Assembly (NCBI GenBank): GCA_013141055.1
Contig: JABFRS010000001.1
Location: 868,001 to 932,000 of the forward strand
Direction of reading: 5' to 3'
Source: Cyclobacteriaceae bacterium
Lineage (GTDB): Bacteria > Bacteroidota > Bacteroidia > Cytophagales > Cyclobacteriaceae
DNA length: 64,000 nucleotides
In this document: positions 1 to 64,000 of the stretch, piece after piece
Layout: the number at the start of each line of letters is the position of its first letter
Position numbering within the stretch: the first letter of the stretch is position 1
Translations under genes and position numbers: made by a program
Notes under the pieces: generated by a model
Databases searched by the model: none
What the model saw: the letters and a program-made list of their open reading frames with translations, nothing else
What the model was told of the DNA's origin: nothing

Positions 1-85
1 TCACTGCAATGCGTGGACCAGGTCCAGAGAATGCCGCTGTACTTACCAGTACAATCATGGCTGCGAGGAATAATTTTGCTTTCAT
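1..85 (-). CDS. Secreted protein, N-terminal fragment (cut by window edge)
   Basis: Only the first 28 codons are inside the window. They encode a classic signal peptide: a Met-Lys-Ala-Lys start, a hydrophobic core rich in Leu, Ala, Ile and Val, and a small-residue stretch near Ser-Thr-Ala-Ala-Phe-Ser that would fit signal peptidase I cleavage. The mature part is not visible, so no function can be given. The next gene on the same strand also encodes a small secreted protein, so the two may be neighbours in one group, but they are separated by a good terminator. Confidence 0.6.
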   Translation of the reverse strand, partial: MKAKLFLAAMIVLVSTAAFSGPGPRIAV

Positions 86-345
86 AATGTTAGTTATTTT
101 TTTTCTTGTTGAACTATGATGTAAATGTACGGGTGGGTATGACGCATGATCGTTTGCTGTAAGAAAACTTGATTTTTAATTTGAAAAATCGTTTGCGGCT
201 TGTGATTCATTAGTCTAGTAAGCAAATGGAGATAAAAATGCGCTTACGACTCTGATTTATTGAAACACAAAAATTCTGACACAGTAATCGATTGCGGTCC
301 AAGTATACTTTTATGCCTTTAATGATAATAAAGGCTGAGGTACTG
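86..345. other. Intergenic stretch without a gene
   Basis: No open frame with coding character is visible between the start of the leftmost gene and the terminator of the next gene. The stretch is AT-rich and should hold the promoter of the leftmost minus-strand gene, but I could not identify a convincing -33/-7 pair. Confidence 0.5.
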
Positions 346-382
346 ATAAAAAAGAAGTCGCCCTGACTTTCGTCAGAGCGAC
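346..382 (-). terminator. Rho-independent terminator of the secreted Ig-like protein gene
   Basis: Read on the minus strand, an 11-bp stem (GTCGCTCTGAC against GTCAGGGCGAC, with one G-U wobble) closes a GAAA tetraloop and is followed by TTCTTTTTT. It lies about 35 bases past the stop codon at 416. Confidence 0.78.
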
Positions 383-415
383 TCTCAAAAAATGATACTC
401 TATATTATTATAATG

Positions 416-991
416 TTACTTCACGATAGTGGCTGCAACACCTTTTCTATCCATTACTTCAAAAGATACTGGTCCCTGGATGTCTTTCAGATCAAACAAT
501 CTTGCCACATCACCAGAAACTGCCGTTGGCTCAGAGTAGATCTTTTCACCTTTATCATTAAAGATGCTTAAATCAAACTTTTCAGCTCCCTGACCCGCCA
601 GTGTGAAAAGGAATTTGCCATCCTTTAAAGAAACAACGTGAGCAAGCTTTTGAATTTTACCCGTTCTATACTCAACTGTTTCCGTCAACCAATTTGAGCC
701 ATTGTCAAGCTTGATCGTGTATGTGCCTTCCGCCAGATTGGCAAAGTTATAGGGACGAATAAATCCATTTGACATTTTGATCACTTCAGAAAAAACGACT
801 TTGTCATCTGAGTTAATAATCTCCACCTTCACATCAGATGCTTCTTCTGAACGGTAGAATAATTTATAAGATGATTCTGAGTTGCGAATAACTGCGATTC
901 CGGAAGTTGTCTTGGGTGTATCGTTCCTTCTTGCTGCAAATGTGAGTGAGCTAACCAAAATGCCCAACATCAACAAACTAACTTTTTTCAT
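416..991 (-). CDS. Secreted protein with two Ig-like repeat units
   Basis: A 191-residue protein. The frame is open upstream to 1078, but the ATG at 991 is preferred because it begins a clean signal peptide (MKKVSLLMLGILVSSLTFA). The mature part appears to hold two related beta-rich units of about 75 residues. Each has a 'Lys/Phe-Leu-Phe ... Val/Leu-x-Ile-x-Asn/Asp-x-x-Gly/Asp-x-x-Val/Ile-x-Ser-Glu' pattern, like the Ig-like or FN3-like folds of secreted Bacteroidota proteins (DUF3244 or sorting-domain types). No catalytic motif is seen. It is probably periplasmic or surface-exposed. The specific role is unknown. Confidence 0.75.
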   Translation of the reverse strand: MKKVSLLMLGILVSSLTFAARRNDTPKTTSGIAVIRNSESSYKLFYRSEEASDVKVEIINSDDKVVFSEVIKMSNGFIRPYNFANLAEGTYTIKLDNGSNWLTETVEYRTGKIQKLAHVVSLKDGKFLFTLAGQGAEKFDLSIFNDKGEKIYSEPTAVSGDVARLFDLKDIQGPVSFEVMDRKGVAATIVK

Positions 992-1172
992 AACAGGGGT
1001 GTTTAATTGTTTTTGGTTATCAGACGAGGGGCATGTTTTAAATGTTGCAGCGTGATTGTTAATTATTCCTAAATGCAACCAAAATCATACTTTAAATGAT
1101 TTAAACATCGAAAGTATTTTAATGACATTTCTGCCATTAAAGTATTTTGAAAATATTTGATTAAAACAGAAA

Positions 1173-1760
1173 CTAATTCAGATGAAATACGTCCTTAGCC
1201 TTCTCCGCTTGTGTTAGAAGATGCTTTTGGAATCTGAGGCGTGAGGTGAGGAAAACCTCTCTTTTATCTTCTTCTGAGGTTACAAATTTCAGCTTATCTT
1301 CAAGATCAAGACTAAGTTCATTTGCTATGTGATAAATGGAACATGGCGATGGAAGCTTATTGATCTTCAACAAACGCATGAATTCCTCAAACTCTTTTTG
1401 AATTTTTGTCCCGGCAGGATCCTGAAGATCAACTTCCCAGAAATTCACATCACCACCTGGATAGAGTTTATCTTTAAAAGTTCTAAATAGTGTATCCATT
1501 TGGAACAGGTCCTGACATTTCACAATAATGTCAGATTCACCACTATCATATCGTTTGATAACACTTTCAAGCTTTACGAGCGAACCAAGCTTAGTGGTAT
1601 TAAGAGTATGATTGAAATAGATTCCAAAGGAGATGTCCCTCTCCTCAGCATCCTTCAATAGTTGTCGATACCTTGGCTCAAAAATGTGCAGCGGAACCAT
1701 TTCCCCCGGAAGGGGAAAAATAGTAAGGGGAAACATTGGTATCCTGATGGGTACAGACAT
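1173..1760 (-). CDS. Lon substrate-binding (LON N-terminal) domain protein
   Basis: A 195-residue stand-alone version of the N-terminal substrate-recognition domain of Lon protease. The hallmark start is visible: 'IPMFPLTIFPLPGEMVPLHI' followed by FEPRYRQLL. There is no AAA+ or protease domain, as usual in this cytosolic family. The role of stand-alone members is unsettled; they may help in protein quality control. It follows apt by 37 bases on the same strand, so the two may be co-transcribed, with apt first. Confidence 0.85.
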   Translation of the reverse strand: MSVPIRIPMFPLTIFPLPGEMVPLHIFEPRYRQLLKDAEERDISFGIYFNHTLNTTKLGSLVKLESVIKRYDSGESDIIVKCQDLFQMDTLFRTFKDKLYPGGDVNFWEVDLQDPAGTKIQKEFEEFMRLLKINKLPSPCSIYHIANELSLDLEDKLKFVTSEEDKREVFLTSRLRFQKHLLTQAEKAKDVFHLN

Positions 1761-1797
1761 GCTTGAATAACAACGAATGTATGTTAAAGTTATCCGA

Positions 1798-2331
1798 TTA
1801 AAACCGTACTAAATAATGCGGCTCAACGTCAAACTGTTCTGAAAGCTTCTTTTCTCCCGGTAAAAAAGACAAATTGATCAAAAACGAATACCCGGCTACC
1901 ACTCCACCAATCTTCTTTACCAGATCTCCTGCCGCGGCAGCAGTTCCTCCTGTTGCCAGAAGATCATCATGGATAACAACGCGTGATCCTTTCGGAAAAG
2001 CGTCTTCATGCATTTCAATTTCTGCAGTACCATACTCAAGAGCATAGCTCTGTTCTACTTTTTTGTACGGGAGTTTTCCCTTTTTACGAATCGGAACAAA
2101 AGGAATGTGAAGTCCCTGAGCGATCAGCATTCCAAAAATAAAACCCCTTGCCTCCACTCCTGCGATCACATCTGGCTTTAATGCACGAGCCTGTTCAATT
2201 AAGGCTTCGATAGTCTCCTGCCGCACTTTGGCATCTGCCAGCAATGGCGTGATGTCCTTAAAGATAATCCCAGGCATTGGAAAGTCCGGAACATCTCGTA
2301 ATAATGACTTGATCTTTTCTTCTGTACTCAT
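1798..2331 (-). CDS. apt: Adenine phosphoribosyltransferase
   Basis: This enzyme salvages adenine to AMP using PRPP in the cytosol. The 177-residue length is typical. Family landmarks are the N-terminal 'VPDFPMPGIIFKDITPLL', the 'GVEARGFIFG' loop and the PRPP-binding motif 'VIHDDLLATGGTAAAAG' near residue 120. The gene is divergent from the OsmC gene, with about 55 bases between the starts. The Lon-N-domain gene follows it downstream. Confidence 0.95.
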   Translation of the reverse strand: MSTEEKIKSLLRDVPDFPMPGIIFKDITPLLADAKVRQETIEALIEQARALKPDVIAGVEARGFIFGMLIAQGLHIPFVPIRKKGKLPYKKVEQSYALEYGTAEIEMHEDAFPKGSRVVIHDDLLATGGTAAAAGDLVKKIGGVVAGYSFLINLSFLPGEKKLSEQFDVEPHYLVRF

Positions 2332-2385
2332 AGTGGCAAAATAGTAAATTTACAGCGATAGCGCGACTAATATTACAACCCGAAG

Positions 2386-2793
2386 ATGAAGATAATAACA
2401 CGAATGATCGCTGATGAAGTCTACGAGGCTTCCAATGATAACAACAACAAGGTACTCATCGACATGAGAAAGAGGGAGGACAAAAAACACCAATCCCCTG
2501 TCGAATTATTGCTCTCCGCACTCGCTGCCTGCGGGGCCGTTGATGTGGTAGTGGTTCTCAAGAAAAGAAAAAAGTCAATACTGGATTGTACGATTGAAAC
2601 AGAAGGACAGCGAAGGGAAGAGACTCCGCGGGCATTTACAAAGATCAACTGTCATTATATAATAACTTCTGAAGATGCGACAGAGGAAGAAGTTGAGAAA
2701 GCTGCAGGTCTTGCACTTGAAAAATATTGTTCTGTCGCATCGTCTCTTTCCGCCGAGATTACGTATTCAGTTCAGGTTATCCGGCCAAATTGA
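2386..2793 (+). CDS. OsmC/Ohr family protein
   Basis: A 135-residue member of the OsmC family of thiol peroxidases. The two conserved cysteines are Cys49 (in 'LLSALAACGAVDVV') and Cys115 (in 'LEKYCSVASSLS'), matching the reactive pair that reduces organic hydroperoxides. Its stop codon overlaps the ATG of the ABC ATPase gene by one base (TGATG), which points to a shared transcript, though the functional link is unclear. Whether it belongs to the OsmC, Ohr or YhfA subgroup cannot be settled by eye; the short length fits the YhfA-like group. Confidence 0.88.
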   Translation: MKIITRMIADEVYEASNDNNNKVLIDMRKREDKKHQSPVELLLSALAACGAVDVVVVLKKRKKSILDCTIETEGQRREETPRAFTKINCHYIITSEDATEEEVEKAAGLALEKYCSVASSLSAEITYSVQVIRPN

Positions 2794-3422
2794 TGCTTCA
2801 GATCAAACAATTTTCAAAACGCTATCAGGATCAACTTGTCCTGACAATCGATGAACTCACAATTTCGCCAGGCATCAGTTGGCTAAAAGGAGAAAATGGT
2901 GCCGGCAAAACGACATTGTTCAAATCCATAGCCGGCATTGTTCCTTTCGAAGGAGAGCTATCTCTGGATGACGTGAGCATAAAGAAAGAACCGATCTCAT
3001 TTCGCAAGCTTGTAAACTACAGCGAAGCGGAGCCGTACTTCCCGGAGTTCCTTACAGCAAAAGATATTGTTCGGTTTGTCGGGAAAACAAAAAATACATC
3101 CATCGAAGAACAGGATGGCTACTGTCGCATGCTTGGTATTGATCAGTATTTCACAAAGCCATGCGGGACCTTTTCAAGCGGAATGCTCAAAAAACTCTCC
3201 TTAACAATTGCATTCTTCGGTCAGCCCAAACTTATCATACTTGATGAACCTCTCGTAACATTGGATGAAGCATCGCGCATCATACTCATGAATATGGTCA
3301 ACGAAAAACTCAAAGATCCGTCTATGATATTCCTGATGTCTTCCCATCAATCCATGGACAGCGCTGAATTCTCAGTAGAAAATGTTTTTAGGATTCAAAA
3401 CAAATCAATTGTAAGGCTGTGA
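2793..3422 (+). CDS. ABC transporter ATP-binding protein
   Basis: A 209-residue ATPase. The ATG at 2793 is chosen because homology begins at 'MLQIKQFSKRYQDQLVL' and it overlaps the OsmC stop by one base. Visible motifs are Walker A (GENGAGKTTLFK), a degenerate signature (FSSGMLKKLSL instead of LSGGQ), Walker B (LIILDEPLVTLDE) and an H-loop (SSHQ). It overlaps the next gene, a membrane protein that should be its permease partner. The substrate is unknown. It lacks extra C-terminal domains, as in simple ABC-2 exporters. Confidence 0.88.
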   Translation: MLQIKQFSKRYQDQLVLTIDELTISPGISWLKGENGAGKTTLFKSIAGIVPFEGELSLDDVSIKKEPISFRKLVNYSEAEPYFPEFLTAKDIVRFVGKTKNTSIEEQDGYCRMLGIDQYFTKPCGTFSSGMLKKLSLTIAFFGQPKLIILDEPLVTLDEASRIILMNMVNEKLKDPSMIFLMSSHQSMDSAEFSVENVFRIQNKSIVRL

Positions 3423-4540
3423 AGGTTCTGATCGACGTTCTTCATAGATGTCTCACCAAAGAATTTTACGTAGCAAATGCTATGTTCTTTCTACTGACGA
3501 TCGGACTTGTCGCTGGATTTATGAGAGCCAACGAACATATTGCTCTCGCTACTTTCTTTATCAGTGCTCCGGTGTGGACTTTAATCCCTGCCGGATTCTG
3601 GATAGCGTACGCCTACAAGATTAATAGTTTCAACCATCAGGAGTGTTCGGAGAAATCAATGCGCTTCGTTCATGAAATTTCCTTGTTGCCGACATCAATA
3701 CAAATCCTGTGCACTCTGTCCGTTGCCTATGCGCAATTCGTGCCAGCAATTACATATGGATTGTTTCTGGTTTTAATCGCCATTAAGAATGGTCAGGTAC
3801 TTTCAGCAGTCTCGGTTGTCATCGCTTTGATCACTATCACCGGAACGCTCACCATTCTTCTCTATCGTCAGTTGGGTTATGTTCAAAGTGAAGCAAAGGT
3901 TTCTTTATTAAAGAGATGGTTCGACAGAAAATTCTCAAAATCCTTCATTCAGTTTTTTATCGAATGGCTTGTGCGTCACAAGACAGGAATGGTCCTTGTT
4001 ACAAAAATCTTTGGATGCTTAATGCTGTTCGCCATTTGTCAGTTGTATCGGTACGACACGTATGACTACCGGCTATTGGCAATGGGTTGCCTTATTGCTT
4101 TCGGAGCAAGCCTTGCATTTGTCTTCCAGTTCGTTCTTTTTGAAAATCATTTGTTCACACTCATGAGACATTTGCCGCTGTCTCTTTCCCTAAGAATGAT
4201 CTATTTCATTATTTCACTGGGGATTCTTTGCCTTCCAGAGATAACGGTGCTCACTCGCAACTTTCCGGAACAATTACCAATCCATTTGTTACCCGAATTA
4301 ATAGTATTTTGTCTTGCTCTCTTCATTCTAGGCTACCGCGTACTTTTATCAAAGATCAATGGGTTTGAAGCTTTCTCCGGAAAAGCATTTCTTGGATTCA
4401 TGATTTTGTTTGTAATTATTCTCTTCAGTGTTCCTGTCTGGTTCATATCCATTGCCCTGATTTTGATGGCGGCTTACAGATATGAAAGGGCATTCTACGA
4501 GTTTGAGTTTATTATCCGGGAAAATCAGGACCTTGATTAA
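3419..4540 (+). CDS. ABC transporter membrane subunit (putative)
   Basis: A 373-residue, highly hydrophobic protein with roughly ten predicted membrane segments and no recognisable soluble domain. It starts with GTG at 3419, overlapping the ATPase stop (GTGA), so translation is probably coupled. It does not show a motif I recognise beyond its membrane character. The assignment as permease of the preceding ATPase rests on the overlap and topology. It ends seven bases before the convergent hutI gene, with no clear terminator between them. Confidence 0.7.
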   Translation: MKVLIDVLHRCLTKEFYVANAMFFLLTIGLVAGFMRANEHIALATFFISAPVWTLIPAGFWIAYAYKINSFNHQECSEKSMRFVHEISLLPTSIQILCTLSVAYAQFVPAITYGLFLVLIAIKNGQVLSAVSVVIALITITGTLTILLYRQLGYVQSEAKVSLLKRWFDRKFSKSFIQFFIEWLVRHKTGMVLVTKIFGCLMLFAICQLYRYDTYDYRLLAMGCLIAFGASLAFVFQFVLFENHLFTLMRHLPLSLSLRMIYFIISLGILCLPEITVLTRNFPEQLPIHLLPELIVFCLALFILGYRVLLSKINGFEAFSGKAFLGFMILFVIILFSVPVWFISIALILMAAYRYERAFYEFEFIIRENQDLD

Positions 4541-4546
4541 TCGTGA

Positions 4547-5788
4547 CTATTCACGAACCAATTTCCCCCTGAGGATCACTTTAGAAATCATATCTGCGCC
4601 AAAACTATATGGCAGAAATGCCAGCGATCCCATCGGCTTAGTAATAAATACGCTTGCCATCTTTCCCTTGGTAATACTGCCATGTGTTCCGAGAACCTCC
4701 ATTGCATATGCAGTGTTAATTGTAACAGCATTGACGGCTTCCTCCGGAGTCATTTTCATTTTGATACAAGCAAAGGAAAGCATCAACGACATATTCCCGG
4801 ATGGCGCACTTCCCGGATTATAGTCTGATGCAACTGCCAGGGGTAGACCTGCACTGATAATCTGTCGCGCTGGTGGAAATGGTAAATTCAGAAAGAATGC
4901 AGCGCCAGGCAAGGCCGTTGGCATTGTGGAAGAATCTTTCAAAGCCTCAATCTCTTCCCAACCAATATTCTCAAGATGATCAACGCTGATGGCACCTGTA
5001 TTTACGCCAGCCTGCACTCCCCCCGATCGGTTCAGCTGATTGGCATGAATGCGTGGCTTCATTCCGAATTTCTTTCCGCGCTCAACAATCATTTCGGTCT
5101 CCTCCTGTGAAAAAAATCCCTGCTCACAAAACACATCGATGTAGTCGGCAAGTTTTTCTTCAGCCACTGCCGGGATCATCTCTTCCATCACCAGCCTTAC
5201 GTAATCTGTCTTTTCCATTTCCTTTGGAACGGCATGCGCACCAAGGAATGTAGTCTTGACCGTCAGCAAAGTCTCTTTTCCAATTCTTTTGGCTACCCGA
5301 AGCATTTTAAGCTCGTCTTTCACAGTAAGCCCATAACCACTCTTGATCTCTACAGCTGCGGTACCACTTTGTATGATCTCATGGGCTCTCTGAACAGATC
5401 TTTCATAAAGCTCGTCTTCAGAAATGGATTGAATCTTCTTGGCAGAGTTTAAAATACCTCCCCCACTGGCTGCGATCTCAGCATATGTTGCTCCTTTGAT
5501 CTTCAATACAAATTCATCCTCACGTGAGGCAGCAAAAACCAAATGTGTATGACTGTCAACGAAACCAGGGAAAACGTGTCCTCCCTTTGCATCAATTACC
5601 TGTGTTGCATTCTTTTCAGAAAGGTCTTCCATCCTTCCAAAGGCTTGTATCTTTTCATCCCTGATGGAGAGGAATGCATTTTCTATTATTGGAAGTTCCG
5701 ACATTGCTGCACCAGCAATAAAATGAGGCGTGGACTCACGCACCTGAACAAGACCTTTGATATTAATAATGAGCAGGTCGGACTTCAT
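4547..5788 (-). CDS. hutI: Imidazolonepropionase
   Basis: This enzyme hydrolyses 4-imidazolone-5-propanoate to N-formimino-L-glutamate in histidine breakdown. It is a 413-residue metal-dependent amidohydrolase. Metal ligands are intact: His80 and His82 (DSHTHLVF), His248 (RIHANQ), His271 (SVDHLE) and Asp322 (VASDYNPGSAPSG). The last motif is diagnostic for HutI. It follows the periplasmic-binding-fold gene by 5 bases on the same strand. No other hut genes are in the window, so the pathway must be completed elsewhere. Confidence 0.95.
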   Translation of the reverse strand: MKSDLLIINIKGLVQVRESTPHFIAGAAMSELPIIENAFLSIRDEKIQAFGRMEDLSEKNATQVIDAKGGHVFPGFVDSHTHLVFAASREDEFVLKIKGATYAEIAASGGGILNSAKKIQSISEDELYERSVQRAHEIIQSGTAAVEIKSGYGLTVKDELKMLRVAKRIGKETLLTVKTTFLGAHAVPKEMEKTDYVRLVMEEMIPAVAEEKLADYIDVFCEQGFFSQEETEMIVERGKKFGMKPRIHANQLNRSGGVQAGVNTGAISVDHLENIGWEEIEALKDSSTMPTALPGAAFFLNLPFPPARQIISAGLPLAVASDYNPGSAPSGNMSLMLSFACIKMKMTPEEAVNAVTINTAYAMEVLGTHGSITKGKMASVFITKPMGSLAFLPYSFGADMISKVILRGKLVRE

Positions 5789-5793
5789 ATCAA

Positions 5794-7521
5794 CTATTCC
5801 AGAGCCGTAAGCTCCCCCTGACGGAAATAGATGAATGGAAAAGTCTGATTGTCCCTGTTAGGAGAAAGAAGATAACCTTTTGACAAGTACCCGGGGAACA
5901 GACCATCTTTAGTAAGGCCGTCCTGAAAGTAAGAACCATATTTCTTCAAAGCTTGTCCCGCGAAGATCATAAAATCATAACCAAGCTTGGTGTAATTAAT
6001 ATACTCCTGGGAAAATGCTCCATGGGTCTTTACATATTTCTTACGGAAGTTAATAAAAGAAGGCTGTGTTAGCGATGTAAAAGTTGGTGCTGCAAACAGC
6101 ACATGAAGTCTTTCGTATTTGGTAAGATCAACCGAATTATTATCCAGCCAGTTTTCTGAACCGATAATTACAACAGAATCGCCACGGGTCTCCACACTGC
6201 TGATCACTTTGGTATAGATGAGAGGATCATCAGATGCCACAAAAATACTTCCAAGGCTGTCGCGGTTAAGTTTGAATTGCTTTGGATTGTGGAATTCATC
6301 AAACTCTGTTGGTGTAGCAAGAATGTTGATAATTTTCAAAGCCGTCTCTTTCTTAAACTCTTCTTCGAGAGTAATCTTCATTCCAAGTTCTTTTGCGCGC
6401 TTGGAGAAGCTTATCGCCATAACAGAGTCTTTTGGTTTATCGCCATAGAATATCATGCATTTCTTGTTCTTCACTTTTGCTGCCAACAGCTCAGCCGACT
6501 TGGCTCCTATCGTTTCAAGGGAAGGAAGGTATAATAGTGCAAAGGGATTCTGTCCGATGAAGTCAGAATAGCTCTGTGCTGGATTGATCATGGATATCTG
6601 ATTTTTCTGAGAAAACTCAAGAACTGCCGGAGCAGTCTCCCGGAAGAGTGGCCCGACGATAAGATCTGTGTTCTTTAGCTCAGGAGTTTCAAGAAGCTTT
6701 GCGATCACAGCAGGGTTTCTATCAGTATCATACGCCAACAGTTTGATATTGACTCCTTGCTTGTACAATGTGTCATTCGCCATGCGCATGCCTTCATAAA
6801 GATCCAGCATCACTTGATTTTGCTTCTTTCCCGGAGAAGGATCCAGAGTGGACGTCAGAAAAGGAAACAACACTGATACGTTGTAATGATCCTTAAAAAC
6901 AGCTGGAGGGGCGCCAGCTGAAATATAATTCTCACGTGGGAGGTTGAATTTTGCGATCACTGAATCCATCAAAACACGATCCTGCAAAAGAACTTGCTGC
7001 CTGCTGATTGCTCTGGCTAAAGATTTACCAACTTCAATATCTTCGGGATACTCTTCCCACATCATCCTTAATACCTCAGGATCTGTGATCTGAGAAAGGT
7101 AAAAGCGTCGGAAAGAAGAAATCGCCTGCGTTTCAATATAGTCTTCCTGTCTGACACTTTTCAACACGAGCATCCCTTGAAAATATTCATGTTGATCAAA
7201 ATAAATCTTGGCAAGCCAGTAATTCACTTCATTCATCTGATCCCAATTGGGATAAAGTTTTCGAATCGATAACAGCATGTCTTTTGCAACAGCTGTATAA
7301 TTCTGCTTCAATGCTGATTGCGCAAAGTAGAAAGAGGCGTACTCAGGATAAGGATTGTTCTTATCATAGATCATCAGCGGCTTAAATGCCTCCATGGCGA
7401 GATTGTATCTGCCTTCAGTGTAAAACTCTTTGGCATTCTTATACATACGCTTGTAATCCTGTGCATTCAGGTTTTGAAAAGCACAAACTACCAACGTAAT
7501 CACCAAGATTATAGACCGCAT
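5794..7521 (-). CDS. Secreted TPR plus periplasmic-binding-fold protein (LpoA-like architecture)
   Basis: About 575 residues, starting at the Met that begins 'MRSIILVITLVVCAFQ' (an upstream Met at 7542 in frame is less likely). After a signal peptide come roughly 180 residues of TPR-like helices (YKNAKEFYTEGRYNLAMEAF and following). A type 1 periplasmic-binding fold follows ('VSVLFPF', 'VMLDLYEGMRMA', 'LIVGPLF'). The order resembles LpoA, the outer-membrane activator of a penicillin-binding protein, and also LivJ-like binding proteins. No lipobox cysteine is seen. It lies between guaA and hutI in a tightly spaced set. A role in envelope assembly is inference. Confidence 0.72.
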   Translation of the reverse strand: MRSIILVITLVVCAFQNLNAQDYKRMYKNAKEFYTEGRYNLAMEAFKPLMIYDKNNPYPEYASFYFAQSALKQNYTAVAKDMLLSIRKLYPNWDQMNEVNYWLAKIYFDQHEYFQGMLVLKSVRQEDYIETQAISSFRRFYLSQITDPEVLRMMWEEYPEDIEVGKSLARAISRQQVLLQDRVLMDSVIAKFNLPRENYISAGAPPAVFKDHYNVSVLFPFLTSTLDPSPGKKQNQVMLDLYEGMRMANDTLYKQGVNIKLLAYDTDRNPAVIAKLLETPELKNTDLIVGPLFRETAPAVLEFSQKNQISMINPAQSYSDFIGQNPFALLYLPSLETIGAKSAELLAAKVKNKKCMIFYGDKPKDSVMAISFSKRAKELGMKITLEEEFKKETALKIINILATPTEFDEFHNPKQFKLNRDSLGSIFVASDDPLIYTKVISSVETRGDSVVIIGSENWLDNNSVDLTKYERLHVLFAAPTFTSLTQPSFINFRKKYVKTHGAFSQEYINYTKLGYDFMIFAGQALKKYGSYFQDGLTKDGLFPGYLSKGYLLSPNRDNQTFPFIYFRQGELTALE

Positions 7522-7555
7522 CCTTACAAACTGATAAAGCATGAACTCAAATTAT

Positions 7556-9082
7556 TTATTCCCATTCAATCGTAGCGGGTGGTTTTGAACTAATATCATA
7601 CACGACCCTGTTGACTCCCTTTACTTTATTAATAATCTCAGACGACATCTCACTTAAAAACTCATAAGGAAGATGCGACCAGTCTGCGGTCATTCCATCC
7701 ACACTTACGACCGCCCTGAGGGCCACTACCTTTTCATATGTACGCTCATCTCCCATCACTCCCACTGACTGCACCGGCAATAACATGGCACCTGCCTGCC
7801 AGACTTTATCGTACAAGTTATGATTTCTCAAGCCCTGAATGAAAATGTAATCGACATCCTGCAATATCCGTACCTTTTCTGGAGTAATATCTCCCAGAAT
7901 GCGAATACCGAGGCCAGGTCCTGGAAAAGGGTGCCTTCCGAGAATCTTTGGATCAATATCAAGAGTCTTTCCTACAAGCCTTACCTCATCTTTAAATAAG
8001 GTATTCAGAGGTTCCACAACTTTCAGCTTCATCTTCGCAGGCAGCCCTCCAACATTGTGATGAGACTTGATCGTAACTGAGGGTCCCTTTACGGAAACAG
8101 ATTCAATAACGTCAGGATAGATTGTGCCCTGACCTAGCCACTTTACATCAGCGATAAGATGAGACTCTTCATCAAACACATCGATGAAGGTCTTTCCGAT
8201 AGCCTTTCTCTTCGCTTCAGGTTCTGAAAGGCCTTTTAGTCCTTCATAGAACTTATCCCTTGCATCAACACCTTTGATGTTAAGCCCCATCCCCTTGTAG
8301 GACGTGAGAACCTGTTCAAATTCATTCTTGCGAAGCAGTCCGTTGTCAACGAAAATGCAGTAAAGGTTTTTCCCAATCGCACGATGTACAAGCATTGCAG
8401 CAACGGTAGAGTCAACACCTCCCGAAAGCGCCATGACAACCTTATCGTTGCCAAGCTTTTTCTTCAAAGCTTCTACTGTGGTTTCCACAAACTGATCCGG
8501 AGTCCATTCCTGGGCACAGCCACAGATATGAACCACAAAATTTCTTAAAAGATTTTTTCCCTCAGTAGTATGTGTTACCTCCGGATGGAATTGAATACAA
8601 AATATCTTTTCTCCTTTTTTTCTAAAGGCAGCAACTTTAACGGATGAAGTGCTGGCAATAATTTCGAAGTCCGGTCCAATAGATTCAATCGTATCGGCGT
8701 GAGACATCCATACTTGTGAGTCGAGGGAAATCTCTTTCAGCAATTCATCATGATGATTTACCATTGAAAGTTTCGCGCGTCCATATTCCCGTATCTGAGA
8801 TGGAAGCACTTTCCCACCAGTCTTTTGTGCAATCAGCTGAGCACCATAGCAGACTCCCAAAACCGGAATGTTCTTAAACAGGGATAAGTCTATATCAGGT
8901 GATCCTGCGTCCCGTACCGAGCACGGGCTTCCGGACAGAATAATACCTTTAATATCAGGTGTAATTTCAGGAATCTTGTTGAAGGGATGGATTTCGCAAT
9001 AGACGTTCAGTTCGCGTACACGTCTGGCGATCAGCTGGGTGTACTGAGAACCGAAATCGAGGATTAGAATTTGCTCTGCCAT
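7556..9082 (-). CDS. guaA: GMP synthase (glutamine-hydrolysing)
   Basis: This enzyme converts XMP to GMP with glutamine and ATP. The ATG at 9082 is preferred over an in-frame TTG two codons upstream, giving 508 residues. The N-terminal glutamine amidotransferase domain has Cys78 (GVCYGAQ), His166 and Glu168 (QFHPEV). The ATP pyrophosphatase domain has its P-loop SGGVDS at 220-225. The C-terminal dimerisation domain ends in 'PPATIEWE', typical of GuaA. All catalytic residues are present. It begins a likely operon with the two genes that follow it on the minus strand. Confidence 0.97.
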
Positions 9083-9136
9083 GCGCAAAAATAGGGCGTC
9101 GGGAGCGTTTTGAGAAACTTTGGAAGAAGTTATTTA

Positions 9137-9187
9137 GAGAGTAAGGACTTCACTCATCAAGCTTGGATGTTGCAATTCCTTACCCTC
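9137..9187 (-). terminator. Possible terminator or hairpin between the ABC-M1 gene and guaA
   Basis: Two 11-base arms (GAGAGTAAGGA at 9137 and TCCTTACCCTC at 9177 on the plus strand) can pair with one wobble around a 29-base loop. The loop itself holds a small CATC/GATG stem. On the minus strand it lies just past the stop at 9197, but no strong T-run follows, so termination may be weak or factor-assisted. Confidence 0.35.
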
Positions 9188-9196
9188 TTTTTATCA

Positions 9197-12100
9197 TTAT
9201 TTTGACACCGCCTTATTCTTTTTCACCAATAGCTTAGTGTTGTCGTCTGAGTGCCGGTCGATCAATTTGTGCATAGGATCGATACCTGCCCTGCCTGGTT
9301 TTTCCTTAACAATAATACTATAGGTATTTTCCTTTTGACTGATCTTGTGTTTTTTGAGATAGATCAGCTTGTCCTTACCCTTCTCATCTTTACCATAGAC
9401 GCCAATGTCGATCCAGTCATTGATTGGAATGTTGGTTTCCATACCTGTACTGTCAGCTCGCAACTTCTCGGAAGAAACTTTTAATGTCACTTCGAATTCA
9501 TCCTTACTTTTCTCTTCGAAAGAGGCTTCCGTGGTTTTGTTTTCAAACAACGTGATCGTCTCAAACATATCATGAATGATATACTGCAGACTGTCCGGCG
9601 TTACTTTCTTAATCTCTTTTAAAAGGTCAGCAGAGGTCGGATAAGGAGCATCTTTGAATTTCCATGTTGTCAGATATTTACGGAAAGCAGAGTTAACGCT
9701 GTCTTCTCCGATGTAATCTTGCAAGGCAAAAAACACTAATGATGCTTTGTTATAGTGGATGTAGCCTTGTCCTTCTACAAACTCCAGTGGCTGCTCTTTC
9801 TTCCTTTCAAACGCTCTTCCGCTCAAATACCGGTCAAGCTCATACTTGAGATAACGTTCAAGTATCTCCGGAGTGAACTCATGTTTCATCACCATCAAAG
9901 CAGAATACTGCGACATGCTTTCTGAAAGCATTGCATTACCCTTTACACCCGCTTCCATCGCCTGATGTCCCCACCACTGATGCGCTACTTCATGAGCCGT
10001 GACATAATATACATAGTCGATATCCTTGTCGACATCTTTGATCCTGGCAATAAATCCTATTCCCTCTGAAAATGGAATGGTGTTGGCAAATGACTGAGCG
10101 AAGCCTGCATATCTTGGGAATTCCATGATCCGCACCTGACGATACTGATATGGACCAAAGCTTTTAGAGTAATAGCTAAGAGCATCCTTCATTCCCTTCA
10201 TCATCTTATCCAGATTATATTCATGTCCGGGATGATAGTATATCTCCAGGTTGACATTGTTCCAAGCATCTTTCTTTACTGCGTACTTGGCAGAAACAAC
10301 GGAATAAAAATCCGCCATTGGCGCATCCATTTTATAGGAATAGTAATGCCTATCATTTTCTATCCATTCCTTCTGAAGATAGCCAGGAGCAATGGCAATC
10401 TGATCTTCCGCTGTTCCGATCACGATTTCAAAACGGATATGATCTGCATCATCCCCGAATAGACTTTGAGCAATTCCGCGTGGATCATTTCGCTCCAGCA
10501 TGCGCTCTTTTTCTTTCATCTTTCTCTTTTTACGCTCATTGTCATCTCCTATTTCGAAATTCTCATTGTATCCTAAAGTTGGAAAGTAAAGGTTATTGAA
10601 GAATGTGCCGTTGAATACAATGTTAGTGTTACTACCACCTTCCTGAAATCCTTTCGTATCAAAGGTCAGTTTAAAGCTCATCTTCAGGCTATCTCCGGGA
10701 GCAAGAGGTTGAGCCAATTCATAAATAAAGTATCTGAAGTCTCCTTCAGTCTCTGTTACCGTTGCTTCCCTGTCAAATTTCAAATAATCAGTATGGATCT
10801 GATCATCCGCGCTTTGCTGGATATGAATGTCTTTTATTGGTTGCTGGGTCTTGTTCTTGAGATAATAAAATCCTTCCGTTGTGAAATCACGGTCGTACGG
10901 ATAGATATCTACTTTTAGGTTGGATTCAACGATCCTCGGCTGTGGGAGAAACTCATATTTCTTTAGTTTCTCTTCGTATTGCTGCTGCCGATCTTCCCGA
11001 TCGTCGGACTTCACGAACTTGTTGACAACTGTCGTATTGTAGTAAATATAAAAACCTGAGAATAGAAATACTGCTACCATAGCAAATACAAATATTAACA
11101 TGGATCTGTTGAGGCGCAGTTTTCCGGTCTTCCAGCGCATCTTCATTGCTGCTTCTGATCCCCGAACGGAAAAGACTACCGCCACAGAGAATAAAATGAT
11201 CGCCAAAGCAAACCAGTAAATTTTAAACCACGAGAATGGAGTAACATAATGTCCATAGACATTCATATCGGAAAATGTACCAAGGCCTCCACTGGCAAAC
11301 TGCCATAAGCTATGCTCAAGTCCAAGCTGATCCAATGTTCCCCGAACGATGAAAAAGACAATGCACAGAGCAAAGCCTAAAAATTTATTGTTTACCAGGA
11401 CCTGAATAAAGAATGCCAGCATGGTATACAACGCCAGGAAGATCAATGTGCTGCTGTAGAGTGTCCCAAAATAAAGCGGCAATTCAAATTTGTAGTAACC
11501 GTATGAGATCTGAATTATGACTCCACAAACGATCAGCAGTAACAACATGATAAGATAGATGATCATGAGGCCAAAGAATTTTGAAAGCAAGCTTATGAAG
11601 CTTGGCATTGGCATGGTGTCAAGAATGAGATTAAAATTGACGGATCGCTCCTTCCATATCAACTCTCCTGAATAGAAAATAGAAATGATCAAAAAGAAAA
11701 GTGTAAAGCCGTTTATCAGATTAAGAACGGAATACGTGGTAGGGTAAGAATTCGTACCATAAAGCTGACCCATGTTCATGGCGTTCACAAAAAGAAGCAG
11801 CATTCCACAAATTAGAATTGCAAGAAAGGGAACTTCCTTGATCACCATTTTGAAGTAAAAGAAAGAGAGACGGATCAACTGCTTGATGTGAGAGCCTGTA
11901 TTCACGACCTGTCGAACTACGGGAATGATCACTAATTCAGGCTTCACAACCTTTGCTGCTTTTCTTACAACAGCTTTCGTCTTGAAGATTGAGTTTCGTA
12001 CTACATTAAAAGAGAAGCCGTAATAAGTCCCAATCAGAGCAAGGACACCTACGCCCATCCATATCAATCGATTATATAGCATCACTCCTTCAAAAGGAAC

Positions 12101-12817
12101 GAGCATTGTATTCTTCTCTGCTGGGGTCCAATAGCGTGTTACAAAATCAAATGTTTCCGATGCAAAAGGATCCAATAATGCCGCTGTCTCCTTGGAATCA
12201 AGATCGCTTAACAGACTTCCCGCCATACTGTATAATATGAGCAGAATGATACCCTGTGTATAGATCACAATTGACTTTCTTCCCAATGCTCCGCTCATAA
12301 AGAAGAGACTTCCCGTAATAAAGAGATTACTGCAGGTGTAAAAAAGAAATGGCTGTAGATATGACCATGCATTAAATGGAAGAAGTTCTTTTGTTTTCCA
12401 GTCTACTTCCCATGGCACATACTTGCCAACTGCAAAACCTGACATGAACCCAAGCCAGATAGCAGAGTAGACAAGAATAAGAACGATAAATGATCCGCCA
12501 AATCTCCCGAGAAGATAATCGATCTTCTTCATCGGTGTACTGAAAAGGATGGCTTCTGTATTATGATCAAAATCACGAACAATGGCCACACCCATAATTG
12601 CGGATGTAATCATCGTTACTGCAAACGACATGATTGCTGTCATCTGAGCTATCACGAAAGGAGCATTTGGTTTGATCTGACCAACAGCCCCGCCAATGCT
12701 AACTAAAGGACTTGCTATTGAAAAAAAGCACAGCAAAAAGATGATCCCAAAGTAGATATAGTTTGCAGCGCGAGCCTTACGATAGCTCAACTCAAAACGA
12801 AAAATTTCTTTAAGCAT
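9197..12817 (-). CDS. ABC-2 type permease fused to an M1-family metallopeptidase domain
   Basis: A 1206-residue protein. The start at 12817 (MLKEIFRFELSYRKARA) is chosen because it lies 10 bases past the ATPase gene; the frame is open further upstream but overlaps that gene. About the first 600 residues carry roughly twelve membrane segments in two ABC-2-like halves, ending near 'MLIFVFAMVAVFLFSGFYIY'. The rest is an M1 aminopeptidase-type region, with zinc motif HEVAHQWW (His942) and a following Glu in 'LSESMSQY'. The peptidase part should face the periplasm. This fusion is known in Bacteroidota, but its substrate is not. Its ATPase is the preceding gene. Confidence 0.88.
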   Translation of the reverse strand: MLKEIFRFELSYRKARAANYIYFGIIFLLCFFSIASPLVSIGGAVGQIKPNAPFVIAQMTAIMSFAVTMITSAIMGVAIVRDFDHNTEAILFSTPMKKIDYLLGRFGGSFIVLILVYSAIWLGFMSGFAVGKYVPWEVDWKTKELLPFNAWSYLQPFLFYTCSNLFITGSLFFMSGALGRKSIVIYTQGIILLILYSMAGSLLSDLDSKETAALLDPFASETFDFVTRYWTPAEKNTMLVPFEGVMLYNRLIWMGVGVLALIGTYYGFSFNVVRNSIFKTKAVVRKAAKVVKPELVIIPVVRQVVNTGSHIKQLIRLSFFYFKMVIKEVPFLAILICGMLLLFVNAMNMGQLYGTNSYPTTYSVLNLINGFTLFFLIISIFYSGELIWKERSVNFNLILDTMPMPSFISLLSKFFGLMIIYLIMLLLLIVCGVIIQISYGYYKFELPLYFGTLYSSTLIFLALYTMLAFFIQVLVNNKFLGFALCIVFFIVRGTLDQLGLEHSLWQFASGGLGTFSDMNVYGHYVTPFSWFKIYWFALAIILFSVAVVFSVRGSEAAMKMRWKTGKLRLNRSMLIFVFAMVAVFLFSGFYIYYNTTVVNKFVKSDDREDRQQQYEEKLKKYEFLPQPRIVESNLKVDIYPYDRDFTTEGFYYLKNKTQQPIKDIHIQQSADDQIHTDYLKFDREATVTETEGDFRYFIYELAQPLAPGDSLKMSFKLTFDTKGFQEGGSNTNIVFNGTFFNNLYFPTLGYNENFEIGDDNERKKRKMKEKERMLERNDPRGIAQSLFGDDADHIRFEIVIGTAEDQIAIAPGYLQKEWIENDRHYYSYKMDAPMADFYSVVSAKYAVKKDAWNNVNLEIYYHPGHEYNLDKMMKGMKDALSYYSKSFGPYQYRQVRIMEFPRYAGFAQSFANTIPFSEGIGFIARIKDVDKDIDYVYYVTAHEVAHQWWGHQAMEAGVKGNAMLSESMSQYSALMVMKHEFTPEILERYLKYELDRYLSGRAFERKKEQPLEFVEGQGYIHYNKASLVFFALQDYIGEDSVNSAFRKYLTTWKFKDAPYPTSADLLKEIKKVTPDSLQYIIHDMFETITLFENKTTEASFEEKSKDEFEVTLKVSSEKLRADSTGMETNIPINDWIDIGVYGKDEKGKDKLIYLKKHKISQKENTYSIIVKEKPGRAGIDPMHKLIDRHSDDNTKLLVKKNKAVSK

Positions 12818-12827
12818 GGGATTGATA

Positions 12828-13727
12828 TTAGATAGCTTTAACTTCCTCAGAACTTGCCACATTGGATTTAAAGATGTTCGTAAAGTAAACATCTTCAAGA
12901 TCCGCAGGCACCGCTTTGAATCCTTCCGGCTGACTGTCGCTTAGAACATTGATCTCAGGCATCCCCGATATCAGTCTTTCAGAAATGATCTTGTAATTCT
13001 TGCGATATCCTTCCAGCTCAATCTTGGCAATACGCTTGCTCCATACTTTTCCCTGAACTTCAGCAATAGCATCCATTGGACTTCCTTTATAAAGCACCTC
13101 ACCTTTATTAATAATGGCCATATCGGTGCACAGCTCTTTTACATCCTCGACAATATGAGTGGAGAGAATGACGATTGTATTTTCTCCCAGCTCGGAAAGA
13201 AGATTCAAAAAGCGATTTCTTTCAGCAGGATCAAGGCCTGCTGTTGGTTCATCAACAATGATCAGCTTTGGGCTTGCCAGCAATGCCTGGGCAATTCCAA
13301 AACGTTGTTTCATCCCACCGGAATAACCTCCAAGATTTTTTTCCCGCGCTGCCCATAGATTCGTTTTATGCAGCAACGCCTCCACAACAGATTTTCTTTC
13401 CTTCTTATCGGCAATTCCTTTCAATACCGCTAGATGATCCAGCAAGGTCAAAGCATCTACTTTTGGATATACTCCAAATTCCTGGGGAAGGTAGCCAAGC
13501 GTCTTTCTAACAGCTTCCTTCTGGGTAAGTACATTAATATCACCTAACATGATGGAGCCGCTATCAGCTTCCTGAAGAGTGGCGATTGTACGCATCAGGG
13601 AAGATTTTCCTGCACCATTGGGACCCAGAAGGCCGAACATCCCCTGATTAATCGTGAGACTTACATTTTTCAATGCCTGAACTCCATTGGAATAGGTCTT
13701 GGTTAAATTTTCTATAACAAGCTGCAT
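12828..13727 (-). CDS. ABC transporter ATP-binding protein
   Basis: A 299-residue ATPase of the ABC-2 exporter class. Walker A is LLGPNGAGKSSLM, the signature is GGYSGGMKQRFGIAQALL, Walker B is LIIVDEPTAGLDP and the switch is STHIVEDV. About 80 extra C-terminal residues follow the ATPase core, as in other drug or Nod-factor type exporters. It is directly upstream of the permease/M1-peptidase fusion (10-base gap) and is almost certainly its energy subunit. Confidence 0.92.
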   Translation of the reverse strand: MQLVIENLTKTYSNGVQALKNVSLTINQGMFGLLGPNGAGKSSLMRTIATLQEADSGSIMLGDINVLTQKEAVRKTLGYLPQEFGVYPKVDALTLLDHLAVLKGIADKKERKSVVEALLHKTNLWAAREKNLGGYSGGMKQRFGIAQALLASPKLIIVDEPTAGLDPAERNRFLNLLSELGENTIVILSTHIVEDVKELCTDMAIINKGEVLYKGSPMDAIAEVQGKVWSKRIAKIELEGYRKNYKIISERLISGMPEINVLSDSQPEGFKAVPADLEDVYFTNIFKSNVASSEEVKAI

Positions 13728-13866
13728 GTTGGTGTGGGTAAGGGATTAGCAAAGCGATTATAGTAAAAATAATCTGATATGAGATGATTTGAGAATGAAT
13801 ACATCCAGTAGAATTGAAGATTTAATCAATTCCCAGATACACTGGCAAGAAAATCAGAAGGAGAAA

Positions 13867-14718
13867 TTAATTGTCGACTTCGAAGCAGTATTCCGTAAGG
13901 TAGCCGGAAGCTTCATCCATCCCCAGATAGAATGCACGGTTCAGGCATCTGCAGCCCTCATCTTTTTTGTCGAGTTCCACGAGAGCAATGCCTTTATAAA
14001 AAAGGGCTTCCTTACTTTGAGAATCAAGGCGAAGGTTAAGACTTGCGTATTCAAGGGCCAGCTTAAAGTTTCCTTCTTCCAATGCCATCGAGGAAGCATA
14101 TAGGTAAGAGGGTGCATACGTTGCATCCAGTTCAATGGCCTTATTAAAACTAACAAAGGCACTATCGTGCTGATCGAGATTGTAATAGCTCATACCAAGA
14201 TACGTTTCAATTTCAGAATCATCCTGAAGTTGTCTCGCCAATAGCATATCGGCTTTGGTCTTTACATAATTATCTTTCTGCAGATAAAGAAGGCCACGCC
14301 ATTTTAAAAGTTCAGCATCCGGAGGCTGAAGTTCCATGGCGGCTTCCAGGCTTTCAAGTTGTTTCTCATCGTCTCCCAACTCGCGATAGAGGAATGATTT
14401 TAAGATTTTTGCCTGTGGCACATTCGGAAACTGAGGCTCGAACGTTTCAACATCTTTTAAAGCGTTCTTATAATCCCCAATACTGTAGTAACAGATTGCC
14501 CGTTTGTAAACGGTTCTGTAGCTATCCTTATCTTTTGTTTGATTGAGCTCGATCGCCCTGGTGTAGGAACGGATCGCATCTTTGAATTCCTGTCTTTTAT
14601 AAAGGGTGTCACCCTGAATTTCTGCTTGTTTCCACTTGGGTACTTGCGAGAATGCTGTTACAGCAAAACCCGAAAGTACCCAGGTAAGAAAAAATATAAC
14701 AAGCCCTTTATGTTCCAT
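13867..14718 (-). CDS. Secreted TPR-repeat protein
   Basis: A 283-residue protein with a signal peptide (hydrophobic segment about residues 6-24, ending Ala-Phe-Ser-Gln). TPR motifs run through most of its length, for example 'KDAIRSYTRAIELNQ', 'GDYKNALKDVETFEPQFPN', 'DSAFVSFNKAIELDATYAPS' and 'GNFKLALEYASLNLRLD'. A Cys-containing end 'DEGCRCLNRAFYLGMDEA' resembles Sel1/TPR end caps. TPRs mediate protein contacts; the partner is unknown. It lies 23 bases downstream of typA on the same strand, so it may be read through from it. Confidence 0.8.
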   Translation of the reverse strand: MEHKGLVIFFLTWVLSGFAVTAFSQVPKWKQAEIQGDTLYKRQEFKDAIRSYTRAIELNQTKDKDSYRTVYKRAICYYSIGDYKNALKDVETFEPQFPNVPQAKILKSFLYRELGDDEKQLESLEAAMELQPPDAELLKWRGLLYLQKDNYVKTKADMLLARQLQDDSEIETYLGMSYYNLDQHDSAFVSFNKAIELDATYAPSYLYASSMALEEGNFKLALEYASLNLRLDSQSKEALFYKGIALVELDKKDEGCRCLNRAFYLGMDEASGYLTEYCFEVDN

Positions 14719-14741
14719 AGAAGGAACAAATATAAAACTTC

Positions 14742-16565
14742 TTAGTTAGTAGCTACTGCCTTGCTTCTGTCACGTTTACGCTCATTTTCGTCAAGGAAAA
14801 TTTTGCGGATACGGATTGATTTAGGCGTTACTTCAACATATTCATCTGACTGGATATACTCCAATGCTTCTTCCAATGAGTGTCTAACAGGAGGTCTGAT
14901 GCTCATCTTTTCATCTGAACCAGAAGCCCGCATGTTCGTTAGTTTTTTAGTCTTGGTAACATTTATTACAAGATCACCACCACGGCTGTGCTCACCGATT
15001 ACCTGACCTTCATAGATCGGATCAGAAGGATCAATAAAGAACTTTCCACGATCCTGAAGATTGTGCAAGCTGTAAGGAATTGCTTCACCCTGCTCCATGC
15101 TGATCAATGAACCGTTAATACGGCCAGGGATCTCACCACGGTAAGGGGCGTATTCTTTAAAGCGGTGAGTTACTACTGCTTCACCAGCTGTTACGTTCAA
15201 TAAATAATTTCTCAATCCTATGATACCGCGTGATGGCATTGCGAATTTCAAGATCATACGATCTGCCTTTGGTTCCATGTTAGTCATTTCACCTTTACGC
15301 ATAGAAACAGTTTCAATTGCTTTACCCGCATCAGATTCCGGCAAGTCAATTGTCAATTCTTCCATCGGCTCACAACGAACGCCATCGATGGTTTTGAAAA
15401 TCACCTGCGGCTGACCGATCTGCAATTCGTATCCTTCACGACGCATAGTTTCAATCAATACTGACAAGTGAAGTACTCCTCTTCCGAATACAAGCGTGCT
15501 ATCAGCAGAACCGGTATCCATAGTACGAAGTGCAAGATTTTTTTCAAGCTCAAGATTTAAACGATCCTTAATGTGACGGGACGTTACATATTTACCTTCC
15601 TTACCATAGAATGGTGAGTTATTAATGGTAAAAAGCATACTCATGGTTGGCTCATCGATTGCGATAGATTCCATCGCTTCCTGAACCAATGGATCAGAAA
15701 CAGTATCTCCGATCTCAAAACCTTCAAGACCTACCAGGGCGCAGATCTCTCCTGCCCCAACTTCATCAGCCTTTTGCTTATCGAAACCTTCGAAAACATA
15801 AAGCTCCTTGATCTTGCTCTTCAGGATAGGCCCACCATCACGTTTCATTAATACAATGTTCTGACCTGGCTTAACTGAACCACGGTGAACACGACCGATC
15901 GCTACACGACCGATGTAAGAAGAATACTCAAGTGAGGTGATCAACATCTGCGTCGGACCTTGTTCGGTCTTAGGCGCAGGAATATATTTAATGATACCAT
16001 CCAGCAAAGGAGTAATATCAGTTGTAGGTTGTTTCCAGTCCGTGCTCATCCAACCGTTCTTTGCAGAACCGTAGAATGTTGGGAAGTCAAGCTGCTCTTC
16101 AGTCGCATCAAGAGAATACATCAGGTCGAAAACCTGCTCATGCACCTCATCGGGCGTACAGTTCTTTTTGTCAACTTTATTAACAACCACGATAGGCTTA
16201 AGACCCATCTGCAATGCTTTTTGCAAAACGAAACGTGTTTGTGGCATAGCACCTTCGAATGCATCTACTAATAGAAGACATCCATCGGCCATGTTCAACA
16301 CGCGTTCAACTTCACCACCAAAGTCACTGTGACCAGGAGTATCAATGATATTGATCTTATATTCGTTGTAACGCACAGCCACGTTCTTGGCAAGGATGGT
16401 AATTCCACGCTCACGCTCAAGTGGATTGCTATCCATGATAAGCTCACCTGGCTTTTCGTGGTCTTTGAATAAATGTCCCGCGTGCAAAAGTTTATCCACC
16501 AAAGTGGTCTTGCCGTGATCGACGTGTGCGATAATTGCGATGTTTCTGATCTTACTAACCTCCAT
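14742..16565 (-). CDS. typA: Ribosome-associated translational GTPase TypA/BipA
   Basis: A 607-residue GTPase of the elongation-factor family that acts on the ribosome in stress and large-subunit assembly. G1 is AHVDHGKTTL, the switch region RERGITI, G3 DTPGHSDFGGEV and G4 NKVDKK. The EF-G-like domains III and V and the TypA-specific C-terminal domain ('RPPVRHSLEEALEYIQSDEY') follow, at the usual length. A TATCTTTG -7 box is found 38 bases upstream of the start. Confidence 0.96.
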   Translation of the reverse strand: MEVSKIRNIAIIAHVDHGKTTLVDKLLHAGHLFKDHEKPGELIMDSNPLERERGITILAKNVAVRYNEYKINIIDTPGHSDFGGEVERVLNMADGCLLLVDAFEGAMPQTRFVLQKALQMGLKPIVVVNKVDKKNCTPDEVHEQVFDLMYSLDATEEQLDFPTFYGSAKNGWMSTDWKQPTTDITPLLDGIIKYIPAPKTEQGPTQMLITSLEYSSYIGRVAIGRVHRGSVKPGQNIVLMKRDGGPILKSKIKELYVFEGFDKQKADEVGAGEICALVGLEGFEIGDTVSDPLVQEAMESIAIDEPTMSMLFTINNSPFYGKEGKYVTSRHIKDRLNLELEKNLALRTMDTGSADSTLVFGRGVLHLSVLIETMRREGYELQIGQPQVIFKTIDGVRCEPMEELTIDLPESDAGKAIETVSMRKGEMTNMEPKADRMILKFAMPSRGIIGLRNYLLNVTAGEAVVTHRFKEYAPYRGEIPGRINGSLISMEQGEAIPYSLHNLQDRGKFFIDPSDPIYEGQVIGEHSRGGDLVINVTKTKKLTNMRASGSDEKMSIRPPVRHSLEEALEYIQSDEYVEVTPKSIRIRKIFLDENERKRDRSKAVATN

Positions 16566-16602
16566 AAAATGCTTAAATCCCCTGATTTATTGAAATGAGC
16601 CG

Positions 16603-16610
16603 CAAAGATA
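16603..16610 (-). promoter_or_regulatory. Candidate -7 box for typA
   Basis: On the minus strand this reads TATCTTTG followed by C, matching the Bacteroidota -7 consensus TAnnTTTG exactly, 38 bases before the typA start. A clear TTTG -33 box at the expected distance is not seen. Confidence 0.45.
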
Positions 16611-16802
16611 CGAAAAATGGGGGTGAAATGGGAATTGGATTTGAAAAATTAAGACTGCGATAATAAGAGAGAATTCCCTTCTTATAAACTGAAAGAATGA
16701 AGCAATTATTGAAAGAGAAGTAAGACTCATTCCCAAATCCAGCCCTTCCTGATATCATCTAATTTTCAAATCATTGATCTCTCAAATCAACAAATCATTC
16801 CG

Positions 16803-16810
16803 TAACTTTG
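16803..16810 (+). promoter_or_regulatory. Candidate -7 box for the hydroxylase gene
   Basis: TAACTTTG matches TAnnTTTG exactly and ends 23 bases before the ATG at 16834. An ATTGA about 25 bases upstream is a poor -33 candidate, so only the -7 element is well supported. Confidence 0.42.
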
Positions 16811-16833
16811 CAGTTCGAATCCTCTAAAATTCA

Positions 16834-17469
16834 ATGAAAACGACGTTTGTCTCCAACTCCACAGAATCAACCCGTATGTTCAAAGCGGACTGGATGGAAG
16901 CGCTGTCAAAAGTGCATTGGTCAGTGCCGCTCTGGGTATTCGTTCCGGTTGTGACATATTTTGGCTGGAAATCAACAACCGTTCAACCAACACTTCTGTC
17001 TTATATCATCAGTATCACCGCAGGACTTTTAATATGGTCTGGCACTGAATATATACTTCATCGATTCGTTTTCCATTTTGTGCCAGATTCAAAGTGGGGA
17101 TTAAGACTTCATTTTATATTTCACGGTGTTCACCATGATTATCCAAATGACGCAAACCGTTTAGTACTACCACCATCCGTGAGCATTCCATTAGCCACTG
17201 GTTTTTACTTTCTCTTTGCATGGCTGATCCCTGTTGAATATCTCTACAGCTTCTTTGCCGCCTTCATTGTGGGATACCTCTGCTATGACATCTCTCATTA
17301 TGCACTTCATCACGCCAACTTCAAAAGCGGACTTTGGAAAAAGATGAAGCAGCACCACATGACTCACCATTATCAGGATCCTTCCAGAGGATATGGAGTG
17401 ACAACCAAGTTGTGGGATTTAATGCTATTCTCGGATTTCAGAAAGAGAAGAGAAGAAGCAGAGAACTAA
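16834..17469 (+). CDS. Fatty acid hydroxylase / sterol desaturase superfamily protein
   Basis: A 211-residue membrane di-iron enzyme. The histidine clusters that bind iron are all visible: HRFVFH, HFIFHGVHHDYP, HYALHH and HHMTHH. Four hydrophobic segments fit a short integral-membrane enzyme. The spacing resembles fatty acid 2-hydroxylase (FA2H/Scs7-like), which would hydroxylate an acyl chain, perhaps of sphingolipids or sulfonolipids known from Bacteroidota; the substrate is inference. It is transcribed alone, between typA (divergent) and the ThuA gene (convergent). Confidence 0.88.
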   Translation: MKTTFVSNSTESTRMFKADWMEALSKVHWSVPLWVFVPVVTYFGWKSTTVQPTLLSYIISITAGLLIWSGTEYILHRFVFHFVPDSKWGLRLHFIFHGVHHDYPNDANRLVLPPSVSIPLATGFYFLFAWLIPVEYLYSFFAAFIVGYLCYDISHYALHHANFKSGLWKKMKQHHMTHHYQDPSRGYGVTTKLWDLMLFSDFRKRREEAEN

Positions 17470-17485
17470 TGCTGTAACAATTTTC

Positions 17486-18334
17486 TTAGTAGGCCGGGTT
17501 AACTAACTTTTCCGTCGATTCGTATTTACTGGCACTTGCCCATTTAATTCCTCTCTTCATCATTTCCATTGCATCAGATACACTGGTAACATGATCGAGG
17601 TTGTGACCAAGAGAATTGTAAAATACCCTTCCTTTTCCATACATCTTTTTCCAGGCGACGGGCATGACCGTTCCATTAATAAATGAATAGTCAGGTTGCC
17701 ACGCGCTGTTCTCATCATTCTTAACAGCTCCTGTGAATTTCGTAGTGGCCAATACCTTAACATTAGGATCGATGTGCATATAATATTGCTCACTCTTCAT
17801 TTTAAAATCCTTAAGTCCCTTCGTCACATCATCTGAGTGATTGACAATCTTAACATCATAATCTATAACTCCTCCCGGGTGTGCGACCCACTGTCCTCCC
17901 ACCATAAACTGATAGTCGGGATTATCCCGGAATGAATCTCCCATACCTCCGTGCCAGCCTGCCATGGCTGTACCGTTTCTTCCTATAGCGCGTAACAATC
18001 CGGCCTCCTGCTCTTTACTGATTTTAGACATCGTAAAAATCTGTATTACCAGATCAATTCTATCCATCAGTATTTGATCGGAATATGGATCAAGTGTGGT
18101 GAATACCTGAACCTCAGCACCTTCATCCTTCAACCATGAAATAAAATAGTTTGCGAATTTCTCAGGTTCATGTCCATCCCAGCCGCCGTATGTGAAGAGA
18201 ATATTTCTTCCCTTTAATGATGGAAGGGGCAAGGAATTAAAAGAATCATTGTGAGCAAGGGTTGTTAATGGCAAAACAGCAGCAACAGTTCCTAGTGCTA
18301 AAGATGTTGAAAGAAATTCTCTGCGATTACTCAT
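17486..18334 (-). CDS. ThuA domain protein with Tat-type signal
   Basis: A 282-residue secreted protein. The start has a twin-arginine motif (NRREFLSTSLALG) and a hydrophobic stretch, so export by Tat is likely. The rest is a ThuA-like (trehalose-utilisation, glutamine-amidotransferase-like) fold: 'ILFTYGGWDGHEP', 'GWHGGMGDSFRDNPDYQFMV', 'GGQWVAHPGG' and 'VFYNSLGHNLDHV'. ThuA proteins are linked to sugar metabolism, often ketoglucoside pathways, but their biochemistry is unclear. It is 11 bases downstream of the beta-lactamase-like gene. Confidence 0.87.
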   Translation of the reverse strand: MSNRREFLSTSLALGTVAAVLPLTTLAHNDSFNSLPLPSLKGRNILFTYGGWDGHEPEKFANYFISWLKDEGAEVQVFTTLDPYSDQILMDRIDLVIQIFTMSKISKEQEAGLLRAIGRNGTAMAGWHGGMGDSFRDNPDYQFMVGGQWVAHPGGVIDYDVKIVNHSDDVTKGLKDFKMKSEQYYMHIDPNVKVLATTKFTGAVKNDENSAWQPDYSFINGTVMPVAWKKMYGKGRVFYNSLGHNLDHVTSVSDAMEMMKRGIKWASASKYESTEKLVNPAY

Positions 18335-18345
18335 AGTATTTAAAA

Positions 18346-19230
18346 TTACTTTCGTGTCAGGTCTTCGTACTCATAGATCATTTCAGAAATTCTTGCCAGC
18401 CCAGCCTTTCCCTTTTCCTCATCCTTCAGATTCTTCGACAATAATATAAGCACATAGCTTTTGCCATTCGGCAGGTATACAATACCTGAGTCGTGATGAA
18501 CACCAGTAATCCAGCCCGTCTTGTGAGCCACCTTTGTTCCTTTGGGAAGTTTCAGAGGAATAAGATCATTCCACTTTTGGTCCAATAAAATATCAATCAT
18601 CTCTTTGCTTGCCTTTTCATTCACCGCCTTGCCCTCCGCAATTTTTTCAAAGATGACCATGAGGTCATAGGCAGTGGTAGAATTATTGAGACCTTTTTTA
18701 AAAGCAGCATTATCCTCCACTCCGCGAAGTACCTGGATATCTTTTGCTCCGAGATCGCGCATTGTCTGTGTTACCTTCCTGGCGTCTATTTTTTCGATCA
18801 GGATATTCGTTGCCAAGTTACTACTGCTCGTGATCATCCTGTACACAACATCCTGAATGGTTGCCTTTCTTCCAATCATTCTATAAAGTTCAGGTTCACT
18901 ATCATCTTTTGCAGTTAGTGTATAGGTGCTACTGTCAGCAATGCTTTTGAATTCATTCTTCACAAGAATTGAATCCTTCATAGAGAACTTTCCTTCTGAT
19001 GCCTGCCTGAAAACCTCGATCATCACCGGAGTCTTCATAGTGCTGGCAGGATGAAATGATTCCCTTTCATTTAAAAGAATCTCCTCTCCCGTGCTGAGAT
19101 CCTTAAAAGCAACGGCAAAATTGCCCTCAACACTTTGAAGGGTGGTAACAATTTGCTCTTTCAACTGTTCTTTTTTGGACTGACAGCTGAAAACGATAGA
19201 GAGAAGCAGGATCAGGAATACGTATCTCAT
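18346..19230 (-). CDS. Class A beta-lactamase-like serine hydrolase (lipoprotein)
   Basis: A 294-residue protein. A lipobox-like end of the signal peptide (SIVFSC, Cys16) suggests a lipoprotein. Active-site landmarks of the serine beta-lactamase/penicillin-binding fold are present: Ser63 and Lys66 (STMK), an SxN element Ser136-Ser137-Asn138 where SDN is usual, Glu172 in the omega-loop region, and KTG at 237-239. It may hydrolyse beta-lactams or be a related peptidase; resistance cannot be claimed from sequence alone. It forms a pair with the ThuA gene. Confidence 0.85.
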   Translation of the reverse strand: MRYVFLILLLSIVFSCQSKKEQLKEQIVTTLQSVEGNFAVAFKDLSTGEEILLNERESFHPASTMKTPVMIEVFRQASEGKFSMKDSILVKNEFKSIADSSTYTLTAKDDSEPELYRMIGRKATIQDVVYRMITSSSNLATNILIEKIDARKVTQTMRDLGAKDIQVLRGVEDNAAFKKGLNNSTTAYDLMVIFEKIAEGKAVNEKASKEMIDILLDQKWNDLIPLKLPKGTKVAHKTGWITGVHHDSGIVYLPNGKSYVLILLSKNLKDEEKGKAGLARISEMIYEYEDLTRK

Positions 19231-19406
19231 ATATCTCTAAAATAGTCTTTTCAACTAAAAATGAATAATCAAATCAATTACCAATCCAACCAAATGGGAA
19301 ATTTCTGTGTCTAATGATAGAATTATCCCGTTAAATTTGATTGGATGATTCACAGGTGTTTAACAATTACCATACTAAATGTCCTATGAATCCGTTTAAA
19401 AGTATA

Positions 19407-19805
19407 ATGAAATCCGAGAGTATAATTTTACTATTAATATTATCCTTAACTTTCATTGGGTGCCAGTCTGATCATAAATCAATAATACTCAATCAGCAAT
19501 TCACCCTCAAAGTCGGAGAAACTGTTTCAAACTTTAACGAGAGAATATCTCTTTCCATGAATAAGGTTAAAGACGATTCCCGCTGTCCCATCAATGCATT
19601 TTGCATCTGGGGAGGTGATGCTGCGGTAGAACTCGTTTTTATTTCGAATACCCCATCACCTCTCGATCTCCATCTAAATCCAAACCAAAGAGATTCTGTC
19701 ATCAACCACTATAGAATAATACTCGTGTCTCTTGATCCATATCCCGGGTCAACAGCGATCGATCAATCTGAATATATAGCTACCCTTATAATTTCAAAAG
19801 AATGA
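19407..19805 (+). CDS. Small lipoprotein with conserved DSRCP...CIW motif
   Basis: A 132-residue protein if started at the ATG at 19407; in-frame Met codons at 19341 and 19386 are alternatives. The chosen start gives a short signal peptide with lipobox Phe-Ile-Gly-Cys. The mature part carries 'DDSRCPINAFCIWGGDA', a motif found in many uncharacterised bacterial lipoproteins, in which the two cysteines may form a disulfide. No function is known. Its stop overlaps the next gene by four bases (ATGA). Confidence 0.72.
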   Translation: MKSESIILLLILSLTFIGCQSDHKSIILNQQFTLKVGETVSNFNERISLSMNKVKDDSRCPINAFCIWGGDAAVELVFISNTPSPLDLHLNPNQRDSVINHYRIILVSLDPYPGSTAIDQSEYIATLIISKE

Positions 19806-20512
19806 TAAGAACTTTTCTAAAAGCTGAGTGGCGAAAACTTGCCATGGCGAATTATGAAATTGATGCCAAAATTCTTGAACCCTATCTTCCTTATAAAACA
19901 GAAATTGATCTGTGGGAAAACAAATGCTACGTAAGTCTTGTTGGATTTATGTTTGAAGAGACAAGTGTGCTTGGCATCAAGGTTCCCTTCCATACCAATT
20001 TTGAAGAAGTCAATTTAAGATTCTATGTAAGATTCAATGAGAATGGAAATTGGAAGCGCGGTGTTGTCTTTATGAAAGAGATCGTTCCACGGAGCGCCAT
20101 TACCTGGGTTGCCAATACGATCTACGGTGAGAATTATGAATGCATGCCGATGGATCACATTCATGAGATCGATGGCAATTCTCTGCAGACAACCTATCGT
20201 TGGAAAAAACAGCACTGGAATTCACTGACTGTAATCACCAGCAAGGAACCATACGATATCGCTGAAGGAAGTGAAGAGGAGTTTATTACCGAACACTATT
20301 GGGGATACGCAAAGAAAATCGGGAATAGAACATTGGAGTATGGCGTTGAGCATCCACGCTGGCAGGTGTACAAAACAAAAAGCTATTCCATTGATGTAGA
20401 CTTCGGGAAAATTTATGGACCGGATTTCGGATTTCTCAATCAGCAAAAGCCATCTTCTGTGTTCCTTGCAGAGGGATCCGAGATCGAAGTAAAACGTGGA
20501 GTCGAACTTTAG
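19802..20512 (+). CDS. DUF2071 (YqjF-like) family protein
   Basis: A 236-residue cytosolic protein of the DUF2071 family. Recognisable stretches are 'AEWRKLAMANYEIDAKILEP', 'YVSLVGFMFEETSVLGIKVP' and 'FEEVNLRFYVR'. Function in the family is unknown; the fold is related to acetoacetate decarboxylase. It overlaps the lipoprotein gene (ATGA), implying translational coupling. Its stop codon overlaps the stop of the convergent methyltransferase gene. Confidence 0.85.
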   Translation: MIRTFLKAEWRKLAMANYEIDAKILEPYLPYKTEIDLWENKCYVSLVGFMFEETSVLGIKVPFHTNFEEVNLRFYVRFNENGNWKRGVVFMKEIVPRSAITWVANTIYGENYECMPMDHIHEIDGNSLQTTYRWKKQHWNSLTVITSKEPYDIAEGSEEEFITEHYWGYAKKIGNRTLEYGVEHPRWQVYKTKSYSIDVDFGKIYGPDFGFLNQQKPSSVFLAEGSEIEVKRGVEL

Positions 20513-21405
20513 AAATTTCTGAAACGCACAAACGTTCCCATTGGAAGATTCTTTCCCTGCTTTGAGTTGAGATAAAACTCACCAAACTCTTCTTCCGTGG
20601 GTGTGAAATGACTGAGCACAACGTTACGGCCCACCGTTGCAGAAAGTCCTACAGCATACATGGAAAGAATAAAGAAGGACTGCTTCTCTACCAGCAATTC
20701 CTTACTGAGCTTTACCAACTCATTCAGTTGTTCCTGTAAAGTCCACTTCTCACCTTCTGGTCCCCGACCATACGGCGGCGGATCCATAATGATTCCATTG
20801 TACTTGTTTCCTCGCTTGGCTTCACGCTTTGCAAACTTGAACGCATCTTCATATACCCAACGGATATTCTCAAGATTATTGTTTTGCATATTCTGATTTG
20901 CCCAATTCAAACCCGGGCGTGATGCATCCACATGCGTAACATCTGCTCCAGCAGAACGCGCCACAACAGAAGCAGCACCCGTGTATGCAAACAAATTCAA
21001 GACTTTTGATTTCGGAGCATTCCATCGTTGAATGGTATCGTAGATAAAATTCCAGTTCTGCCCCTGCTCAGGAAATATTCCAACGTGCCCAAAGCCCGTT
21101 AACGCAAGTCGAAGTGTAAGATTCAGATTATTATAGCTGTAATTGATCTGCCAGCTCTCAGGTATCTCCTTAAGTTTCTTCCAGCCACCTTTTACCTCAT
21201 CCGTGAAGCGAAACTTATCACTCTGCTCACGGGAAAAATGGGCATGTGCAATTCGTTTCCATTCCTGATCAGGCATCGATCTCTGCCAGATGGCTTGCGG
21301 CTCAGGACGTATCAGAATGTACTTTCCAAAACGCTCAAGTTTTTCATAATCACCGGAGTCCAGGAGTTCATACTCTTGCCAGGAAGAGGGATAGAGGAGC
21401 TTCAT
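20509..21405 (-). CDS. Class I SAM-dependent methyltransferase, RlmI/RlmK-like
   Basis: A 298-residue methyltransferase. The SAM-binding glycine motif is 'VLNLFAYTGAASVVARSAGA', followed by 'VTHVDASRPGLNWANQN'. The target motif is 'IIMDPPPYGRGPEGEKW', of the type found in large-subunit rRNA cytosine or guanine methyltransferases. No PUA domain is evident at the N terminus, unlike RlmI. The likely substrate is 23S rRNA, but this is inferred from the family. It converges on the DUF2071 gene with a four-base overlap. Confidence 0.85.
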   Translation of the reverse strand: MKLLYPSSWQEYELLDSGDYEKLERFGKYILIRPEPQAIWQRSMPDQEWKRIAHAHFSREQSDKFRFTDEVKGGWKKLKEIPESWQINYSYNNLNLTLRLALTGFGHVGIFPEQGQNWNFIYDTIQRWNAPKSKVLNLFAYTGAASVVARSAGADVTHVDASRPGLNWANQNMQNNNLENIRWVYEDAFKFAKREAKRGNKYNGIIMDPPPYGRGPEGEKWTLQEQLNELVKLSKELLVEKQSFFILSMYAVGLSATVGRNVVLSHFTPTEEEFGEFYLNSKQGKNLPMGTFVRFRNF

Positions 21406-21539
21406 CTTTATTATTAATAGAGTAAAGGTAATGAATGTGCCCCCTTTGCGAAATAATAACCCTCGCTTCGGATAATTACATCACGATGAGATGAGTCAAT
21501 CGGTTGGCTCTTCACCAGAACATTTGCACCTTTGCAGCC

Positions 21540-22334
21540 ATGAAACCCGGAACGGTCATCACCAGCACGCAAAATCCAAAAGTCAAGAGCCTTCTTGCAT
21601 TGGAAAAACCCCGGGAAAGAAGGAAACAGCAACTCTTTATCATTGAAGGAAAAAAAGAAATTGGCATGGCCCTCAAGGCCGGTTATAAGATTGGCAACCT
21701 GTTTTATTGTGTTGATATTTTCCCGGAAAGGGATTTGCATGCTCTCGGGCTCGATGACAAATTTCTGGTTCCGGTGACCCAGGAGGTCTTTGATAAAATC
21801 GCCGTGCGTGAAAATTCCGGTGGAGTGATCGCTGTCGCGGAAATGAAGGCACATCGCCTTGAAGAAATTTCACTCAGCAAAAATCCATTAGTACTGGTAC
21901 TGGAGTCTGTAGAGAAGCCAGGCAACCTCGGCGCTATCTTGCGGACCAGTGATGCCGCTGGTGTGGATGCTGTTATCATTTGTGATCCACAAACTGATTT
22001 CTATAATCCCAATGTTGTGCGTTCCAGTCTGGGTTGCATTTTCACGAAGCAAGTTGCCTCTGCAAGTTCAGCAGAAACGATTGCCTTCTTAAAGAAGAAT
22101 AACATTGCGATCTATTGCACCTATCTCAAAGCTTCAAAGCCATACAGCGAGGTTGATTTTAAAATCCCTTCTGCCATTGTCATGGGAACCGAAGCAACGG
22201 GATTATCTGATGAATGGGTAAAGAATTCAGGAACCAATATTATAATCCCAATGCAGGGTAAGATCGATTCAATGAATGTATCCACAGCCACAGCAGTGGT
22301 GGTGTTTGAGGCAGTACGTCAGCGTAAGGCATAA
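21540..22334 (+). CDS. TrmH/SpoU-family RNA 2'-O-methyltransferase
   Basis: A 264-residue RNA ribose methyltransferase with a trefoil-knot SAM site. The ATG at 21540 is preferred over an in-frame TTG twelve codons upstream. The N-terminal substrate-binding part starts 'ITSTQNPKVKSLLALEKPRE'. The catalytic domain has motif 1 'PGNLGAILRTSDAAGVDAV', motif 2 'MGTEATGLSDEW' and motif 3 'IPMQGKIDSMNVSTATAV'. It probably modifies 23S rRNA (RlmB-like) or tRNA. It is divergent from the preceding methyltransferase, a neighbour of related function. Confidence 0.92.
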   Translation: MKPGTVITSTQNPKVKSLLALEKPRERRKQQLFIIEGKKEIGMALKAGYKIGNLFYCVDIFPERDLHALGLDDKFLVPVTQEVFDKIAVRENSGGVIAVAEMKAHRLEEISLSKNPLVLVLESVEKPGNLGAILRTSDAAGVDAVIICDPQTDFYNPNVVRSSLGCIFTKQVASASSAETIAFLKKNNIAIYCTYLKASKPYSEVDFKIPSAIVMGTEATGLSDEWVKNSGTNIIIPMQGKIDSMNVSTATAVVVFEAVRQRKA

Positions 22335-22362
22335 AAAAAGAGCAACCCTTTCAGGCTGCTCT
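22333..22362 (-). terminator. Terminator of the amidohydrolase operon
   Basis: On the minus strand AGAGCAgCC-tgaaa-GGgtTGCTCT is followed directly by TTTTTTT. It lies about 20 bases past the stop codon of the last amidohydrolase gene at 22383. It also abuts the stop of the convergent TrmH-family gene but lacks a T-run in that direction. Confidence 0.78.
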
Positions 22363-22382
22363 GATTTCAAATCTTAAATCGA

Positions 22383-23696
22383 TCAGTTCTTATTCACTCC
22401 AGGCTCGCGCTTCAAAAATTCATCATACAATAATGTCTGACGGCTTTGCATCGGCATCATGTATCCGTCGATGAACACATTGCTCACCAGTGTTTTAGTT
22501 TCAAAGATGTCACCATTGCAAATGAACAGGGTTGCGTTCTTGCCAACTTCAATTGAACCAAGCTTATCACTTACACCAAATATCTCAGCAGGAACAATCG
22601 TAATTGCCTTAAGAGCATCTTCCTTGTTCATTCCATACGCTACTGCAAAGCCTGCGTGATATGGAAGGTTGCGATAGTTTCCGTTTCCATCTTCCTGAGA
22701 ACGGATCGCAACCTTTACTCCCGCTTTCTTCATCAGACCTGGATTAGCATAGACAGCATCATAGCGATCATAGTCACGGGTCGGAATTCCAATCACAGGA
22801 CCGGTGAGAACAGGAATGTTTGCTTTGGCAATATTTTCTGCCTCACGCCATCCTTCTGTCACTCCCGTAAGAATCACGTTCTTTATTTTCTTCTCTTTGA
22901 TCCATTTCAATGCAGCCTGAATATCCTTTTGTGCATTGACTTCTATCAGCAAAGGCATCTTTCCTCTTACCACACCAAGCATCGCCTGCATCTCAGGATA
23001 ATAAGCAACACCTTTTCCCTTAGTAGTTGAGTCCAACTTATGATACTGCCATGCTTTTTCCCAAACGTCATTTAAAAGCTTCAATGCTTTCTCAGAACCT
23101 TTTTTAATCTCATCATCTGTTCTCCGGTCAAAGAAACCTCTGCGACCTGTATTCGGGAATGAAACGATTACACCTTCAAAGCCAGCATACATCTGATCCG
23201 GTGTATAACCGAATAAATTCACCAGTGCTGCAGTTCCAGGAAGCAAACCACCTTCTGGAGAAGTCAGTACAGTTGTTACACCACTGATGCGAGTAATAGG
23301 GATAGCAGTAGCATTTGGGTTGATCGCTGTCAGAGCTTTCATCTGTGGGATCACATCACCTTCCTCCTGCTGATCAGAAGCCTGGGGGATCTGACCAATT
23401 TCGAGAAGACCGATGCGGGTTCCACCATCGATCATGCCGGGATAGATAGTCTGTCCCTTGCAATCGATCACTTCTGCACCCTGTGGCACAGTGACGCTTG
23501 TTCCAACGGCCGTTATCTTACCATTGCTGATAACGACGGTTCCGTTAGTGATTGTTCCTTTTGTTACCGTTTCGATCGTTGCATTTGTCAACGCGAAGGT
23601 GCCGTTCTTTGCTTTCGGGGATTGTGCTTCAACGTGTAGAACGATAAAGCAAATTGCCGCGATAACGATTCCGGATATTGATTGAATTTTCTTCAT
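22383..23696 (-). CDS. Secreted amidohydrolase-fold protein lacking metal ligands
   Basis: A 437-residue protein with a signal peptide (ending VEAQ) and the composite-domain pattern of imidazolonepropionase-type amidohydrolases ('GQTIYPGMIDGG', 'DKLGSIEVGKNATLFI'). Every position that should hold a metal ligand is changed relative to its neighbour at 23708: HxH is Gly-Gly-Thr-Arg, the next His pair reads 'IEVNAQ', the fifth-strand His is in 'ILTGVTEG', and the Asp motif reads 'IRSQEDG'. It therefore looks like a pseudoenzyme. It is the last gene of a three-gene operon (11-base gap). A structural partner role for the intact paralogue is inference. Confidence 0.85.
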   Translation of the reverse strand: MKKIQSISGIVIAAICFIVLHVEAQSPKAKNGTFALTNATIETVTKGTITNGTVVISNGKITAVGTSVTVPQGAEVIDCKGQTIYPGMIDGGTRIGLLEIGQIPQASDQQEEGDVIPQMKALTAINPNATAIPITRISGVTTVLTSPEGGLLPGTAALVNLFGYTPDQMYAGFEGVIVSFPNTGRRGFFDRRTDDEIKKGSEKALKLLNDVWEKAWQYHKLDSTTKGKGVAYYPEMQAMLGVVRGKMPLLIEVNAQKDIQAALKWIKEKKIKNVILTGVTEGWREAENIAKANIPVLTGPVIGIPTRDYDRYDAVYANPGLMKKAGVKVAIRSQEDGNGNYRNLPYHAGFAVAYGMNKEDALKAITIVPAEIFGVSDKLGSIEVGKNATLFICNGDIFETKTLVSNVFIDGYMMPMQSRQTLLYDEFLKREPGVNKN

Positions 23697-23707
23697 CTTG
23701 ATCTGAA

Positions 23708-25087
23708 TTAATTTTTGTTAGCACTTTGATCAAGACCCAGCAGGGATTCCATTCCTTGCATGCAGTTGTCATGATCATGACCATTCGTATAAAAAGTAAC
23801 ATCAATTGCTTCCTTAGGATCTGGCATCAATCGCATATCGGCTTTATCATTAGCACGATCAAATCGAACGATACCATCAACAATCGAATATTGTGGAACA
23901 CCATAAACAGAAAGAGGATGATTCTTGAAAATCGCCAGGTCTCCATCTTTACCTACCTCCAGAGAACCTACTCTGTTTTCAATACCTAACTGTTTAGCAG
24001 GATTGATTGTAATCAGATTCAAGGCCTCCTCATCTGTAAGGTTACCATACTTCTGGGTCTTACCAGCCTCATGATACAAATGACGGATGAGATCAGGAGA
24101 ATCTGAATTGATAGAAGTAACCACACCGTTCTTTACCAGGATAGCTGCATTGTAAGAAGTAGCATAGTAAACCTCAAGCTTATACTGCCACCAGTCGGAG
24201 AATACAGATGCCATTGCTCCGGCGGCTGCAATTTCAGGAGCAACTTTGAAGCCTTCATTCGTATGCTGGAATACAAGCTTCTTGATTCCGAAATCTTTAA
24301 ACACTTTCAACACCATTTGAATTTCATCAGCGCGATAGCTGTGGCAATGAACGATGATCTTTCCTTTCAGAATGTCTGCGAGGGTTTCGTAGCGAAGGCT
24401 ATAAGCAGGGGGATTTCCACGGAAACCCTTCACCGCCTTGTTCTTATTGTATGTATCCCATTTCTCCATGTATTGCTTTGCTTCCGAAAACGCCTGACGA
24501 ATTACAAACTCCACTCCCATTCTTGATTGTGGCTGTACTCCATCACGACGACCGTGGCCGGTTGGATTTTCTCCCAACGCAAATTTGATCGTGCGTGGAG
24601 CTCCATCGAACTTCATCACATCCGGATCAAAAGTTCCGTAGCGATGCTTGATTGTTTGTGACTGTCCACCGATAGAGTTGGCTGAACCATGCAATGCATG
24701 GGATGTAGTACATCCACCCGCAAGTGCACGATAGATTGACATTTGAAAAGGATTGATAGCATCTGCCGTAAACACTTCTGGTGTAATGGCATTTGTTCCT
24801 TCATTGATGGCATCCAGTCCAATATGAGAGTGAGCATCAATGATTCCAGGCATCACATATAAACCTGTTGCATCAATTACTTTCACACCAGCCGGTGCAG
24901 CAATGTTCTTTGAGATCTGGCTGATCTTACCATCTTTTACCAGCACATCCGTGTTTTCCAGATTGCCTTTGGTAATAGTGAGTACGGTACCATTCTTGAT
25001 CAGCAAGTTTCCTCTTTCTATCTGTGCGAAAGCACCGAAAAGAAAACAGCTTGCGAGTATCGATAAAAATATTTTTTTCATGTTCAT
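23708..25087 (-). CDS. Secreted metal-dependent amidohydrolase
   Basis: A 459-residue protein with a signal peptide (Met at 25087, or 25081 two codons on). Metal ligands are intact: 'PGIIDAHSHIGLD' (HxH), 'IIVHCHSYRADEI', 'LVFQHTNEG' and the Asp in 'SINSDSPDLIRH'. These place it near the imidazolonepropionase/prolidase-like group of periplasmic amidohydrolases, some of which cleave dipeptides or cyclic amides. The substrate is unknown. It is the middle gene of the operon and the only member with a complete metal site. Confidence 0.88.
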   Translation of the reverse strand: MNMKKIFLSILASCFLFGAFAQIERGNLLIKNGTVLTITKGNLENTDVLVKDGKISQISKNIAAPAGVKVIDATGLYVMPGIIDAHSHIGLDAINEGTNAITPEVFTADAINPFQMSIYRALAGGCTTSHALHGSANSIGGQSQTIKHRYGTFDPDVMKFDGAPRTIKFALGENPTGHGRRDGVQPQSRMGVEFVIRQAFSEAKQYMEKWDTYNKNKAVKGFRGNPPAYSLRYETLADILKGKIIVHCHSYRADEIQMVLKVFKDFGIKKLVFQHTNEGFKVAPEIAAAGAMASVFSDWWQYKLEVYYATSYNAAILVKNGVVTSINSDSPDLIRHLYHEAGKTQKYGNLTDEEALNLITINPAKQLGIENRVGSLEVGKDGDLAIFKNHPLSVYGVPQYSIVDGIVRFDRANDKADMRLMPDPKEAIDVTFYTNGHDHDNCMQGMESLLGLDQSANKN

Positions 25088-25105
25088 GATTTTTAAATCT
25101 GCGAA

Positions 25106-26824
25106 TCAGTTTTTAGGATCCTTTGTGCCTTCTGTTGGAAAGCTTCCGAAGCTTCCCACGGAAGAAGTTCCTTTCAATGAATCACCATCAATACTAACTT
25201 CCACTTCCACCTTGATAGCATTTGCCCCAAAGGTCAGCGTGTAATTAAATGTCAGTGTCGTTCCATCCAGGGTTATATCCTTTAAGTCAACCGGAGCAGG
25301 CATTCTTCCACCAGAAATAGTGCCTGTATATCCTGATCCTTCTTTTTTGAAAACAACTTTGTTATCAGAATTGCCCTGAGGACTTTGAGTAACCGTTGAC
25401 CAGGTACCTTCAATTTCCGCTTTCGCAGTTCCTTCCGATTTCTTCACTTCTTTCACTTCCATCTTATACATTGCTCCGTCAACAAATACGTAACGAACCT
25501 TTGCCTTTTCATTGAAATAAGATTTATCAGTAATAACCATGTTGGCCATCTTGCCATTATCAATGGTACCCATTCTGTCGGAAAGACCAAGCAATTGAGC
25601 AGGTGTTGTTGTAAGCGCAGCAAGTGCAGCATCTTCTGTTAAACCCGCCGCAATCATTCTTCTTAAGTTGGCAGGAATATCCTTTGCTTTTGCAGACATC
25701 GTTGAAAATCCGAATGGAATGCCAGCCTTCTGGAAGTTAGAGGCTTGTGCAGAATAATTTGCGATTGCTTCTACCCTTCTTTTGTCAAGACCATCCTTCT
25801 CAAGCTGAGCTGGTGTCTTTGGTTTTTCAGGCTCCTTCTTTTCTTCTTTCTTGACGTCTTTTTTATCATCCTTCTTTTCGTCTTTCTTCTCATCCTTCTT
25901 CACTTCTTCAGGAAGGTCAAGGGACAGGAACACCTTTGTATTGTTAGCTTTCAGTTTAGTAATCAGTGGCCAACCATCTTTCAGGTCTGCTACTACTACT
26001 GAGAAATTCAATTCATTCTTTAAAGACAATACCCGATTAGCATCAAGGAATTTTTCAGTCCTGAAAAGAACCGGTAATCTCTGATCGATCACAGGGTAAA
26101 AGGCTTCCAGTGTTCTGTCCATCGCCGGGCGCTCAAGACCCGCACGGTTTGAAGCATACATTGATTCATATGATTTCGACAAAGATGCCTGACGATACAG
26201 ATCACGCCATTTGGCCATCACACCCAGTATCGTTGCAGGGTAGACACCATTCGCGCCAGTAAGTTCAGAGTATAAAGCTGATTTACTCAATAACACCATG
26301 GCATCTGCCGAAGCGGCACCTGTCAGGACGATCGAAGCCTGCCCGGGTAAGAAGTTTCCATAAGGAACAACCTGTGCCGTTGTAAATCCAAGGTTCCTTA
26401 ATTCTTCCAGTGATTTATCAGAAGCGTTTAGGGAATTGCGGACATCAGCTTGCGGTGTTATTCCTGCCCGCTCAGGAGATGGATTACCTGGATCCTTTAC
26501 TTTGTCGCGGGTTTCCTCCTTGGGTTTGATGACACCTGCACGTGAAAGTCCATCAATGAAGCCTGCATAGGCAAACATAGAATCAGCTTTGATCACGATT
26601 GCTTCTGCTGGAATTGAAATTCCTTTTCCAACGCCAACGATCAAACCGTCTTTCACTACAATGGTTCCATTATCGATCTTACGACCGGGACCCTGAATGA
26701 TCGAAACATTTGTGATCGCGTATGTCCTGATAACAGGCTTTAAATCTTTTTCGTCCTGAGCGATAAGCCAGGAGGGCAATAAAAGGACTACCGTGATGGC
26801 AATCCATCGAAAGCGCAAGTTCAT
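25106..26824 (-). CDS. Secreted amidohydrolase-fold protein with added C-terminal beta domain, metal ligands lost
   Basis: A 572-residue protein; the ATG at 26824 begins a signal peptide (MNLRFRWIAITVVLLLPSWL). The amidohydrolase frame is recognisable ('YAGFIDGLSRAGV', 'DRMGTIDNGKMANMVI'), but the HxH site is Gly-Leu-Ser-Arg and no later His or Asp ligands are seen. A Lys/Asp/Glu-rich run around residues 304-338 interrupts the barrel region. About 100 C-terminal residues after 'GTWSTVTQSPQG' form a separate beta-rich, lipocalin-like unit. It is the first gene of the operon (18-base gap). Probably a pseudoenzyme. Confidence 0.83.
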   Translation of the reverse strand: MNLRFRWIAITVVLLLPSWLIAQDEKDLKPVIRTYAITNVSIIQGPGRKIDNGTIVVKDGLIVGVGKGISIPAEAIVIKADSMFAYAGFIDGLSRAGVIKPKEETRDKVKDPGNPSPERAGITPQADVRNSLNASDKSLEELRNLGFTTAQVVPYGNFLPGQASIVLTGAASADAMVLLSKSALYSELTGANGVYPATILGVMAKWRDLYRQASLSKSYESMYASNRAGLERPAMDRTLEAFYPVIDQRLPVLFRTEKFLDANRVLSLKNELNFSVVVADLKDGWPLITKLKANNTKVFLSLDLPEEVKKDEKKDEKKDDKKDVKKEEKKEPEKPKTPAQLEKDGLDKRRVEAIANYSAQASNFQKAGIPFGFSTMSAKAKDIPANLRRMIAAGLTEDAALAALTTTPAQLLGLSDRMGTIDNGKMANMVITDKSYFNEKAKVRYVFVDGAMYKMEVKEVKKSEGTAKAEIEGTWSTVTQSPQGNSDNKVVFKKEGSGYTGTISGGRMPAPVDLKDITLDGTTLTFNYTLTFGANAIKVEVEVSIDGDSLKGTSSVGSFGSFPTEGTKDPKN

Positions 26825-26961
26825 GCTAATTAGGTTTGGTTTTAGGTAATAAAAGGTAATGTAAAAAGAAATCTCACAGACCCGCAAACCGCTTACAGGA
26901 GTGGTGAATTACCGATGTTAATGCCACCAAATTTCTTTATTTTTCTACCAAATGACATCCT

Positions 26962-28191
26962 ATGCCCAACACACCTCTTGATTCCAAGGTCATCCGCAAA
27001 AAATTCCCATCGCTGGAGCGTAAGCATAACGGCAAGCCTCTGATTTATATAGACGGTCCTGCCGGTACGCAGGTTCCGGGAAGTGTAATTGATAGCATGG
27101 TCCACTATTATGAAAATTCCAATGCCAATACGCATGGGGCATTTATCACCACTCGTGAAACAGACACTGTCGTCAGCAATGCCCGTGAGTCTATGGCAAC
27201 ATTGCTGAATGCTGAAGGGAAGCAAACAATTTCTCTTGGACAGAATATGACGACATTGAATTTTGCACTTGCCCGGGCTATGTCAAAGTTCCTCCACCCT
27301 GGTGATGAAGTTTTAATAACTCAACTCGATCACGAAGCCAATCGTGGACCCTGGCTTACGCTAAGAGATTCAGGAATCAATGTTCGTGAGATCAAACTTC
27401 TTTCAAATGGTACACTGGACTACGAAGACTTCTCTTCAAAAATGAATGAGAATACAAGGTTGGTTTGCATGGGCATGTCTTCCAATTGTATTGGCACTGT
27501 TAATAATTTTAAGCTTGCCCGCGAACTCACCTATCGTTATAATGCATGGCTGATGCTGGATGCTGTTCACTATGCACCCCACTTCCCGATTGATGTTCAG
27601 ACGATTGGTTGTGATTTTTTGATTTGCTCTGCATATAAATTCTATGGTCCTCATGTCGGGATACTTTATAGTCGCCCGGGAAATCTTGACAGGCTGCCAA
27701 CAGAAAGATTAAGAACCACAGAACAAATGGCACCGTACAGTATTGAAACAGGAACATTAAATCATGCTGCTCTCGCAGGAGTATCTGCTGCAGTCGATTT
27801 TATTGCAAGTCTTGGCAAAGGAAGTTCACAACGCGAAAAAATTGTGAATGCTTATTCACTAATTGCACAGCATGAGCATGCCCTGGCAAGTCGTCTTTAT
27901 TCCGGTTTGAAAAAGATAAAGGGTGTGACAATGATTGGTCAGGATTTTTCATCCGATTCAAGAACTCCTACAGTTTCATTTACATTGAAAGGAAAAACGC
28001 CTGAGTTTGTCTGCAATCAGATTGCAGCGAAAAACATTTGTGCATGGGATGGGCATTTCTACGCCATCCGTGCAATGGAAGTACTGGGACTTGCAGAGGC
28101 CGGTGGAGTTACCCGAATGGGAATATCTGTTTACAATACCAAAGAGGAGATTGATTTTGTAATTGAAGCAGTCAAGAAGATAAAAGACTAA
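26962..28191 (+). CDS. Class V aminotransferase, cysteine-desulfurase-like without the active Cys
   Basis: A 409-residue PLP enzyme of fold type I. The PLP lysine is Lys226 (LICSAYKFYGPHVG). The protein resembles the cysteine-desulfurase-like TIGR01976 group. Where SufS has its catalytic Cys (GHHCA), this protein has 'GHFYAIR', so desulfurase activity is doubtful. It may be a lyase or transaminase. It lies six bases upstream of another class V enzyme, likely in the same operon, and is divergent from the amidohydrolase operon. Confidence 0.87.
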   Translation: MPNTPLDSKVIRKKFPSLERKHNGKPLIYIDGPAGTQVPGSVIDSMVHYYENSNANTHGAFITTRETDTVVSNARESMATLLNAEGKQTISLGQNMTTLNFALARAMSKFLHPGDEVLITQLDHEANRGPWLTLRDSGINVREIKLLSNGTLDYEDFSSKMNENTRLVCMGMSSNCIGTVNNFKLARELTYRYNAWLMLDAVHYAPHFPIDVQTIGCDFLICSAYKFYGPHVGILYSRPGNLDRLPTERLRTTEQMAPYSIETGTLNHAALAGVSAAVDFIASLGKGSSQREKIVNAYSLIAQHEHALASRLYSGLKKIKGVTMIGQDFSSDSRTPTVSFTLKGKTPEFVCNQIAAKNICAWDGHFYAIRAMEVLGLAEAGGVTRMGISVYNTKEEIDFVIEAVKKIKD

Positions 28192-28196
28192 AAATT

Positions 28197-29468
28197 ATGG
28201 ACAAAAGAGCATTTCTTAAAAGTGCCAGCATGATGGGATTAGGCGGCATTACATCTTTTGATGCATTGGAGAAATTAATCCGAAGTGTTATTCATCTTCC
28301 ATCGGAAGAGGTCGCTGAGGATGAAGATTTCTGGCTCGCGATCCGCGGTGGGTACAAGCTCAAAACCGACTACATCAATCTTGAGAATGGATACTACTGC
28401 ATCCTTCCGCAGGAGACCCTGGAAAATTTTATTCAGCATATCCGTGAAATCAATTTTCAGGGAGCGTATTACATGCGCACCGTACAGCATGAGAACAAAA
28501 AGAAGATGGCTGCAAAGCTCGCCGCTGTTGCTGGTTGTTCAACAGATGAGTTGATCATCACGCGCAACACAACCGAGTCCTTGGATATGGTCATCGGTGG
28601 ATTTAAATGGAAAGCAGGAGATGAAGCTGTTTTTGCCATCCAGGATTACGGAGCAATGCAGGACATGTTCAGATTGATGGAAAAGAAACATGGAGTCGTT
28701 AACAAAATAGTTTCAGTCCCCAATCACCCTAAATCTGATGAAGAGATTGTTGATCTCTATTCAAAAGCCATTACGCCAAAGACAAAACTCATGATGATCG
28801 CTCACATGATCAACATCACCGGACACATACTACCCGTTAGGAAGATCTGTGACATGGCACACAGTAAGGGCGTTCAGGTTATGGTCGATGGAGCTCATGC
28901 ATTTGCTCATATTAAGTTTTCCATTCCGGATCTGGGTTGCGACTACTATGCTGCGAGTTTGCATAAGTGGCTGAGCGTTCCGCTAGGTGCAGGAATTCTC
29001 TATGTGAAGAAAGAGAACATTGAAAAGATATGGCCGCTCCTGGCGGAAGGCGAAAGAAAAGAAGATGACATATCAAGATTAAATCATATTGGAACTCATC
29101 CTGTTCACACCGATCTGGCTATTGCAAATGCTATTGACTATTATCAGAAAATAGGTGCAGAAAGAAAAGAAGCTCGACTTCGTTACTTGCAGAACTACTG
29201 GACTTCAAAAGTCAGGAGCCTTCCCAACGTAGTTCTCAACACTCCGGAAGACCCCTCCCGCTCTTGTGCGATCGCCAACGTTGGAATAAAAGGAATGAAA
29301 CCCTCCATGCTGGCAGAGACCCTGTTAAATAAATATAAGATCTATACCGTTTCTATTGGAGATGGAGTAACGGGTAACGTACACGGATGCCGGATCACAC
29401 CGAATGTTTACACCACGACAAAGGAATTGGACGAGTTTGTAAAAGCAATTACCGAGCTGGCTGCTTAA
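28197..29468 (+). CDS. Class V aminotransferase with N-terminal export-like signal (isopenicillin-N-epimerase-like)
   Basis: A 423-residue PLP enzyme. Lys257 in 'AASLHKWLSVPLGAG' is the expected PLP anchor. The N terminus (DKRAFLKSASMMGLGG) resembles a Tat signal but with Lys-Arg rather than Arg-Arg. The central region is close to isopenicillin N epimerase-like and cysteine-desulfurase-like proteins; no active-site Cys loop is seen. The substrate is unknown. Exported PLP enzymes of this type are common in Bacteroidota. Its stop abuts the convergent TolC gene. Confidence 0.83.
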   Translation: MDKRAFLKSASMMGLGGITSFDALEKLIRSVIHLPSEEVAEDEDFWLAIRGGYKLKTDYINLENGYYCILPQETLENFIQHIREINFQGAYYMRTVQHENKKKMAAKLAAVAGCSTDELIITRNTTESLDMVIGGFKWKAGDEAVFAIQDYGAMQDMFRLMEKKHGVVNKIVSVPNHPKSDEEIVDLYSKAITPKTKLMMIAHMINITGHILPVRKICDMAHSKGVQVMVDGAHAFAHIKFSIPDLGCDYYAASLHKWLSVPLGAGILYVKKENIEKIWPLLAEGERKEDDISRLNHIGTHPVHTDLAIANAIDYYQKIGAERKEARLRYLQNYWTSKVRSLPNVVLNTPEDPSRSCAIANVGIKGMKPSMLAETLLNKYKIYTVSIGDGVTGNVHGCRITPNVYTTTKELDEFVKAITELAA

Positions 29469-30821
29469 TCAATTCCCGAGATAGAAATCGATCACTTTCT
29501 TTTGCAGGAATAAGCTGATAGCAGCCTGTGCACGATTCTGTTTCGCCAAGAGTAAATTATTCTGAGCATTTGACAGTTCGATAAAGTTAGCGGCTCCCAC
29601 TGAGTACCGGCCGTTCAATGTTTCAAAAGCCTGCGTGGCAGCAATAAGTCCTTTCTCAGAGGTTTCTGTTTGCTGAAGCGCCGTCCGGTAGTTTCCAAGA
29701 GCTTGACGTATCTCTGAAACGATTTGAAGATTAACATTCTCATAGTCAATTCGGGCGTTGTTTGCATTCACTCTTGCATAAGCAACATTTGATTTCGTAG
29801 TGTACTTGTCAAAAATATTCCACCCGACATTCAGTGCCATGATGCCATAAAGCTGATCCCCTAATTGCGTTCCAAATGAACGTTGGTCAGCTGGTAAACT
29901 ATTTACGTTTCCGATATAAAGCTTTGAAAAATTTGCCGCCACACCATATGCTCCTGCACTCATTGAAACCCTTGGAAGATATCCGCTCTTGCTTCTCCGG
30001 ATATTCCATATTGCTGCCTCCTGATTGCGCTGGGAAGATTTCAGATCCACCCGTTGCTCCTGAGCAAGTCTTATCAATGTTTGTTCATTGGTAAAGGCAT
30101 CGTTCAATGGACTTTCATCGATGATCATTCCGGAAAATTCATAGGTCTTAGAGGGATCCAATCTGAGTCGTTGAAGCAAAAGTATCCTGTCGATGTTCAG
30201 CTTGTTAATGGAGTTGGTAAGAAACTGCTGGTCGAGGCTTGTCTGGGATTGCTGCTGATAGAGATCAGACTTAGGTCTTCTTCCGACATTCACCAATTCC
30301 GTCAGTTGATTCTCCCGCTTCTGCGAAGTTTGAAAGTTCTGTTCCGCGAAAGCGACAATCTCTTTATCCAGCACCACCTGCAAATATGCCTGAGTAATGT
30401 CCAGCCTGATCTGTTGCTGTGCCCTTGTCAGTGACAACTCTGCTATCTCCTTGGTAAGCAAAGCAGCTTTCAACGCTGAGCGGTTGGCATACCCATTATA
30501 AATATTGATACTGCTAACAATCTGATAATTGATATTGGTCCGTTGTGAATTTACCAGAGTTGGAGCAGTGACTGTCAATAAATTATTCCCACCTGTATAA
30601 GAATAAGTTCCTCCCAAAACCGCATCGGGTAAAAACTGGCCATGTGCGGCTAATACCTGAGCTCCCGTTTGTTCAACAGCGTTCATTCCTTTCAAAACTG
30701 CCGTGGAGTTTGTCAACGCAATTTGAATGGACTCTTCAAATGTCAGCGTACGCAAACTATCCTGAGCAGTAGCATGGATGGATACAAGAAGAAAAACAAA
30801 AAAGAAAGATCGCACAGTCAT
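29469..30821 (-). CDS. TolC-family outer-membrane efflux protein
   Basis: A 450-residue outer-membrane channel of RND or type I systems. The Met at 30821 (MTVRSFFFVFLLVSIHATAQ) starts a signal peptide; in-frame Met further upstream overlaps the adaptor gene. Two OEP repeats are visible as long amphipathic coiled-coil stretches ('LTFEESIQIALTNSTAV', 'ANFIELSNAQNNLLLAKQN'). It is the last gene of a tripartite efflux operon, four bases after the adaptor. Confidence 0.92.
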   Translation of the reverse strand: MTVRSFFFVFLLVSIHATAQDSLRTLTFEESIQIALTNSTAVLKGMNAVEQTGAQVLAAHGQFLPDAVLGGTYSYTGGNNLLTVTAPTLVNSQRTNINYQIVSSINIYNGYANRSALKAALLTKEIAELSLTRAQQQIRLDITQAYLQVVLDKEIVAFAEQNFQTSQKRENQLTELVNVGRRPKSDLYQQQSQTSLDQQFLTNSINKLNIDRILLLQRLRLDPSKTYEFSGMIIDESPLNDAFTNEQTLIRLAQEQRVDLKSSQRNQEAAIWNIRRSKSGYLPRVSMSAGAYGVAANFSKLYIGNVNSLPADQRSFGTQLGDQLYGIMALNVGWNIFDKYTTKSNVAYARVNANNARIDYENVNLQIVSEIRQALGNYRTALQQTETSEKGLIAATQAFETLNGRYSVGAANFIELSNAQNNLLLAKQNRAQAAISLFLQKKVIDFYLGN

Positions 30822-30825
30822 CACA

Positions 30826-31935
30826 TCACGGTTTAATGATAACTTTTTGCCCTTCTTCAAGACTGTCGCCAATGTTCAAAGCAATGGTTTCTTTGTCTGT
30901 AACACCTTCCAGCACGGTAATTTTGTCGCCCGTGTTCTCCCCTATTTTAACAGATTGAAAATGAATAGCATTATCAGCGTTGAGTGTTGCCACAAAATAT
31001 TTTCCATCCTTTATGATCAAAGCTTCACGGGGCATCTGAAGTTTCGGTGCACCGGGTGATTGAATTCTTATCTGAACAAAGCTTCCAGGAATGACTTTAC
31101 TGTCCTTATTATCAAGATCGATTTCTGTCAGCATCATTTTGGTTTTGGAGTCAAGCTCACCGGAGATGCGCGTTACCGTGGCGGATATTTTCTCTGTTGC
31201 ATTTTCAAAAAGAACCACCTCCACCGGATAGCCCACTTTAATATAGGATGCGTCTTTCTGCTCGACATAGACATAAATCCTTACTTTATCCAACTGAGAT
31301 ATCATTACTACCGGCAAAGCACCTGATGACGCATTGGTAGCGTTCTGCAGCAATGCACCAGCATCAGCATAACGGGCAGTGACGGTTCCGGAAAACGGAG
31401 CACGAAGGGTTCTGTATTCCTTTTGCTCAGTAATTGATCTTAACCTCGCCTCTGACATTCTCAATGCAGTTTCGGATTGTTCCTTTTCCTGAGAGGATAT
31501 GAAATTTTTCTCCAGCAGCGACTGATCGCGACTTAGTATCTTCTTTTTGTTCTCAACATCCGCAGCAATTGAATTATACTCCTGATCAATTTCCGGCGCA
31601 ATGATCGTAGCAATCACCTGACCTTTGGTGACAACATCACCTTTATCAACATTTATCCTATCCATGTATCCGCTGGTACGGGCATATAAAGTCACAGATT
31701 GAAAAGGCCTTACTTCACCAAGCAGCGTAAACTCTCTGCCACCTTTGGACAGGGCTGCCTTTGTAACTTTTACAGTAGGACCTGCCAGAACTTTTGCCTC
31801 CCGAACTTCACGCTCCGCGGCAATACCCATCCTTTGCTTGAAGAATAAAAGAACCACTCCTGCAGCAATCAGGATCAATAGCGCCAATCCGCCAATAATA
31901 ATTTTTCGTGAAGATGTTTCCGTTGATTGTTCCAT
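30826..31935 (-). CDS. RND efflux periplasmic adaptor subunit (membrane fusion protein)
   Basis: A 369-residue adaptor. An N-terminal membrane anchor ('IIIGGLALLILIAAGVVLLF') is followed by a lipoyl-like half ('VRPFQSVTLYARTSGYMDRI'), an alpha-hairpin of about 70 residues, the second lipoyl half ('YRTLRAPFSGTVTARYADAG'), and beta-barrel and membrane-proximal domains. It links the RND pump to the TolC-like channel. It is 12 bases downstream of the pump gene. Confidence 0.93.
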   Translation of the reverse strand: MEQSTETSSRKIIIGGLALLILIAAGVVLLFFKQRMGIAAEREVREAKVLAGPTVKVTKAALSKGGREFTLLGEVRPFQSVTLYARTSGYMDRINVDKGDVVTKGQVIATIIAPEIDQEYNSIAADVENKKKILSRDQSLLEKNFISSQEKEQSETALRMSEARLRSITEQKEYRTLRAPFSGTVTARYADAGALLQNATNASSGALPVVMISQLDKVRIYVYVEQKDASYIKVGYPVEVVLFENATEKISATVTRISGELDSKTKMMLTEIDLDNKDSKVIPGSFVQIRIQSPGAPKLQMPREALIIKDGKYFVATLNADNAIHFQSVKIGENTGDKITVLEGVTDKETIALNIGDSLEEGQKVIIKP

Positions 31936-31947
31936 AACAAAATACTT

Positions 31948-34900
31948 TTACTGCTCCGCTCCCTTAGACTCTTCGTCAAATTTTAAATCCAATGTATGTA
32001 TCGGAGGCTCCTGCGTACGCAAAATCGAATACACAACAGGAACCACAAAAAGTGTAACGACTGTAGCCACAAGCAACCCTCCTATTACTGCGCGACCTAA
32101 CGGCGCATTTTGCTCACCACCCGTTCCTGATCCAATTGCCATCGGAATCATCCCCAACACCATCGCAATGGCTGTCATGAGCACAGGACGCAATCTTGTT
32201 TTACCTGCTTCCAATGCTGCATCGAATGCTGATATACTTGAATTCAATCGTATCTCGTTTGCAAAACTTACCAACAGGATCGAATTGGAAACAGCTATTC
32301 CAATAGCAACAATGGAACCCATCAGCGATACTACATTGATCGTCGTTCCTGTTATTGCCAGCATCCACAAAATACCAACAAATGCACCCGGAACCGCAAT
32401 CATTATGATGAATGGATCCAGCCACGATTGAAAAAGAACAACCATCAGCAGATAGACCAATGCAATGGCAAGCACCATTCCCAGTCCCAGCGTGCGGAAC
32501 GAGTTATTCATTTCCTGGCTTTGTCCCCGAACGGATATTTTCATTCCGGCAGGGAGATCTTTTAGCTCATCGATCTTCGCCTGAATTTCAGATGAGACCG
32601 AACCGAGATCACGTCCATCAACGTTGCAATTGATATCAATTACTCTTGCCACCGTGTAATGACTGATAATATTAAACCTGCTCTCTGTTGACAACGTCGA
32701 GATATTCCCCAATGATTGTGTCTGCGACATGGGGACATCCAATAAGCCACGCGGACTGTTTCTGGTAATAGGTGTGTTGGCTGAATTAATGGGCGATGCC
32801 ATCAATCTTTCTACTGAATTCAGCTTAGCCATCGGTACCTTTACTGCCACAGGATAATTGACATTATTGGAGGGGTTGATAAAAAATGATGGAGAAACCA
32901 GTGAACTTGAGGACAGTGATATCAGCATGTCATTGGCAACATCCCTTTGGGTAAGACCTAATTGAGCCGCACGCACACGATCCACATTCAACTTCAGAGT
33001 AGGATAATCCAATACCTGCCGGATATTAACGTCCTGCGTGCCGGGAATCTTCATCACTTCATCACGAAGCTTTCGCGCGTACTGATATGCGACAACATAG
33101 TTAGGAAACTGTACCTGAATATTAATTGGTGATGATAATCCGAAATTCAGAACCTGAGTGACAATATCCGCTGACTGAAAATAAACAACGCATCCAGGGA
33201 AGTTGACACTAAAGTCATCACGGATTTTCTGCATGTACTCGCGCGTTGGCTTGTGGCCTTCTTTTAAAGAGATAAGAATGTCAGCGTCCATTCCGCTTGA
33301 ATTATCTGTGCTCACAAAAGCCGTATTAACAGAAGACGGCTGGCCGATCATGTCATTGATCGCCTGAAGTTCGTCAGCAGGAATGATCTGTTGAATGCGG
33401 TCTTCTGCCTGATCAACAAGTTTTTCGGTTTCTTCAATCCTTGTTCCTGAAGGTGCCCTGAAATGGAGCTTCATCAAACCCGTATCGGTTGATGGAAAGA
33501 AATCCGTACCCACGACAAATAACAAACCAGATGAAAATACCAGGATAAGAATCGCGACGGTCAGCGTAAATCTTTTGTTGATCAACATGCTGTGGAGCAG
33601 TCTTCCATAACTTTCCCTGAACCGATCGAATCCTTTATCTCTCCATGCATTAAAGCGCTGTGAAAATTTCGGCTTTGTATGACCAGGTGCCAATGTATCA
33701 TGATGAAGATGCTCGTGTTCCATGAACATCCGTGAAAGCGTTACCACCAATGTGCGTGACAACACATAGGAAGCAAGCATTGCCAGCACAACGGACAAGG
33801 CCATAGGTGTAAACAGGAATCGCGATGGACCTGTGAGCAGAATAACTGGGAAGAATACAATGCAAATAGCCAGAGTAGCCATCAATGCCGGAACAGAAAT
33901 CTCGCGTGCTCCATCGAGGATTGCTACTGTTAAAGGTTTACCCAATAGTCTGTTCCTGTGAATATTTTCAACCGTAACCGTGGCATCGTCCACCAGCATA
34001 CCAATGGCAAGGGAAAGGCCTCCCAAGGTCATGATGTTAATTGAGTTTCCAGTAAGGTTTAATCCTATGATGGAAACGAGGATTGCCAGTGGTATCGAAG
34101 TACAAACAATGATCACACTTCTCCAGCTTCCAAGGAAAAACAATATCATAAGTGACACAAGAACAGAGGCTGCTACTCCTTCGTGTAAAACGCTCTCAAT
34201 AGAATTTTTTACAAAGACAGATTGATCAAAGTCAACCTGCATGTCCAGTCCTTCCGGAGCAACCTCTTTAATAGAGGGAATGATGTCTCGCGCCGCTTCC
34301 ACCACGGCAAGAGTAGAAGCGTTTGATTTCTTTAAGATCGTGAGATAAGTTGCCCGGTTACGATTTACCCTTACAATATTCGTCTGATCCGCAAAGCTGT
34401 CGGATACTTTTGCAACATCCCCAAGCCTGACAGGAATTCCGTTGACAATCTTTACAGGAATATCTCCAAATTGTTCAATCGTCTCAGCACTTGAATTAAG
34501 AGCAACATTATATTCCGTACCTCCGATTCGTGCTGTTCCAGCGGGGATAATCACATTGGAAGCCTGAATAGCAGCGAGCACGTCTGATGGAGATAGACCT
34601 TTTGCTCCCAACGCAACAGGATCAACATCTACTATGATCATACGGGTTTTACCGCCATACGGCCATGGTGTTGATAATCCCGGAATTGTAAAAAGTCTTA
34701 GTCGGATAAAATTCAGACCGTAATCATACATGCGATCTTCTGTCAGTGTTTTACTGCTGAGAGTAAGCTGCGCTACCGGGAGATTGGAAGCATTGAACTG
34801 CAAAATTCCAGGTGGCTGCATTCCTGGAGGCATGTTTCGAACGGAAGTATTTGACACTGCAGTCATCTGGGCAATGGCAGCACCGATGTCTGTTCCCTGT

Positions 34901-35190
34901 TGAAAATAAACTTTAAGATAGGCTATGCCCGGATAGGATTGTGATTCAATTCGCTCCACTCTATTGACAGTTGTTGATATTCCTCTTTCACTGATGAGTG
35001 TGACGCGCTTCTCAACTTCGTCGGCAGAAAGTCCAGGGTAAGACCACACCATAGCAACTACAGGAATGTCAATAACCGGGAAGATATCGACCAGCATCCT
35101 GCGGATGGAAAGCACTCCCATGATGAGAATAAAAAAGGCCAATACGCCGATAGTATAGGGTCTGCGTAAAGCCAGTCGTACGATCCACAT
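31948..35190 (-). CDS. RND multidrug/cation efflux transporter, inner-membrane pump
   Basis: A 1080-residue proton-driven pump of the AcrB/CzcA superfamily. Twelve membrane segments and two large periplasmic loops are recognisable. The TM4 proton relay pair is seen in 'LAIGMLVDDATVTVENIHRN'. Lack of a CzcA-type heavy-metal motif and the 'FFPSTDTGLMKLHFRAPSGT' loop favour hydrophobe/amphiphile efflux, but the substrate cannot be settled. It is the first gene of the pump-adaptor-channel operon. No regulator is adjacent. Confidence 0.94.
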   Translation of the reverse strand: MWIVRLALRRPYTIGVLAFFILIMGVLSIRRMLVDIFPVIDIPVVAMVWSYPGLSADEVEKRVTLISERGISTTVNRVERIESQSYPGIAYLKVYFQQGTDIGAAIAQMTAVSNTSVRNMPPGMQPPGILQFNASNLPVAQLTLSSKTLTEDRMYDYGLNFIRLRLFTIPGLSTPWPYGGKTRMIIVDVDPVALGAKGLSPSDVLAAIQASNVIIPAGTARIGGTEYNVALNSSAETIEQFGDIPVKIVNGIPVRLGDVAKVSDSFADQTNIVRVNRNRATYLTILKKSNASTLAVVEAARDIIPSIKEVAPEGLDMQVDFDQSVFVKNSIESVLHEGVAASVLVSLMILFFLGSWRSVIIVCTSIPLAILVSIIGLNLTGNSINIMTLGGLSLAIGMLVDDATVTVENIHRNRLLGKPLTVAILDGAREISVPALMATLAICIVFFPVILLTGPSRFLFTPMALSVVLAMLASYVLSRTLVVTLSRMFMEHEHLHHDTLAPGHTKPKFSQRFNAWRDKGFDRFRESYGRLLHSMLINKRFTLTVAILILVFSSGLLFVVGTDFFPSTDTGLMKLHFRAPSGTRIEETEKLVDQAEDRIQQIIPADELQAINDMIGQPSSVNTAFVSTDNSSGMDADILISLKEGHKPTREYMQKIRDDFSVNFPGCVVYFQSADIVTQVLNFGLSSPINIQVQFPNYVVAYQYARKLRDEVMKIPGTQDVNIRQVLDYPTLKLNVDRVRAAQLGLTQRDVANDMLISLSSSSLVSPSFFINPSNNVNYPVAVKVPMAKLNSVERLMASPINSANTPITRNSPRGLLDVPMSQTQSLGNISTLSTESRFNIISHYTVARVIDINCNVDGRDLGSVSSEIQAKIDELKDLPAGMKISVRGQSQEMNNSFRTLGLGMVLAIALVYLLMVVLFQSWLDPFIIMIAVPGAFVGILWMLAITGTTINVVSLMGSIVAIGIAVSNSILLVSFANEIRLNSSISAFDAALEAGKTRLRPVLMTAIAMVLGMIPMAIGSGTGGEQNAPLGRAVIGGLLVATVVTLFVVPVVYSILRTQEPPIHTLDLKFDEESKGAEQ

Positions 35191-35431
35191 ATTTGCTAGA
35201 CTATGCTGGTTTGCAAAATATCCTCACCTGTAGGGTGACAGAAGGGACAAATGAAATGGTAAAAGAACGCCAGAACAAGCCCTTCTCCTTCTAATTTTAT
35301 AAGCGGTTATTGAAAACGGTTGCTGACTGGTTTCCGAGTATATAATTACACATTCAAGAACCTTAAACTATCTTAATTTCTTCAGGAATACTTTTTGTTG
35401 CCTGCTCTACTGAATCAAATATTACAATCAT

Positions 35432-36049
35432 ATGAGAACGAATTATCCATCGCTCGGCATAAGAAACCGTAGCAGACATGATTATGGTGAATGGGGAAAT
35501 GGAAGTTTTACCCAGAACACCTCACAACGTGAATTCGATCGCGTGAACTCAAATTACGACAGGAACGAACAGGATAGTATTTATAATGAATCATCTGACA
35601 AGAGGCGTACACGGTATGACGTTGATCAGGATGAGAAACCAACCTGGGGACGTACTAATAATGAAGCATATATCTGGGAAAATTCCGGAAGACAGGAACA
35701 TCACAATACCTCCCGCTGGCCGGAATCCAATGAAGGATTGCATCGTGGAAAAGGTCCTAAAGGATATAAGCGTACCGACGAACGAATTCAGGAAGATATC
35801 CATGATCGCCTTACGTACGACAATTTTGTTGACGCTTCCAATATTGAAGTGTCAGTTAAAGCCGGGGAAGTAACATTAACCGGGACAGTTGCTGAAAGAT
35901 CAGAAAAACGAAGGGCAGAAGATCTTGCCGAACAGGTTTCAGGTGTCATTCATCTTGAGAATCGTCTTCGGGTAGATAGTAGCTTTAATCAATCCGATAA
36001 AAATGAATCAGAGCATCACTATAAATCTCTGATAAGATCCCATCATTAA
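35432..36049 (+). CDS. BON-domain protein
   Basis: A 205-residue protein. The first 110 residues are highly polar, rich in Asn, Arg, Asp, Tyr and Gly, and probably disordered. From about residue 115 ('KRTDERIQEDIHDRLTYD') to 190 there is a BON domain ('VSVKAGEVTLTGTVAERSEK', 'GVIHLENRLRV'), a fold that binds membranes or small ligands. No signal peptide is seen. Such proteins are often induced by osmotic or envelope stress. It is followed by a strong terminator and so is transcribed alone. Confidence 0.85.
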   Translation: MRTNYPSLGIRNRSRHDYGEWGNGSFTQNTSQREFDRVNSNYDRNEQDSIYNESSDKRRTRYDVDQDEKPTWGRTNNEAYIWENSGRQEHHNTSRWPESNEGLHRGKGPKGYKRTDERIQEDIHDRLTYDNFVDASNIEVSVKAGEVTLTGTVAERSEKRRAEDLAEQVSGVIHLENRLRVDSSFNQSDKNESEHHYKSLIRSHH

Positions 36050-36069
36050 TACGAATGTTGAGATTGAGA

Positions 36070-36102
36070 AGCCATCCTGCGTCATAGCAGGATGGCTTTT
36101 TT
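36070..36102 (+). terminator. Rho-independent terminator after the BON-domain gene
   Basis: A perfect 11-bp stem (AGCCATCCTGC / GCAGGATGGCT) with a six-base loop is followed by TTTTT, 20 bases past the stop codon. Confidence 0.88.
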
Positions 36103-36234
36103 GTGGAATCAATTTCGGGTTGAGGAGAAAAATCCACAGCGAAAAAATCATAGGGCCAGAATCTGAGGAAAATCGAATCATCCTATCCGGCATGATTATG
36201 AAGCCTTATATACCGAACTCAAAATCCCTCGCAT

Positions 36235-36705
36235 ATGGAACAGATTTCCCAAGTCCTATTCGCCCTTGATAAAATGGCAGACATCAATGATCAGCGCGTT
36301 AACCGCTACAAGCACCTTGCGGAAAAATCGAAGGATGTTGAATCAAAATTGTTCTTTATGCAATATGCTATACAGGCTCAAACCTTTACTGCTACCCTTA
36401 ACAAATGGAGAGTAGCGTATGGCGCAACACCTCATACACCTAAGAAAGGAAGTCTGATGTCTCAGGCATATTCACACTTTATGAAGGTTGTTTCACTTGG
36501 AAGCAAGGCTTTTGAATTGAGAGAATGTGAAGTGATGGAATCCAATGCTTTGAAGACCTATAGAACCGCTACAGCTCTGTCTTTCCTTCCTGTGGCAACG
36601 CTTCAGGATATCACAAGTCAAACAAATGAACTTGAAAAAGCACATTATACACTGAAGGCATTCCGTGAAAACGGTGCTCATCAGTGGCAGGCTGCTTTCG
36701 CTTAA
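36235..36705 (+). CDS. PA2169/DUF2383-like four-helix-bundle protein
   Basis: A 156-residue helical protein resembling the PA2169 (DUF2383) family, a ferritin-like helix-bundle group of unknown function. The family-like opening is 'LDKMADINDQRVNRYKHLAE', and long amphipathic helices follow throughout. The His/Glu ligands of true ferritins are not evident. Neighbouring BON protein and a short spacing suggest a stress-related group, as seen in other Bacteroidota; this is inference. Confidence 0.7.
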   Translation: MEQISQVLFALDKMADINDQRVNRYKHLAEKSKDVESKLFFMQYAIQAQTFTATLNKWRVAYGATPHTPKKGSLMSQAYSHFMKVVSLGSKAFELRECEVMESNALKTYRTATALSFLPVATLQDITSQTNELEKAHYTLKAFRENGAHQWQAAFA

Positions 36706-36732
36706 ACATTCCGGATTGATCCATTGCATTTT

Positions 36733-37113
36733 ATGATGGACCTGACATCACAAATCATCTGGCTATTCATTTTACCGATACCCATTGCATGCATTGCATG
36801 GACGGTTACCCACGAAGAGATATTTTCCGAACCCCATCAATACTGTGTTAAAAGAAGCAAGGAAAGTAAGAACATCCTTGCGAGAAAATTCTTCTACCTG
36901 TTTACCTGCGAATATTGCTTCAGTCACTACATCACCATCATCATGCTCGTCTTAACTGAATTTCATTTACTGATGGATGGCTGGCGGGGATATGTTATTG
37001 CCGGCTTTGCACTTGTCTGGATCGCCAATGTTTATATGAGTCTCTATAATATGATCCGGATCGACATTAAAAAAGAGAAGATCATTACTGAGATTGAAGA
37101 GAAGAAAATCTAA
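36733..37113 (+). CDS. Small membrane protein with a CxxC motif
   Basis: A 126-residue protein if begun at the ATG at 36733 (another ATG follows directly). It has about three membrane segments: 'IIWLFILPIPIACIAW', a second after 'FYLFTCEYCFSHYITI', and 'GYVIAGFALVWIANVYMSLY'. The CEYC pair at the edge of the second helix recalls DUF1360-type proteins, which carry a similar CxxC, but the match is only by pattern. The Lys/Glu-rich C terminus should be cytosolic. It is 27 bases downstream of the helix-bundle gene. Function unknown. Confidence 0.6.
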   Translation: MMDLTSQIIWLFILPIPIACIAWTVTHEEIFSEPHQYCVKRSKESKNILARKFFYLFTCEYCFSHYITIIMLVLTEFHLLMDGWRGYVIAGFALVWIANVYMSLYNMIRIDIKKEKIITEIEEKKI

Positions 37114-37275
37114 GTCCATTAAAATCCCATCCCTGACCTAAAATCGGCTCAGAAACCTGTTAATTCCCAAATTGCCTTAAATCGGCGACACTCAGTACAC
37201 TAAATCCACAACTCACGTCATTCTTGTTGATTTGACTGTATCCCTGGACCACCTTTGTCTCGTCTATAGACTAAA

Positions 37276-38709
37276 ATGAATCCCATGAAAACGCTCATCG
37301 CCTTCTTCATCGCCTTTTTTGTTGCCGCCTCCGCCATGGCCCAGTCCCAAACTGAGGTTTACACCAATAATAAGTCGACTTCAAAAATCAAGATCAGCCA
37401 CTCCAACGGGGTCAGCAATTTCAATGTCGAAATCAGGGGCAAAATTGAAATGTCCGATGATGACAAGGATATCAAAAGCATGTCACCAGACGGATATCTG
37501 GAAATCACCAAGACTGTTTTCGGAAGCAGACGCTCAATCATTATAACTCCACAAGCAAACAGTCTGAAGCGCGAGTACTATGAAGGACGCACTTCTGTTC
37601 CATTTGAACCAGAAGGACGCAAGTGGTTGTCTGAGATACTTCCTGAACTTCTTAGAAGCACTACCATTGGGGCAGAAAGTCGCGTAAGCCGCTTCTATCG
37701 CCAGGGTGGATCTAAATCCGTACTCGAAGAAATTGGAAGATTGGAAAGTGATCACGTAAAGGCGCATTATGCAAACGCATTGATGGCATTAAATCTTCCT
37801 GAAAAAGATTATTCAAACATCATTTCCAAAGTTGCAGAATCTGTTGAATCCGATCATTACCTCACTGAATTCCTGAAAGGAAACATGAACAAGTTTCTTC
37901 TGAACAAAGAAGCAACCGACGCTGTGTTTGCCGCAACTCAAAAAATGGATTCTGATCATTACAGAACCGAAGTGATCAAGGAAGCATTGCGCAGCGGACC
38001 AGCTTCACCAGAAAGTATAAAGATCATCATGCAGGCTACCTCCACCATGGAGTCTGACCACTACAAAACTGAAGTCATCTCCAATCTTTTAAGACAAAAC
38101 AATCTTACTGAAGCTACTATTTCCGAAATGATCAATACTACCCGTTCTATCAACTCAGATCATTATCGCAGCGTTGTTCTTAACAAGGCACTGAACAAGC
38201 AAGGGCTTTCTTCAGTTTCTTATGTTAAAGTATTGGAATCAGTAAAAGACATCGAATCTGATCATTACAAGACTGAGGTTTTAACCAACCTACTTCGCAA
38301 TAATCTTAACAGTGAAGCTCAAATCAATCTTATAAGTGTCGCAGGAACTATTGATTCTGATCACTATATCACTGTGGTTGCCAACGAAGTCATCAAGAGA
38401 CAAACTATGTCGGATGAAGTTTTTCAAAAGCTCCTCACTACGATCGGGGGAAATGACAGCGATCATTACACTGCTTCATTTTTGCAAAACGCGCTGGAGC
38501 GTCCAAATCTTTCCAGGCAGAACATGCAGGCCATTCTGCAATCCGCCGGGAATATTGATTCAGATCATTACATCACAGAAGTGCTGACACGTGCTGCTCC
38601 AAAGATCAAGCTTATGAATGACGCTGCATTGAAAGATGCTTATCGCGCCATCGCCAAAAAGATTGATTCTGAGACTTACTACGGAAGAGCCCTGCGAGCG
38701 ATCGAATAA
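37276..38709 (+). CDS. Secreted protein with ten ~34-residue SDHY repeats
   Basis: A 477-residue protein with a signal peptide (about residues 4-22, ending AMAQ). An N-terminal beta-rich unit ('VEIRGKIEMSDDDKDIKSMS') resembles the extracytoplasmic part of some BlaR1/M56-type proteins. Residues about 150-475 form ten repeats. The serine of each Ser-Asp-His-Tyr falls at 158 (SDHV), 192, 226, 260, 294, 328, 361, 395, 429 and 465 (SETY): a near-constant 34-residue step. Each repeat fits two helices, so a solenoid is likely. No membrane anchor or enzyme motif is seen. It lies 64 bases upstream of the kinase-pseudokinase-LytTR genes on the same strand. Confidence 0.8.
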   Translation: MNPMKTLIAFFIAFFVAASAMAQSQTEVYTNNKSTSKIKISHSNGVSNFNVEIRGKIEMSDDDKDIKSMSPDGYLEITKTVFGSRRSIIITPQANSLKREYYEGRTSVPFEPEGRKWLSEILPELLRSTTIGAESRVSRFYRQGGSKSVLEEIGRLESDHVKAHYANALMALNLPEKDYSNIISKVAESVESDHYLTEFLKGNMNKFLLNKEATDAVFAATQKMDSDHYRTEVIKEALRSGPASPESIKIIMQATSTMESDHYKTEVISNLLRQNNLTEATISEMINTTRSINSDHYRSVVLNKALNKQGLSSVSYVKVLESVKDIESDHYKTEVLTNLLRNNLNSEAQINLISVAGTIDSDHYITVVANEVIKRQTMSDEVFQKLLTTIGGNDSDHYTASFLQNALERPNLSRQNMQAILQSAGNIDSDHYITEVLTRAAPKIKLMNDAALKDAYRAIAKKIDSETYYGRALRAIE

Positions 38710-38773
38710 TCACCTATTTACATTTGCTCATCTGATTTTCCTTCAGGCTAAAATTCTGTAGTTTCAAGTCCTT

Positions 38774-39814
38774 ATGTTCACGGCATCCCTTTCAAGAAAA
38801 CAATCCATGCGCAAATATTTGCTGCTGCTGATCGGGTGCACAACCATCGGACTTGTTTTCTTTACATTCATTCACTACAGTGAAACAGGGGCCATCCCGA
38901 CATTCCGTTTACAAAGTGAGAAGTACATGGTGGCCATCCTCATTACCAATGCGCTGGGGTTCGTAATCTTTCAAATCGACCGGCTGCTCGACAAGATCAT
39001 TCACTGGAAAAGTAATTTTCTATTGAGATTCATCAGTGGGCTTGGCGCCAATATCCTTCTGATCATTTTGTTCTTTGCATTTATCGGGAAACACATCTTC
39101 GAGATCAATGGTGAGGCACCTATCAAGCTCACGATGCTCTTTATCATTTCAATCTTTATTTATGAGATATTCTATGGCCTGTTTTATTCTTATCGCCACT
39201 ATGCAGTAACGCAGGCAGAGCAACTCCGCTCCGAGCGGTGGCAGCTTGAACTGCAGTTTGAATCATTAAAAAGTCAGATCAGCCCGCATTACCTTTTCAA
39301 TTGTCTTAATACAGTCTCATCCTTACTCTATAAAGACACCCGGGTGGCGGAAGAATTCATCAGAAGGATGGCAGATACTTTCCGGTATGTTTTAAATCAT
39401 CAGACACAAAAGCTTGTGCCACTGAGAGAAGAGCTGGAGTTTGTCAAGTCCTACTACTTTCTGCTTCAGGTCCGTTACGAATACCATCTGCAGCTTGAGA
39501 TCAATGTCCCCCAGAATATTCTGGATTCAATGATTCCCCCCATGACACTTCAGTTACTGGTAGAGAATGCAGTGAAACATAATTCCATCAGCAAAGACCA
39601 ACCCCTGCTCGTTTATATCAGTGCAGTTGACAACACCAGCCTCATTATTTACAACACGAAGACCAGCAGCCTTAAACCTGTTACCAGCTTCCGTGTTGGG
39701 TTGGAAAATATTCACAAACGCTACAGTTTCTTTACTCATGAAAAAGTAATTGTACGCGATGACGAAAAGTTCCTGGTTCAGCTACCGGTCTTAAAAAAGA
39801 ATCTGGCGTTATGA
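38774..39814 (+). CDS. LytS/YehU-type sensor histidine kinase
   Basis: A 346-residue kinase (a Met at 38807 is an alternative start). Four N-terminal membrane helices (about 14-35, 51-70, 84-105, 118-138) lead to a His_kinase domain. The phospho-acceptor is His172 in 'SQISPHYLFNCLNTV'. The ATP-binding N-box is 'LLVENAVKHN' (Asn265) and the G-box 'GLENIHKRY'. There is no periplasmic sensor domain, so the signal is sensed in the membrane or through a partner. It overlaps the next gene by four bases (ATGA). Confidence 0.92.
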   Translation: MFTASLSRKQSMRKYLLLLIGCTTIGLVFFTFIHYSETGAIPTFRLQSEKYMVAILITNALGFVIFQIDRLLDKIIHWKSNFLLRFISGLGANILLIILFFAFIGKHIFEINGEAPIKLTMLFIISIFIYEIFYGLFYSYRHYAVTQAEQLRSERWQLELQFESLKSQISPHYLFNCLNTVSSLLYKDTRVAEEFIRRMADTFRYVLNHQTQKLVPLREELEFVKSYYFLLQVRYEYHLQLEINVPQNILDSMIPPMTLQLLVENAVKHNSISKDQPLLVYISAVDNTSLIIYNTKTSSLKPVTSFRVGLENIHKRYSFFTHEKVIVRDDEKFLVQLPVLKKNLAL

Positions 39815-40857
39815 AAAGAATATTCATTCATAATCCCTTCTTCAGGATTTTTGCTCCGCCAGTGTTCGGTATTCTGGTGTATCTCATCATTCTTTTAGTC
39901 AATAATAATGTTGAGCAGCTCGGAACTTTGTTTATCAATCAGGAGGTTTATGTCAGCATTGTGTTAAGCCTCATCGCATTTGAATCAATGCGACTGACCA
40001 TTGTACTATTGCAAAAAATCTCGTTGCCAGTCAAAAATAAGTTTGCTCTGGAAATCCTGATCACGACAGTTGTCAGCGTTGCCATGGTGCTGATTGCCAT
40101 TACTCAATATTATAAATTCGGAATTGGCTTCGACATCAGCCCAAGAGAGTTGCTTCTCTTCGGAGTCATCTATGGACTGACAGCCTTGCTTTATAATGCA
40201 CTCTATATTGGCAATCAGTATTTGCATCAGGAAAATACCCAACGGATCGAGCAAGAGCATAAGCTGCGCGAAAGCCTGGAATCAGAGTTTACATCCTTCC
40301 GCCAGGAGATCAATCCTGATCTTCTTTATGATAGCCTGGAAGAATTGATCCTTTGTCTTCATAAAAATGCAGATGCTTCTGAAGAACTGATTGATAGCCT
40401 GGCAGCATTATACCGCTATCAGTTGATCAATCGTCAAAAAGAGTTTGTAGCACTTTCTGAAGAAATTCTGGCTATCAACAATCTTCTTCGGTTGGCCAAC
40501 CAAAAACATCATCATCACATTAAATGGAGCAACAGTGTCCGGAATGCAGAGAATATTTACCTGATGCCCGGCGCGCTGATCACAACCATTGATTCGATCT
40601 TGCGGAATACTTTAATCTCTGCAGACTCTCCTTTGGTACTTTCTCTCGAACAGGAGGATGATGATTACTTTGTGCTCCATCACGATCTGAATGATAAATT
40701 ACAATTGCATCCTGAGAGCCTTCAGGCCTTTCAACGTTTACAACGCTCGTATTCAGTTTATAGTGACCGGCCATTCATTCAAATAAAAGCAGGTCGCGAA
40801 AATTATATTAAATTTCCGCTGATCACTGTAGATCATACCGTAACCGAACCTGCATGA
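39811..40857 (+). CDS. LytS-type pseudokinase
   Basis: A 348-residue paralogue of the preceding kinase with the same layout of four membrane helices and a His_kinase-like domain. The catalytic positions are lost. Where the kinase has Pro-His-Tyr-Leu-Phe-Asn, this protein has Pro-Asp-Leu-Leu-Tyr-Asp (Asp170 for His). The N-box reads 'TTIDSILRNT', and the G-box glycine is missing in 'ESLQAFQRLQRSY'. It should neither autophosphorylate nor bind ATP normally. Four-base overlaps on both sides (ATGA) couple it to kinase and regulator. A regulatory or heterodimer role is inference. Confidence 0.85.
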   Translation: MKRIFIHNPFFRIFAPPVFGILVYLIILLVNNNVEQLGTLFINQEVYVSIVLSLIAFESMRLTIVLLQKISLPVKNKFALEILITTVVSVAMVLIAITQYYKFGIGFDISPRELLLFGVIYGLTALLYNALYIGNQYLHQENTQRIEQEHKLRESLESEFTSFRQEINPDLLYDSLEELILCLHKNADASEELIDSLAALYRYQLINRQKEFVALSEEILAINNLLRLANQKHHHHIKWSNSVRNAENIYLMPGALITTIDSILRNTLISADSPLVLSLEQEDDDYFVLHHDLNDKLQLHPESLQAFQRLQRSYSVYSDRPFIQIKAGRENYIKFPLITVDHTVTEPA

Positions 40858-41645
40858 GTCTCGCTCTGAACGTCCTGATTGTTGAAGATGAAACCCCGGC
40901 GGTGGAGAAGCTGGAGCGTTATCTTCAAAAGTACAGTTCGGAAATAAAAGTAAAAGGGACCTGCGACTCAGTCACTTCAGCCGTCAGCTGGCTCACCGAA
41001 AATCAGACTTCGATCGATCTCATCTTCATGGACATTCAACTGAAGGATGGGTTAAGCTTCGAAATTTTCCAAAAGGTGACGGTACAAAAGCCTGTGATCT
41101 TTATTACTGCCTATAATGAATACGCACTTGACGCTTTCAAAGTAAACAGTATCGATTACCTGTTAAAGCCAGTAACCTTTACCGATCTCAGCGCCAGTCT
41201 GCAAAAGCTTGAAAATCTCAGAGATCAGTTGGTCATGAATGATTCAAAGCTTGAAAAGATCAAATCCCTCGCAATTGAGAGTTCCGCGAAAAGCTACAAG
41301 AACCGGTTCATGGTGAAGGTTGGAGATCACATTCGCTCAATCACAACGGATCAGGTTATTCTCTTTTTCGCCGACGGCCGGGACGTTTATCTTGTTACCC
41401 AACAACTGCGCAAGTTTATCATTGACTTCACCCTGGAATCCCTTGAAGAAGTCCTGACGCCATCGTCCTTCTATAGAGTTAACCGCACATACATTTTAAA
41501 CATTCATTTCATTCAGGACGTGGTGGTCTATTCCAACAGTCGACTGAAAATTGCCACACAACCTGTATGGGATAAGGAGATTATCGTGAGTCGGGAAAAG
41601 GTGAATGAGTTTAAGGAGTGGTTCGACGGGAATAATTCAAATTGA
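40854..41645 (+). CDS. LytTR-type response regulator
   Basis: A 263-residue two-component regulator. The receiver domain (about 5-125) has Asp60 as phosphorylation site (DLIFMDIQLKDG), acidic residues Glu11-Asp12, 'FITAYN' and the conserved Lys in 'YLLKPV'. A LytTR DNA-binding domain follows (about 150-255; 'SSFYRVNRTYILNIHFI'). It overlaps the pseudokinase gene by four bases. It probably binds paired short direct repeats upstream of target genes. Its targets could include the SDHY gene. Confidence 0.94.
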   Translation: MSLALNVLIVEDETPAVEKLERYLQKYSSEIKVKGTCDSVTSAVSWLTENQTSIDLIFMDIQLKDGLSFEIFQKVTVQKPVIFITAYNEYALDAFKVNSIDYLLKPVTFTDLSASLQKLENLRDQLVMNDSKLEKIKSLAIESSAKSYKNRFMVKVGDHIRSITTDQVILFFADGRDVYLVTQQLRKFIIDFTLESLEEVLTPSSFYRVNRTYILNIHFIQDVVVYSNSRLKIATQPVWDKEIIVSREKVNEFKEWFDGNNSN

Positions 41646-41659
41646 AAATCAGATCAGGA

Positions 41660-42052
41660 TTAAGAATTCTCTTCCAGGCCGCTGGCAAGATCCTTAAGCC
41701 ATTGCGGTGAAGCAGAAGTTGGAGTGTTGATCTTAACAACAATTCCATTTGGATCATGAAGAGTAATCGACATCATTCCCAGATGTGATTTTTCTGGTCC
41801 TGTAAAAGTTGCCTTCTTTCTCGTCAGTTCTTTGGTAGCAATGTCCAAATCATTGGTGAGAAAACTGATGGAGATCACTCCCTTTGGAATATGCTCAGAA
41901 AAATTCAAGTCCATGGCATTGACATTCGTTCGGTAAACTTTCAATGCCGGCTGGTCTACTGAAGTTTCAAGACCCAGCACATTGCTATAAAAGGATTTGC
42001 TCTCAGCAACGTCGCCTGAACCGTATTCTATCTCATGTAATCTTAACTTCAT
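41660..42052 (-). CDS. VOC-superfamily (glyoxalase/bleomycin-resistance fold) protein
   Basis: A 130-residue protein with one vicinal-oxygen-chelate domain: 'EIEYGSGDVAESKSFYSNVL' at the start, then a second beta-alpha unit ending 'SITLHDPNGIVVKINTP'. Members may bind metal and act as glyoxalases, dioxygenases or binding proteins; the role here is not known. It lies 10 bases downstream of the DsrE-like gene, so it may be the tail of the sulfur/moaA operon. Confidence 0.83.
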   Translation of the reverse strand: MKLRLHEIEYGSGDVAESKSFYSNVLGLETSVDQPALKVYRTNVNAMDLNFSEHIPKGVISISFLTNDLDIATKELTRKKATFTGPEKSHLGMMSITLHDPNGIVVKINTPTSASPQWLKDLASGLEENS

Positions 42053-42062
42053 ACTTTGGCCT

Positions 42063-42593
42063 TCAAAATTTCAGTAATGCATACCCTTTCATCTGGTAAG
42101 TGGTGAGAGTCGTGAGCATGGAGGTAGCCACCTTCACTTCCGGCACCAGTTTATTACGGTCTACTTCCCTCCCAATGAGTGATTGCCCGCAAACAAATAT
42201 CTTCACTCCTGCAGCTTCCAGCTCTTTATACAGTTTGAGATTGGGATTGTCCACTTTATACTTTGAAAGATAAGAAGCATTGTCCATTGCGGTATACGTT
42301 GCTCCTCCATGAATCGCAATCACAACATTCATGTTCTTTGAAGGAACTCCCCCAATGGCATGCAGGTTCAGCATTCTCGCTACATTGTTCAATGCCCAGT
42401 TAATTGTATCCGGCTTTTCACTGGGGCGCTCCACTTCAATAACAATGTTGTAAACCATTTTCGGATCAGGCTTCTCAACAGCATAGGGAATTTCAAAAAC
42501 CCCTCCCGTACTTTTAATAACCGGATTAACGCGCGACTGGGAATATCCCGATGCAGACATCAGGCTGATTGCTATGAAAAGAATTTTTTTCAT
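42063..42593 (-). CDS. Periplasmic DsrE-family protein
   Basis: A 176-residue protein with a signal peptide (MKKILFIAISLMSASGYSQS) and a DsrE/DsrF-like domain: 'MNVVIAIHGGATYTAM', 'LYKELEAAGVKIFVCGQSL' and 'VATSMLTTLTTYQMKGYALL'. DsrE-type proteins carry or transfer sulfur, and Cys in 'IFVCGQS' is a plausible carrier. Periplasmic members are common in Bacteroidota. Placement beside a TSUP exporter and a molybdopterin-domain protein supports a sulfur-oxyanion role, which is inference. Confidence 0.85.
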   Translation of the reverse strand: MKKILFIAISLMSASGYSQSRVNPVIKSTGGVFEIPYAVEKPDPKMVYNIVIEVERPSEKPDTINWALNNVARMLNLHAIGGVPSKNMNVVIAIHGGATYTAMDNASYLSKYKVDNPNLKLYKELEAAGVKIFVCGQSLIGREVDRNKLVPEVKVATSMLTTLTTYQMKGYALLKF

Positions 42594-42608
42594 GAATACT
42601 GAGTTTTA

Positions 42609-43364
42609 TTATAAATGATCCTTTAAAATATTTATTCCTGCCACCAGAATCAATACCGCTGTAATTCTCCTGATATAGACCGGATCAAATTTCCTGACGC
42701 CTAAGCGCGATCCAATCTGTCCACCCACCAGCACCGCGAGCAGTAATGGAACAAGAAATTGCCAGCTCAATTCAGGAACACCCCTGTTGAATTGTCCTGC
42801 AAGACCTCCAATTGAATTCACCATGATGAATAAACTCGCCAATGCAGAAATTCTCCTGGGCTCTGACCATCTCAACATGTGCAGTACTGGCGAAAGAAAA
42901 ATGCCCCCTCCTATTCCAACAAGTCCGGACAACAGACCGATGCATCCCCCCAGAATAACCTTCAGAGTAGTAGATTCTTTAACTGCACTCCCTTCCTGTG
43001 TTTGTTTTTTTTCAGATTGAAACCACAAAAGAAATGGAACAATGACAAGTGTGACGCCCAGTAAAATAAAGAAAGTATGCTCTTCAATTTTCCAGAAACC
43101 TCCCAGATATGCCATTGGAATACTTGCCGATAGATAAGGCCATGCATCTTTAAAGGAAAGTTTTCCCTCATTATAGAAAATGATCAGTCCCCCTGTCACT
43201 ACAACGATATTACAGAACAACGCTGTTGAGCGAATGACCGGAAACGCGATGGCAAAGAATGGAAGCGCGAGCAACGCGAGATAACTTGATCCTCCACCAA
43301 AACCAACGGAAGAATAGATTAATGCTATAAGGAAAAATGCTGCAACAAGAAAGTAAAACTCCAT
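42609..43364 (-). CDS. TSUP-family (TauE/SafE) transporter
   Basis: A 251-residue membrane protein with about eight helices. The family signature is at the start ('IYSSVGFGGGSSYLAL') and repeated after the middle loop ('GLLSGLVGIGGGIFLSPVL'). TSUP members move sulfite, sulfoacetate or other organosulfur anions across the inner membrane. It lies 15 bases before the DsrE gene and 7 after the molybdopterin-domain gene, in one operon. Confidence 0.9.
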   Translation of the reverse strand: MEFYFLVAAFFLIALIYSSVGFGGGSSYLALLALPFFAIAFPVIRSTALFCNIVVVTGGLIIFYNEGKLSFKDAWPYLSASIPMAYLGGFWKIEEHTFFILLGVTLVIVPFLLWFQSEKKQTQEGSAVKESTTLKVILGGCIGLLSGLVGIGGGIFLSPVLHMLRWSEPRRISALASLFIMVNSIGGLAGQFNRGVPELSWQFLVPLLLAVLVGGQIGSRLGVRKFDPVYIRRITAVLILVAGINILKDHL

Positions 43365-43371
43365 TGTCCGA

Positions 43372-43884
43372 TCAAGCTCTTTTGACCTCGATAGAGATCA
43401 GTGCCTTTACATGCCTTCTTCCCGTTTTAAAATCTTTGGGAGAAATCATCAATATAGCACCATCCATATCTTTAACAGATTTGCCGTCTTTCTCAGTAAC
43501 AATATAAACGGAGTCACCCACAACGGTATTGAAGATTTCATTCCATGAGTAAACCACCGTATATCCGTCATTGGCTTTACAGATGAAATAATATTCACTC
43601 AATAACTTCGGACTGTCAGAAGTGATCTCCACAGACCCAAGAACGTCTTTCAGCAAGATTCCCTTCAAACCCTTTACTTCACTTTTCTTCTCACCGAGAT
43701 GATTGGTAATCACAACATCACCAATAGGTATCGACTTCCACTTTGTTAAATCAGTAATTTGAATTGTGACTGGCGACTTGACAGCTCCTGAAATAGTAAA
43801 TGAGGCACTTGGCACATCCTGTTTTTGTGCCAATGCATTTATGCTCAATACCAAAACACAAACGCAAAATATTATTGATCTCAT
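43372..43884 (-). CDS. Periplasmic molybdopterin-binding-domain protein (sulfite-oxidase fold, short)
   Basis: A 170-residue protein with a signal peptide (ending NALAQ) and a compact version of the oxidoreductase molybdopterin-binding domain: 'ISGAVKSPVTIQITDLTKW', 'LKGILLKDVLG', 'YYFICKANDGYTVVYSWNEI'. It is shorter than sulfite oxidases and lacks the dimerisation domain. The single Cys in 'FICKANDG' is the only candidate Mo ligand; whether it binds cofactor is uncertain. It is nine bases downstream of moaA, which makes the cofactor precursor. Confidence 0.75.
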   Translation of the reverse strand: MRSIIFCVCVLVLSINALAQKQDVPSASFTISGAVKSPVTIQITDLTKWKSIPIGDVVITNHLGEKKSEVKGLKGILLKDVLGSVEITSDSPKLLSEYYFICKANDGYTVVYSWNEIFNTVVGDSVYIVTEKDGKSVKDMDGAILMISPKDFKTGRRHVKALISIEVKRA

Positions 43885-43893
43885 AGCTTTTAT

Positions 43894-44892
43894 TTATCCA
43901 CCGATTGTTGACATTGATTCAGATACCAAATGCCCTTTTCTATTCTGCTCAGCTTCAAAACCATCTTTCGGACGACTTGAAAAAGCTTTGAGCAAATATT
44001 CCTTCAACTCCTCATCTGTTAGTCCTGACCGCATAAGGTCTTTGATATTTAAAACACCATCATCATACAGACATGTTTTCAAAACTCCCTGTGCGGTGAC
44101 TCTGATCCGATTGCATGTTCCACAAAAGGTTCTGCTAAAAGCTGCTATCACTCCAATGTTACCTTTGAATCCAGGAATGCGATAATGAATTGCCGTTGCA
44201 TTCTTAGGATCTTCTATCTTCTCAAGATTGGGAAACTCATTTCTGATATGATCCAGAATCTTTTTATACGTCCATGCCAGCGTTGAGTAATGACTCCCTT
44301 CACCATTGAAGGGCATTTCTTCAATAAACCTTACAGACACATCCTTATCCTTCGTCAATTCGATAAGCGGAAGGATATCTTCAATATTCTTTCCTTCCAT
44401 TACCACCGTGTTAATCTTGACAGGGATCCTATGTTCCAGCAATGAATCCAGCGTGGCCCGGGTTTTCCCAAACTCATCCCGTCGCGTAATGATCTTGTAG
44501 CGGTTGCGATCGAGGGTATCCATGCTGAGGTTCACCGATGCAATTCCCAATGCTTTCAATTCAGGAATATACTGACCTGTGAGAATACCATTCGTAGTGA
44601 GATGAACATCCTCAATGCCTTTCATCTTTACTATTCTCCTGATCAATTCCATAAGGTCCGTTCTGACGAATGGCTCTCCACCCGTCAATCTTACTTTCGT
44701 AATTCCCATCGATGCCATGAGACTTACCAGCCTTTCTATTTCCTCAAAGCTTAACAATTCTTTTTTCGGCAAGTAGTGAATCCCCTCTTCCGGCATGCAA
44801 TAAAAGCACCTGAGATTGCAACGATCCGTCACCGCCAATCTTAGATAGTTGACGGGTCTTCCATGATTATCAAAAAGTTGCTGTACTGGCAT
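43894..44892 (-). CDS. moaA: GTP 3',8-cyclase MoaA
   Basis: This enzyme makes the first step of molybdenum-cofactor synthesis, rearranging GTP with MoaC. It is a radical-SAM protein of 332 residues. The N-terminal [4Fe-4S] ligands are Cys25, Cys29 and Cys32 (CNLRCFYC). The C-terminal cluster uses Cys257, Cys260 and Cys274. The chain ends in Gly-Gly, as needed for MoaA function. It begins the minus-strand operon and is divergent from sufS. Confidence 0.97.
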   Translation of the reverse strand: MPVQQLFDNHGRPVNYLRLAVTDRCNLRCFYCMPEEGIHYLPKKELLSFEEIERLVSLMASMGITKVRLTGGEPFVRTDLMELIRRIVKMKGIEDVHLTTNGILTGQYIPELKALGIASVNLSMDTLDRNRYKIITRRDEFGKTRATLDSLLEHRIPVKINTVVMEGKNIEDILPLIELTKDKDVSVRFIEEMPFNGEGSHYSTLAWTYKKILDHIRNEFPNLEKIEDPKNATAIHYRIPGFKGNIGVIAAFSRTFCGTCNRIRVTAQGVLKTCLYDDGVLNIKDLMRSGLTDEELKEYLLKAFSSRPKDGFEAEQNRKGHLVSESMSTIGG

Positions 44893-45020
44893 TCGATTAC
44901 GAAGATCAGCAAAAATAAGCTTAATAGATCATCTAAAAAGAATTGGTTGCGCGGCAGATTCCTTCCTTGAAGGGAATTAATGTGAAAAAATAAAACAAGT
45001 ATCTTTAAACAAGTTTTGGC

Positions 45021-46226
45021 ATGGCCTCATCAATCCAATCAATAAAGTCCGCTTTCCCCATTTTCACTCACCATCCTGATCTGGTTTACCTGGACAATGC
45101 TGCTACGTCTCAAAAGCCGCAGTCTGTCATTCAGGCCATGAATGATTTCTATGAAAAAGACAATGCAAACGTTCATCGTGGACTTTATCACTTGTCAACT
45201 CATGCTACCCGTCATTTTGACGAAGCCCGTTCAAAAGTCAGCGACTTCATTGGAGCAAAACCAGCCGACATCGCTTTCACAAAGGGCACAACTGAATCGA
45301 TCAATATTATTTCACATGGATTTCTTAAAAGACTAAAGTCGGGCGACGAAATTCTCCTCTCCGTCATGGAACACCATGCTAATTTTATTCCATGGCAACA
45401 ACTGTGCAAATCCACCGGAGCAAAGCTTAGAATCATTCACGTCACCAGTGGCGGAGATATTGATATTGAAAAGCTGGATGAATTAATTACATCTCACACA
45501 AAGCTTCTTGCCCTAACACATATTTCCAATGTGCTGGGAACCATCAATCCAATTGAGGAGATCATTCAGAAAGCTCACAAAAAGAATATTCCCGTACTGA
45601 TCGATGCTGCTCAAAGCGCAGGACATTATCCTATTGATGTAAAGTCGTTGGATGTTGACTTCCTTGCCTTTTCTGCACACAAAATGTTTGGGCCTCTTGG
45701 CACAGGAGTGCTGTTTGTAAAAGATAAATATCACGATCAGATCGATCCATTAAATTTTGGAGGCGGCAGTATAAAGAATGTAGAGTTAGAGGATACTCAA
45801 TTCATGAGTTATCCCTACAATCTTGAATCGGGCACCCCGCACATCGCAGGTGTATTAGGATTTGGTGCAGCCATTGACTTCATCCAATCTCTGAATGCTG
45901 ACGAAACTTTGAATCATACCCGGAACCTCATCTCTCTTTTCACCCAAAGGCTTGAGGCCATGGATTTCATTTCTATAGTTGGAAATCCCGGGAACAGGGG
46001 AAGCATTGTTTCCTTTCAGGTTAAAAATATTCACCCGCATGATGTTGCAGGCTTTCTGGGAAACCTTAACATATCCGTTCGCGCAGGCCATCATTGTGCT
46101 CAGCCTCTGCACGAAATGCTGGGGATTGGCCCGACGGTGCGCGTCTCATTTTCCATTTATAATACAAAAGAAGATGTGAACAGAATCTGCGATGCATTGT
46201 TAGAATTAAAAAAATTCTGGTCGTGA
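45021..46226 (+). CDS. sufS: SufS-type cysteine desulfurase
   Basis: This enzyme removes sulfur from cysteine as a persulfide. It has 401 residues. The PLP lysine is Lys221 (SAHKMFGPLGTG) and the persulfide Cys is Cys359 (VRAGHHCAQP). The length and short Cys loop indicate group II (SufS) rather than IscS. No sufBCD genes lie nearby. Its stop overlaps the GTG start of sufU (GTGA), and sufU in turn overlaps moaD. This suggests sulfur for Moco as well as, or instead of, iron-sulfur clusters. Confidence 0.93.
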   Translation: MASSIQSIKSAFPIFTHHPDLVYLDNAATSQKPQSVIQAMNDFYEKDNANVHRGLYHLSTHATRHFDEARSKVSDFIGAKPADIAFTKGTTESINIISHGFLKRLKSGDEILLSVMEHHANFIPWQQLCKSTGAKLRIIHVTSGGDIDIEKLDELITSHTKLLALTHISNVLGTINPIEEIIQKAHKKNIPVLIDAAQSAGHYPIDVKSLDVDFLAFSAHKMFGPLGTGVLFVKDKYHDQIDPLNFGGGSIKNVELEDTQFMSYPYNLESGTPHIAGVLGFGAAIDFIQSLNADETLNHTRNLISLFTQRLEAMDFISIVGNPGNRGSIVSFQVKNIHPHDVAGFLGNLNISVRAGHHCAQPLHEMLGIGPTVRVSFSIYNTKEDVNRICDALLELKKFWS

Positions 46227-46657
46227 GCAGTGATCTTAAGAGATTATATTCTGAAATCATCAAAGAGCACGCCTCTGCTCCTTTTCATTTTGAGAAGATA
46301 AGCAATTCACCTATTCAGTTAAAAGCTTATAACCCAATTTGCGGGGATCGTTTTGATTTTTACATCTCAAACCAACTTACCTCTATTCATTTTCATGGCT
46401 TTGGCTGTGCCATTTCAAAAGCTTCCTCCTCCATCATGGTGAAATTGCTGGAAGGAAAGAAAAATAATGAGGCCCTCGAACTTTGTAAACAATTTCTTCG
46501 CTTTGTTAACAAAGAATCACTTGCCAATGAGGTAGTTTTGCCGGATGAGCTTCTCGCATTCTCAGGTGTACATGATTTTCCGGAAAGGATGGATTGTGCA
46601 ACACTTGCATGGAAAGAGATGGAAAAATATTTAAGCAATTCTGTTCCCGAGAAATGA
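46223..46657 (+). CDS. sufU: SufU-type sulfur acceptor/scaffold
   Basis: A 144-residue IscU-like protein of the SufU subgroup. It starts with GTG inside the sufS stop. Zinc-site residues match Bacillus SufU by pattern: Cys40 and Asp42 (NPICGD), Cys62 (GFGCAIS) and Cys125 (RMDCATLAW). The 63-residue spacing between the last two is characteristic of SufU, whereas IscU has about 43. SufU takes persulfide sulfur from SufS. It overlaps moaD by four bases (ATGA), so it may feed MoaD/MoeB; that link is inferred. Confidence 0.9.
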   Translation: MSSDLKRLYSEIIKEHASAPFHFEKISNSPIQLKAYNPICGDRFDFYISNQLTSIHFHGFGCAISKASSSIMVKLLEGKKNNEALELCKQFLRFVNKESLANEVVLPDELLAFSGVHDFPERMDCATLAWKEMEKYLSNSVPEK

Positions 46658-46896
46658 AAATTACCCTTATCGCTTTCGGAATCGCTAAAGACATTCTTCA
46701 CTCAAAGAAATCGGAGGTGGAAATTCCAGACGGCGCAAGCATCCTATCGCTCAAGCAAAGAATTCTCCATCAGTATCCGGAGTTTTCAAAACTCAAATCA
46801 CTTTCATTTGCCGTTGGAGAGAATTATCAGGAGGACTCCTATCAGCTCAATGAAAATGATGAAGTTGTAATTATCCCTCCTGTAAGCGGCGGTTAA
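46654..46896 (+). CDS. moaD: Molybdopterin synthase sulfur-carrier subunit MoaD
   Basis: An 80-residue ubiquitin-fold protein. Translation starts at the ATG overlapping the sufU stop (ATGA). The chain begins 'MKITLIAFGIAKDIL' and ends 'DEVVIIPPVSGG'; the C-terminal Gly-Gly would be adenylated by MoeB and turned into a thiocarboxylate for molybdopterin synthase with MoaE. A second MoaD-like gene lies at 48990. Being coupled to sufS-sufU, this one is the better candidate for the Moco pathway. Confidence 0.92.
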   Translation: MKITLIAFGIAKDILHSKKSEVEIPDGASILSLKQRILHQYPEFSKLKSLSFAVGENYQEDSYQLNENDEVVIIPPVSGG

Positions 46897-46906
46897 CATT
46901 GTAGTC

Positions 46907-47904
46907 ATGCAAAAGACGAATGATCAGATAAAAATTTTACTCTCCAGGGATTTTCCTGAAACTGCCTCCAGGCTTTTAAAAGAGGCTGGCTTTGAAGTGG
47001 ATGCATGGCCGGAAGAAAGACCAATGAAGCAACCGGGCTAATTCAAAGAGCCAGCAAAGTCACCGCACTTATCTGCGGCGGCACCGATACTATCGATTCT
47101 GTTTTTCTGAATGCCTGCCGTCAGCTTGATATCATTTCTCAATTTGCCGTTGGCTACGACAACATTAATATTCCGGAGGCGAGCCGGCTTGGCATAGCCG
47201 TTTGCAATACACCCAATGCTATGAGTGATGCAACTGCCGACGTTGCTTTCGGACTCATGATCACCGCATCCAGAAAAATGTTCTACATGCACAAGATGAT
47301 CTCAAAAGGTGAGTGGAGCTATTTCCGCCCTAAAGGAAATCTTGGAATTGAGTTGAAGAACAAAACACTGGGAGTATTTGGTATGGGGCGCATCGGAATG
47401 GAGATGGCAAAAAGATGTAAAGGTGCTTATAACATGAACATCCTCTACCACAACCGCAAACCAAATCCCAAAGCAGAACAAGTCCTCGGGGCAAAAATGG
47501 TCACCTTTGATGAGCTGTTGAGCCAAAGTGATGTTGTATCCGTTCACAGTGTACTGAGCGAAGAGACAAAAGGAATGTTCAATCTCTCTGTCTTTAAAAA
47601 GATGAAACCTTCCTCCATTTTCATCAATACTTCACGCGGCGGACTTCACAATGAAAAAGATCTTATTGAGGCTCTTCAAAAAAATATCATCTGGGGTGCA
47701 GGACTGGACGTAACAAATCCGGAACCCATGCATAAAGACAACCCGCTTCTTTCGATGGAAAACGTTTCAGTATTGCCGCACATCGGCTCTGCAACGGTTG
47801 AAGCCCGCAATGAAATGGCCAGAATGGCCGCACAGAATATTATTGATTTCTATAAGAAAGGCGAACTGACGAATAATGTAAATCCTGATTTCAAAAGAAA
47901 TTAA
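46907..47904 (+). pseudogene. D-2-hydroxyacid dehydrogenase (glyoxylate/hydroxypyruvate reductase type), frameshifted
   Basis: The ATG at 46907 opens a frame that reads as the family's N terminus ('IKILLSRDFPETASRLLKEA', then 'GFEVDAWPEERP') but hits TAA at 47039. The rest continues in the -1 frame, visible as an ORF from 47005. The switch lies near 47,020-47,030 and fits one lost base. The downstream part has the NAD-binding and catalytic motifs: 'GVFGMGRIGMEMAKRCKG', Arg in 'NTSRGGL', Glu in 'TNPEPM' and His in 'LPHIGSAT'. It may be a real mutation or an assembly error; no slippery heptamer is obvious. A 300-residue product from 47005 would lack the first strand-helix units. Confidence 0.8.
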
Positions 47905-47907
47905 GGA

Positions 47908-48927
47908 TCACGCTGAGAGATTTTTGGTTTTAATAACTGCCCCCATAATACTCAACGCAATCTCCTTTGCTCCCTGAGCGTTGATATCCACACCGATCGG
48001 TGATTCAATCCTCCCGATCTTATCGTCAGAAAATCCAGCCTCTTTCAATCGCGCTACTCTCTTCTCGTGGGTCTTCTTGCTGCCCAAGGCTCCGATGTAG
48101 GCTACTTTTGAATTGAGTAAGATGTTTAGTGCATCGTCATCGATCTTGGGATCATGCGATAATACAACAGCATAATCGTAATGATCCAGTAAAAGATCCG
48201 GGAGAATCTCTGAAGGATATTTTACAATCAACTGATCAGGTGCCACCACAAACTGTGTCTTGTCGGCAAATACTCCCCGTGGATCAATAACAATCGTTTC
48301 AAAATCATATGCCTTCGCCAACTGCAACAGATCTACCGTGATGTGTGCAGCACCAATGATCAACATCCGGTTCCTCTTTGGAAAAACCTGAATAAAATAT
48401 TGTTTCCCACTCACTTCAACCAACTCGTTCCTGCGCTTTTCAAGTGCTACCCTTGCTTTCGAAACAACTTCCTCCGGCATTTCAGAATCTGAAATCTCTC
48501 CTTTGGAATTCATCAATACATTTCCATTCTCGCCCGATAGCGAAGTGATCAGCAGACAGATCTCATTTTTGGAAAGCAACGTTCCCAATTCCTGCCACAC
48601 CTTGTACTCAGTTGATTCACTTTCGGGATAGGATTGAAGATAAACCTGGATCTTACCACCGCATGCAAGCCCCGCCTGCCACGCTTCATCATCCGATACT
48701 CCATATGATAACAGAGTTCCTCCCTGCGTCAGCTTCAATGATTCTTTTATCACACTCCCCTCCACACATCCCCCGCTGACGGAACCAGAGATCTCCGCAT
48801 TCCATGAAATGATCATGGCAGACCCGACAGGACGTGGTGAAGAGCCCCACGTCTGCACAACTCTGGCGATAGCAAAAGGTTTCTTTGCCTGAGCCCATTC
48901 ATTGATCTGAGGAAACAGTTCTTTCAT
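47908..48927 (-). CDS. XdhC/CoxI-family molybdoenzyme maturation protein
   Basis: A 339-residue protein of the XdhC family, which inserts and sulfurates Moco in xanthine-dehydrogenase-type enzymes. The XdhC/CoxI domain shows 'VVQTWGSSPRPVGSAMIIS' and 'GSVSGGCVEGSVIKE' (Cys at about 54). A C-terminal Rossmann domain has 'RMLIIGAAHITVDLLQLA' and 'HDPKIDDDALNILL'. No molybdenum hydroxylase is in the window, so its client is elsewhere. It is convergent to the dehydrogenase gene with a four-base gap and divergent from the second MoaD-like gene. Confidence 0.9.
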   Translation of the reverse strand: MKELFPQINEWAQAKKPFAIARVVQTWGSSPRPVGSAMIISWNAEISGSVSGGCVEGSVIKESLKLTQGGTLLSYGVSDDEAWQAGLACGGKIQVYLQSYPESESTEYKVWQELGTLLSKNEICLLITSLSGENGNVLMNSKGEISDSEMPEEVVSKARVALEKRRNELVEVSGKQYFIQVFPKRNRMLIIGAAHITVDLLQLAKAYDFETIVIDPRGVFADKTQFVVAPDQLIVKYPSEILPDLLLDHYDYAVVLSHDPKIDDDALNILLNSKVAYIGALGSKKTHEKRVARLKEAGFSDDKIGRIESPIGVDINAQGAKEIALSIMGAVIKTKNLSA

Positions 48928-48973
48928 AGAATCATGAAATTACGACCTGATCCTTCAAAAGAAAATAAATCTT

Positions 48974-48981
48974 TACTTTTG
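48974..48981 (+). promoter_or_regulatory. Candidate -7 box upstream of the second MoaD-like gene
   Basis: TACTTTTG matches TAnnTTTG and lies eight bases before the ATG at 48990. A transcript from here would be almost leaderless. No TTTG is found at the expected -33 position. Confidence 0.3.
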
Positions 48982-48989
48982 AAATCGTC

Positions 48990-49262
48990 ATGCCAAAAGT
49001 AAAATTCACATCAGCCTTAAAGCGTTTCTTCCCTACCCTTGGCGAAATGCAGATTCAGGGATCAACCGTGAATGAAGCGTTACAGAATATCAATAAAAGC
49101 CATCCCGGAATTCTCAGTTACCTGGTCGAGGAAAACGGAGCACTGAGAAAACATGTAAACATTTTTGTAAAGGGTGAATTGATTCAGGATCGTCTTACTT
49201 TGAATGACCCAATAAACGATCAGGATGAGTTGGTTATCTTCCAGGCCCTGTCAGGAGGCTGA
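48990..49262 (+). CDS. MoaD/ThiS-family ubiquitin-like protein
   Basis: A 90-residue beta-grasp protein: start 'MPKVKFTSALKRFFPTLGE', middle 'HVNIFVKGELIQDRLTLNDP' and end 'DELVIFQALSGG'. The C-terminal Gly-Gly implies adenylation and thiocarboxylation by a MoeB/ThiF-type E1. It is longer at the N terminus than the MoaD at 46654 and clearly different, so it is a second carrier protein rather than a duplicate. It lies five bases before the Asp-box propeller gene, suggesting a joint role. It could serve Moco, tungsten cofactor, cysteine or another sulfur pathway. Confidence 0.87.
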   Translation: MPKVKFTSALKRFFPTLGEMQIQGSTVNEALQNINKSHPGILSYLVEENGALRKHVNIFVKGELIQDRLTLNDPINDQDELVIFQALSGG

Positions 49263-49267
49263 TTACT

Positions 49268-50347
49268 ATGCAGACAAAACTTCTAGCCGGCACATCAAAG
49301 GGCCTGGTCGTTTTTGAGAACATCAACGGATGGAAAATATCTTCCATTCACTTTGAAGGTCTTCCTATCTCATTCATCTATATCGACGAACGAAGCAACA
49401 CCTGGTGGACCGGAATCTCACATCGTCATTGGGGAGAAAAACTTCATCGATCACAAGATGAAGGAAAGCACTGGGAAGAAATTCCTGTACCTAATTATAA
49501 CAACGCACTTTATCAACCTGAAAAACCTGCCTCCCTTAAAAAAATATGGGTCATACAACATGGCGGAGACGATAAGCCAAACAGTTTATGGTTGGGTACT
49601 GAACCCGGTGGATTATTCCATAGCACCAACAACGGCAAAAGTTTTGAATTGGTTGAAAGTCTCTGGAATCATCCTAGTCGCCGGGATCCATCGCAATGGT
49701 TCGGTGCCGGTAAAGACTATCCTTTTATTCACTCTATCGTTCTGGACCCAATCGATAGCAATCATCTTTATGTTGGAGTGAGTTGTGCGGGAGTTTTCGA
49801 AAGTGCCGACCTGGGAAAAACCTGGAGCACAAGAAATTCAGGATTAATCGCAGCCTATCTTCCTGATCCAAAAGCTGAAGCAGGTCACGATCCTCATAAA
49901 ATACTACTATGCAAAGACCATCCTGAAGTAATGTGGCAGCAAAATCATTGCGGCATTTTCAGAAGCATCAATGGAGGCAAACAATGGGAAGATGTAAGTG
50001 ATCCCGATGGCTTTCCGAAATATGGTTTCGCTCTGATCGTCGATGATCATGATCCATTGACTGCATGGGTAATACCTGCTCATAGCGATGAACAACGAAT
50101 TCCTGTTGACCTCAGACTTGTAGTTTGTAAAACTTCTGACGGAGGAAAGAACTGGATCACCCTTACCAATGGGTTGCCGGAAGAAAGTGCTTTCGATCTC
50201 GTGCTTCGCCACTCCTTTGCGAAAAAAGAAGACACTCTTTCATTCGGCACAAACAATGGCAATCTTTATATATCAGAAGACAAAGGTGATTCATGGAAAA
50301 ATATTTCGCATCATCTCGCCATGATCAATTGCGTTACTTTCAATTGA
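49268..50347 (+). CDS. Cytoplasmic Asp-box (BNR/sialidase-fold) beta-propeller
   Basis: A 359-residue propeller with six Asp-box motifs (S/T-x-D/N-x-G-x-x-W/F): at residues 62 (SQDEGKHW), 119 (STNNGKSF), 179 (SADLGKTW), 233 (SINGGKQW), 289 (TSDGGKNW) and 336 (SEDKGDSW). No signal peptide is seen, unlike secreted sialidases. The catalytic Arg triad and Asp/Tyr of sialidases cannot be assigned. It follows the second MoaD-like gene by five bases. Such proteins are often labelled exo-alpha-sialidase; an activity is not supported here. Confidence 0.83.
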   Translation: MQTKLLAGTSKGLVVFENINGWKISSIHFEGLPISFIYIDERSNTWWTGISHRHWGEKLHRSQDEGKHWEEIPVPNYNNALYQPEKPASLKKIWVIQHGGDDKPNSLWLGTEPGGLFHSTNNGKSFELVESLWNHPSRRDPSQWFGAGKDYPFIHSIVLDPIDSNHLYVGVSCAGVFESADLGKTWSTRNSGLIAAYLPDPKAEAGHDPHKILLCKDHPEVMWQQNHCGIFRSINGGKQWEDVSDPDGFPKYGFALIVDDHDPLTAWVIPAHSDEQRIPVDLRLVVCKTSDGGKNWITLTNGLPEESAFDLVLRHSFAKKEDTLSFGTNNGNLYISEDKGDSWKNISHHLAMINCVTFN

Positions 50348-50353
50348 AGTAAA

Positions 50354-51490
50354 CTAGTACAGCGTAAGGTCTTTGTTAACTTCTGCCTTCCACGCGATCA
50401 GTCCGCCTTTCATATTGACAGCATTCTCAAAACCATTTTCTCTTAGCTTTCGGGCCGCTATTGCTCCACGCTGACCGCTTTTACAATACACAATGATCAT
50501 CCTGTCTTTTTTCAAGAGCTCTTTCTGGTCAAGAAGAGAATCGATCGGGATATTAACTCCTCCTATGTTCACGATGTCGAATTCAAAAGATTCTCTTACA
50601 TCGATCAACTGGATGCCGTCTCCCCGCAGCAACTCCCTTACTTCTAGCGGAGATATTTCCTTTGCTTCAACTGTGGAAGCGGATGCTTTACAAAAAGCTT
50701 CATAATCAATCAGCTTGGTAATGGTTGGATTAATTCCTGAAACCGGATTATCCACATTGCTCTTTAAATTCAGGAATCGTGTAGTGAAATCAAGAGCATC
50801 GTAGATCATCAATCTTCCGCTCAGCGTAGTGCCAATACCCGTAAGAACTTTTAACGCTTCATTCGCCTGCATGGAACCAATGATACCCGGCAGGACTCCC
50901 AGCACACCACCCACACTACAGGATGGAACCATTTCAGGAGGCGGTGGTTCCGGAAAGAGGTCCCGGTAATTGGGTCCACGCTTTCCATCGGCGTTCAGAT
51001 GATTAAAAACACTGACCTGGCCTTCAAACTGAAAAATCGCTCCATAGATCAGTGTCTTCTTCAGCAATACACATGCATCATTCACGAGATAGCGGGTCGG
51101 TAAATTATCAGAGCCATCAATGATCACATCATAAGATGAAATAATTTTCATGGCGTTGTCTGAATTCAACAATCCATCGTGCAACTCGATCTTAACATTA
51201 GGATTTAGTTCCCTGAGACGAACTCCAGCCTGTTCAGTCTTTTTCTTTCCGATATCTTTTGTGGTGAACAATATCTGACGATGCAGATTACTTTCATCTA
51301 CCAGGTCAAAATCAACAATTCCCAATCTCCCCACTCCTGCCGCCGTCAGGTAATATAATGCAGGTGAGCCAAGTCCACCGGCACCGATCACCAGCACACT
51401 TCCCTCCTTGATTCGTTGCTGACCCGTTTGCCCAAGGTCAGGCAATAACATCTGCCGGCTGTAACGCTTTAATTCTTCCTGTGAGAACAT
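50354..51490 (-). CDS. moeB: MoeB/ThiF-type E1 adenylyltransferase with C-terminal rhodanese domain
   Basis: A 378-residue fusion like MoeZ. The E1 part has the nucleotide loop GAGGLGSP (36-43), 'VDESNLHRQILF' and 'SCSVGGVLGVLPGIIGSMQA'. It adenylates the Gly-Gly end of MoaD-like proteins. The rhodanese domain (about 275-378) has active Cys336 (VYCKSGQRG) to deliver sulfur. The usual zinc-binding cysteine pairs are absent: 'NYRDLFPEPP' has Asp177, and 'NPVSG' stands where CPVCG is expected. It lies between the propeller gene (convergent) and moaE (divergent). Confidence 0.93.
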   Translation of the reverse strand: MFSQEELKRYSRQMLLPDLGQTGQQRIKEGSVLVIGAGGLGSPALYYLTAAGVGRLGIVDFDLVDESNLHRQILFTTKDIGKKKTEQAGVRLRELNPNVKIELHDGLLNSDNAMKIISSYDVIIDGSDNLPTRYLVNDACVLLKKTLIYGAIFQFEGQVSVFNHLNADGKRGPNYRDLFPEPPPPEMVPSCSVGGVLGVLPGIIGSMQANEALKVLTGIGTTLSGRLMIYDALDFTTRFLNLKSNVDNPVSGINPTITKLIDYEAFCKASASTVEAKEISPLEVRELLRGDGIQLIDVRESFEFDIVNIGGVNIPIDSLLDQKELLKKDRMIIVYCKSGQRGAIAARKLRENGFENAVNMKGGLIAWKAEVNKDLTLY

Positions 51491-51581
51491 TTATTAAAAA
51501 GTGATTTCCCTTCGTTAAAGTTAATGACAGAAATGAAATTAGAGTTGTTTACTTTGTAATCACTCATCTTTTTAGAAAGAC

Positions 51582-51992
51582 ATGATTGAAATTACTGAAA
51601 AGCCAATCGACGTTCAGAAAGTGATCGAAACAGCCTCCCAGCAGGGAGCCGGCGCCATCAATGTTTTCATCGGCACCATTCGCGATCAGGCTAAAAACAA
51701 AAAGGTGGTGCGGCTGGAATACGAGGCCTATGAACCAATGGCTATTGCCGAAACCCGCAAAATACTGGAAGCAACTTCAAGAAAATGGGAGCTTTTGGGA
51801 TGGGCCGTCAGTCACAGAATTGGTGCCCTGAAACCCGGAGAAGTGGCCGTTGTGGTCGCGGTTTCCACAAAACACCGGAAAGAATCTTTTGAAGCCTGTC
51901 AGTTTGTAATCGACGAGTTGAAGAAGACCGTTCCTATTTTCAAAAAGGAAGTCTTTGAAGATGGTGAAGAATGGGTAGACGTCAGGAAATAA
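51582..51992 (+). CDS. moaE: Molybdopterin synthase catalytic subunit MoaE
   Basis: This protein forms the dithiolene of molybdopterin with thiocarboxylated MoaD. It has 136 residues. Family motifs are 'GAINVFIGTIRDQAKNKKV', 'LEYEAYEPMA', 'HRIGALKPGEVAVVVAVSTK' and the lysine-rich active site 'VPIFKKEVFEDGEEWV'. It stands alone on the plus strand, divergent from moeB. Confidence 0.96.
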   Translation: MIEITEKPIDVQKVIETASQQGAGAINVFIGTIRDQAKNKKVVRLEYEAYEPMAIAETRKILEATSRKWELLGWAVSHRIGALKPGEVAVVVAVSTKHRKESFEACQFVIDELKKTVPIFKKEVFEDGEEWVDVRK

Positions 51993-52403
51993 TCCTGACA
52001 ACTCAATCTTCAGACCTGTGTAGCGATCATGAATCCCATCGTTACAATTGCCATGGCGACAAGAAGTCCCGCCAACACAACGATGAGAAGATCCCGATAG
52101 ATCGGATTCACCTCCACGATAGAAAATTTGAATAACAATTTCATAGCCAACTGATTTTCATACAAGCTAACGCCTTCGCACGAAAAAAGTTCATGATTAA
52201 TATTGCAGTCGGAGATGCTGTAAGATTTTATTCCAGATTTCAGAAGAGTTGAAATATCAGAAGGCAAAGTGTCTTAATTCCAGATTAAACCAGAAGCTCC
52301 CAACATTCTGGTAATGTGCAGCTTTCCGGGAAAGCGCCCTTCAGGACGGGGTATAATATTGAATGTAAGATCAGGTCACTCCTTGAACAATTTGATGGAA
52401 AAT
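51993..52403. other. Intergenic region between moaE and moaC
   Basis: About 410 bases between two convergent genes. Besides the possible small membrane ORF described separately, I see only a palindromic patch near 52,318-52,345 (GCTTTCcggGAAAGC and a following CCC/GGG pair). No T-run follows it, so terminator function is doubtful. Confidence 0.4.
52010..52144 (-). CDS. Possible small single-helix membrane protein
   Basis: A 44-residue frame starting at the ATG at 52144: a short cationic start (Met-Lys-Leu-Leu-Phe-Lys-Phe) and one long hydrophobic segment ('LLIVVLAGLLVAMAIVTMGF'). The frame is open upstream to 52267, but those residues look unlike a protein. It lies just past moaE on the opposite strand, in the only roomy gap of the Moco island. 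No clear ribosome-binding site. Function unknown; it may be chance. Confidence 0.35.
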   Translation of the reverse strand: MKLLFKFSIVEVNPIYRDLLIVVLAGLLVAMAIVTMGFMIATQV

Positions 52404-52883
52404 TTACTTCCGCTTAAAGTCTTTCTTGCCGCCCGTCTTCTCCATCAGCTTTATTTCCTCAATGACAATGTCGTGACTAAGCGCTTTACACATATCATAC
52501 ACCGTAAGCGCAGCAATCGTTGCCGCCGTCAATGCCTCCATTTCAACACCTGTCTTACCTGACACTGTGGCAAAAGAATCGATCACTACCTTCTTTCCCT
52601 TCACTTCAAATTTTATCTGGCAATCTTCCAATCCAAGCGGGTGACAGAAGGGAATAATTGAAGAAGTTTTCTTTGCTCCCATAACGCCAGCTATAATTGC
52701 TGTCTGAAATACAGGGCCCTTTTTAGTGATCAGCTCATTGTTTTTCACCTCCGCCAGCACCGCTTTGCCAAGAAAAACAGTAGCCTGTGCACTGGCTGTT
52801 CTCCGGGTAATTTGCTTTTCAGAGACATCCACCATTTTAGGATTTCCTGAACGATCTACGTGAGTTAACGTGGGCTTCTTCAT
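52404..52883 (-). CDS. moaC: Cyclic pyranopterin monophosphate synthase MoaC
   Basis: This protein converts the MoaA product to cyclic pyranopterin monophosphate. It has 159 residues. Conserved parts are 'GVMGAKKTSSIIPFCHPLGL', 'TVSGKTGVEMEALTAATIAA' and the basic/acidic 'HDIVIEEIKLMEKTGGK' end. It is divergent from moeA, with 33 bases between the starts, so the two should share a control region. Confidence 0.96.
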   Translation of the reverse strand: MKKPTLTHVDRSGNPKMVDVSEKQITRRTASAQATVFLGKAVLAEVKNNELITKKGPVFQTAIIAGVMGAKKTSSIIPFCHPLGLEDCQIKFEVKGKKVVIDSFATVSGKTGVEMEALTAATIAALTVYDMCKALSHDIVIEEIKLMEKTGGKKDFKRK

Positions 52884-52916
52884 TTTCTATTATCTTGAAT
52901 CAAAAATAACCATTTC

Positions 52917-54104
52917 ATGGTCAGCGTTTCAGAAGCCACTTCCCTCATCGGACAACATCTTTTCAAAGCCGAAAAAGAGCGGATCAAAATTGAGATGCTG
53001 GAAGGAAGAATTCTTGCCGAGGCGATCAAGGCTGATCGCGATTTTCCTCCCTTTGACCGGGTCGCCATGGATGGGATTGCCATACAGTATCAATCTTTTG
53101 AAGAAGGCTGGCGGGAATTCAAAGTAGAAAATCTGCAGGCTGCCGGCCAACCCCGCACCACATTAAAAGATGTTCACAATTGTATTGAAGTGATGACGGG
53201 TGCCATGCTGCCCATCGGATGTGATACCGTTATCCGGTATGAAGATGTGGCCATTTTCAATAAGCTGGCAAAAGTTAAAGTAGAATCTATTTCGAAAGGA
53301 CAAAGTATTCATCTCCGGAGCAGTGATGCAAAACGCGGCGATACCATTCTTGCTCCCGGTCATGTTCTCTCTCCCGCTGAGATCGCCCTGCTTGCATCTG
53401 TAGGAAAAAGTGATGCAGAGGTTCTTGCGTTTCCTCCCACCGCTATCGTTTCAACCGGAAATGAATTAGTCGATATTCATGATTCGCCTCAGCCTCACCA
53501 GATCAGAAGATCCAATAGTTATGCCATCCGCACGGCGCTTCATACCATGGGATGTCATCCCGCACTCTTTCATCTTCAGGATGAGCGAAATGCACTGGTG
53601 ACAGAGCTGACAAAGATTATGGCCAGTCATCAGGTAATCATTCTCAGCGGTGGCGTGTCCAAAGGAAAATTTGATCTCATCCCCGCAGCTCTTGAATCAT
53701 TGGGGGTTAAAAAAGTCTTTCATGAAGTAAGTCAAAAACCCGGCAAGCCTTTCTGGTTTGGCGTTACTAAGAAGCACGCCGTCTTTGCTTTTCCAGGAAA
53801 TCCTGTCTCTACTTTTCTTTGCTTCTATCGCTACTTTCTTCCATGGCTGGCAAAGAGCATGGGAATCACGATACCTTCTTCCTCTGCAATTCTTGCAGGC
53901 GATTTCTCATTCAACCTGGATCTTACTTATTTCCTTCAGGTTAAAATTAATAATGAAGGCGGCAGACTGATGGCGACTCCTTTTGAAGGCGGAGGTTCAG
54001 GAGATTTTGCCAACCTGAAAGATGCCGATGGATTTATTGAATTGCCGGCAGATAAAAACTCTTTCAAAGCGGGTGAGGCATTTCCCTTCATCCCTTATCG
54101 CTGA
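52917..54104 (+). CDS. moeA: Molybdopterin molybdenumtransferase MoeA
   Basis: This protein inserts molybdate into adenylated molybdopterin. It has 395 residues. The N-terminal domain shows 'DFPPFDRVAMDGIAIQY' and 'VMTGAMLPIGCDTVIRYED'. The MoCF-like domain shows 'TAIVSTGNELVDI', 'VIILSGGVSKGKFDLIPAAL' and 'FAFPGNPVSTFLCF'. The first half of this route (MogA) is not in the window. It lies five bases upstream of the glycerate kinase gene. Confidence 0.95.
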   Translation: MVSVSEATSLIGQHLFKAEKERIKIEMLEGRILAEAIKADRDFPPFDRVAMDGIAIQYQSFEEGWREFKVENLQAAGQPRTTLKDVHNCIEVMTGAMLPIGCDTVIRYEDVAIFNKLAKVKVESISKGQSIHLRSSDAKRGDTILAPGHVLSPAEIALLASVGKSDAEVLAFPPTAIVSTGNELVDIHDSPQPHQIRRSNSYAIRTALHTMGCHPALFHLQDERNALVTELTKIMASHQVIILSGGVSKGKFDLIPAALESLGVKKVFHEVSQKPGKPFWFGVTKKHAVFAFPGNPVSTFLCFYRYFLPWLAKSMGITIPSSSAILAGDFSFNLDLTYFLQVKINNEGGRLMATPFEGGGSGDFANLKDADGFIELPADKNSFKAGEAFPFIPYR

Positions 54105-54109
54105 TAACC

Positions 54110-55231
54110 GTGACAATCGTAGTTGCCCCTGACAAATTCAAAGGATCGCTTACCTCCAAACAAGTTTGCGCTGCGATCAAAGAATCATTACTGGAAATTG
54201 ATCCATCCCTTACAATCATTTCTATTCCTTTAGCAGACGGTGGTGAAGGCACCAGCGACCTGCTGACAGAATTAAGTCACGGAACAATCGTAAAAATAAA
54301 AGCCCTGGATCCCCTCTTTCGTGTAACCGAAACAGAATATGGAATATCTGCCGATGGAAGAACCGCCTTCATTGAAATGGCAAAAATATCAGGCCTCCTC
54401 TTATTAAAACCAGAAGAGAGAAATCCAATGCTGACGACAACTTTTGGAACAGGTCAGCTTATAAAGCATGCAATGGAAAGAGGTGTTGAGGAGATTGTTC
54501 TGGGTATTGGAGGCAGTGCCACCAACGATGCGGGCATCGGAATGGCAGAAGCTCTTGGATTTTCCTTCCTTGATGAAAATGGTATCGCTTTAAAACCAAC
54601 TGGTGAAAATCTCATTAGAATATCTTCCATTATAAAAGAGAATACCCATCCGCTTCTTTCTAAAACACGATTCACTGTTTTATGTGACGTTGATAATTAC
54701 CTTCATGGGCCTAATGGTGCCGCTTATATTTTTGGCAAACAAAAAGGCGGTAATGAATCCTCATTAAGGATCCTCGATGAAGGACTTCTGAATTTTCAGA
54801 AGATCGCTGAAAGAACATTCAGCAAGGAAGCAGATTTTTCCGGAGCAGGAGCCGCCGGCGGATTAGGCTCAGGGGCAAAATTATTTCTGAACGCACGCTT
54901 GTCGCGGGGCTTCCACTTCATCTCAACGTTTACAAAGCTTGAAGATGCCATCGCAGAAGCGGATCTTGTTATTACCGGTGAAGGGAAAATCGATCACCAG
55001 ACTCTTTCGGGTAAAGTTGTTCAGGGTGTTGCCGGCATAGCACAGTTTTATGACAAGCCTTGCGTTGCCTTTGCGGGAAAGAATGATCTTTCTCTTACCG
55101 AATTATCCAAACTTGGAATTGAAAAAGTGATCACTCTTTCCAATCAGGCGAGTGACGATGAAAATGCAATGAGTAATGCCTTCTCCGTTTTAAAAGACAG
55201 GGCTCATCTGCTCAGGGAATTCCTGGTCTGA
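54110..55231 (+). CDS. Glycerate 2-kinase (GlxK/GarK type)
   Basis: A 373-residue type I glycerate kinase that forms 2-phosphoglycerate (or 3-phosphoglycerate) from D-glycerate and ATP. It begins at a GTG ('MTIVVAPDKFKGSLTSKQV'). Family stretches are 'PLADGGEGTSDLL', 'LGIGGSATNDAGIGMAEALG', 'AAGGLGSGAKLF' and 'ITGEGKIDHQTLSGKVV'. It sits directly behind moeA, an odd neighbour, though the frameshifted hydroxypyruvate-reductase-like gene upstream would supply glycerate. Confidence 0.93.
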   Translation: MTIVVAPDKFKGSLTSKQVCAAIKESLLEIDPSLTIISIPLADGGEGTSDLLTELSHGTIVKIKALDPLFRVTETEYGISADGRTAFIEMAKISGLLLLKPEERNPMLTTTFGTGQLIKHAMERGVEEIVLGIGGSATNDAGIGMAEALGFSFLDENGIALKPTGENLIRISSIIKENTHPLLSKTRFTVLCDVDNYLHGPNGAAYIFGKQKGGNESSLRILDEGLLNFQKIAERTFSKEADFSGAGAAGGLGSGAKLFLNARLSRGFHFISTFTKLEDAIAEADLVITGEGKIDHQTLSGKVVQGVAGIAQFYDKPCVAFAGKNDLSLTELSKLGIEKVITLSNQASDDENAMSNAFSVLKDRAHLLREFLV

Positions 55232-55251
55232 ATTTCCATTGAATATCACGA

Positions 55252-55283
55252 TTTGGAGAGCCTCTCTCCTCCCTGTAAATTTG
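55252..55283 (+). promoter_or_regulatory. Promoter of ffh
   Basis: A TTTG at 55252-55255 and TAAATTTG at 55276-55283 are separated by 20 bases, matching the Bacteroidota promoter form (-33 TTTG, -7 TAnnTTTG). The start site would be about 60 bases before the ffh ATG. Confidence 0.62.
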
Positions 55284-55351
55284 TAGCCCTGCATTTATAA
55301 AAACGCAGTCAGGAAGACGAATTCGAACCATTTTAGAAAATATTCATCATC

Positions 55352-56683
55352 ATGTTTGATAGCTTAAGTCTCAAATTAGAAAAGGCATTTCAGAACCTGA
55401 AAGGTCAGGGAAGGATCACCGAGATCAACGTAGCCAATACGGTTAAAGAGATCAGGAAGGCTCTCATCGATGCCGATGTTAATTATAAAGTAGCCAAAGA
55501 AGTTACAGACGAGATCAAGGAAAAGGCATTGGGGCAAAACGTGCTCACCGCCATTTCTCCGGGACAGCTCCTTACTAAAATTACCAATGATGAGCTCACC
55601 CGCCTCATGGGTGGTGAAAGTGAAGACATAAAGATCGACGGAAACCCCGCAGTCATATTAATAGCCGGTCTTCAGGGTTCCGGTAAAACAACTTTCAGTG
55701 GAAAGCTGGCAAGCTACCTCAAGCGCCAGGGTCGCCAGGTAATGCTGACGGCGTGTGACATCTATCGTCCTGCGGCGATCGAACAGTTGAAAGTTCTTGG
55801 TCAACAAATTGGTGTTGAGGTTTATTCAGAACCTGACAATAAGGACGCTGTAAAGATTGCAAAAGCTGCCATTGAGCATGCAAAGAAAAATAACCATCGC
55901 ATCGTTATCGTCGATACTGCCGGTCGTCTGGCGGTAGATGAGGCGATGATGGATGAAATAGCAAAACTGAAAGAGGCATTAAATCCTTCAGAAACCCTAT
56001 TTGTTGTGGATTCCATGACGGGTCAGGATGCAGTCAATACTGCCCGCACCTTTAATGAGCGCCTGAACTTTGACGGGGTGGTTCTTACCAAGCTGGATGG
56101 TGATACCCGTGGTGGTGCGGCGCTTTCTATCCGTCGGGTGGTTGAAAAACCAATCAAGTTTGTCAGCTCCGGTGAAAAGATGGAGGCTCTGGATCGCTTC
56201 TATCCTGACCGTATGGCCGGCCGAATTCTGGGGATGGGCGATGTTGTCAGTCTTGTGGAAAAGGCGCAGGAGACCTTCAATGAAGAGGAGGCGGCACGCC
56301 TTCAGAAGAAAATCAGAAAGAACCAGTTTGACTTCAACGACTTTCTCATTCAGCTTGAGCAGATCAAGAAAATGGGGAACATGAAAGACCTTCTGGGAAT
56401 GGTTCCAGGAATGGGTAAGGCCTTGAAAAATGTTGACATTGATGATAACTCATTTAAGCCTATTGAAGCTGTTATCAGATCAATGACTACTAAAGAGAGA
56501 GAGAATCCGGAATTGATCAATAGCAGTCGCAAAAACCGTATTGCAAAAGGAAGTGGTACTTCGGTACAACAAGTAAATCAGCTATTGAAGCAGTTTGAAG
56601 AGATGCGCAAGATGATGAAGACCATGAATAAAATGGGAGGTGGAAAAAGAGCCCTTTCAGCTTTAAATCCATTCGGCAAGTAA
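55352..56683 (+). CDS. ffh: Signal recognition particle protein Ffh
   Basis: This GTPase recognises signal peptides on the ribosome and docks with FtsY. It has 443 residues. The N domain opens 'MFDSLSLKLEKAFQNLKGQG'; the G domain has 'GLQGSGKTTFSGKLA', 'DTAGRLAVDEAMM' and 'TKLDGDTRGGAAL'. The methionine-rich M domain has 'MGNMKDLLGMVPGMGKAL', 'IAKGSGTSVQQVNQLLKQF' and a Lys-Arg-rich end. Its length is typical. A strong terminator follows. Confidence 0.97.
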   Translation: MFDSLSLKLEKAFQNLKGQGRITEINVANTVKEIRKALIDADVNYKVAKEVTDEIKEKALGQNVLTAISPGQLLTKITNDELTRLMGGESEDIKIDGNPAVILIAGLQGSGKTTFSGKLASYLKRQGRQVMLTACDIYRPAAIEQLKVLGQQIGVEVYSEPDNKDAVKIAKAAIEHAKKNNHRIVIVDTAGRLAVDEAMMDEIAKLKEALNPSETLFVVDSMTGQDAVNTARTFNERLNFDGVVLTKLDGDTRGGAALSIRRVVEKPIKFVSSGEKMEALDRFYPDRMAGRILGMGDVVSLVEKAQETFNEEEAARLQKKIRKNQFDFNDFLIQLEQIKKMGNMKDLLGMVPGMGKALKNVDIDDNSFKPIEAVIRSMTTKERENPELINSSRKNRIAKGSGTSVQQVNQLLKQFEEMRKMMKTMNKMGGGKRALSALNPFGK

Positions 56684-56764
56684 TCAATTAAAACGACCGT
56701 TGGCCGAAACAAAATTTGCGGGGGCAGCGTTACCATATAAGTTTACAGAATAAAATTCCTTAAG

Positions 56765-56796
56765 TACCCCGTCTGCTACCAGATGGGGTATTTTTT
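56765..56796 (+). terminator. Rho-independent terminator of ffh
   Basis: An 11-bp stem (TACCCCGTCTG / CAGATGGGGTA, one G-U wobble) with loop CTAC is followed by TTTTTT, about 80 bases past the ffh stop. Confidence 0.87.
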
Positions 56797-56836
56797 GTGT
56801 TCCGATTAATTAATGTTCAATTCAAACCAAAAACAA

Positions 56837-57337
56837 ATGAAACAGTTTATTGCAATGATCATGTTGGCTTTTGTAGCAACCGGTGCGTTCGCTCAGGATA
56901 AAGCAAAGCCAAGCCCTGCTGCAGTTGCAGAAGGAGTTATTGACGGTGTGAATGTAAAGATCACTTACAGCGCTCCTTCAGCCCGTGGAAGGAAGATTGT
57001 CGGTGGACTTGATCCTTACGGAAAAGTCTGGCGCACAGGTGCAAACGAGACGACTACCATCGAATTCAGCGCACCGGTTAAAGTTGAAGGCAAGGAAGTA
57101 GCGGCAGGCAAGTATGGTCTGTTCACAATTCCTGGAGAAACAGAATGGGTAGTGATCCTTAATACAGGAATCAAGTGGGGAGCTTATACGTACAAGCAGG
57201 AAGAAGATGTGATTCGTGTTAATGTGAAGCCAGCAAAACCATCTGCTTTTGTTGAGACTCTGAATTTCACCGTTGAAAAAAATCAGGTAGTTCTGAAATT
57301 TGAGAACAACCAGGTAGCATTCAGCGTGAAGAAATAA
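56837..57337 (+). CDS. Secreted DUF2911 protein
   Basis: A 166-residue protein; the ATG at 56837 starts a clear signal peptide (MKQFIAMIMLAFVATGAFAQ), and an in-frame Met at 56813 is less likely. The mature chain is a DUF2911 domain: 'VKITYSAPSARGRKIVGGL', 'YGKVWRTGANETTTIEFS', 'AGKYGLFTIPGETEWVVIL'. The domain is common in Bacteroidota and of unknown function, probably periplasmic. Terminators on both sides make it a single-gene unit. Confidence 0.9.
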   Translation: MKQFIAMIMLAFVATGAFAQDKAKPSPAAVAEGVIDGVNVKITYSAPSARGRKIVGGLDPYGKVWRTGANETTTIEFSAPVKVEGKEVAAGKYGLFTIPGETEWVVILNTGIKWGAYTYKQEEDVIRVNVKPAKPSAFVETLNFTVEKNQVVLKFENNQVAFSVKK

Positions 57338-57354
57338 TATCCTTTATAGGAAAC

Positions 57355-57393
57355 AAAAAAAACCACTCTGGAAATCCAGAGTGGTTTTTTTTT
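57355..57393. terminator. Bidirectional terminator between the DUF2911 and susD genes
   Basis: A perfect 11-bp stem (AACCACTCTGG / CCAGAGTGGTT) around AAAT has an A-run before it and a T-run after it, so it can end transcription on both strands. It serves the convergent DUF2911 and susD-type genes. Confidence 0.87.
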
Positions 57394-57428
57394 ATGAGAA
57401 AGAGTTGATCTCTTTCCTTATTATAAAT

Positions 57429-59159
57429 CTAGTTAGGACTCACTACTACTGATGAACCAGCTTTAGGAGCATTATACTCAAGCTCGTTCTGAGGAACATC
57501 CCAATAGTGCAGATAGTTGTAGTTAATGAATGCATTTCTGTTAACAAAAGTGGTCTCATGCAATACAACAGCACCAGGTGTAACCTGATTCGTTTCATGA
57601 TCCCATCCTGGAACATTCAATGCACCACCAGGACCACGACCACCACCGGAAGACTTATCAGTGATAATACCTTGTCTGCGGGCATCATAGAACGCTACAC
57701 CTCTGAACAACAGAGCTGCACGGCGTTCGCTTCTGATTTCTTCCAATGCTGCTGCTGCTGTGGTTGGAACGATGGCAGCCAATCCAGCGCCCTGAGCGGT
57801 ACGAACAGCATCCACAAGTGCGGTTGCAGTTGCAACAACACCACCAGATTGCACGATCGCTTCAGCCTGCATCAACTGATTTTCTTCCCATGAAGCAGTC
57901 ATGTAGTGTGAATCCACACCAGACTCTTCAATGTGAGAGTATGTGTAGGTTGCAGGGAAAGCACCAGTACCAGCATCTGTCAGGAACCAGCGTGAACCGA
58001 AGTTATAACCACGTCCACGGATATTGATCTGTGGTGAAGGTAATAAGTCGAAGTTCTGAGCTACACGACGATCACCTGCACGGTAATCCTGAAGCAGCTT
58101 TTCACTGATAAAGTAAGTTGGATCATTGGTAGTAGCATAAGGTCCTACTGCTCCAAAGAACGGATCGATGATCGAGTTAGCTGGGTTGTCTGTTGTCTTG
58201 ATAACATACACACCATCTGACGCTGCGATACCGCTGCCAGGAGCTGTCAATGTCCTCACTTCAGTCCAATCTGCTGGAGTCATCGCAGGAAGTGGTCCTG
58301 GAGTAAGTGCAGAGATCTTATGATTTGCGAGAATATTGCGTGCCTTCATTGTATTGCAATTATGGATCCATGCTGCTGTAGTAGGAAGACCTTTTTCCAA
58401 CACATAGTCTGGCATAATGTTCGCAAACAATGCAGCGTAGTCTGCCGCGCTTGTAATTCCACCAATGGAAGCGATTGCCTGATCAAACTGGTTTTTCGCT
58501 TCAGCGATAATTGCTGCACTTGGCACGAAATCACCTGCTGTTGTGAAAGACTTGTCAATCACCAGACCTGACACATACATAGAACCGATGCGTGAATACG
58601 CATAGCCCTTCCAGTAGTGAGCCCAGGCTTTCAACGCCGCTTTCTTGGTAGCAGCATCTCCGCCGAAAACTGTCTTATCGACATTTTCAAGGATGATGTT
58701 CATTCCATTGTTAAGAGCATACATGTATGTCCACTCTACCAGCATATTATTGGTAGCGCCAAAAGAGCGGTTGTTTCTCAGCTTTGTTTCGAAAGGCTGA
58801 GTAGTACCGATTGGCATGGTGGAAACGTGTCCATCATCAAACTTGAAATCCGTAGGATTGTCAAGGAATTTGAAGTTGTTATTTCCCCAGGGAGCAAAAA
58901 TGGCATCACCCATTGATTCGTGCATACCATAAACGAGGATATGGAATCCTGTTCCAAGTCCATCATCAATAGTAGTATAGGTTCCACCAAATCCATTGAT
59001 GTATACCGCACCTTTTGCAAAGTATGATATACCAAGCTCGCCACTTAATGCACTAAATCCTGGTGCAATCTTTGGCGTGACTTTGTCCAACTCATCTGCG
59101 CATGATAATGCCGTCATCATCAGCGTCACGTAAGCAAAGTATTTTAATTTATTTTTCAT
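57429..59159 (-). CDS. SusD/RagB-family outer-membrane nutrient-binding lipoprotein
   Basis: A 576-residue surface lipoprotein. The ATG at 59159 gives a lipoprotein signal with lipobox-like 'TALSCADE' (Cys20). The SusD fold is seen in TPR-like helices ('AALKAWAHYWKGYAYSRIGS'), a long middle region and the C-terminal family marks 'EEIRSERRAALLFRGVAFYD' and 'INYNYLHYWDVPQNELEYN'. It captures a substrate, usually a glycan or peptide, and passes it to the SusC partner encoded just upstream (24 bases). No glycosidase or regulator is adjacent, so the substrate is unknown. Confidence 0.94.
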   Translation of the reverse strand: MKNKLKYFAYVTLMMTALSCADELDKVTPKIAPGFSALSGELGISYFAKGAVYINGFGGTYTTIDDGLGTGFHILVYGMHESMGDAIFAPWGNNNFKFLDNPTDFKFDDGHVSTMPIGTTQPFETKLRNNRSFGATNNMLVEWTYMYALNNGMNIILENVDKTVFGGDAATKKAALKAWAHYWKGYAYSRIGSMYVSGLVIDKSFTTAGDFVPSAAIIAEAKNQFDQAIASIGGITSAADYAALFANIMPDYVLEKGLPTTAAWIHNCNTMKARNILANHKISALTPGPLPAMTPADWTEVRTLTAPGSGIAASDGVYVIKTTDNPANSIIDPFFGAVGPYATTNDPTYFISEKLLQDYRAGDRRVAQNFDLLPSPQINIRGRGYNFGSRWFLTDAGTGAFPATYTYSHIEESGVDSHYMTASWEENQLMQAEAIVQSGGVVATATALVDAVRTAQGAGLAAIVPTTAAAALEEIRSERRAALLFRGVAFYDARRQGIITDKSSGGGRGPGGALNVPGWDHETNQVTPGAVVLHETTFVNRNAFINYNYLHYWDVPQNELEYNAPKAGSSVVVSPN

Positions 59160-59183
59160 AATTGTTCTATTTATCATTTATGA

Positions 59184-62100
59184 TTAGAAAGATAGATTCA
59201 AACCAACCTGATAAGATCTGAAGTTAGGGAAAGACCAGAAGTCCAAACCTCTCTGAATTGCATTCTGAGGGGTTGCAGACTGTGATCCACCAGAAGCTGT
59301 GTTCTGATTAGCTTCAGGATCGAATCCAGAGTAGTTGGTGATCGTAGCCAGGTTACGTCCTGAAAGAACTAACTGTAGCTTTTGGATCTTTTGCATCTTG
59401 AAGAATCTCGCAAAGTCAAATCCGATTGACAAGTTTCTCAAACGAGCATAAGAAGCATCTTCAAGGAAGTAATCCTTAGTTCCATTACTTTCTGCAGCAT
59501 CATAGAAGCTCTTATAATAAGCTGTAAATGCACCGGTTTCACCAGCGATAGTAACAGGCTTGTCGTAATCCTTGTGAAGACCTTCAGAATACATCCACTC
59601 TTTGGTTTGGTTATAAACCTTTGCTCCTGCTACCCAGTCAATCTGGAAAGAGAATGAAAGGTAATCCTTGAATGTAAATGAGTTCACGAAAGTCATGTTG
59701 AACTGAGGTGTTGTGTTACCTAGTGAGTATTTGTCACCGGTGAACTTAACAGCCTTGGTAGCAATTTCAACAACTCTTCCGTCTACCAGTGTATAGTTGG
59801 CAGCGGTCGGTGCTGTAGTAGTTCCTGTTAAATAGAAGTTACCAGCAGCATCTTTCTGATTGATATCAGTAAGCGCCTTGTATCCATAAACCGTTCCAAC
59901 TGCCTGACCAGGTCTCAAAGTATAGGTTGCAGCGCTTCCGTAAGTAAGAGGTATTTCCTTACCATCAGAAGTGCTTTCTACTACTGTCCATGTGTGACCA
60001 AAGTTGGTAGTTAAATCCCAGTTGAAGTTAGCTCCAGTGTAGATGTCCGCTGTCAAAGAAAGCTGAACACCATCTGATTTCAAGCCAACGTGGTTATCCC
60101 AGATCGCGCTTGCTCCTGTAGAAGCTGCTACGGATCTTGGCCATACCACACCGATACTGCTACGGGTCCAGATGCTAAGGTTAGCGTTAACAAAGTTCAA
60201 CCATGGGCCGCTCTTTACAGGTGCGAATCCAAGATCAAGACCGTATTCAAACTCTTTTGTTCTTTCCACCTGCATGTTAGGATTTCCAGCGATGGAAGCC
60301 ACACCGAAGTATGTACCACCTGCGTTACCAACATCAAGCAATGTGTTACGTTTAAAGTGATTCGGCATCGGTCCTACCAATGCACCTGTAGTTGCCAGGT
60401 CATTTGTATAAGCTACCGGCTGAATACCAGCTTCTCCGTATGCTGCTCTCAACTTAAACTCAGGAAGGGTTGCTGAAAGTGAATTCCAGAAGCCCATCTT
60501 GGCAAGATTTACATAAGCATCTCCACGTGGGAACGTGAATGGCTTTGAATCAGCTCCACCAAAAGTAGATGCGTAATCTGTACGGAAACCTCCGGAAATA
60601 CCGGCAACGTCTTTGTAGTCAAAGTGCTGATTCACCAAATAACCGAATGTGATATACTTGTCTTCATATTCAGTTGCAAAGTTTGAAGAAGCCTGGCTAC
60701 CCAAAACCTGATCATATGGCAAATAAACAGGTAGACCTGTGTAGATCTCATAGTTTCTGTTGAACTGTGATTTACGCCAGTCAAATGAAACCAATGTTGT
60801 TGATACGATCGGGAAATTCACCTTCAAATCTCTTTCAAAGTCCACCTTAGCAGTTCCTGAGATCAATGAATTCAGGTTATATTGAGTAGTGTGAGCTTTC
60901 GCAAACTGACCAACCGGTGTGGTAGTATAATAAGAAGAGTTGAACAGGTAGCTGCTGGTCTGAGTCTGGTTTTGTGTGTTTCTTGAGAAACCACTTTCCT
61001 GATAGTTAACTCCAGCCTTGTAATCCAATTCAAATATCTTGTTGATTGCATAGTGCACGTTGATATTCTGAATTACATCCAAAGTCTTGTTTGAGAACGT
61101 CTGGAATTGCTTTGCATATAGCGGATTAGAACTGTTCGTTCCTGCTCCTCCGAATTTATAAACTGTATTACCGTCGGCATCCTTTTGGCTAAAGTCAGCA
61201 AATGGCCATGTGTACATACCGGCAGAAATGAAAGCACCACCGCTGGAGAATGGATTCGTTGTGTTGTCAGAATAAACGACCTGATTCACTGAACGGATCG
61301 TTAAGTTCTTGGCAACTTCAAATCCTACGTTGGTAGAAAAGTTCAAACGATCCAATTGACCCTGAACAATAGATTCCTGCTGAAGCTTTGAAATGGTGAT
61401 AGCGTAATCCGACTTTTCTTTTCCACCTGAAAGTGAAAGATTAAAGTTGGTTGTTTTCGCAGAACTGAATAATTGCTTTACGTGATCGTAATACTTTGTA
61501 TTATTCTGATAGTTCTTGTCATTCTTTGCTGTAGGACCATTTTCCCATGTAACTTTTGGCCAGATACCTGCCTGAATTTGTACAAGTTCCGCACCAAGAT
61601 TATCAACAATATTACCAGAAGCATTTGTCTGGAAAGAGTGATGGATTGGCTGATGAAGATCTCCATTGTTCAACAATTCATCTGAGCTGACACGAGCTGA
61701 AAAATCAATTTTCATAGAGCCGGCTTTTCCTTTCTTCGTAAAGATCTGGATAACACCGTTAGCTCCCTGAGCTCCGTAAATGGTTGCAGCGGCAGCGCCC
61801 TGTACAACTTCAATACGCTCAACGTTGCTAAGATCCAGTTGACTTAAATTCGTAGAACCTACCTGGATTCCGTCCATCATAATAAGAGGGCTGGAACCAC
61901 CGGAAAGAGTATTAATACCTCTCAACTGAATACTTACTGCAGCACCTGGACTTCCTGAAACGGAATTGATCTGGGCACCTGCAATCTTTCCAACCAACGC
62001 CTGGTCAATAGACGCATTCGGTGTTGATGGAAGCTTGTCAGCTGTTACTGACTCAACCGCAATCGCAAGCTTTCTTCTGTCCGTCGCAACACCTGTACCG

Positions 62101-62420
62101 GTAACAACGATCTCAGATAACTGCTTAACATCCATAGAAAGGCCGATGTCAATAACATTCCTTTCGCCGATCACAACTTCCTGAGTTGCAAGACCAATGA
62201 AAGAGAATACTAGACTGCCTCCTGCCGATGGTACAGATAGCTTATAGTTACCATCTGAATCCGTAACAGTTCCATTCGTAGTTCCTTTTAGAACCACATT
62301 CACACCAGGTAAAGTGCTTCCATCTTCCGAAGAGGAAACCTTACCTGTGACAATTCGGTCTTGCGCCCAGGCGGTGGTCGCAAGCACGAACAAGAAGTAC
62401 ATTAGTACAATCTTCTTCAT
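59184..62420 (-). CDS. SusC/RagA-family TonB-linked outer-membrane transporter
   Basis: A 1078-residue TonB-dependent beta-barrel. After the signal peptide comes a carboxypeptidase-regulatory-like domain ('GSTLPGVNVVLKGTTNGTVT'). The plug follows ('ASIDQALVGKIAGAQINSVS', then 'IQLRGINTLSGGSSPLIMMD'), and then the barrel, ending in the typical aromatic 'YQVGLNLSF'. No N-terminal STN domain is present, so it is not an obvious transcriptional transducer. It begins a two-gene operon with the SusD-like gene. Confidence 0.96.
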   Translation of the reverse strand: MKKIVLMYFLFVLATTAWAQDRIVTGKVSSSEDGSTLPGVNVVLKGTTNGTVTDSDGNYKLSVPSAGGSLVFSFIGLATQEVVIGERNVIDIGLSMDVKQLSEIVVTGTGVATDRRKLAIAVESVTADKLPSTPNASIDQALVGKIAGAQINSVSGSPGAAVSIQLRGINTLSGGSSPLIMMDGIQVGSTNLSQLDLSNVERIEVVQGAAAATIYGAQGANGVIQIFTKKGKAGSMKIDFSARVSSDELLNNGDLHQPIHHSFQTNASGNIVDNLGAELVQIQAGIWPKVTWENGPTAKNDKNYQNNTKYYDHVKQLFSSAKTTNFNLSLSGGKEKSDYAITISKLQQESIVQGQLDRLNFSTNVGFEVAKNLTIRSVNQVVYSDNTTNPFSSGGAFISAGMYTWPFADFSQKDADGNTVYKFGGAGTNSSNPLYAKQFQTFSNKTLDVIQNINVHYAINKIFELDYKAGVNYQESGFSRNTQNQTQTSSYLFNSSYYTTTPVGQFAKAHTTQYNLNSLISGTAKVDFERDLKVNFPIVSTTLVSFDWRKSQFNRNYEIYTGLPVYLPYDQVLGSQASSNFATEYEDKYITFGYLVNQHFDYKDVAGISGGFRTDYASTFGGADSKPFTFPRGDAYVNLAKMGFWNSLSATLPEFKLRAAYGEAGIQPVAYTNDLATTGALVGPMPNHFKRNTLLDVGNAGGTYFGVASIAGNPNMQVERTKEFEYGLDLGFAPVKSGPWLNFVNANLSIWTRSSIGVVWPRSVAASTGASAIWDNHVGLKSDGVQLSLTADIYTGANFNWDLTTNFGHTWTVVESTSDGKEIPLTYGSAATYTLRPGQAVGTVYGYKALTDINQKDAAGNFYLTGTTTAPTAANYTLVDGRVVEIATKAVKFTGDKYSLGNTTPQFNMTFVNSFTFKDYLSFSFQIDWVAGAKVYNQTKEWMYSEGLHKDYDKPVTIAGETGAFTAYYKSFYDAAESNGTKDYFLEDASYARLRNLSIGFDFARFFKMQKIQKLQLVLSGRNLATITNYSGFDPEANQNTASGGSQSATPQNAIQRGLDFWSFPNFRSYQVGLNLSF

Positions 62421-62675
62421 AGAGTTTGGTTTAGTTAATTGGGTTTGGTTAAATAATACCCCGATAAGATAAGTAATAATGCCTTAATATTCCCGCCACT
62501 CGTCACCCTTTTTATCTGAAAACACTGAAATAGGCCTTTTTTGCAGGAAAATATATTCTTACTTAAGTTCACCTTTTCACCGCAAACGATGCAGAAAAAA
62601 ACGGTTTTAAAGTGGATTATAAGACTGAAACCATCAGATTTGCAGTCAATATTTAAGATTTAACAGATTCTCAAA

Positions 62676-63128
62676 ATGAATACCCTCGGGCGCGCAGACA
62701 GGGTCGATTTACCCGGTCTTAAGCTGGAAGACATACAGGCAAAAATTGATACCGGAGCTTATACCTCAAGTCTTCACTGCTTACGTGCCGAAGTGGTCGA
62801 CGGTAAACTGGAATTTGTTCTGCTCGATGAAGAACATCCTGAATTCACCGGCATGAAATTCGTCTTTAAAAAATTTGATCAGCGTGAAATAAAAAATTCA
62901 TTCGGTGAAGCCGAACTACGATACGTCATTAAAACAAAAGTTAAGATCTTTGACTCCGTTATCCGCGCAGAATTCTCCCTCAGCAACCGTGGAAATTTAA
63001 AATTCCCCGTACTCCTCGGCCGCAAGATCCTCCGCCATCGCTTTATCATCGACGTGACGAAAAAAGATTTATCTTTCAATTATAAACAGGCAATTTCTCA
63101 GGGGCCATCACAGAAAGAAGAATTATGA
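62676..63128 (+). CDS. RimK-associated retropepsin-like protein (RimB/ATP-dependent zinc protease family)
   Basis: A 150-residue protein of the family formerly called ATP-dependent zinc protease (PF05618). The retropepsin-like active motif is '[14 protein letters not shown]' with Asp25-Thr26-Gly27. A second part reads '[20 protein letters not shown]'. In proteobacteria the related RimB works with RimK in ribosomal protein S6 modification. Its stop overlaps the rimK start by four bases (ATGA), a strong sign of joint action. Confidence 0.88.
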
Positions 63129-64000
63129 ACATTGCAATCCTTTCAAGAGACCCAAAGCTCTATTCCACCAGGCGTTTAAAAGAAGCCGGAGAAGCACGTG
63201 GTCATAAAGTAGAGATCATCGATCACATGAAATGCATGCTGCTGATCGAAAAGAAAAATCCAATGGTCTGGTACAACGGACGAAAGCTTGATTACTTCGA
63301 TGCCATCATCCCAAGGATCGGTGCCTCCGTAACTTTTTATGGCGCCGCCGTTGTCCGCCAGTTCGAAATGATGAAGGTCTTCACTGCCGTGGAATCCCAG
63401 GCATTGATTCGTTCACGCGACAAGCTCAGAAGCATGCAGATCCTTTCGCGTGCCGGTCTCGGTCTGCCGAAAACCATCTTCATGGATTATTCAAAAGACA
63501 CAGAAGGAGTAATCGAGGCAGTGGGAGGCGCGCCCGTAGTGATCAAGCTTCTGGAGGGAACCCAGGGATTGGGAGTCGTGCTGGCAGAGAACAAGAAAGC
63601 AGCACAATCCGTAATTGAGGCATTTCATGGTGTAAAGGCCCGGATTATCGTTCAGGAATTCATAAAAGAGGCTAAAGGAGCCGATATAAGGGCTTTTGTA
63701 GTCAACGGAGAGGTTATTGGCGCCATGCGCAGGCAGGCCAGAGATGGCGAATTTCGCTCAAATCTGCACCGTGGAGGCCATGCGACGGTAGTAAAGCTGG
63801 ATCGCCAGGAAAAACATGCAGCGGTCATTGCCGCCAAAAAGATGGGTTTAGGCGTGGCGGGCGTAGACATGCTTCCTTCCAAACGGGGACCCCTTATTAT
63901 AGAGGTGAACTCCTCTCCCGGCCTCGAGGGAATTGAAGGCGCTACCAAAGTGGATATCGGAGGAAAGATCATTCAGTATCTGGAGGCGCACGCGGGCTCC
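63125..64000 (+). CDS. rimK: RimK-type alpha-L-glutamate ligase (cut by window edge)
   Basis: An ATP-grasp ligase of which 292 residues are visible before the window ends with no stop. It begins '[20 protein letters not shown]', has '[20 protein letters not shown]', an ATP-grasp lid region 'GLPKTIFMD', '[19 protein letters not shown]' and the catalytic end '[20 protein letters not shown]'. RimK adds glutamate residues to the C terminus of ribosomal protein S6 and may make poly-glutamate. Only a few residues are expected to be missing if it has the usual length of about 300. Confidence 0.95.

Follow-up and report, generated by a model that had tools for sequence, protein, structure and literature searches.

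Histidine kinases are usually treated as homodimers, and in the LytS/LytTR systems (BtsS/BtsR and YpdA/YpdB of E. coli, LytSR of S. aureus) a PF06580 membrane kinase works with a receiver-LytTR regulator that has a complete phosphorylation pocket, on an operator with the LytTR direct-repeat spacing. Control of one histidine kinase by another is also known. RetS is not known to be an operon partner of GacS, nor is the gene for DivL, the pseudo-histidine kinase of Caulobacter, known to lie beside the kinase that DivL controls. In Pseudomonas, according to the sections of PMC4866733 drawn on here, RetS controls GacS by pairing with it, and blocks it as a heterodimer without using phosphorelay residues of its own. 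DivL, as described in the sections of PMC4211667 drawn on, has a histidine kinase fold with Tyr550 at the phospho-site, has no kinase or phosphatase activity, and regulates a real kinase, acting on CckA as a phospho-specific sensor of DivK~P. These two precedents, within the extent of those sections, therefore indicate that non-catalytic histidine kinases can control a kinase. In the HdrRM and BrsRM LytTR Regulatory Systems of Streptococcus mutans, a LytTR regulator has a membrane partner and is autoregulated via direct repeats mostly 12 bp apart (PMC6193735, in part).

The locus described here lies in a genome of 4.65 Mb, inside the window, as we call the whole stretch of 64,000 nucleotides that was analysed; the closest labelled loci carry the label Cyclobacteriaceae or Cytophagales. 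By the open reading frame coordinates, four genes, X, A, B and R, run head to tail on the plus strand. X (37276-38709) encodes a secreted repeat protein with a signal peptide, recognised by eye, an N-terminal beta domain and an alpha solenoid of SDHY repeats. A (38774-39814) encodes a histidine kinase of the LytS type that has the H-, N- and G-box residues (PF06580, 81.1 bits), B (39811-40857) its pseudokinase partner of 348 residues, and R (40854-41645) a response regulator with a canonical receiver and a LytTR DNA-binding domain (PF00072, 56.6 bits; PF04397, 61.2 bits). The first-pass annotation had described B as an intact frame joined to both neighbours by four-base ATGA overlaps, and this is what is found: the frame is uninterrupted from 39811 to 40857, the ATG of B at 39811 overlaps the TGA of A at 39812-39814 (overlap 39811-39814, plus strand), and the ATG of R at 40854 overlaps the TGA of B at 40855-40857 (overlap 40854-40857, plus strand). 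Expression of A and B in a fixed ratio, which that annotation drew from these overlaps, would be their expected consequence.

The layout is common to the relatives. Among 38 loci of the genus, a four-base overlap joins A and B in 27 (any overlap in 33) and B and R in 28 (any overlap in 35, with two loci unscored). The order A-B-R is found in 75 of 77 labelled loci, the exceptions being L153, whose stretch begins at B, and L144, in which B is cut; frames are split in L100, L113 and L133. The genome of the window has 12 PF06580 matches, and A and B are the sole adjoining pair. The unit is four genes rather than three, because the secreted X and the LytTR-type operator upstream of it, described below, belong to the set. 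Beyond R, on the minus strand at 42063-43364, lie DsrE-like and TauE/SafE-like genes; they are common to only five other loci of 78 and are therefore placed outside the module.

The alignment of A with B (23% identity, global) places D170 of B opposite H172 of A, D261-S262 opposite E264-N265, and A306 opposite G309, so that the losses first ascribed to B, Asp170 in place of the phosphohistidine, Asp261-Ser262 in the N-box and no G-box glycine, hold at these positions. B thus has neither the phosphoacceptor histidine nor the N-box asparagine and G-box glycine for ATP that mark an active histidine kinase. The shared topology holds as well: in A as in B, the hydropathy windows above 1.5 form four clusters, and the model of B has four helices before the DHp helices. 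B also matches PF06580, at 36.9 bits; both proteins are above the cut-off of 25.2. A has intact H-, N- and G-boxes and is apparently an active kinase; it is without a DxGxG box, like most of the paralogues compared.

Relatives of B were counted in several samples. The genus sample of 62 genomes has a B orthologue in 41 (E 5.4e-57 or better; next match 2e-24), 38 of which were aligned; G001, G010 and G054 were omitted as broken or cut, and L018, which duplicates L050, was removed. B-like matches that score well clear of the paralogues occur in 79 of 295 genomes of the family (at least 170 bits), 31 of 291 of the order (at least 200 bits) and 6 of 395 of the phylum (at least 200 bits). The 77 labelled loci came from a motif scan with the pattern NPxLLY[ED]SLE (x free) and one other; these patterns could admit a histidine at the phospho-site, relatives with another H-box would escape them, and the sequence searches of the genus, family, order and phylum genomes were independent of them. 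Part of the matches gave sets of 135 B and 132 A sequences, from which exact duplicates and sequences of fewer than 200 residues were excluded and whose rows are related to each other rather than independent. Three partial B sequences, L100, L144 and L199, were retained among the 135; L100 probably stems from the same genome as G001, and L144 from the same as G010.

Histidine is found at position 170 in none of the 38 aligned genus orthologues of B and none of the 135 wider relatives, among which no restored histidine was seen. In A, by comparison, H172, F175, N176, E264, N265, K268, H269, N270 and G309 are all kept in 132 of 132 sequences, and the 38 aligned genus copies are invariant at H172, E264, N265 and G309. 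On these alignments the loss of the histidine in B is more than chance, and the proposal that an apparently active kinase has a conserved partner without catalytic capacity stands; orthologues with intact catalytic residues, which the first-pass annotation had held would contradict it, did not turn up among the 135. Two of its details stood in part. The histidine is gone throughout, but the aspartate replacing it is the commonest residue (72 of 135) and not fixed; likewise the N-box asparagine is kept in only 6 of 135, but an acidic residue mostly remains in the box (Glu in 60, Asp in 57). The G-box column, position 306 of B, has glycine in none of the 135.

X accompanies these genes closely. 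By neighbour clustering it is present in 75 of 78 loci, and its stop lies 9-597 bp from the start of A (median 61, 10-90% range 31-126, 74 loci). In a larger set of 161 loci, many of them from the same genomes, X is found in 149; 11 of the 12 loci without it are at a contig end or have a short flank, and L247 is without B. Among the 62 genus genomes X is present in 41, A in 42 (at 230 bits or better; next match 218) and B in 41, with all three in 40 and none in 20; the module of the other two, G044 and G016, is interrupted by a contig end. In the phylum sample, X is likewise present in each of the six genomes where B scores more than 200 bits. Four of the 395 phylum genomes have an X-like protein but no B: at L263 and L264 this protein lies beside BlaI/M56-like genes and at L265 and L266 beside sigma/anti-sigma-like genes, all named by eye. 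The X-like proteins of these four loci are shorter and weaker matches than X, and the family of X may serve several regulator classes. The model of X (pLDDT 90.4) has an N-terminal helix, a beta domain and an alpha solenoid. X matched no Pfam or NCBIfam family over the cut-off, and its sequence found nothing in the PDB up to E 1. A fold search matched X to solenoids of a generic kind: 13 hits reached E 0.001 or better, none of them with a TM by query above 0.41, and the fold therefore does not tell the function of X. X may be output alone.

A 34-bp element precedes X in 96 of 99 distinct upstream regions, as scored with a matrix trained on the same regions. In the window it occupies 37186-37219 on the plus strand and consists of two direct repeats 21 bp apart, which in relatives read TACA[AG][TC]TCAnTACA twice. 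The 21-bp offset (column autocorrelation 0.85; next 0.34) corresponds to 9-bp units 12 bp apart. With the matrix trained on 39 regions, 54 of the 60 held out outscored every one of the 581 control windows and 58 exceeded the 99th percentile of these controls; the other six of the 60 fell short of the top control, L230 and L235 among them being clearly negative. The site in the window has the top score in the 64 kb (23.9; next 9.6), is weaker than most, and has a degenerate first half-site. A candidate -7 promoter box of X, CACCTTTG, at 37250-37257 on the plus strand, resembles the -7 consensus TAnnTTTG; in 27 of 97 loci a similar box lies 64 bp beyond the point where the motif starts. In LytTR systems the direct repeats are mostly 12 bp apart and upstream of the -35 region, as stated in the sections of PMC6193735 drawn on, and AgrA binds direct repeats as a dimer (PMC4227749, in part). 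The element has the arrangement expected of a LytTR operator, in which a pair of direct repeats about 12 bp apart precedes the promoter, and it is predicted to be a LytTR-type operator with LytTR geometry. R is a LytTR response regulator by its domains, a receiver with an aspartate pocket and a LytTR domain, and the pocket residues E11, D12, D60, T85 and K105 are present in 127 of 127 aligned R sequences.

The exact core pattern occurs at 41 places in 32 of the 62 genus genomes, against five for the reversed control. Of the 41, 28 are upstream of X, eight are inside reading frames and five are intergenic, before permease-like genes. At these five (L316, L317, L318, L319 and L326) the double repeat lies 50-124 bp before the gene; the two permease-like genes that were scanned, at L316 and L318, are of the MacB/FtsX type, and the genome of L326 does not have the module. 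Such permease-like genes may be a second target. The genome of the window has 52 matches to one MacB/FtsX-like permease at E 1e-30 or better; among the 30 of these loci that were scanned, the sole site scoring above 5 was at L329 (9.4, near background). A motif search of the same genome allowing up to two mismatches was dominated by chance (231 matches against 93 in the control).

The model of B, built from 32 rows (pLDDT 80.4, pTM 0.50), comprises membrane helices, two DHp helices and a CA-like domain. Its best Foldseek match in the PDB is the GanS kinase domain (E 1.5e-5, probability 1.00, TM by target 0.60), followed by other histidine kinases, RetS included, and the sequence profile of B also finds GanS (E 0.00012). 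B is thus predicted to retain the histidine kinase fold, DHp and CA. The halves of A and B are conserved in mirror image. Over 131 matched loci the mean pairwise identity of the membrane domain is higher in B (0.362) than in A (0.259), and is so in 96% of pairs, whereas B is the lower in the DHp (0.440 against 0.570) and CA domains (0.331 against 0.471); bootstraps over loci exclude zero for these differences, with domain borders set by hand. Residues conserved in at least 90% of sequences in the membrane region are R12, G20, Y24, L28, E45, E58, R61 and Y100 in B, and only W78 and K118 in A. The division suggests that sensing would fall to B and catalysis to A, and B is therefore read as a sensing side rather than a mere inhibitor. 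The conserved membrane half of B could, instead, be structural rather than sensory. Coevolution between the DHp domains of A and B gave no usable signal of contact (in-register z 3.0; 20 shuffled pairings between 0 and 2.8; Neff 66).

Taken together, X-A-B-R is probably an autoregulated envelope-signalling module in which A is the sole catalytic kinase and B is a non-catalytic sensor subunit that steers A. Judging from the residues, A would autophosphorylate on H172 and pass the phosphate to D60 of R. R would then bind the 21-bp-spaced repeats upstream of X and raise its transcription, the element being recognised by its conservation and the binding and its sign being proposed, and would probably also raise transcription of A-B-R, which follow X after a short gap. 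B would be made together with A through the overlapping genes. As it has no phosphoacceptor histidine, mostly no N-box asparagine and no G-box, B should be neither phosphorylated nor able to bind ATP in the usual way. Most likely B joins A in a hetero-oligomeric receptor, in which it would be the subunit that senses and sets the conformation. X, in the periplasm, would be a likely input or feedback element. More tentatively, the module may be a split receptor found in several Bacteroidota orders, in which B is an obligate sensor of X, A is only the enzyme arm and R closes the loop by switching X on; receptor and kinase roles that normally belong to one homodimer would then be divided between the two subunits of a heterodimer.

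Among the alternatives to a sensor subunit, a RetS-like inhibitor deserves the most attention, although we think it unlikely. B would form a dead heterodimer that blocks autophosphorylation of A until a signal frees A. The heterodimeric block of GacS by RetS, which proceeds without phosphorelay residues of RetS itself (PMC4866733, in part), offers a model for this, membrane inhibitors are a theme of the S. mutans LytTR systems in the sections of PMC6193735 drawn on, and the DHp fold is kept in B. However, the joint presence and absence of A and B and the overlap of their genes fit an obligate subunit better, and the membrane half is the best conserved part of B relative to A.

B has near-fixed residues of its own, Glu177 (134 of 135), Arg202 (133), Leu176 (132) and Asn168 (131). 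The first three lie in the first DHp helix and would suit a DivL-like protein that docks phosphorylated R via its DHp and feeds the state of R back to A, much as DivL, itself without kinase or phosphatase activity in the sections of PMC4211667 drawn on, reads DivK~P and acts on CckA. We regard this as distinctly improbable: DivL has PAS sensor domains (PMC4211667, in part), of which Pfam found none in B, and B has a conserved membrane domain of its own.

In a split bifunctional kinase, A would be the kinase and B a dedicated phosphatase of phosphorylated R. The phosphatase activity of histidine kinases does not always require the histidine, and the DHp is kept in B. The residue four positions past the phospho-site is asparagine in 132 of 132 A; of the 135 B sequences, 104 have an acidic residue there (Glu or Asp) and 15 have an amide (Gln in 13, Asn in 2). 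Because this amide is mostly replaced by an acid, a phosphatase role is less likely, and we give it little credence.

That B is still an active kinase, using Asp170 or another residue as phosphoacceptor, is very improbable. Aspartate is the commonest residue at the site, but fourteen different residues occur there: besides the 72 Asp, 19 Glu, 8 Gln, 8 Pro, 6 Asn, 4 each of Gly, Arg and Thr, 3 each of Ser and Lys, and single Leu, Val, Phe and Met. The counts for the N-box asparagine and G-box glycine given above also speak against it. A histidine is present two residues before the lost site, at 168, in 4 of 135 B, the divergent L208, L209, L245 and L246.

The sequences indicate that the catalytic loss in B was ancient, single and selected. 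By record label, which for metagenomes can err, B loci occur in Cytophagales, Flavobacteriales (L149, labelled Croceitalea) and Marinilabiliales (L153-L157), with patchy presence across the sampled genomes. Cultured carriers include Chryseolinea serpens DSM 24574 (L142) and Ohtaekwangia koreensis DSM 25262 (L123). When the cytoplasmic domains of 27 A, 27 B and 21 catalytic-looking paralogues (75 in all) were placed in one tree, B formed one group with support of 100/100 and A another with 100/99; there are several long branches within B, and the bootstrap is not fully settled. The dN/dS of B is 0.017-0.149 over the 14 least diverged genus pairs, much like that of A and R, one value for A being saturated. 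The match to B is free of stops in 38 of 41 genus copies. With the low dN/dS, this speaks against decay of the gene, which the first-pass annotation had held would undermine its reading. Stops are found in the remaining three, G001 (two TAA), G010 (TGA and TAG) and G054 (TAG), and the copies of G010 and G054 are at contig ends (L048 and L049). In G001 (L038/L100) A, B and R are all split and X is one full-length match, by assembly error or local decay; R is also split in L041/L133 and L044/L113. A search of plasmids for B returned one weak partial match only. That B is a functionless decaying duplicate of A, for which its lost catalytic residues, its cytoplasmic half, more variable than that of A, and the stops in 3 of 41 genus copies might speak, has a negligible chance of being right, since it is largely refuted by a dN/dS as low as that of A and R, by its occurrence in loci under three order labels, and by a single clade with its own motif.

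If B is the non-catalytic sensor subunit of A, a kinase/pseudokinase pair that has stayed together through long divergence, with mirrored conservation of the membrane and catalytic halves, would allow the genetic separation of sensing and catalysis. X marks a family that has no Pfam or NCBIfam name and is also found beside other kinds of transmembrane regulators, and the conserved operator together with the secreted X makes the circuit directly testable. The parts are of known kinds; their combination, in which a kinase and a pseudokinase go with a secreted repeat protein and an operator belonging to the set, is taken here as new. Among the titles and abstract openings listed from the open-access literature other than bioRxiv, none described the pairing of a LytS kinase with a pseudokinase of the same type, which is weak evidence of absence.

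The module resembles each of the known systems in part. RetS is a hybrid histidine kinase that inhibits GacS (PMC4866733, in part), whereas the pairing of A with B is here a proposal. DivL differs from B in its PAS domains and in reading DivK~P, according to the sections of PMC4211667 drawn on. The regulators of HdrRM and BrsRM are without the receiver phosphorylation aspartate and their membrane inhibitors without a kinase domain, in the sections of PMC6193735 drawn on, whereas X-A-B-R has both; with a full receiver in R and histidine kinase domains in A and B, it falls outside the LytTR Regulatory Systems of the HdrRM type. The X-like loci with BlaI/M56-like or sigma/anti-sigma-like genes also place a secreted repeat protein beside transmembrane regulators, but without B. 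The LytS/LytTR systems share with the module the membrane kinase, the regulator with its complete phosphorylation pocket and the repeat spacing of the operator. The module is unlike the usual LytS-LytTR pair, as the first-pass annotation had pointed out, in the second, dead LytS protein that stands between kinase and regulator, and also in the secreted repeat protein ahead of them.
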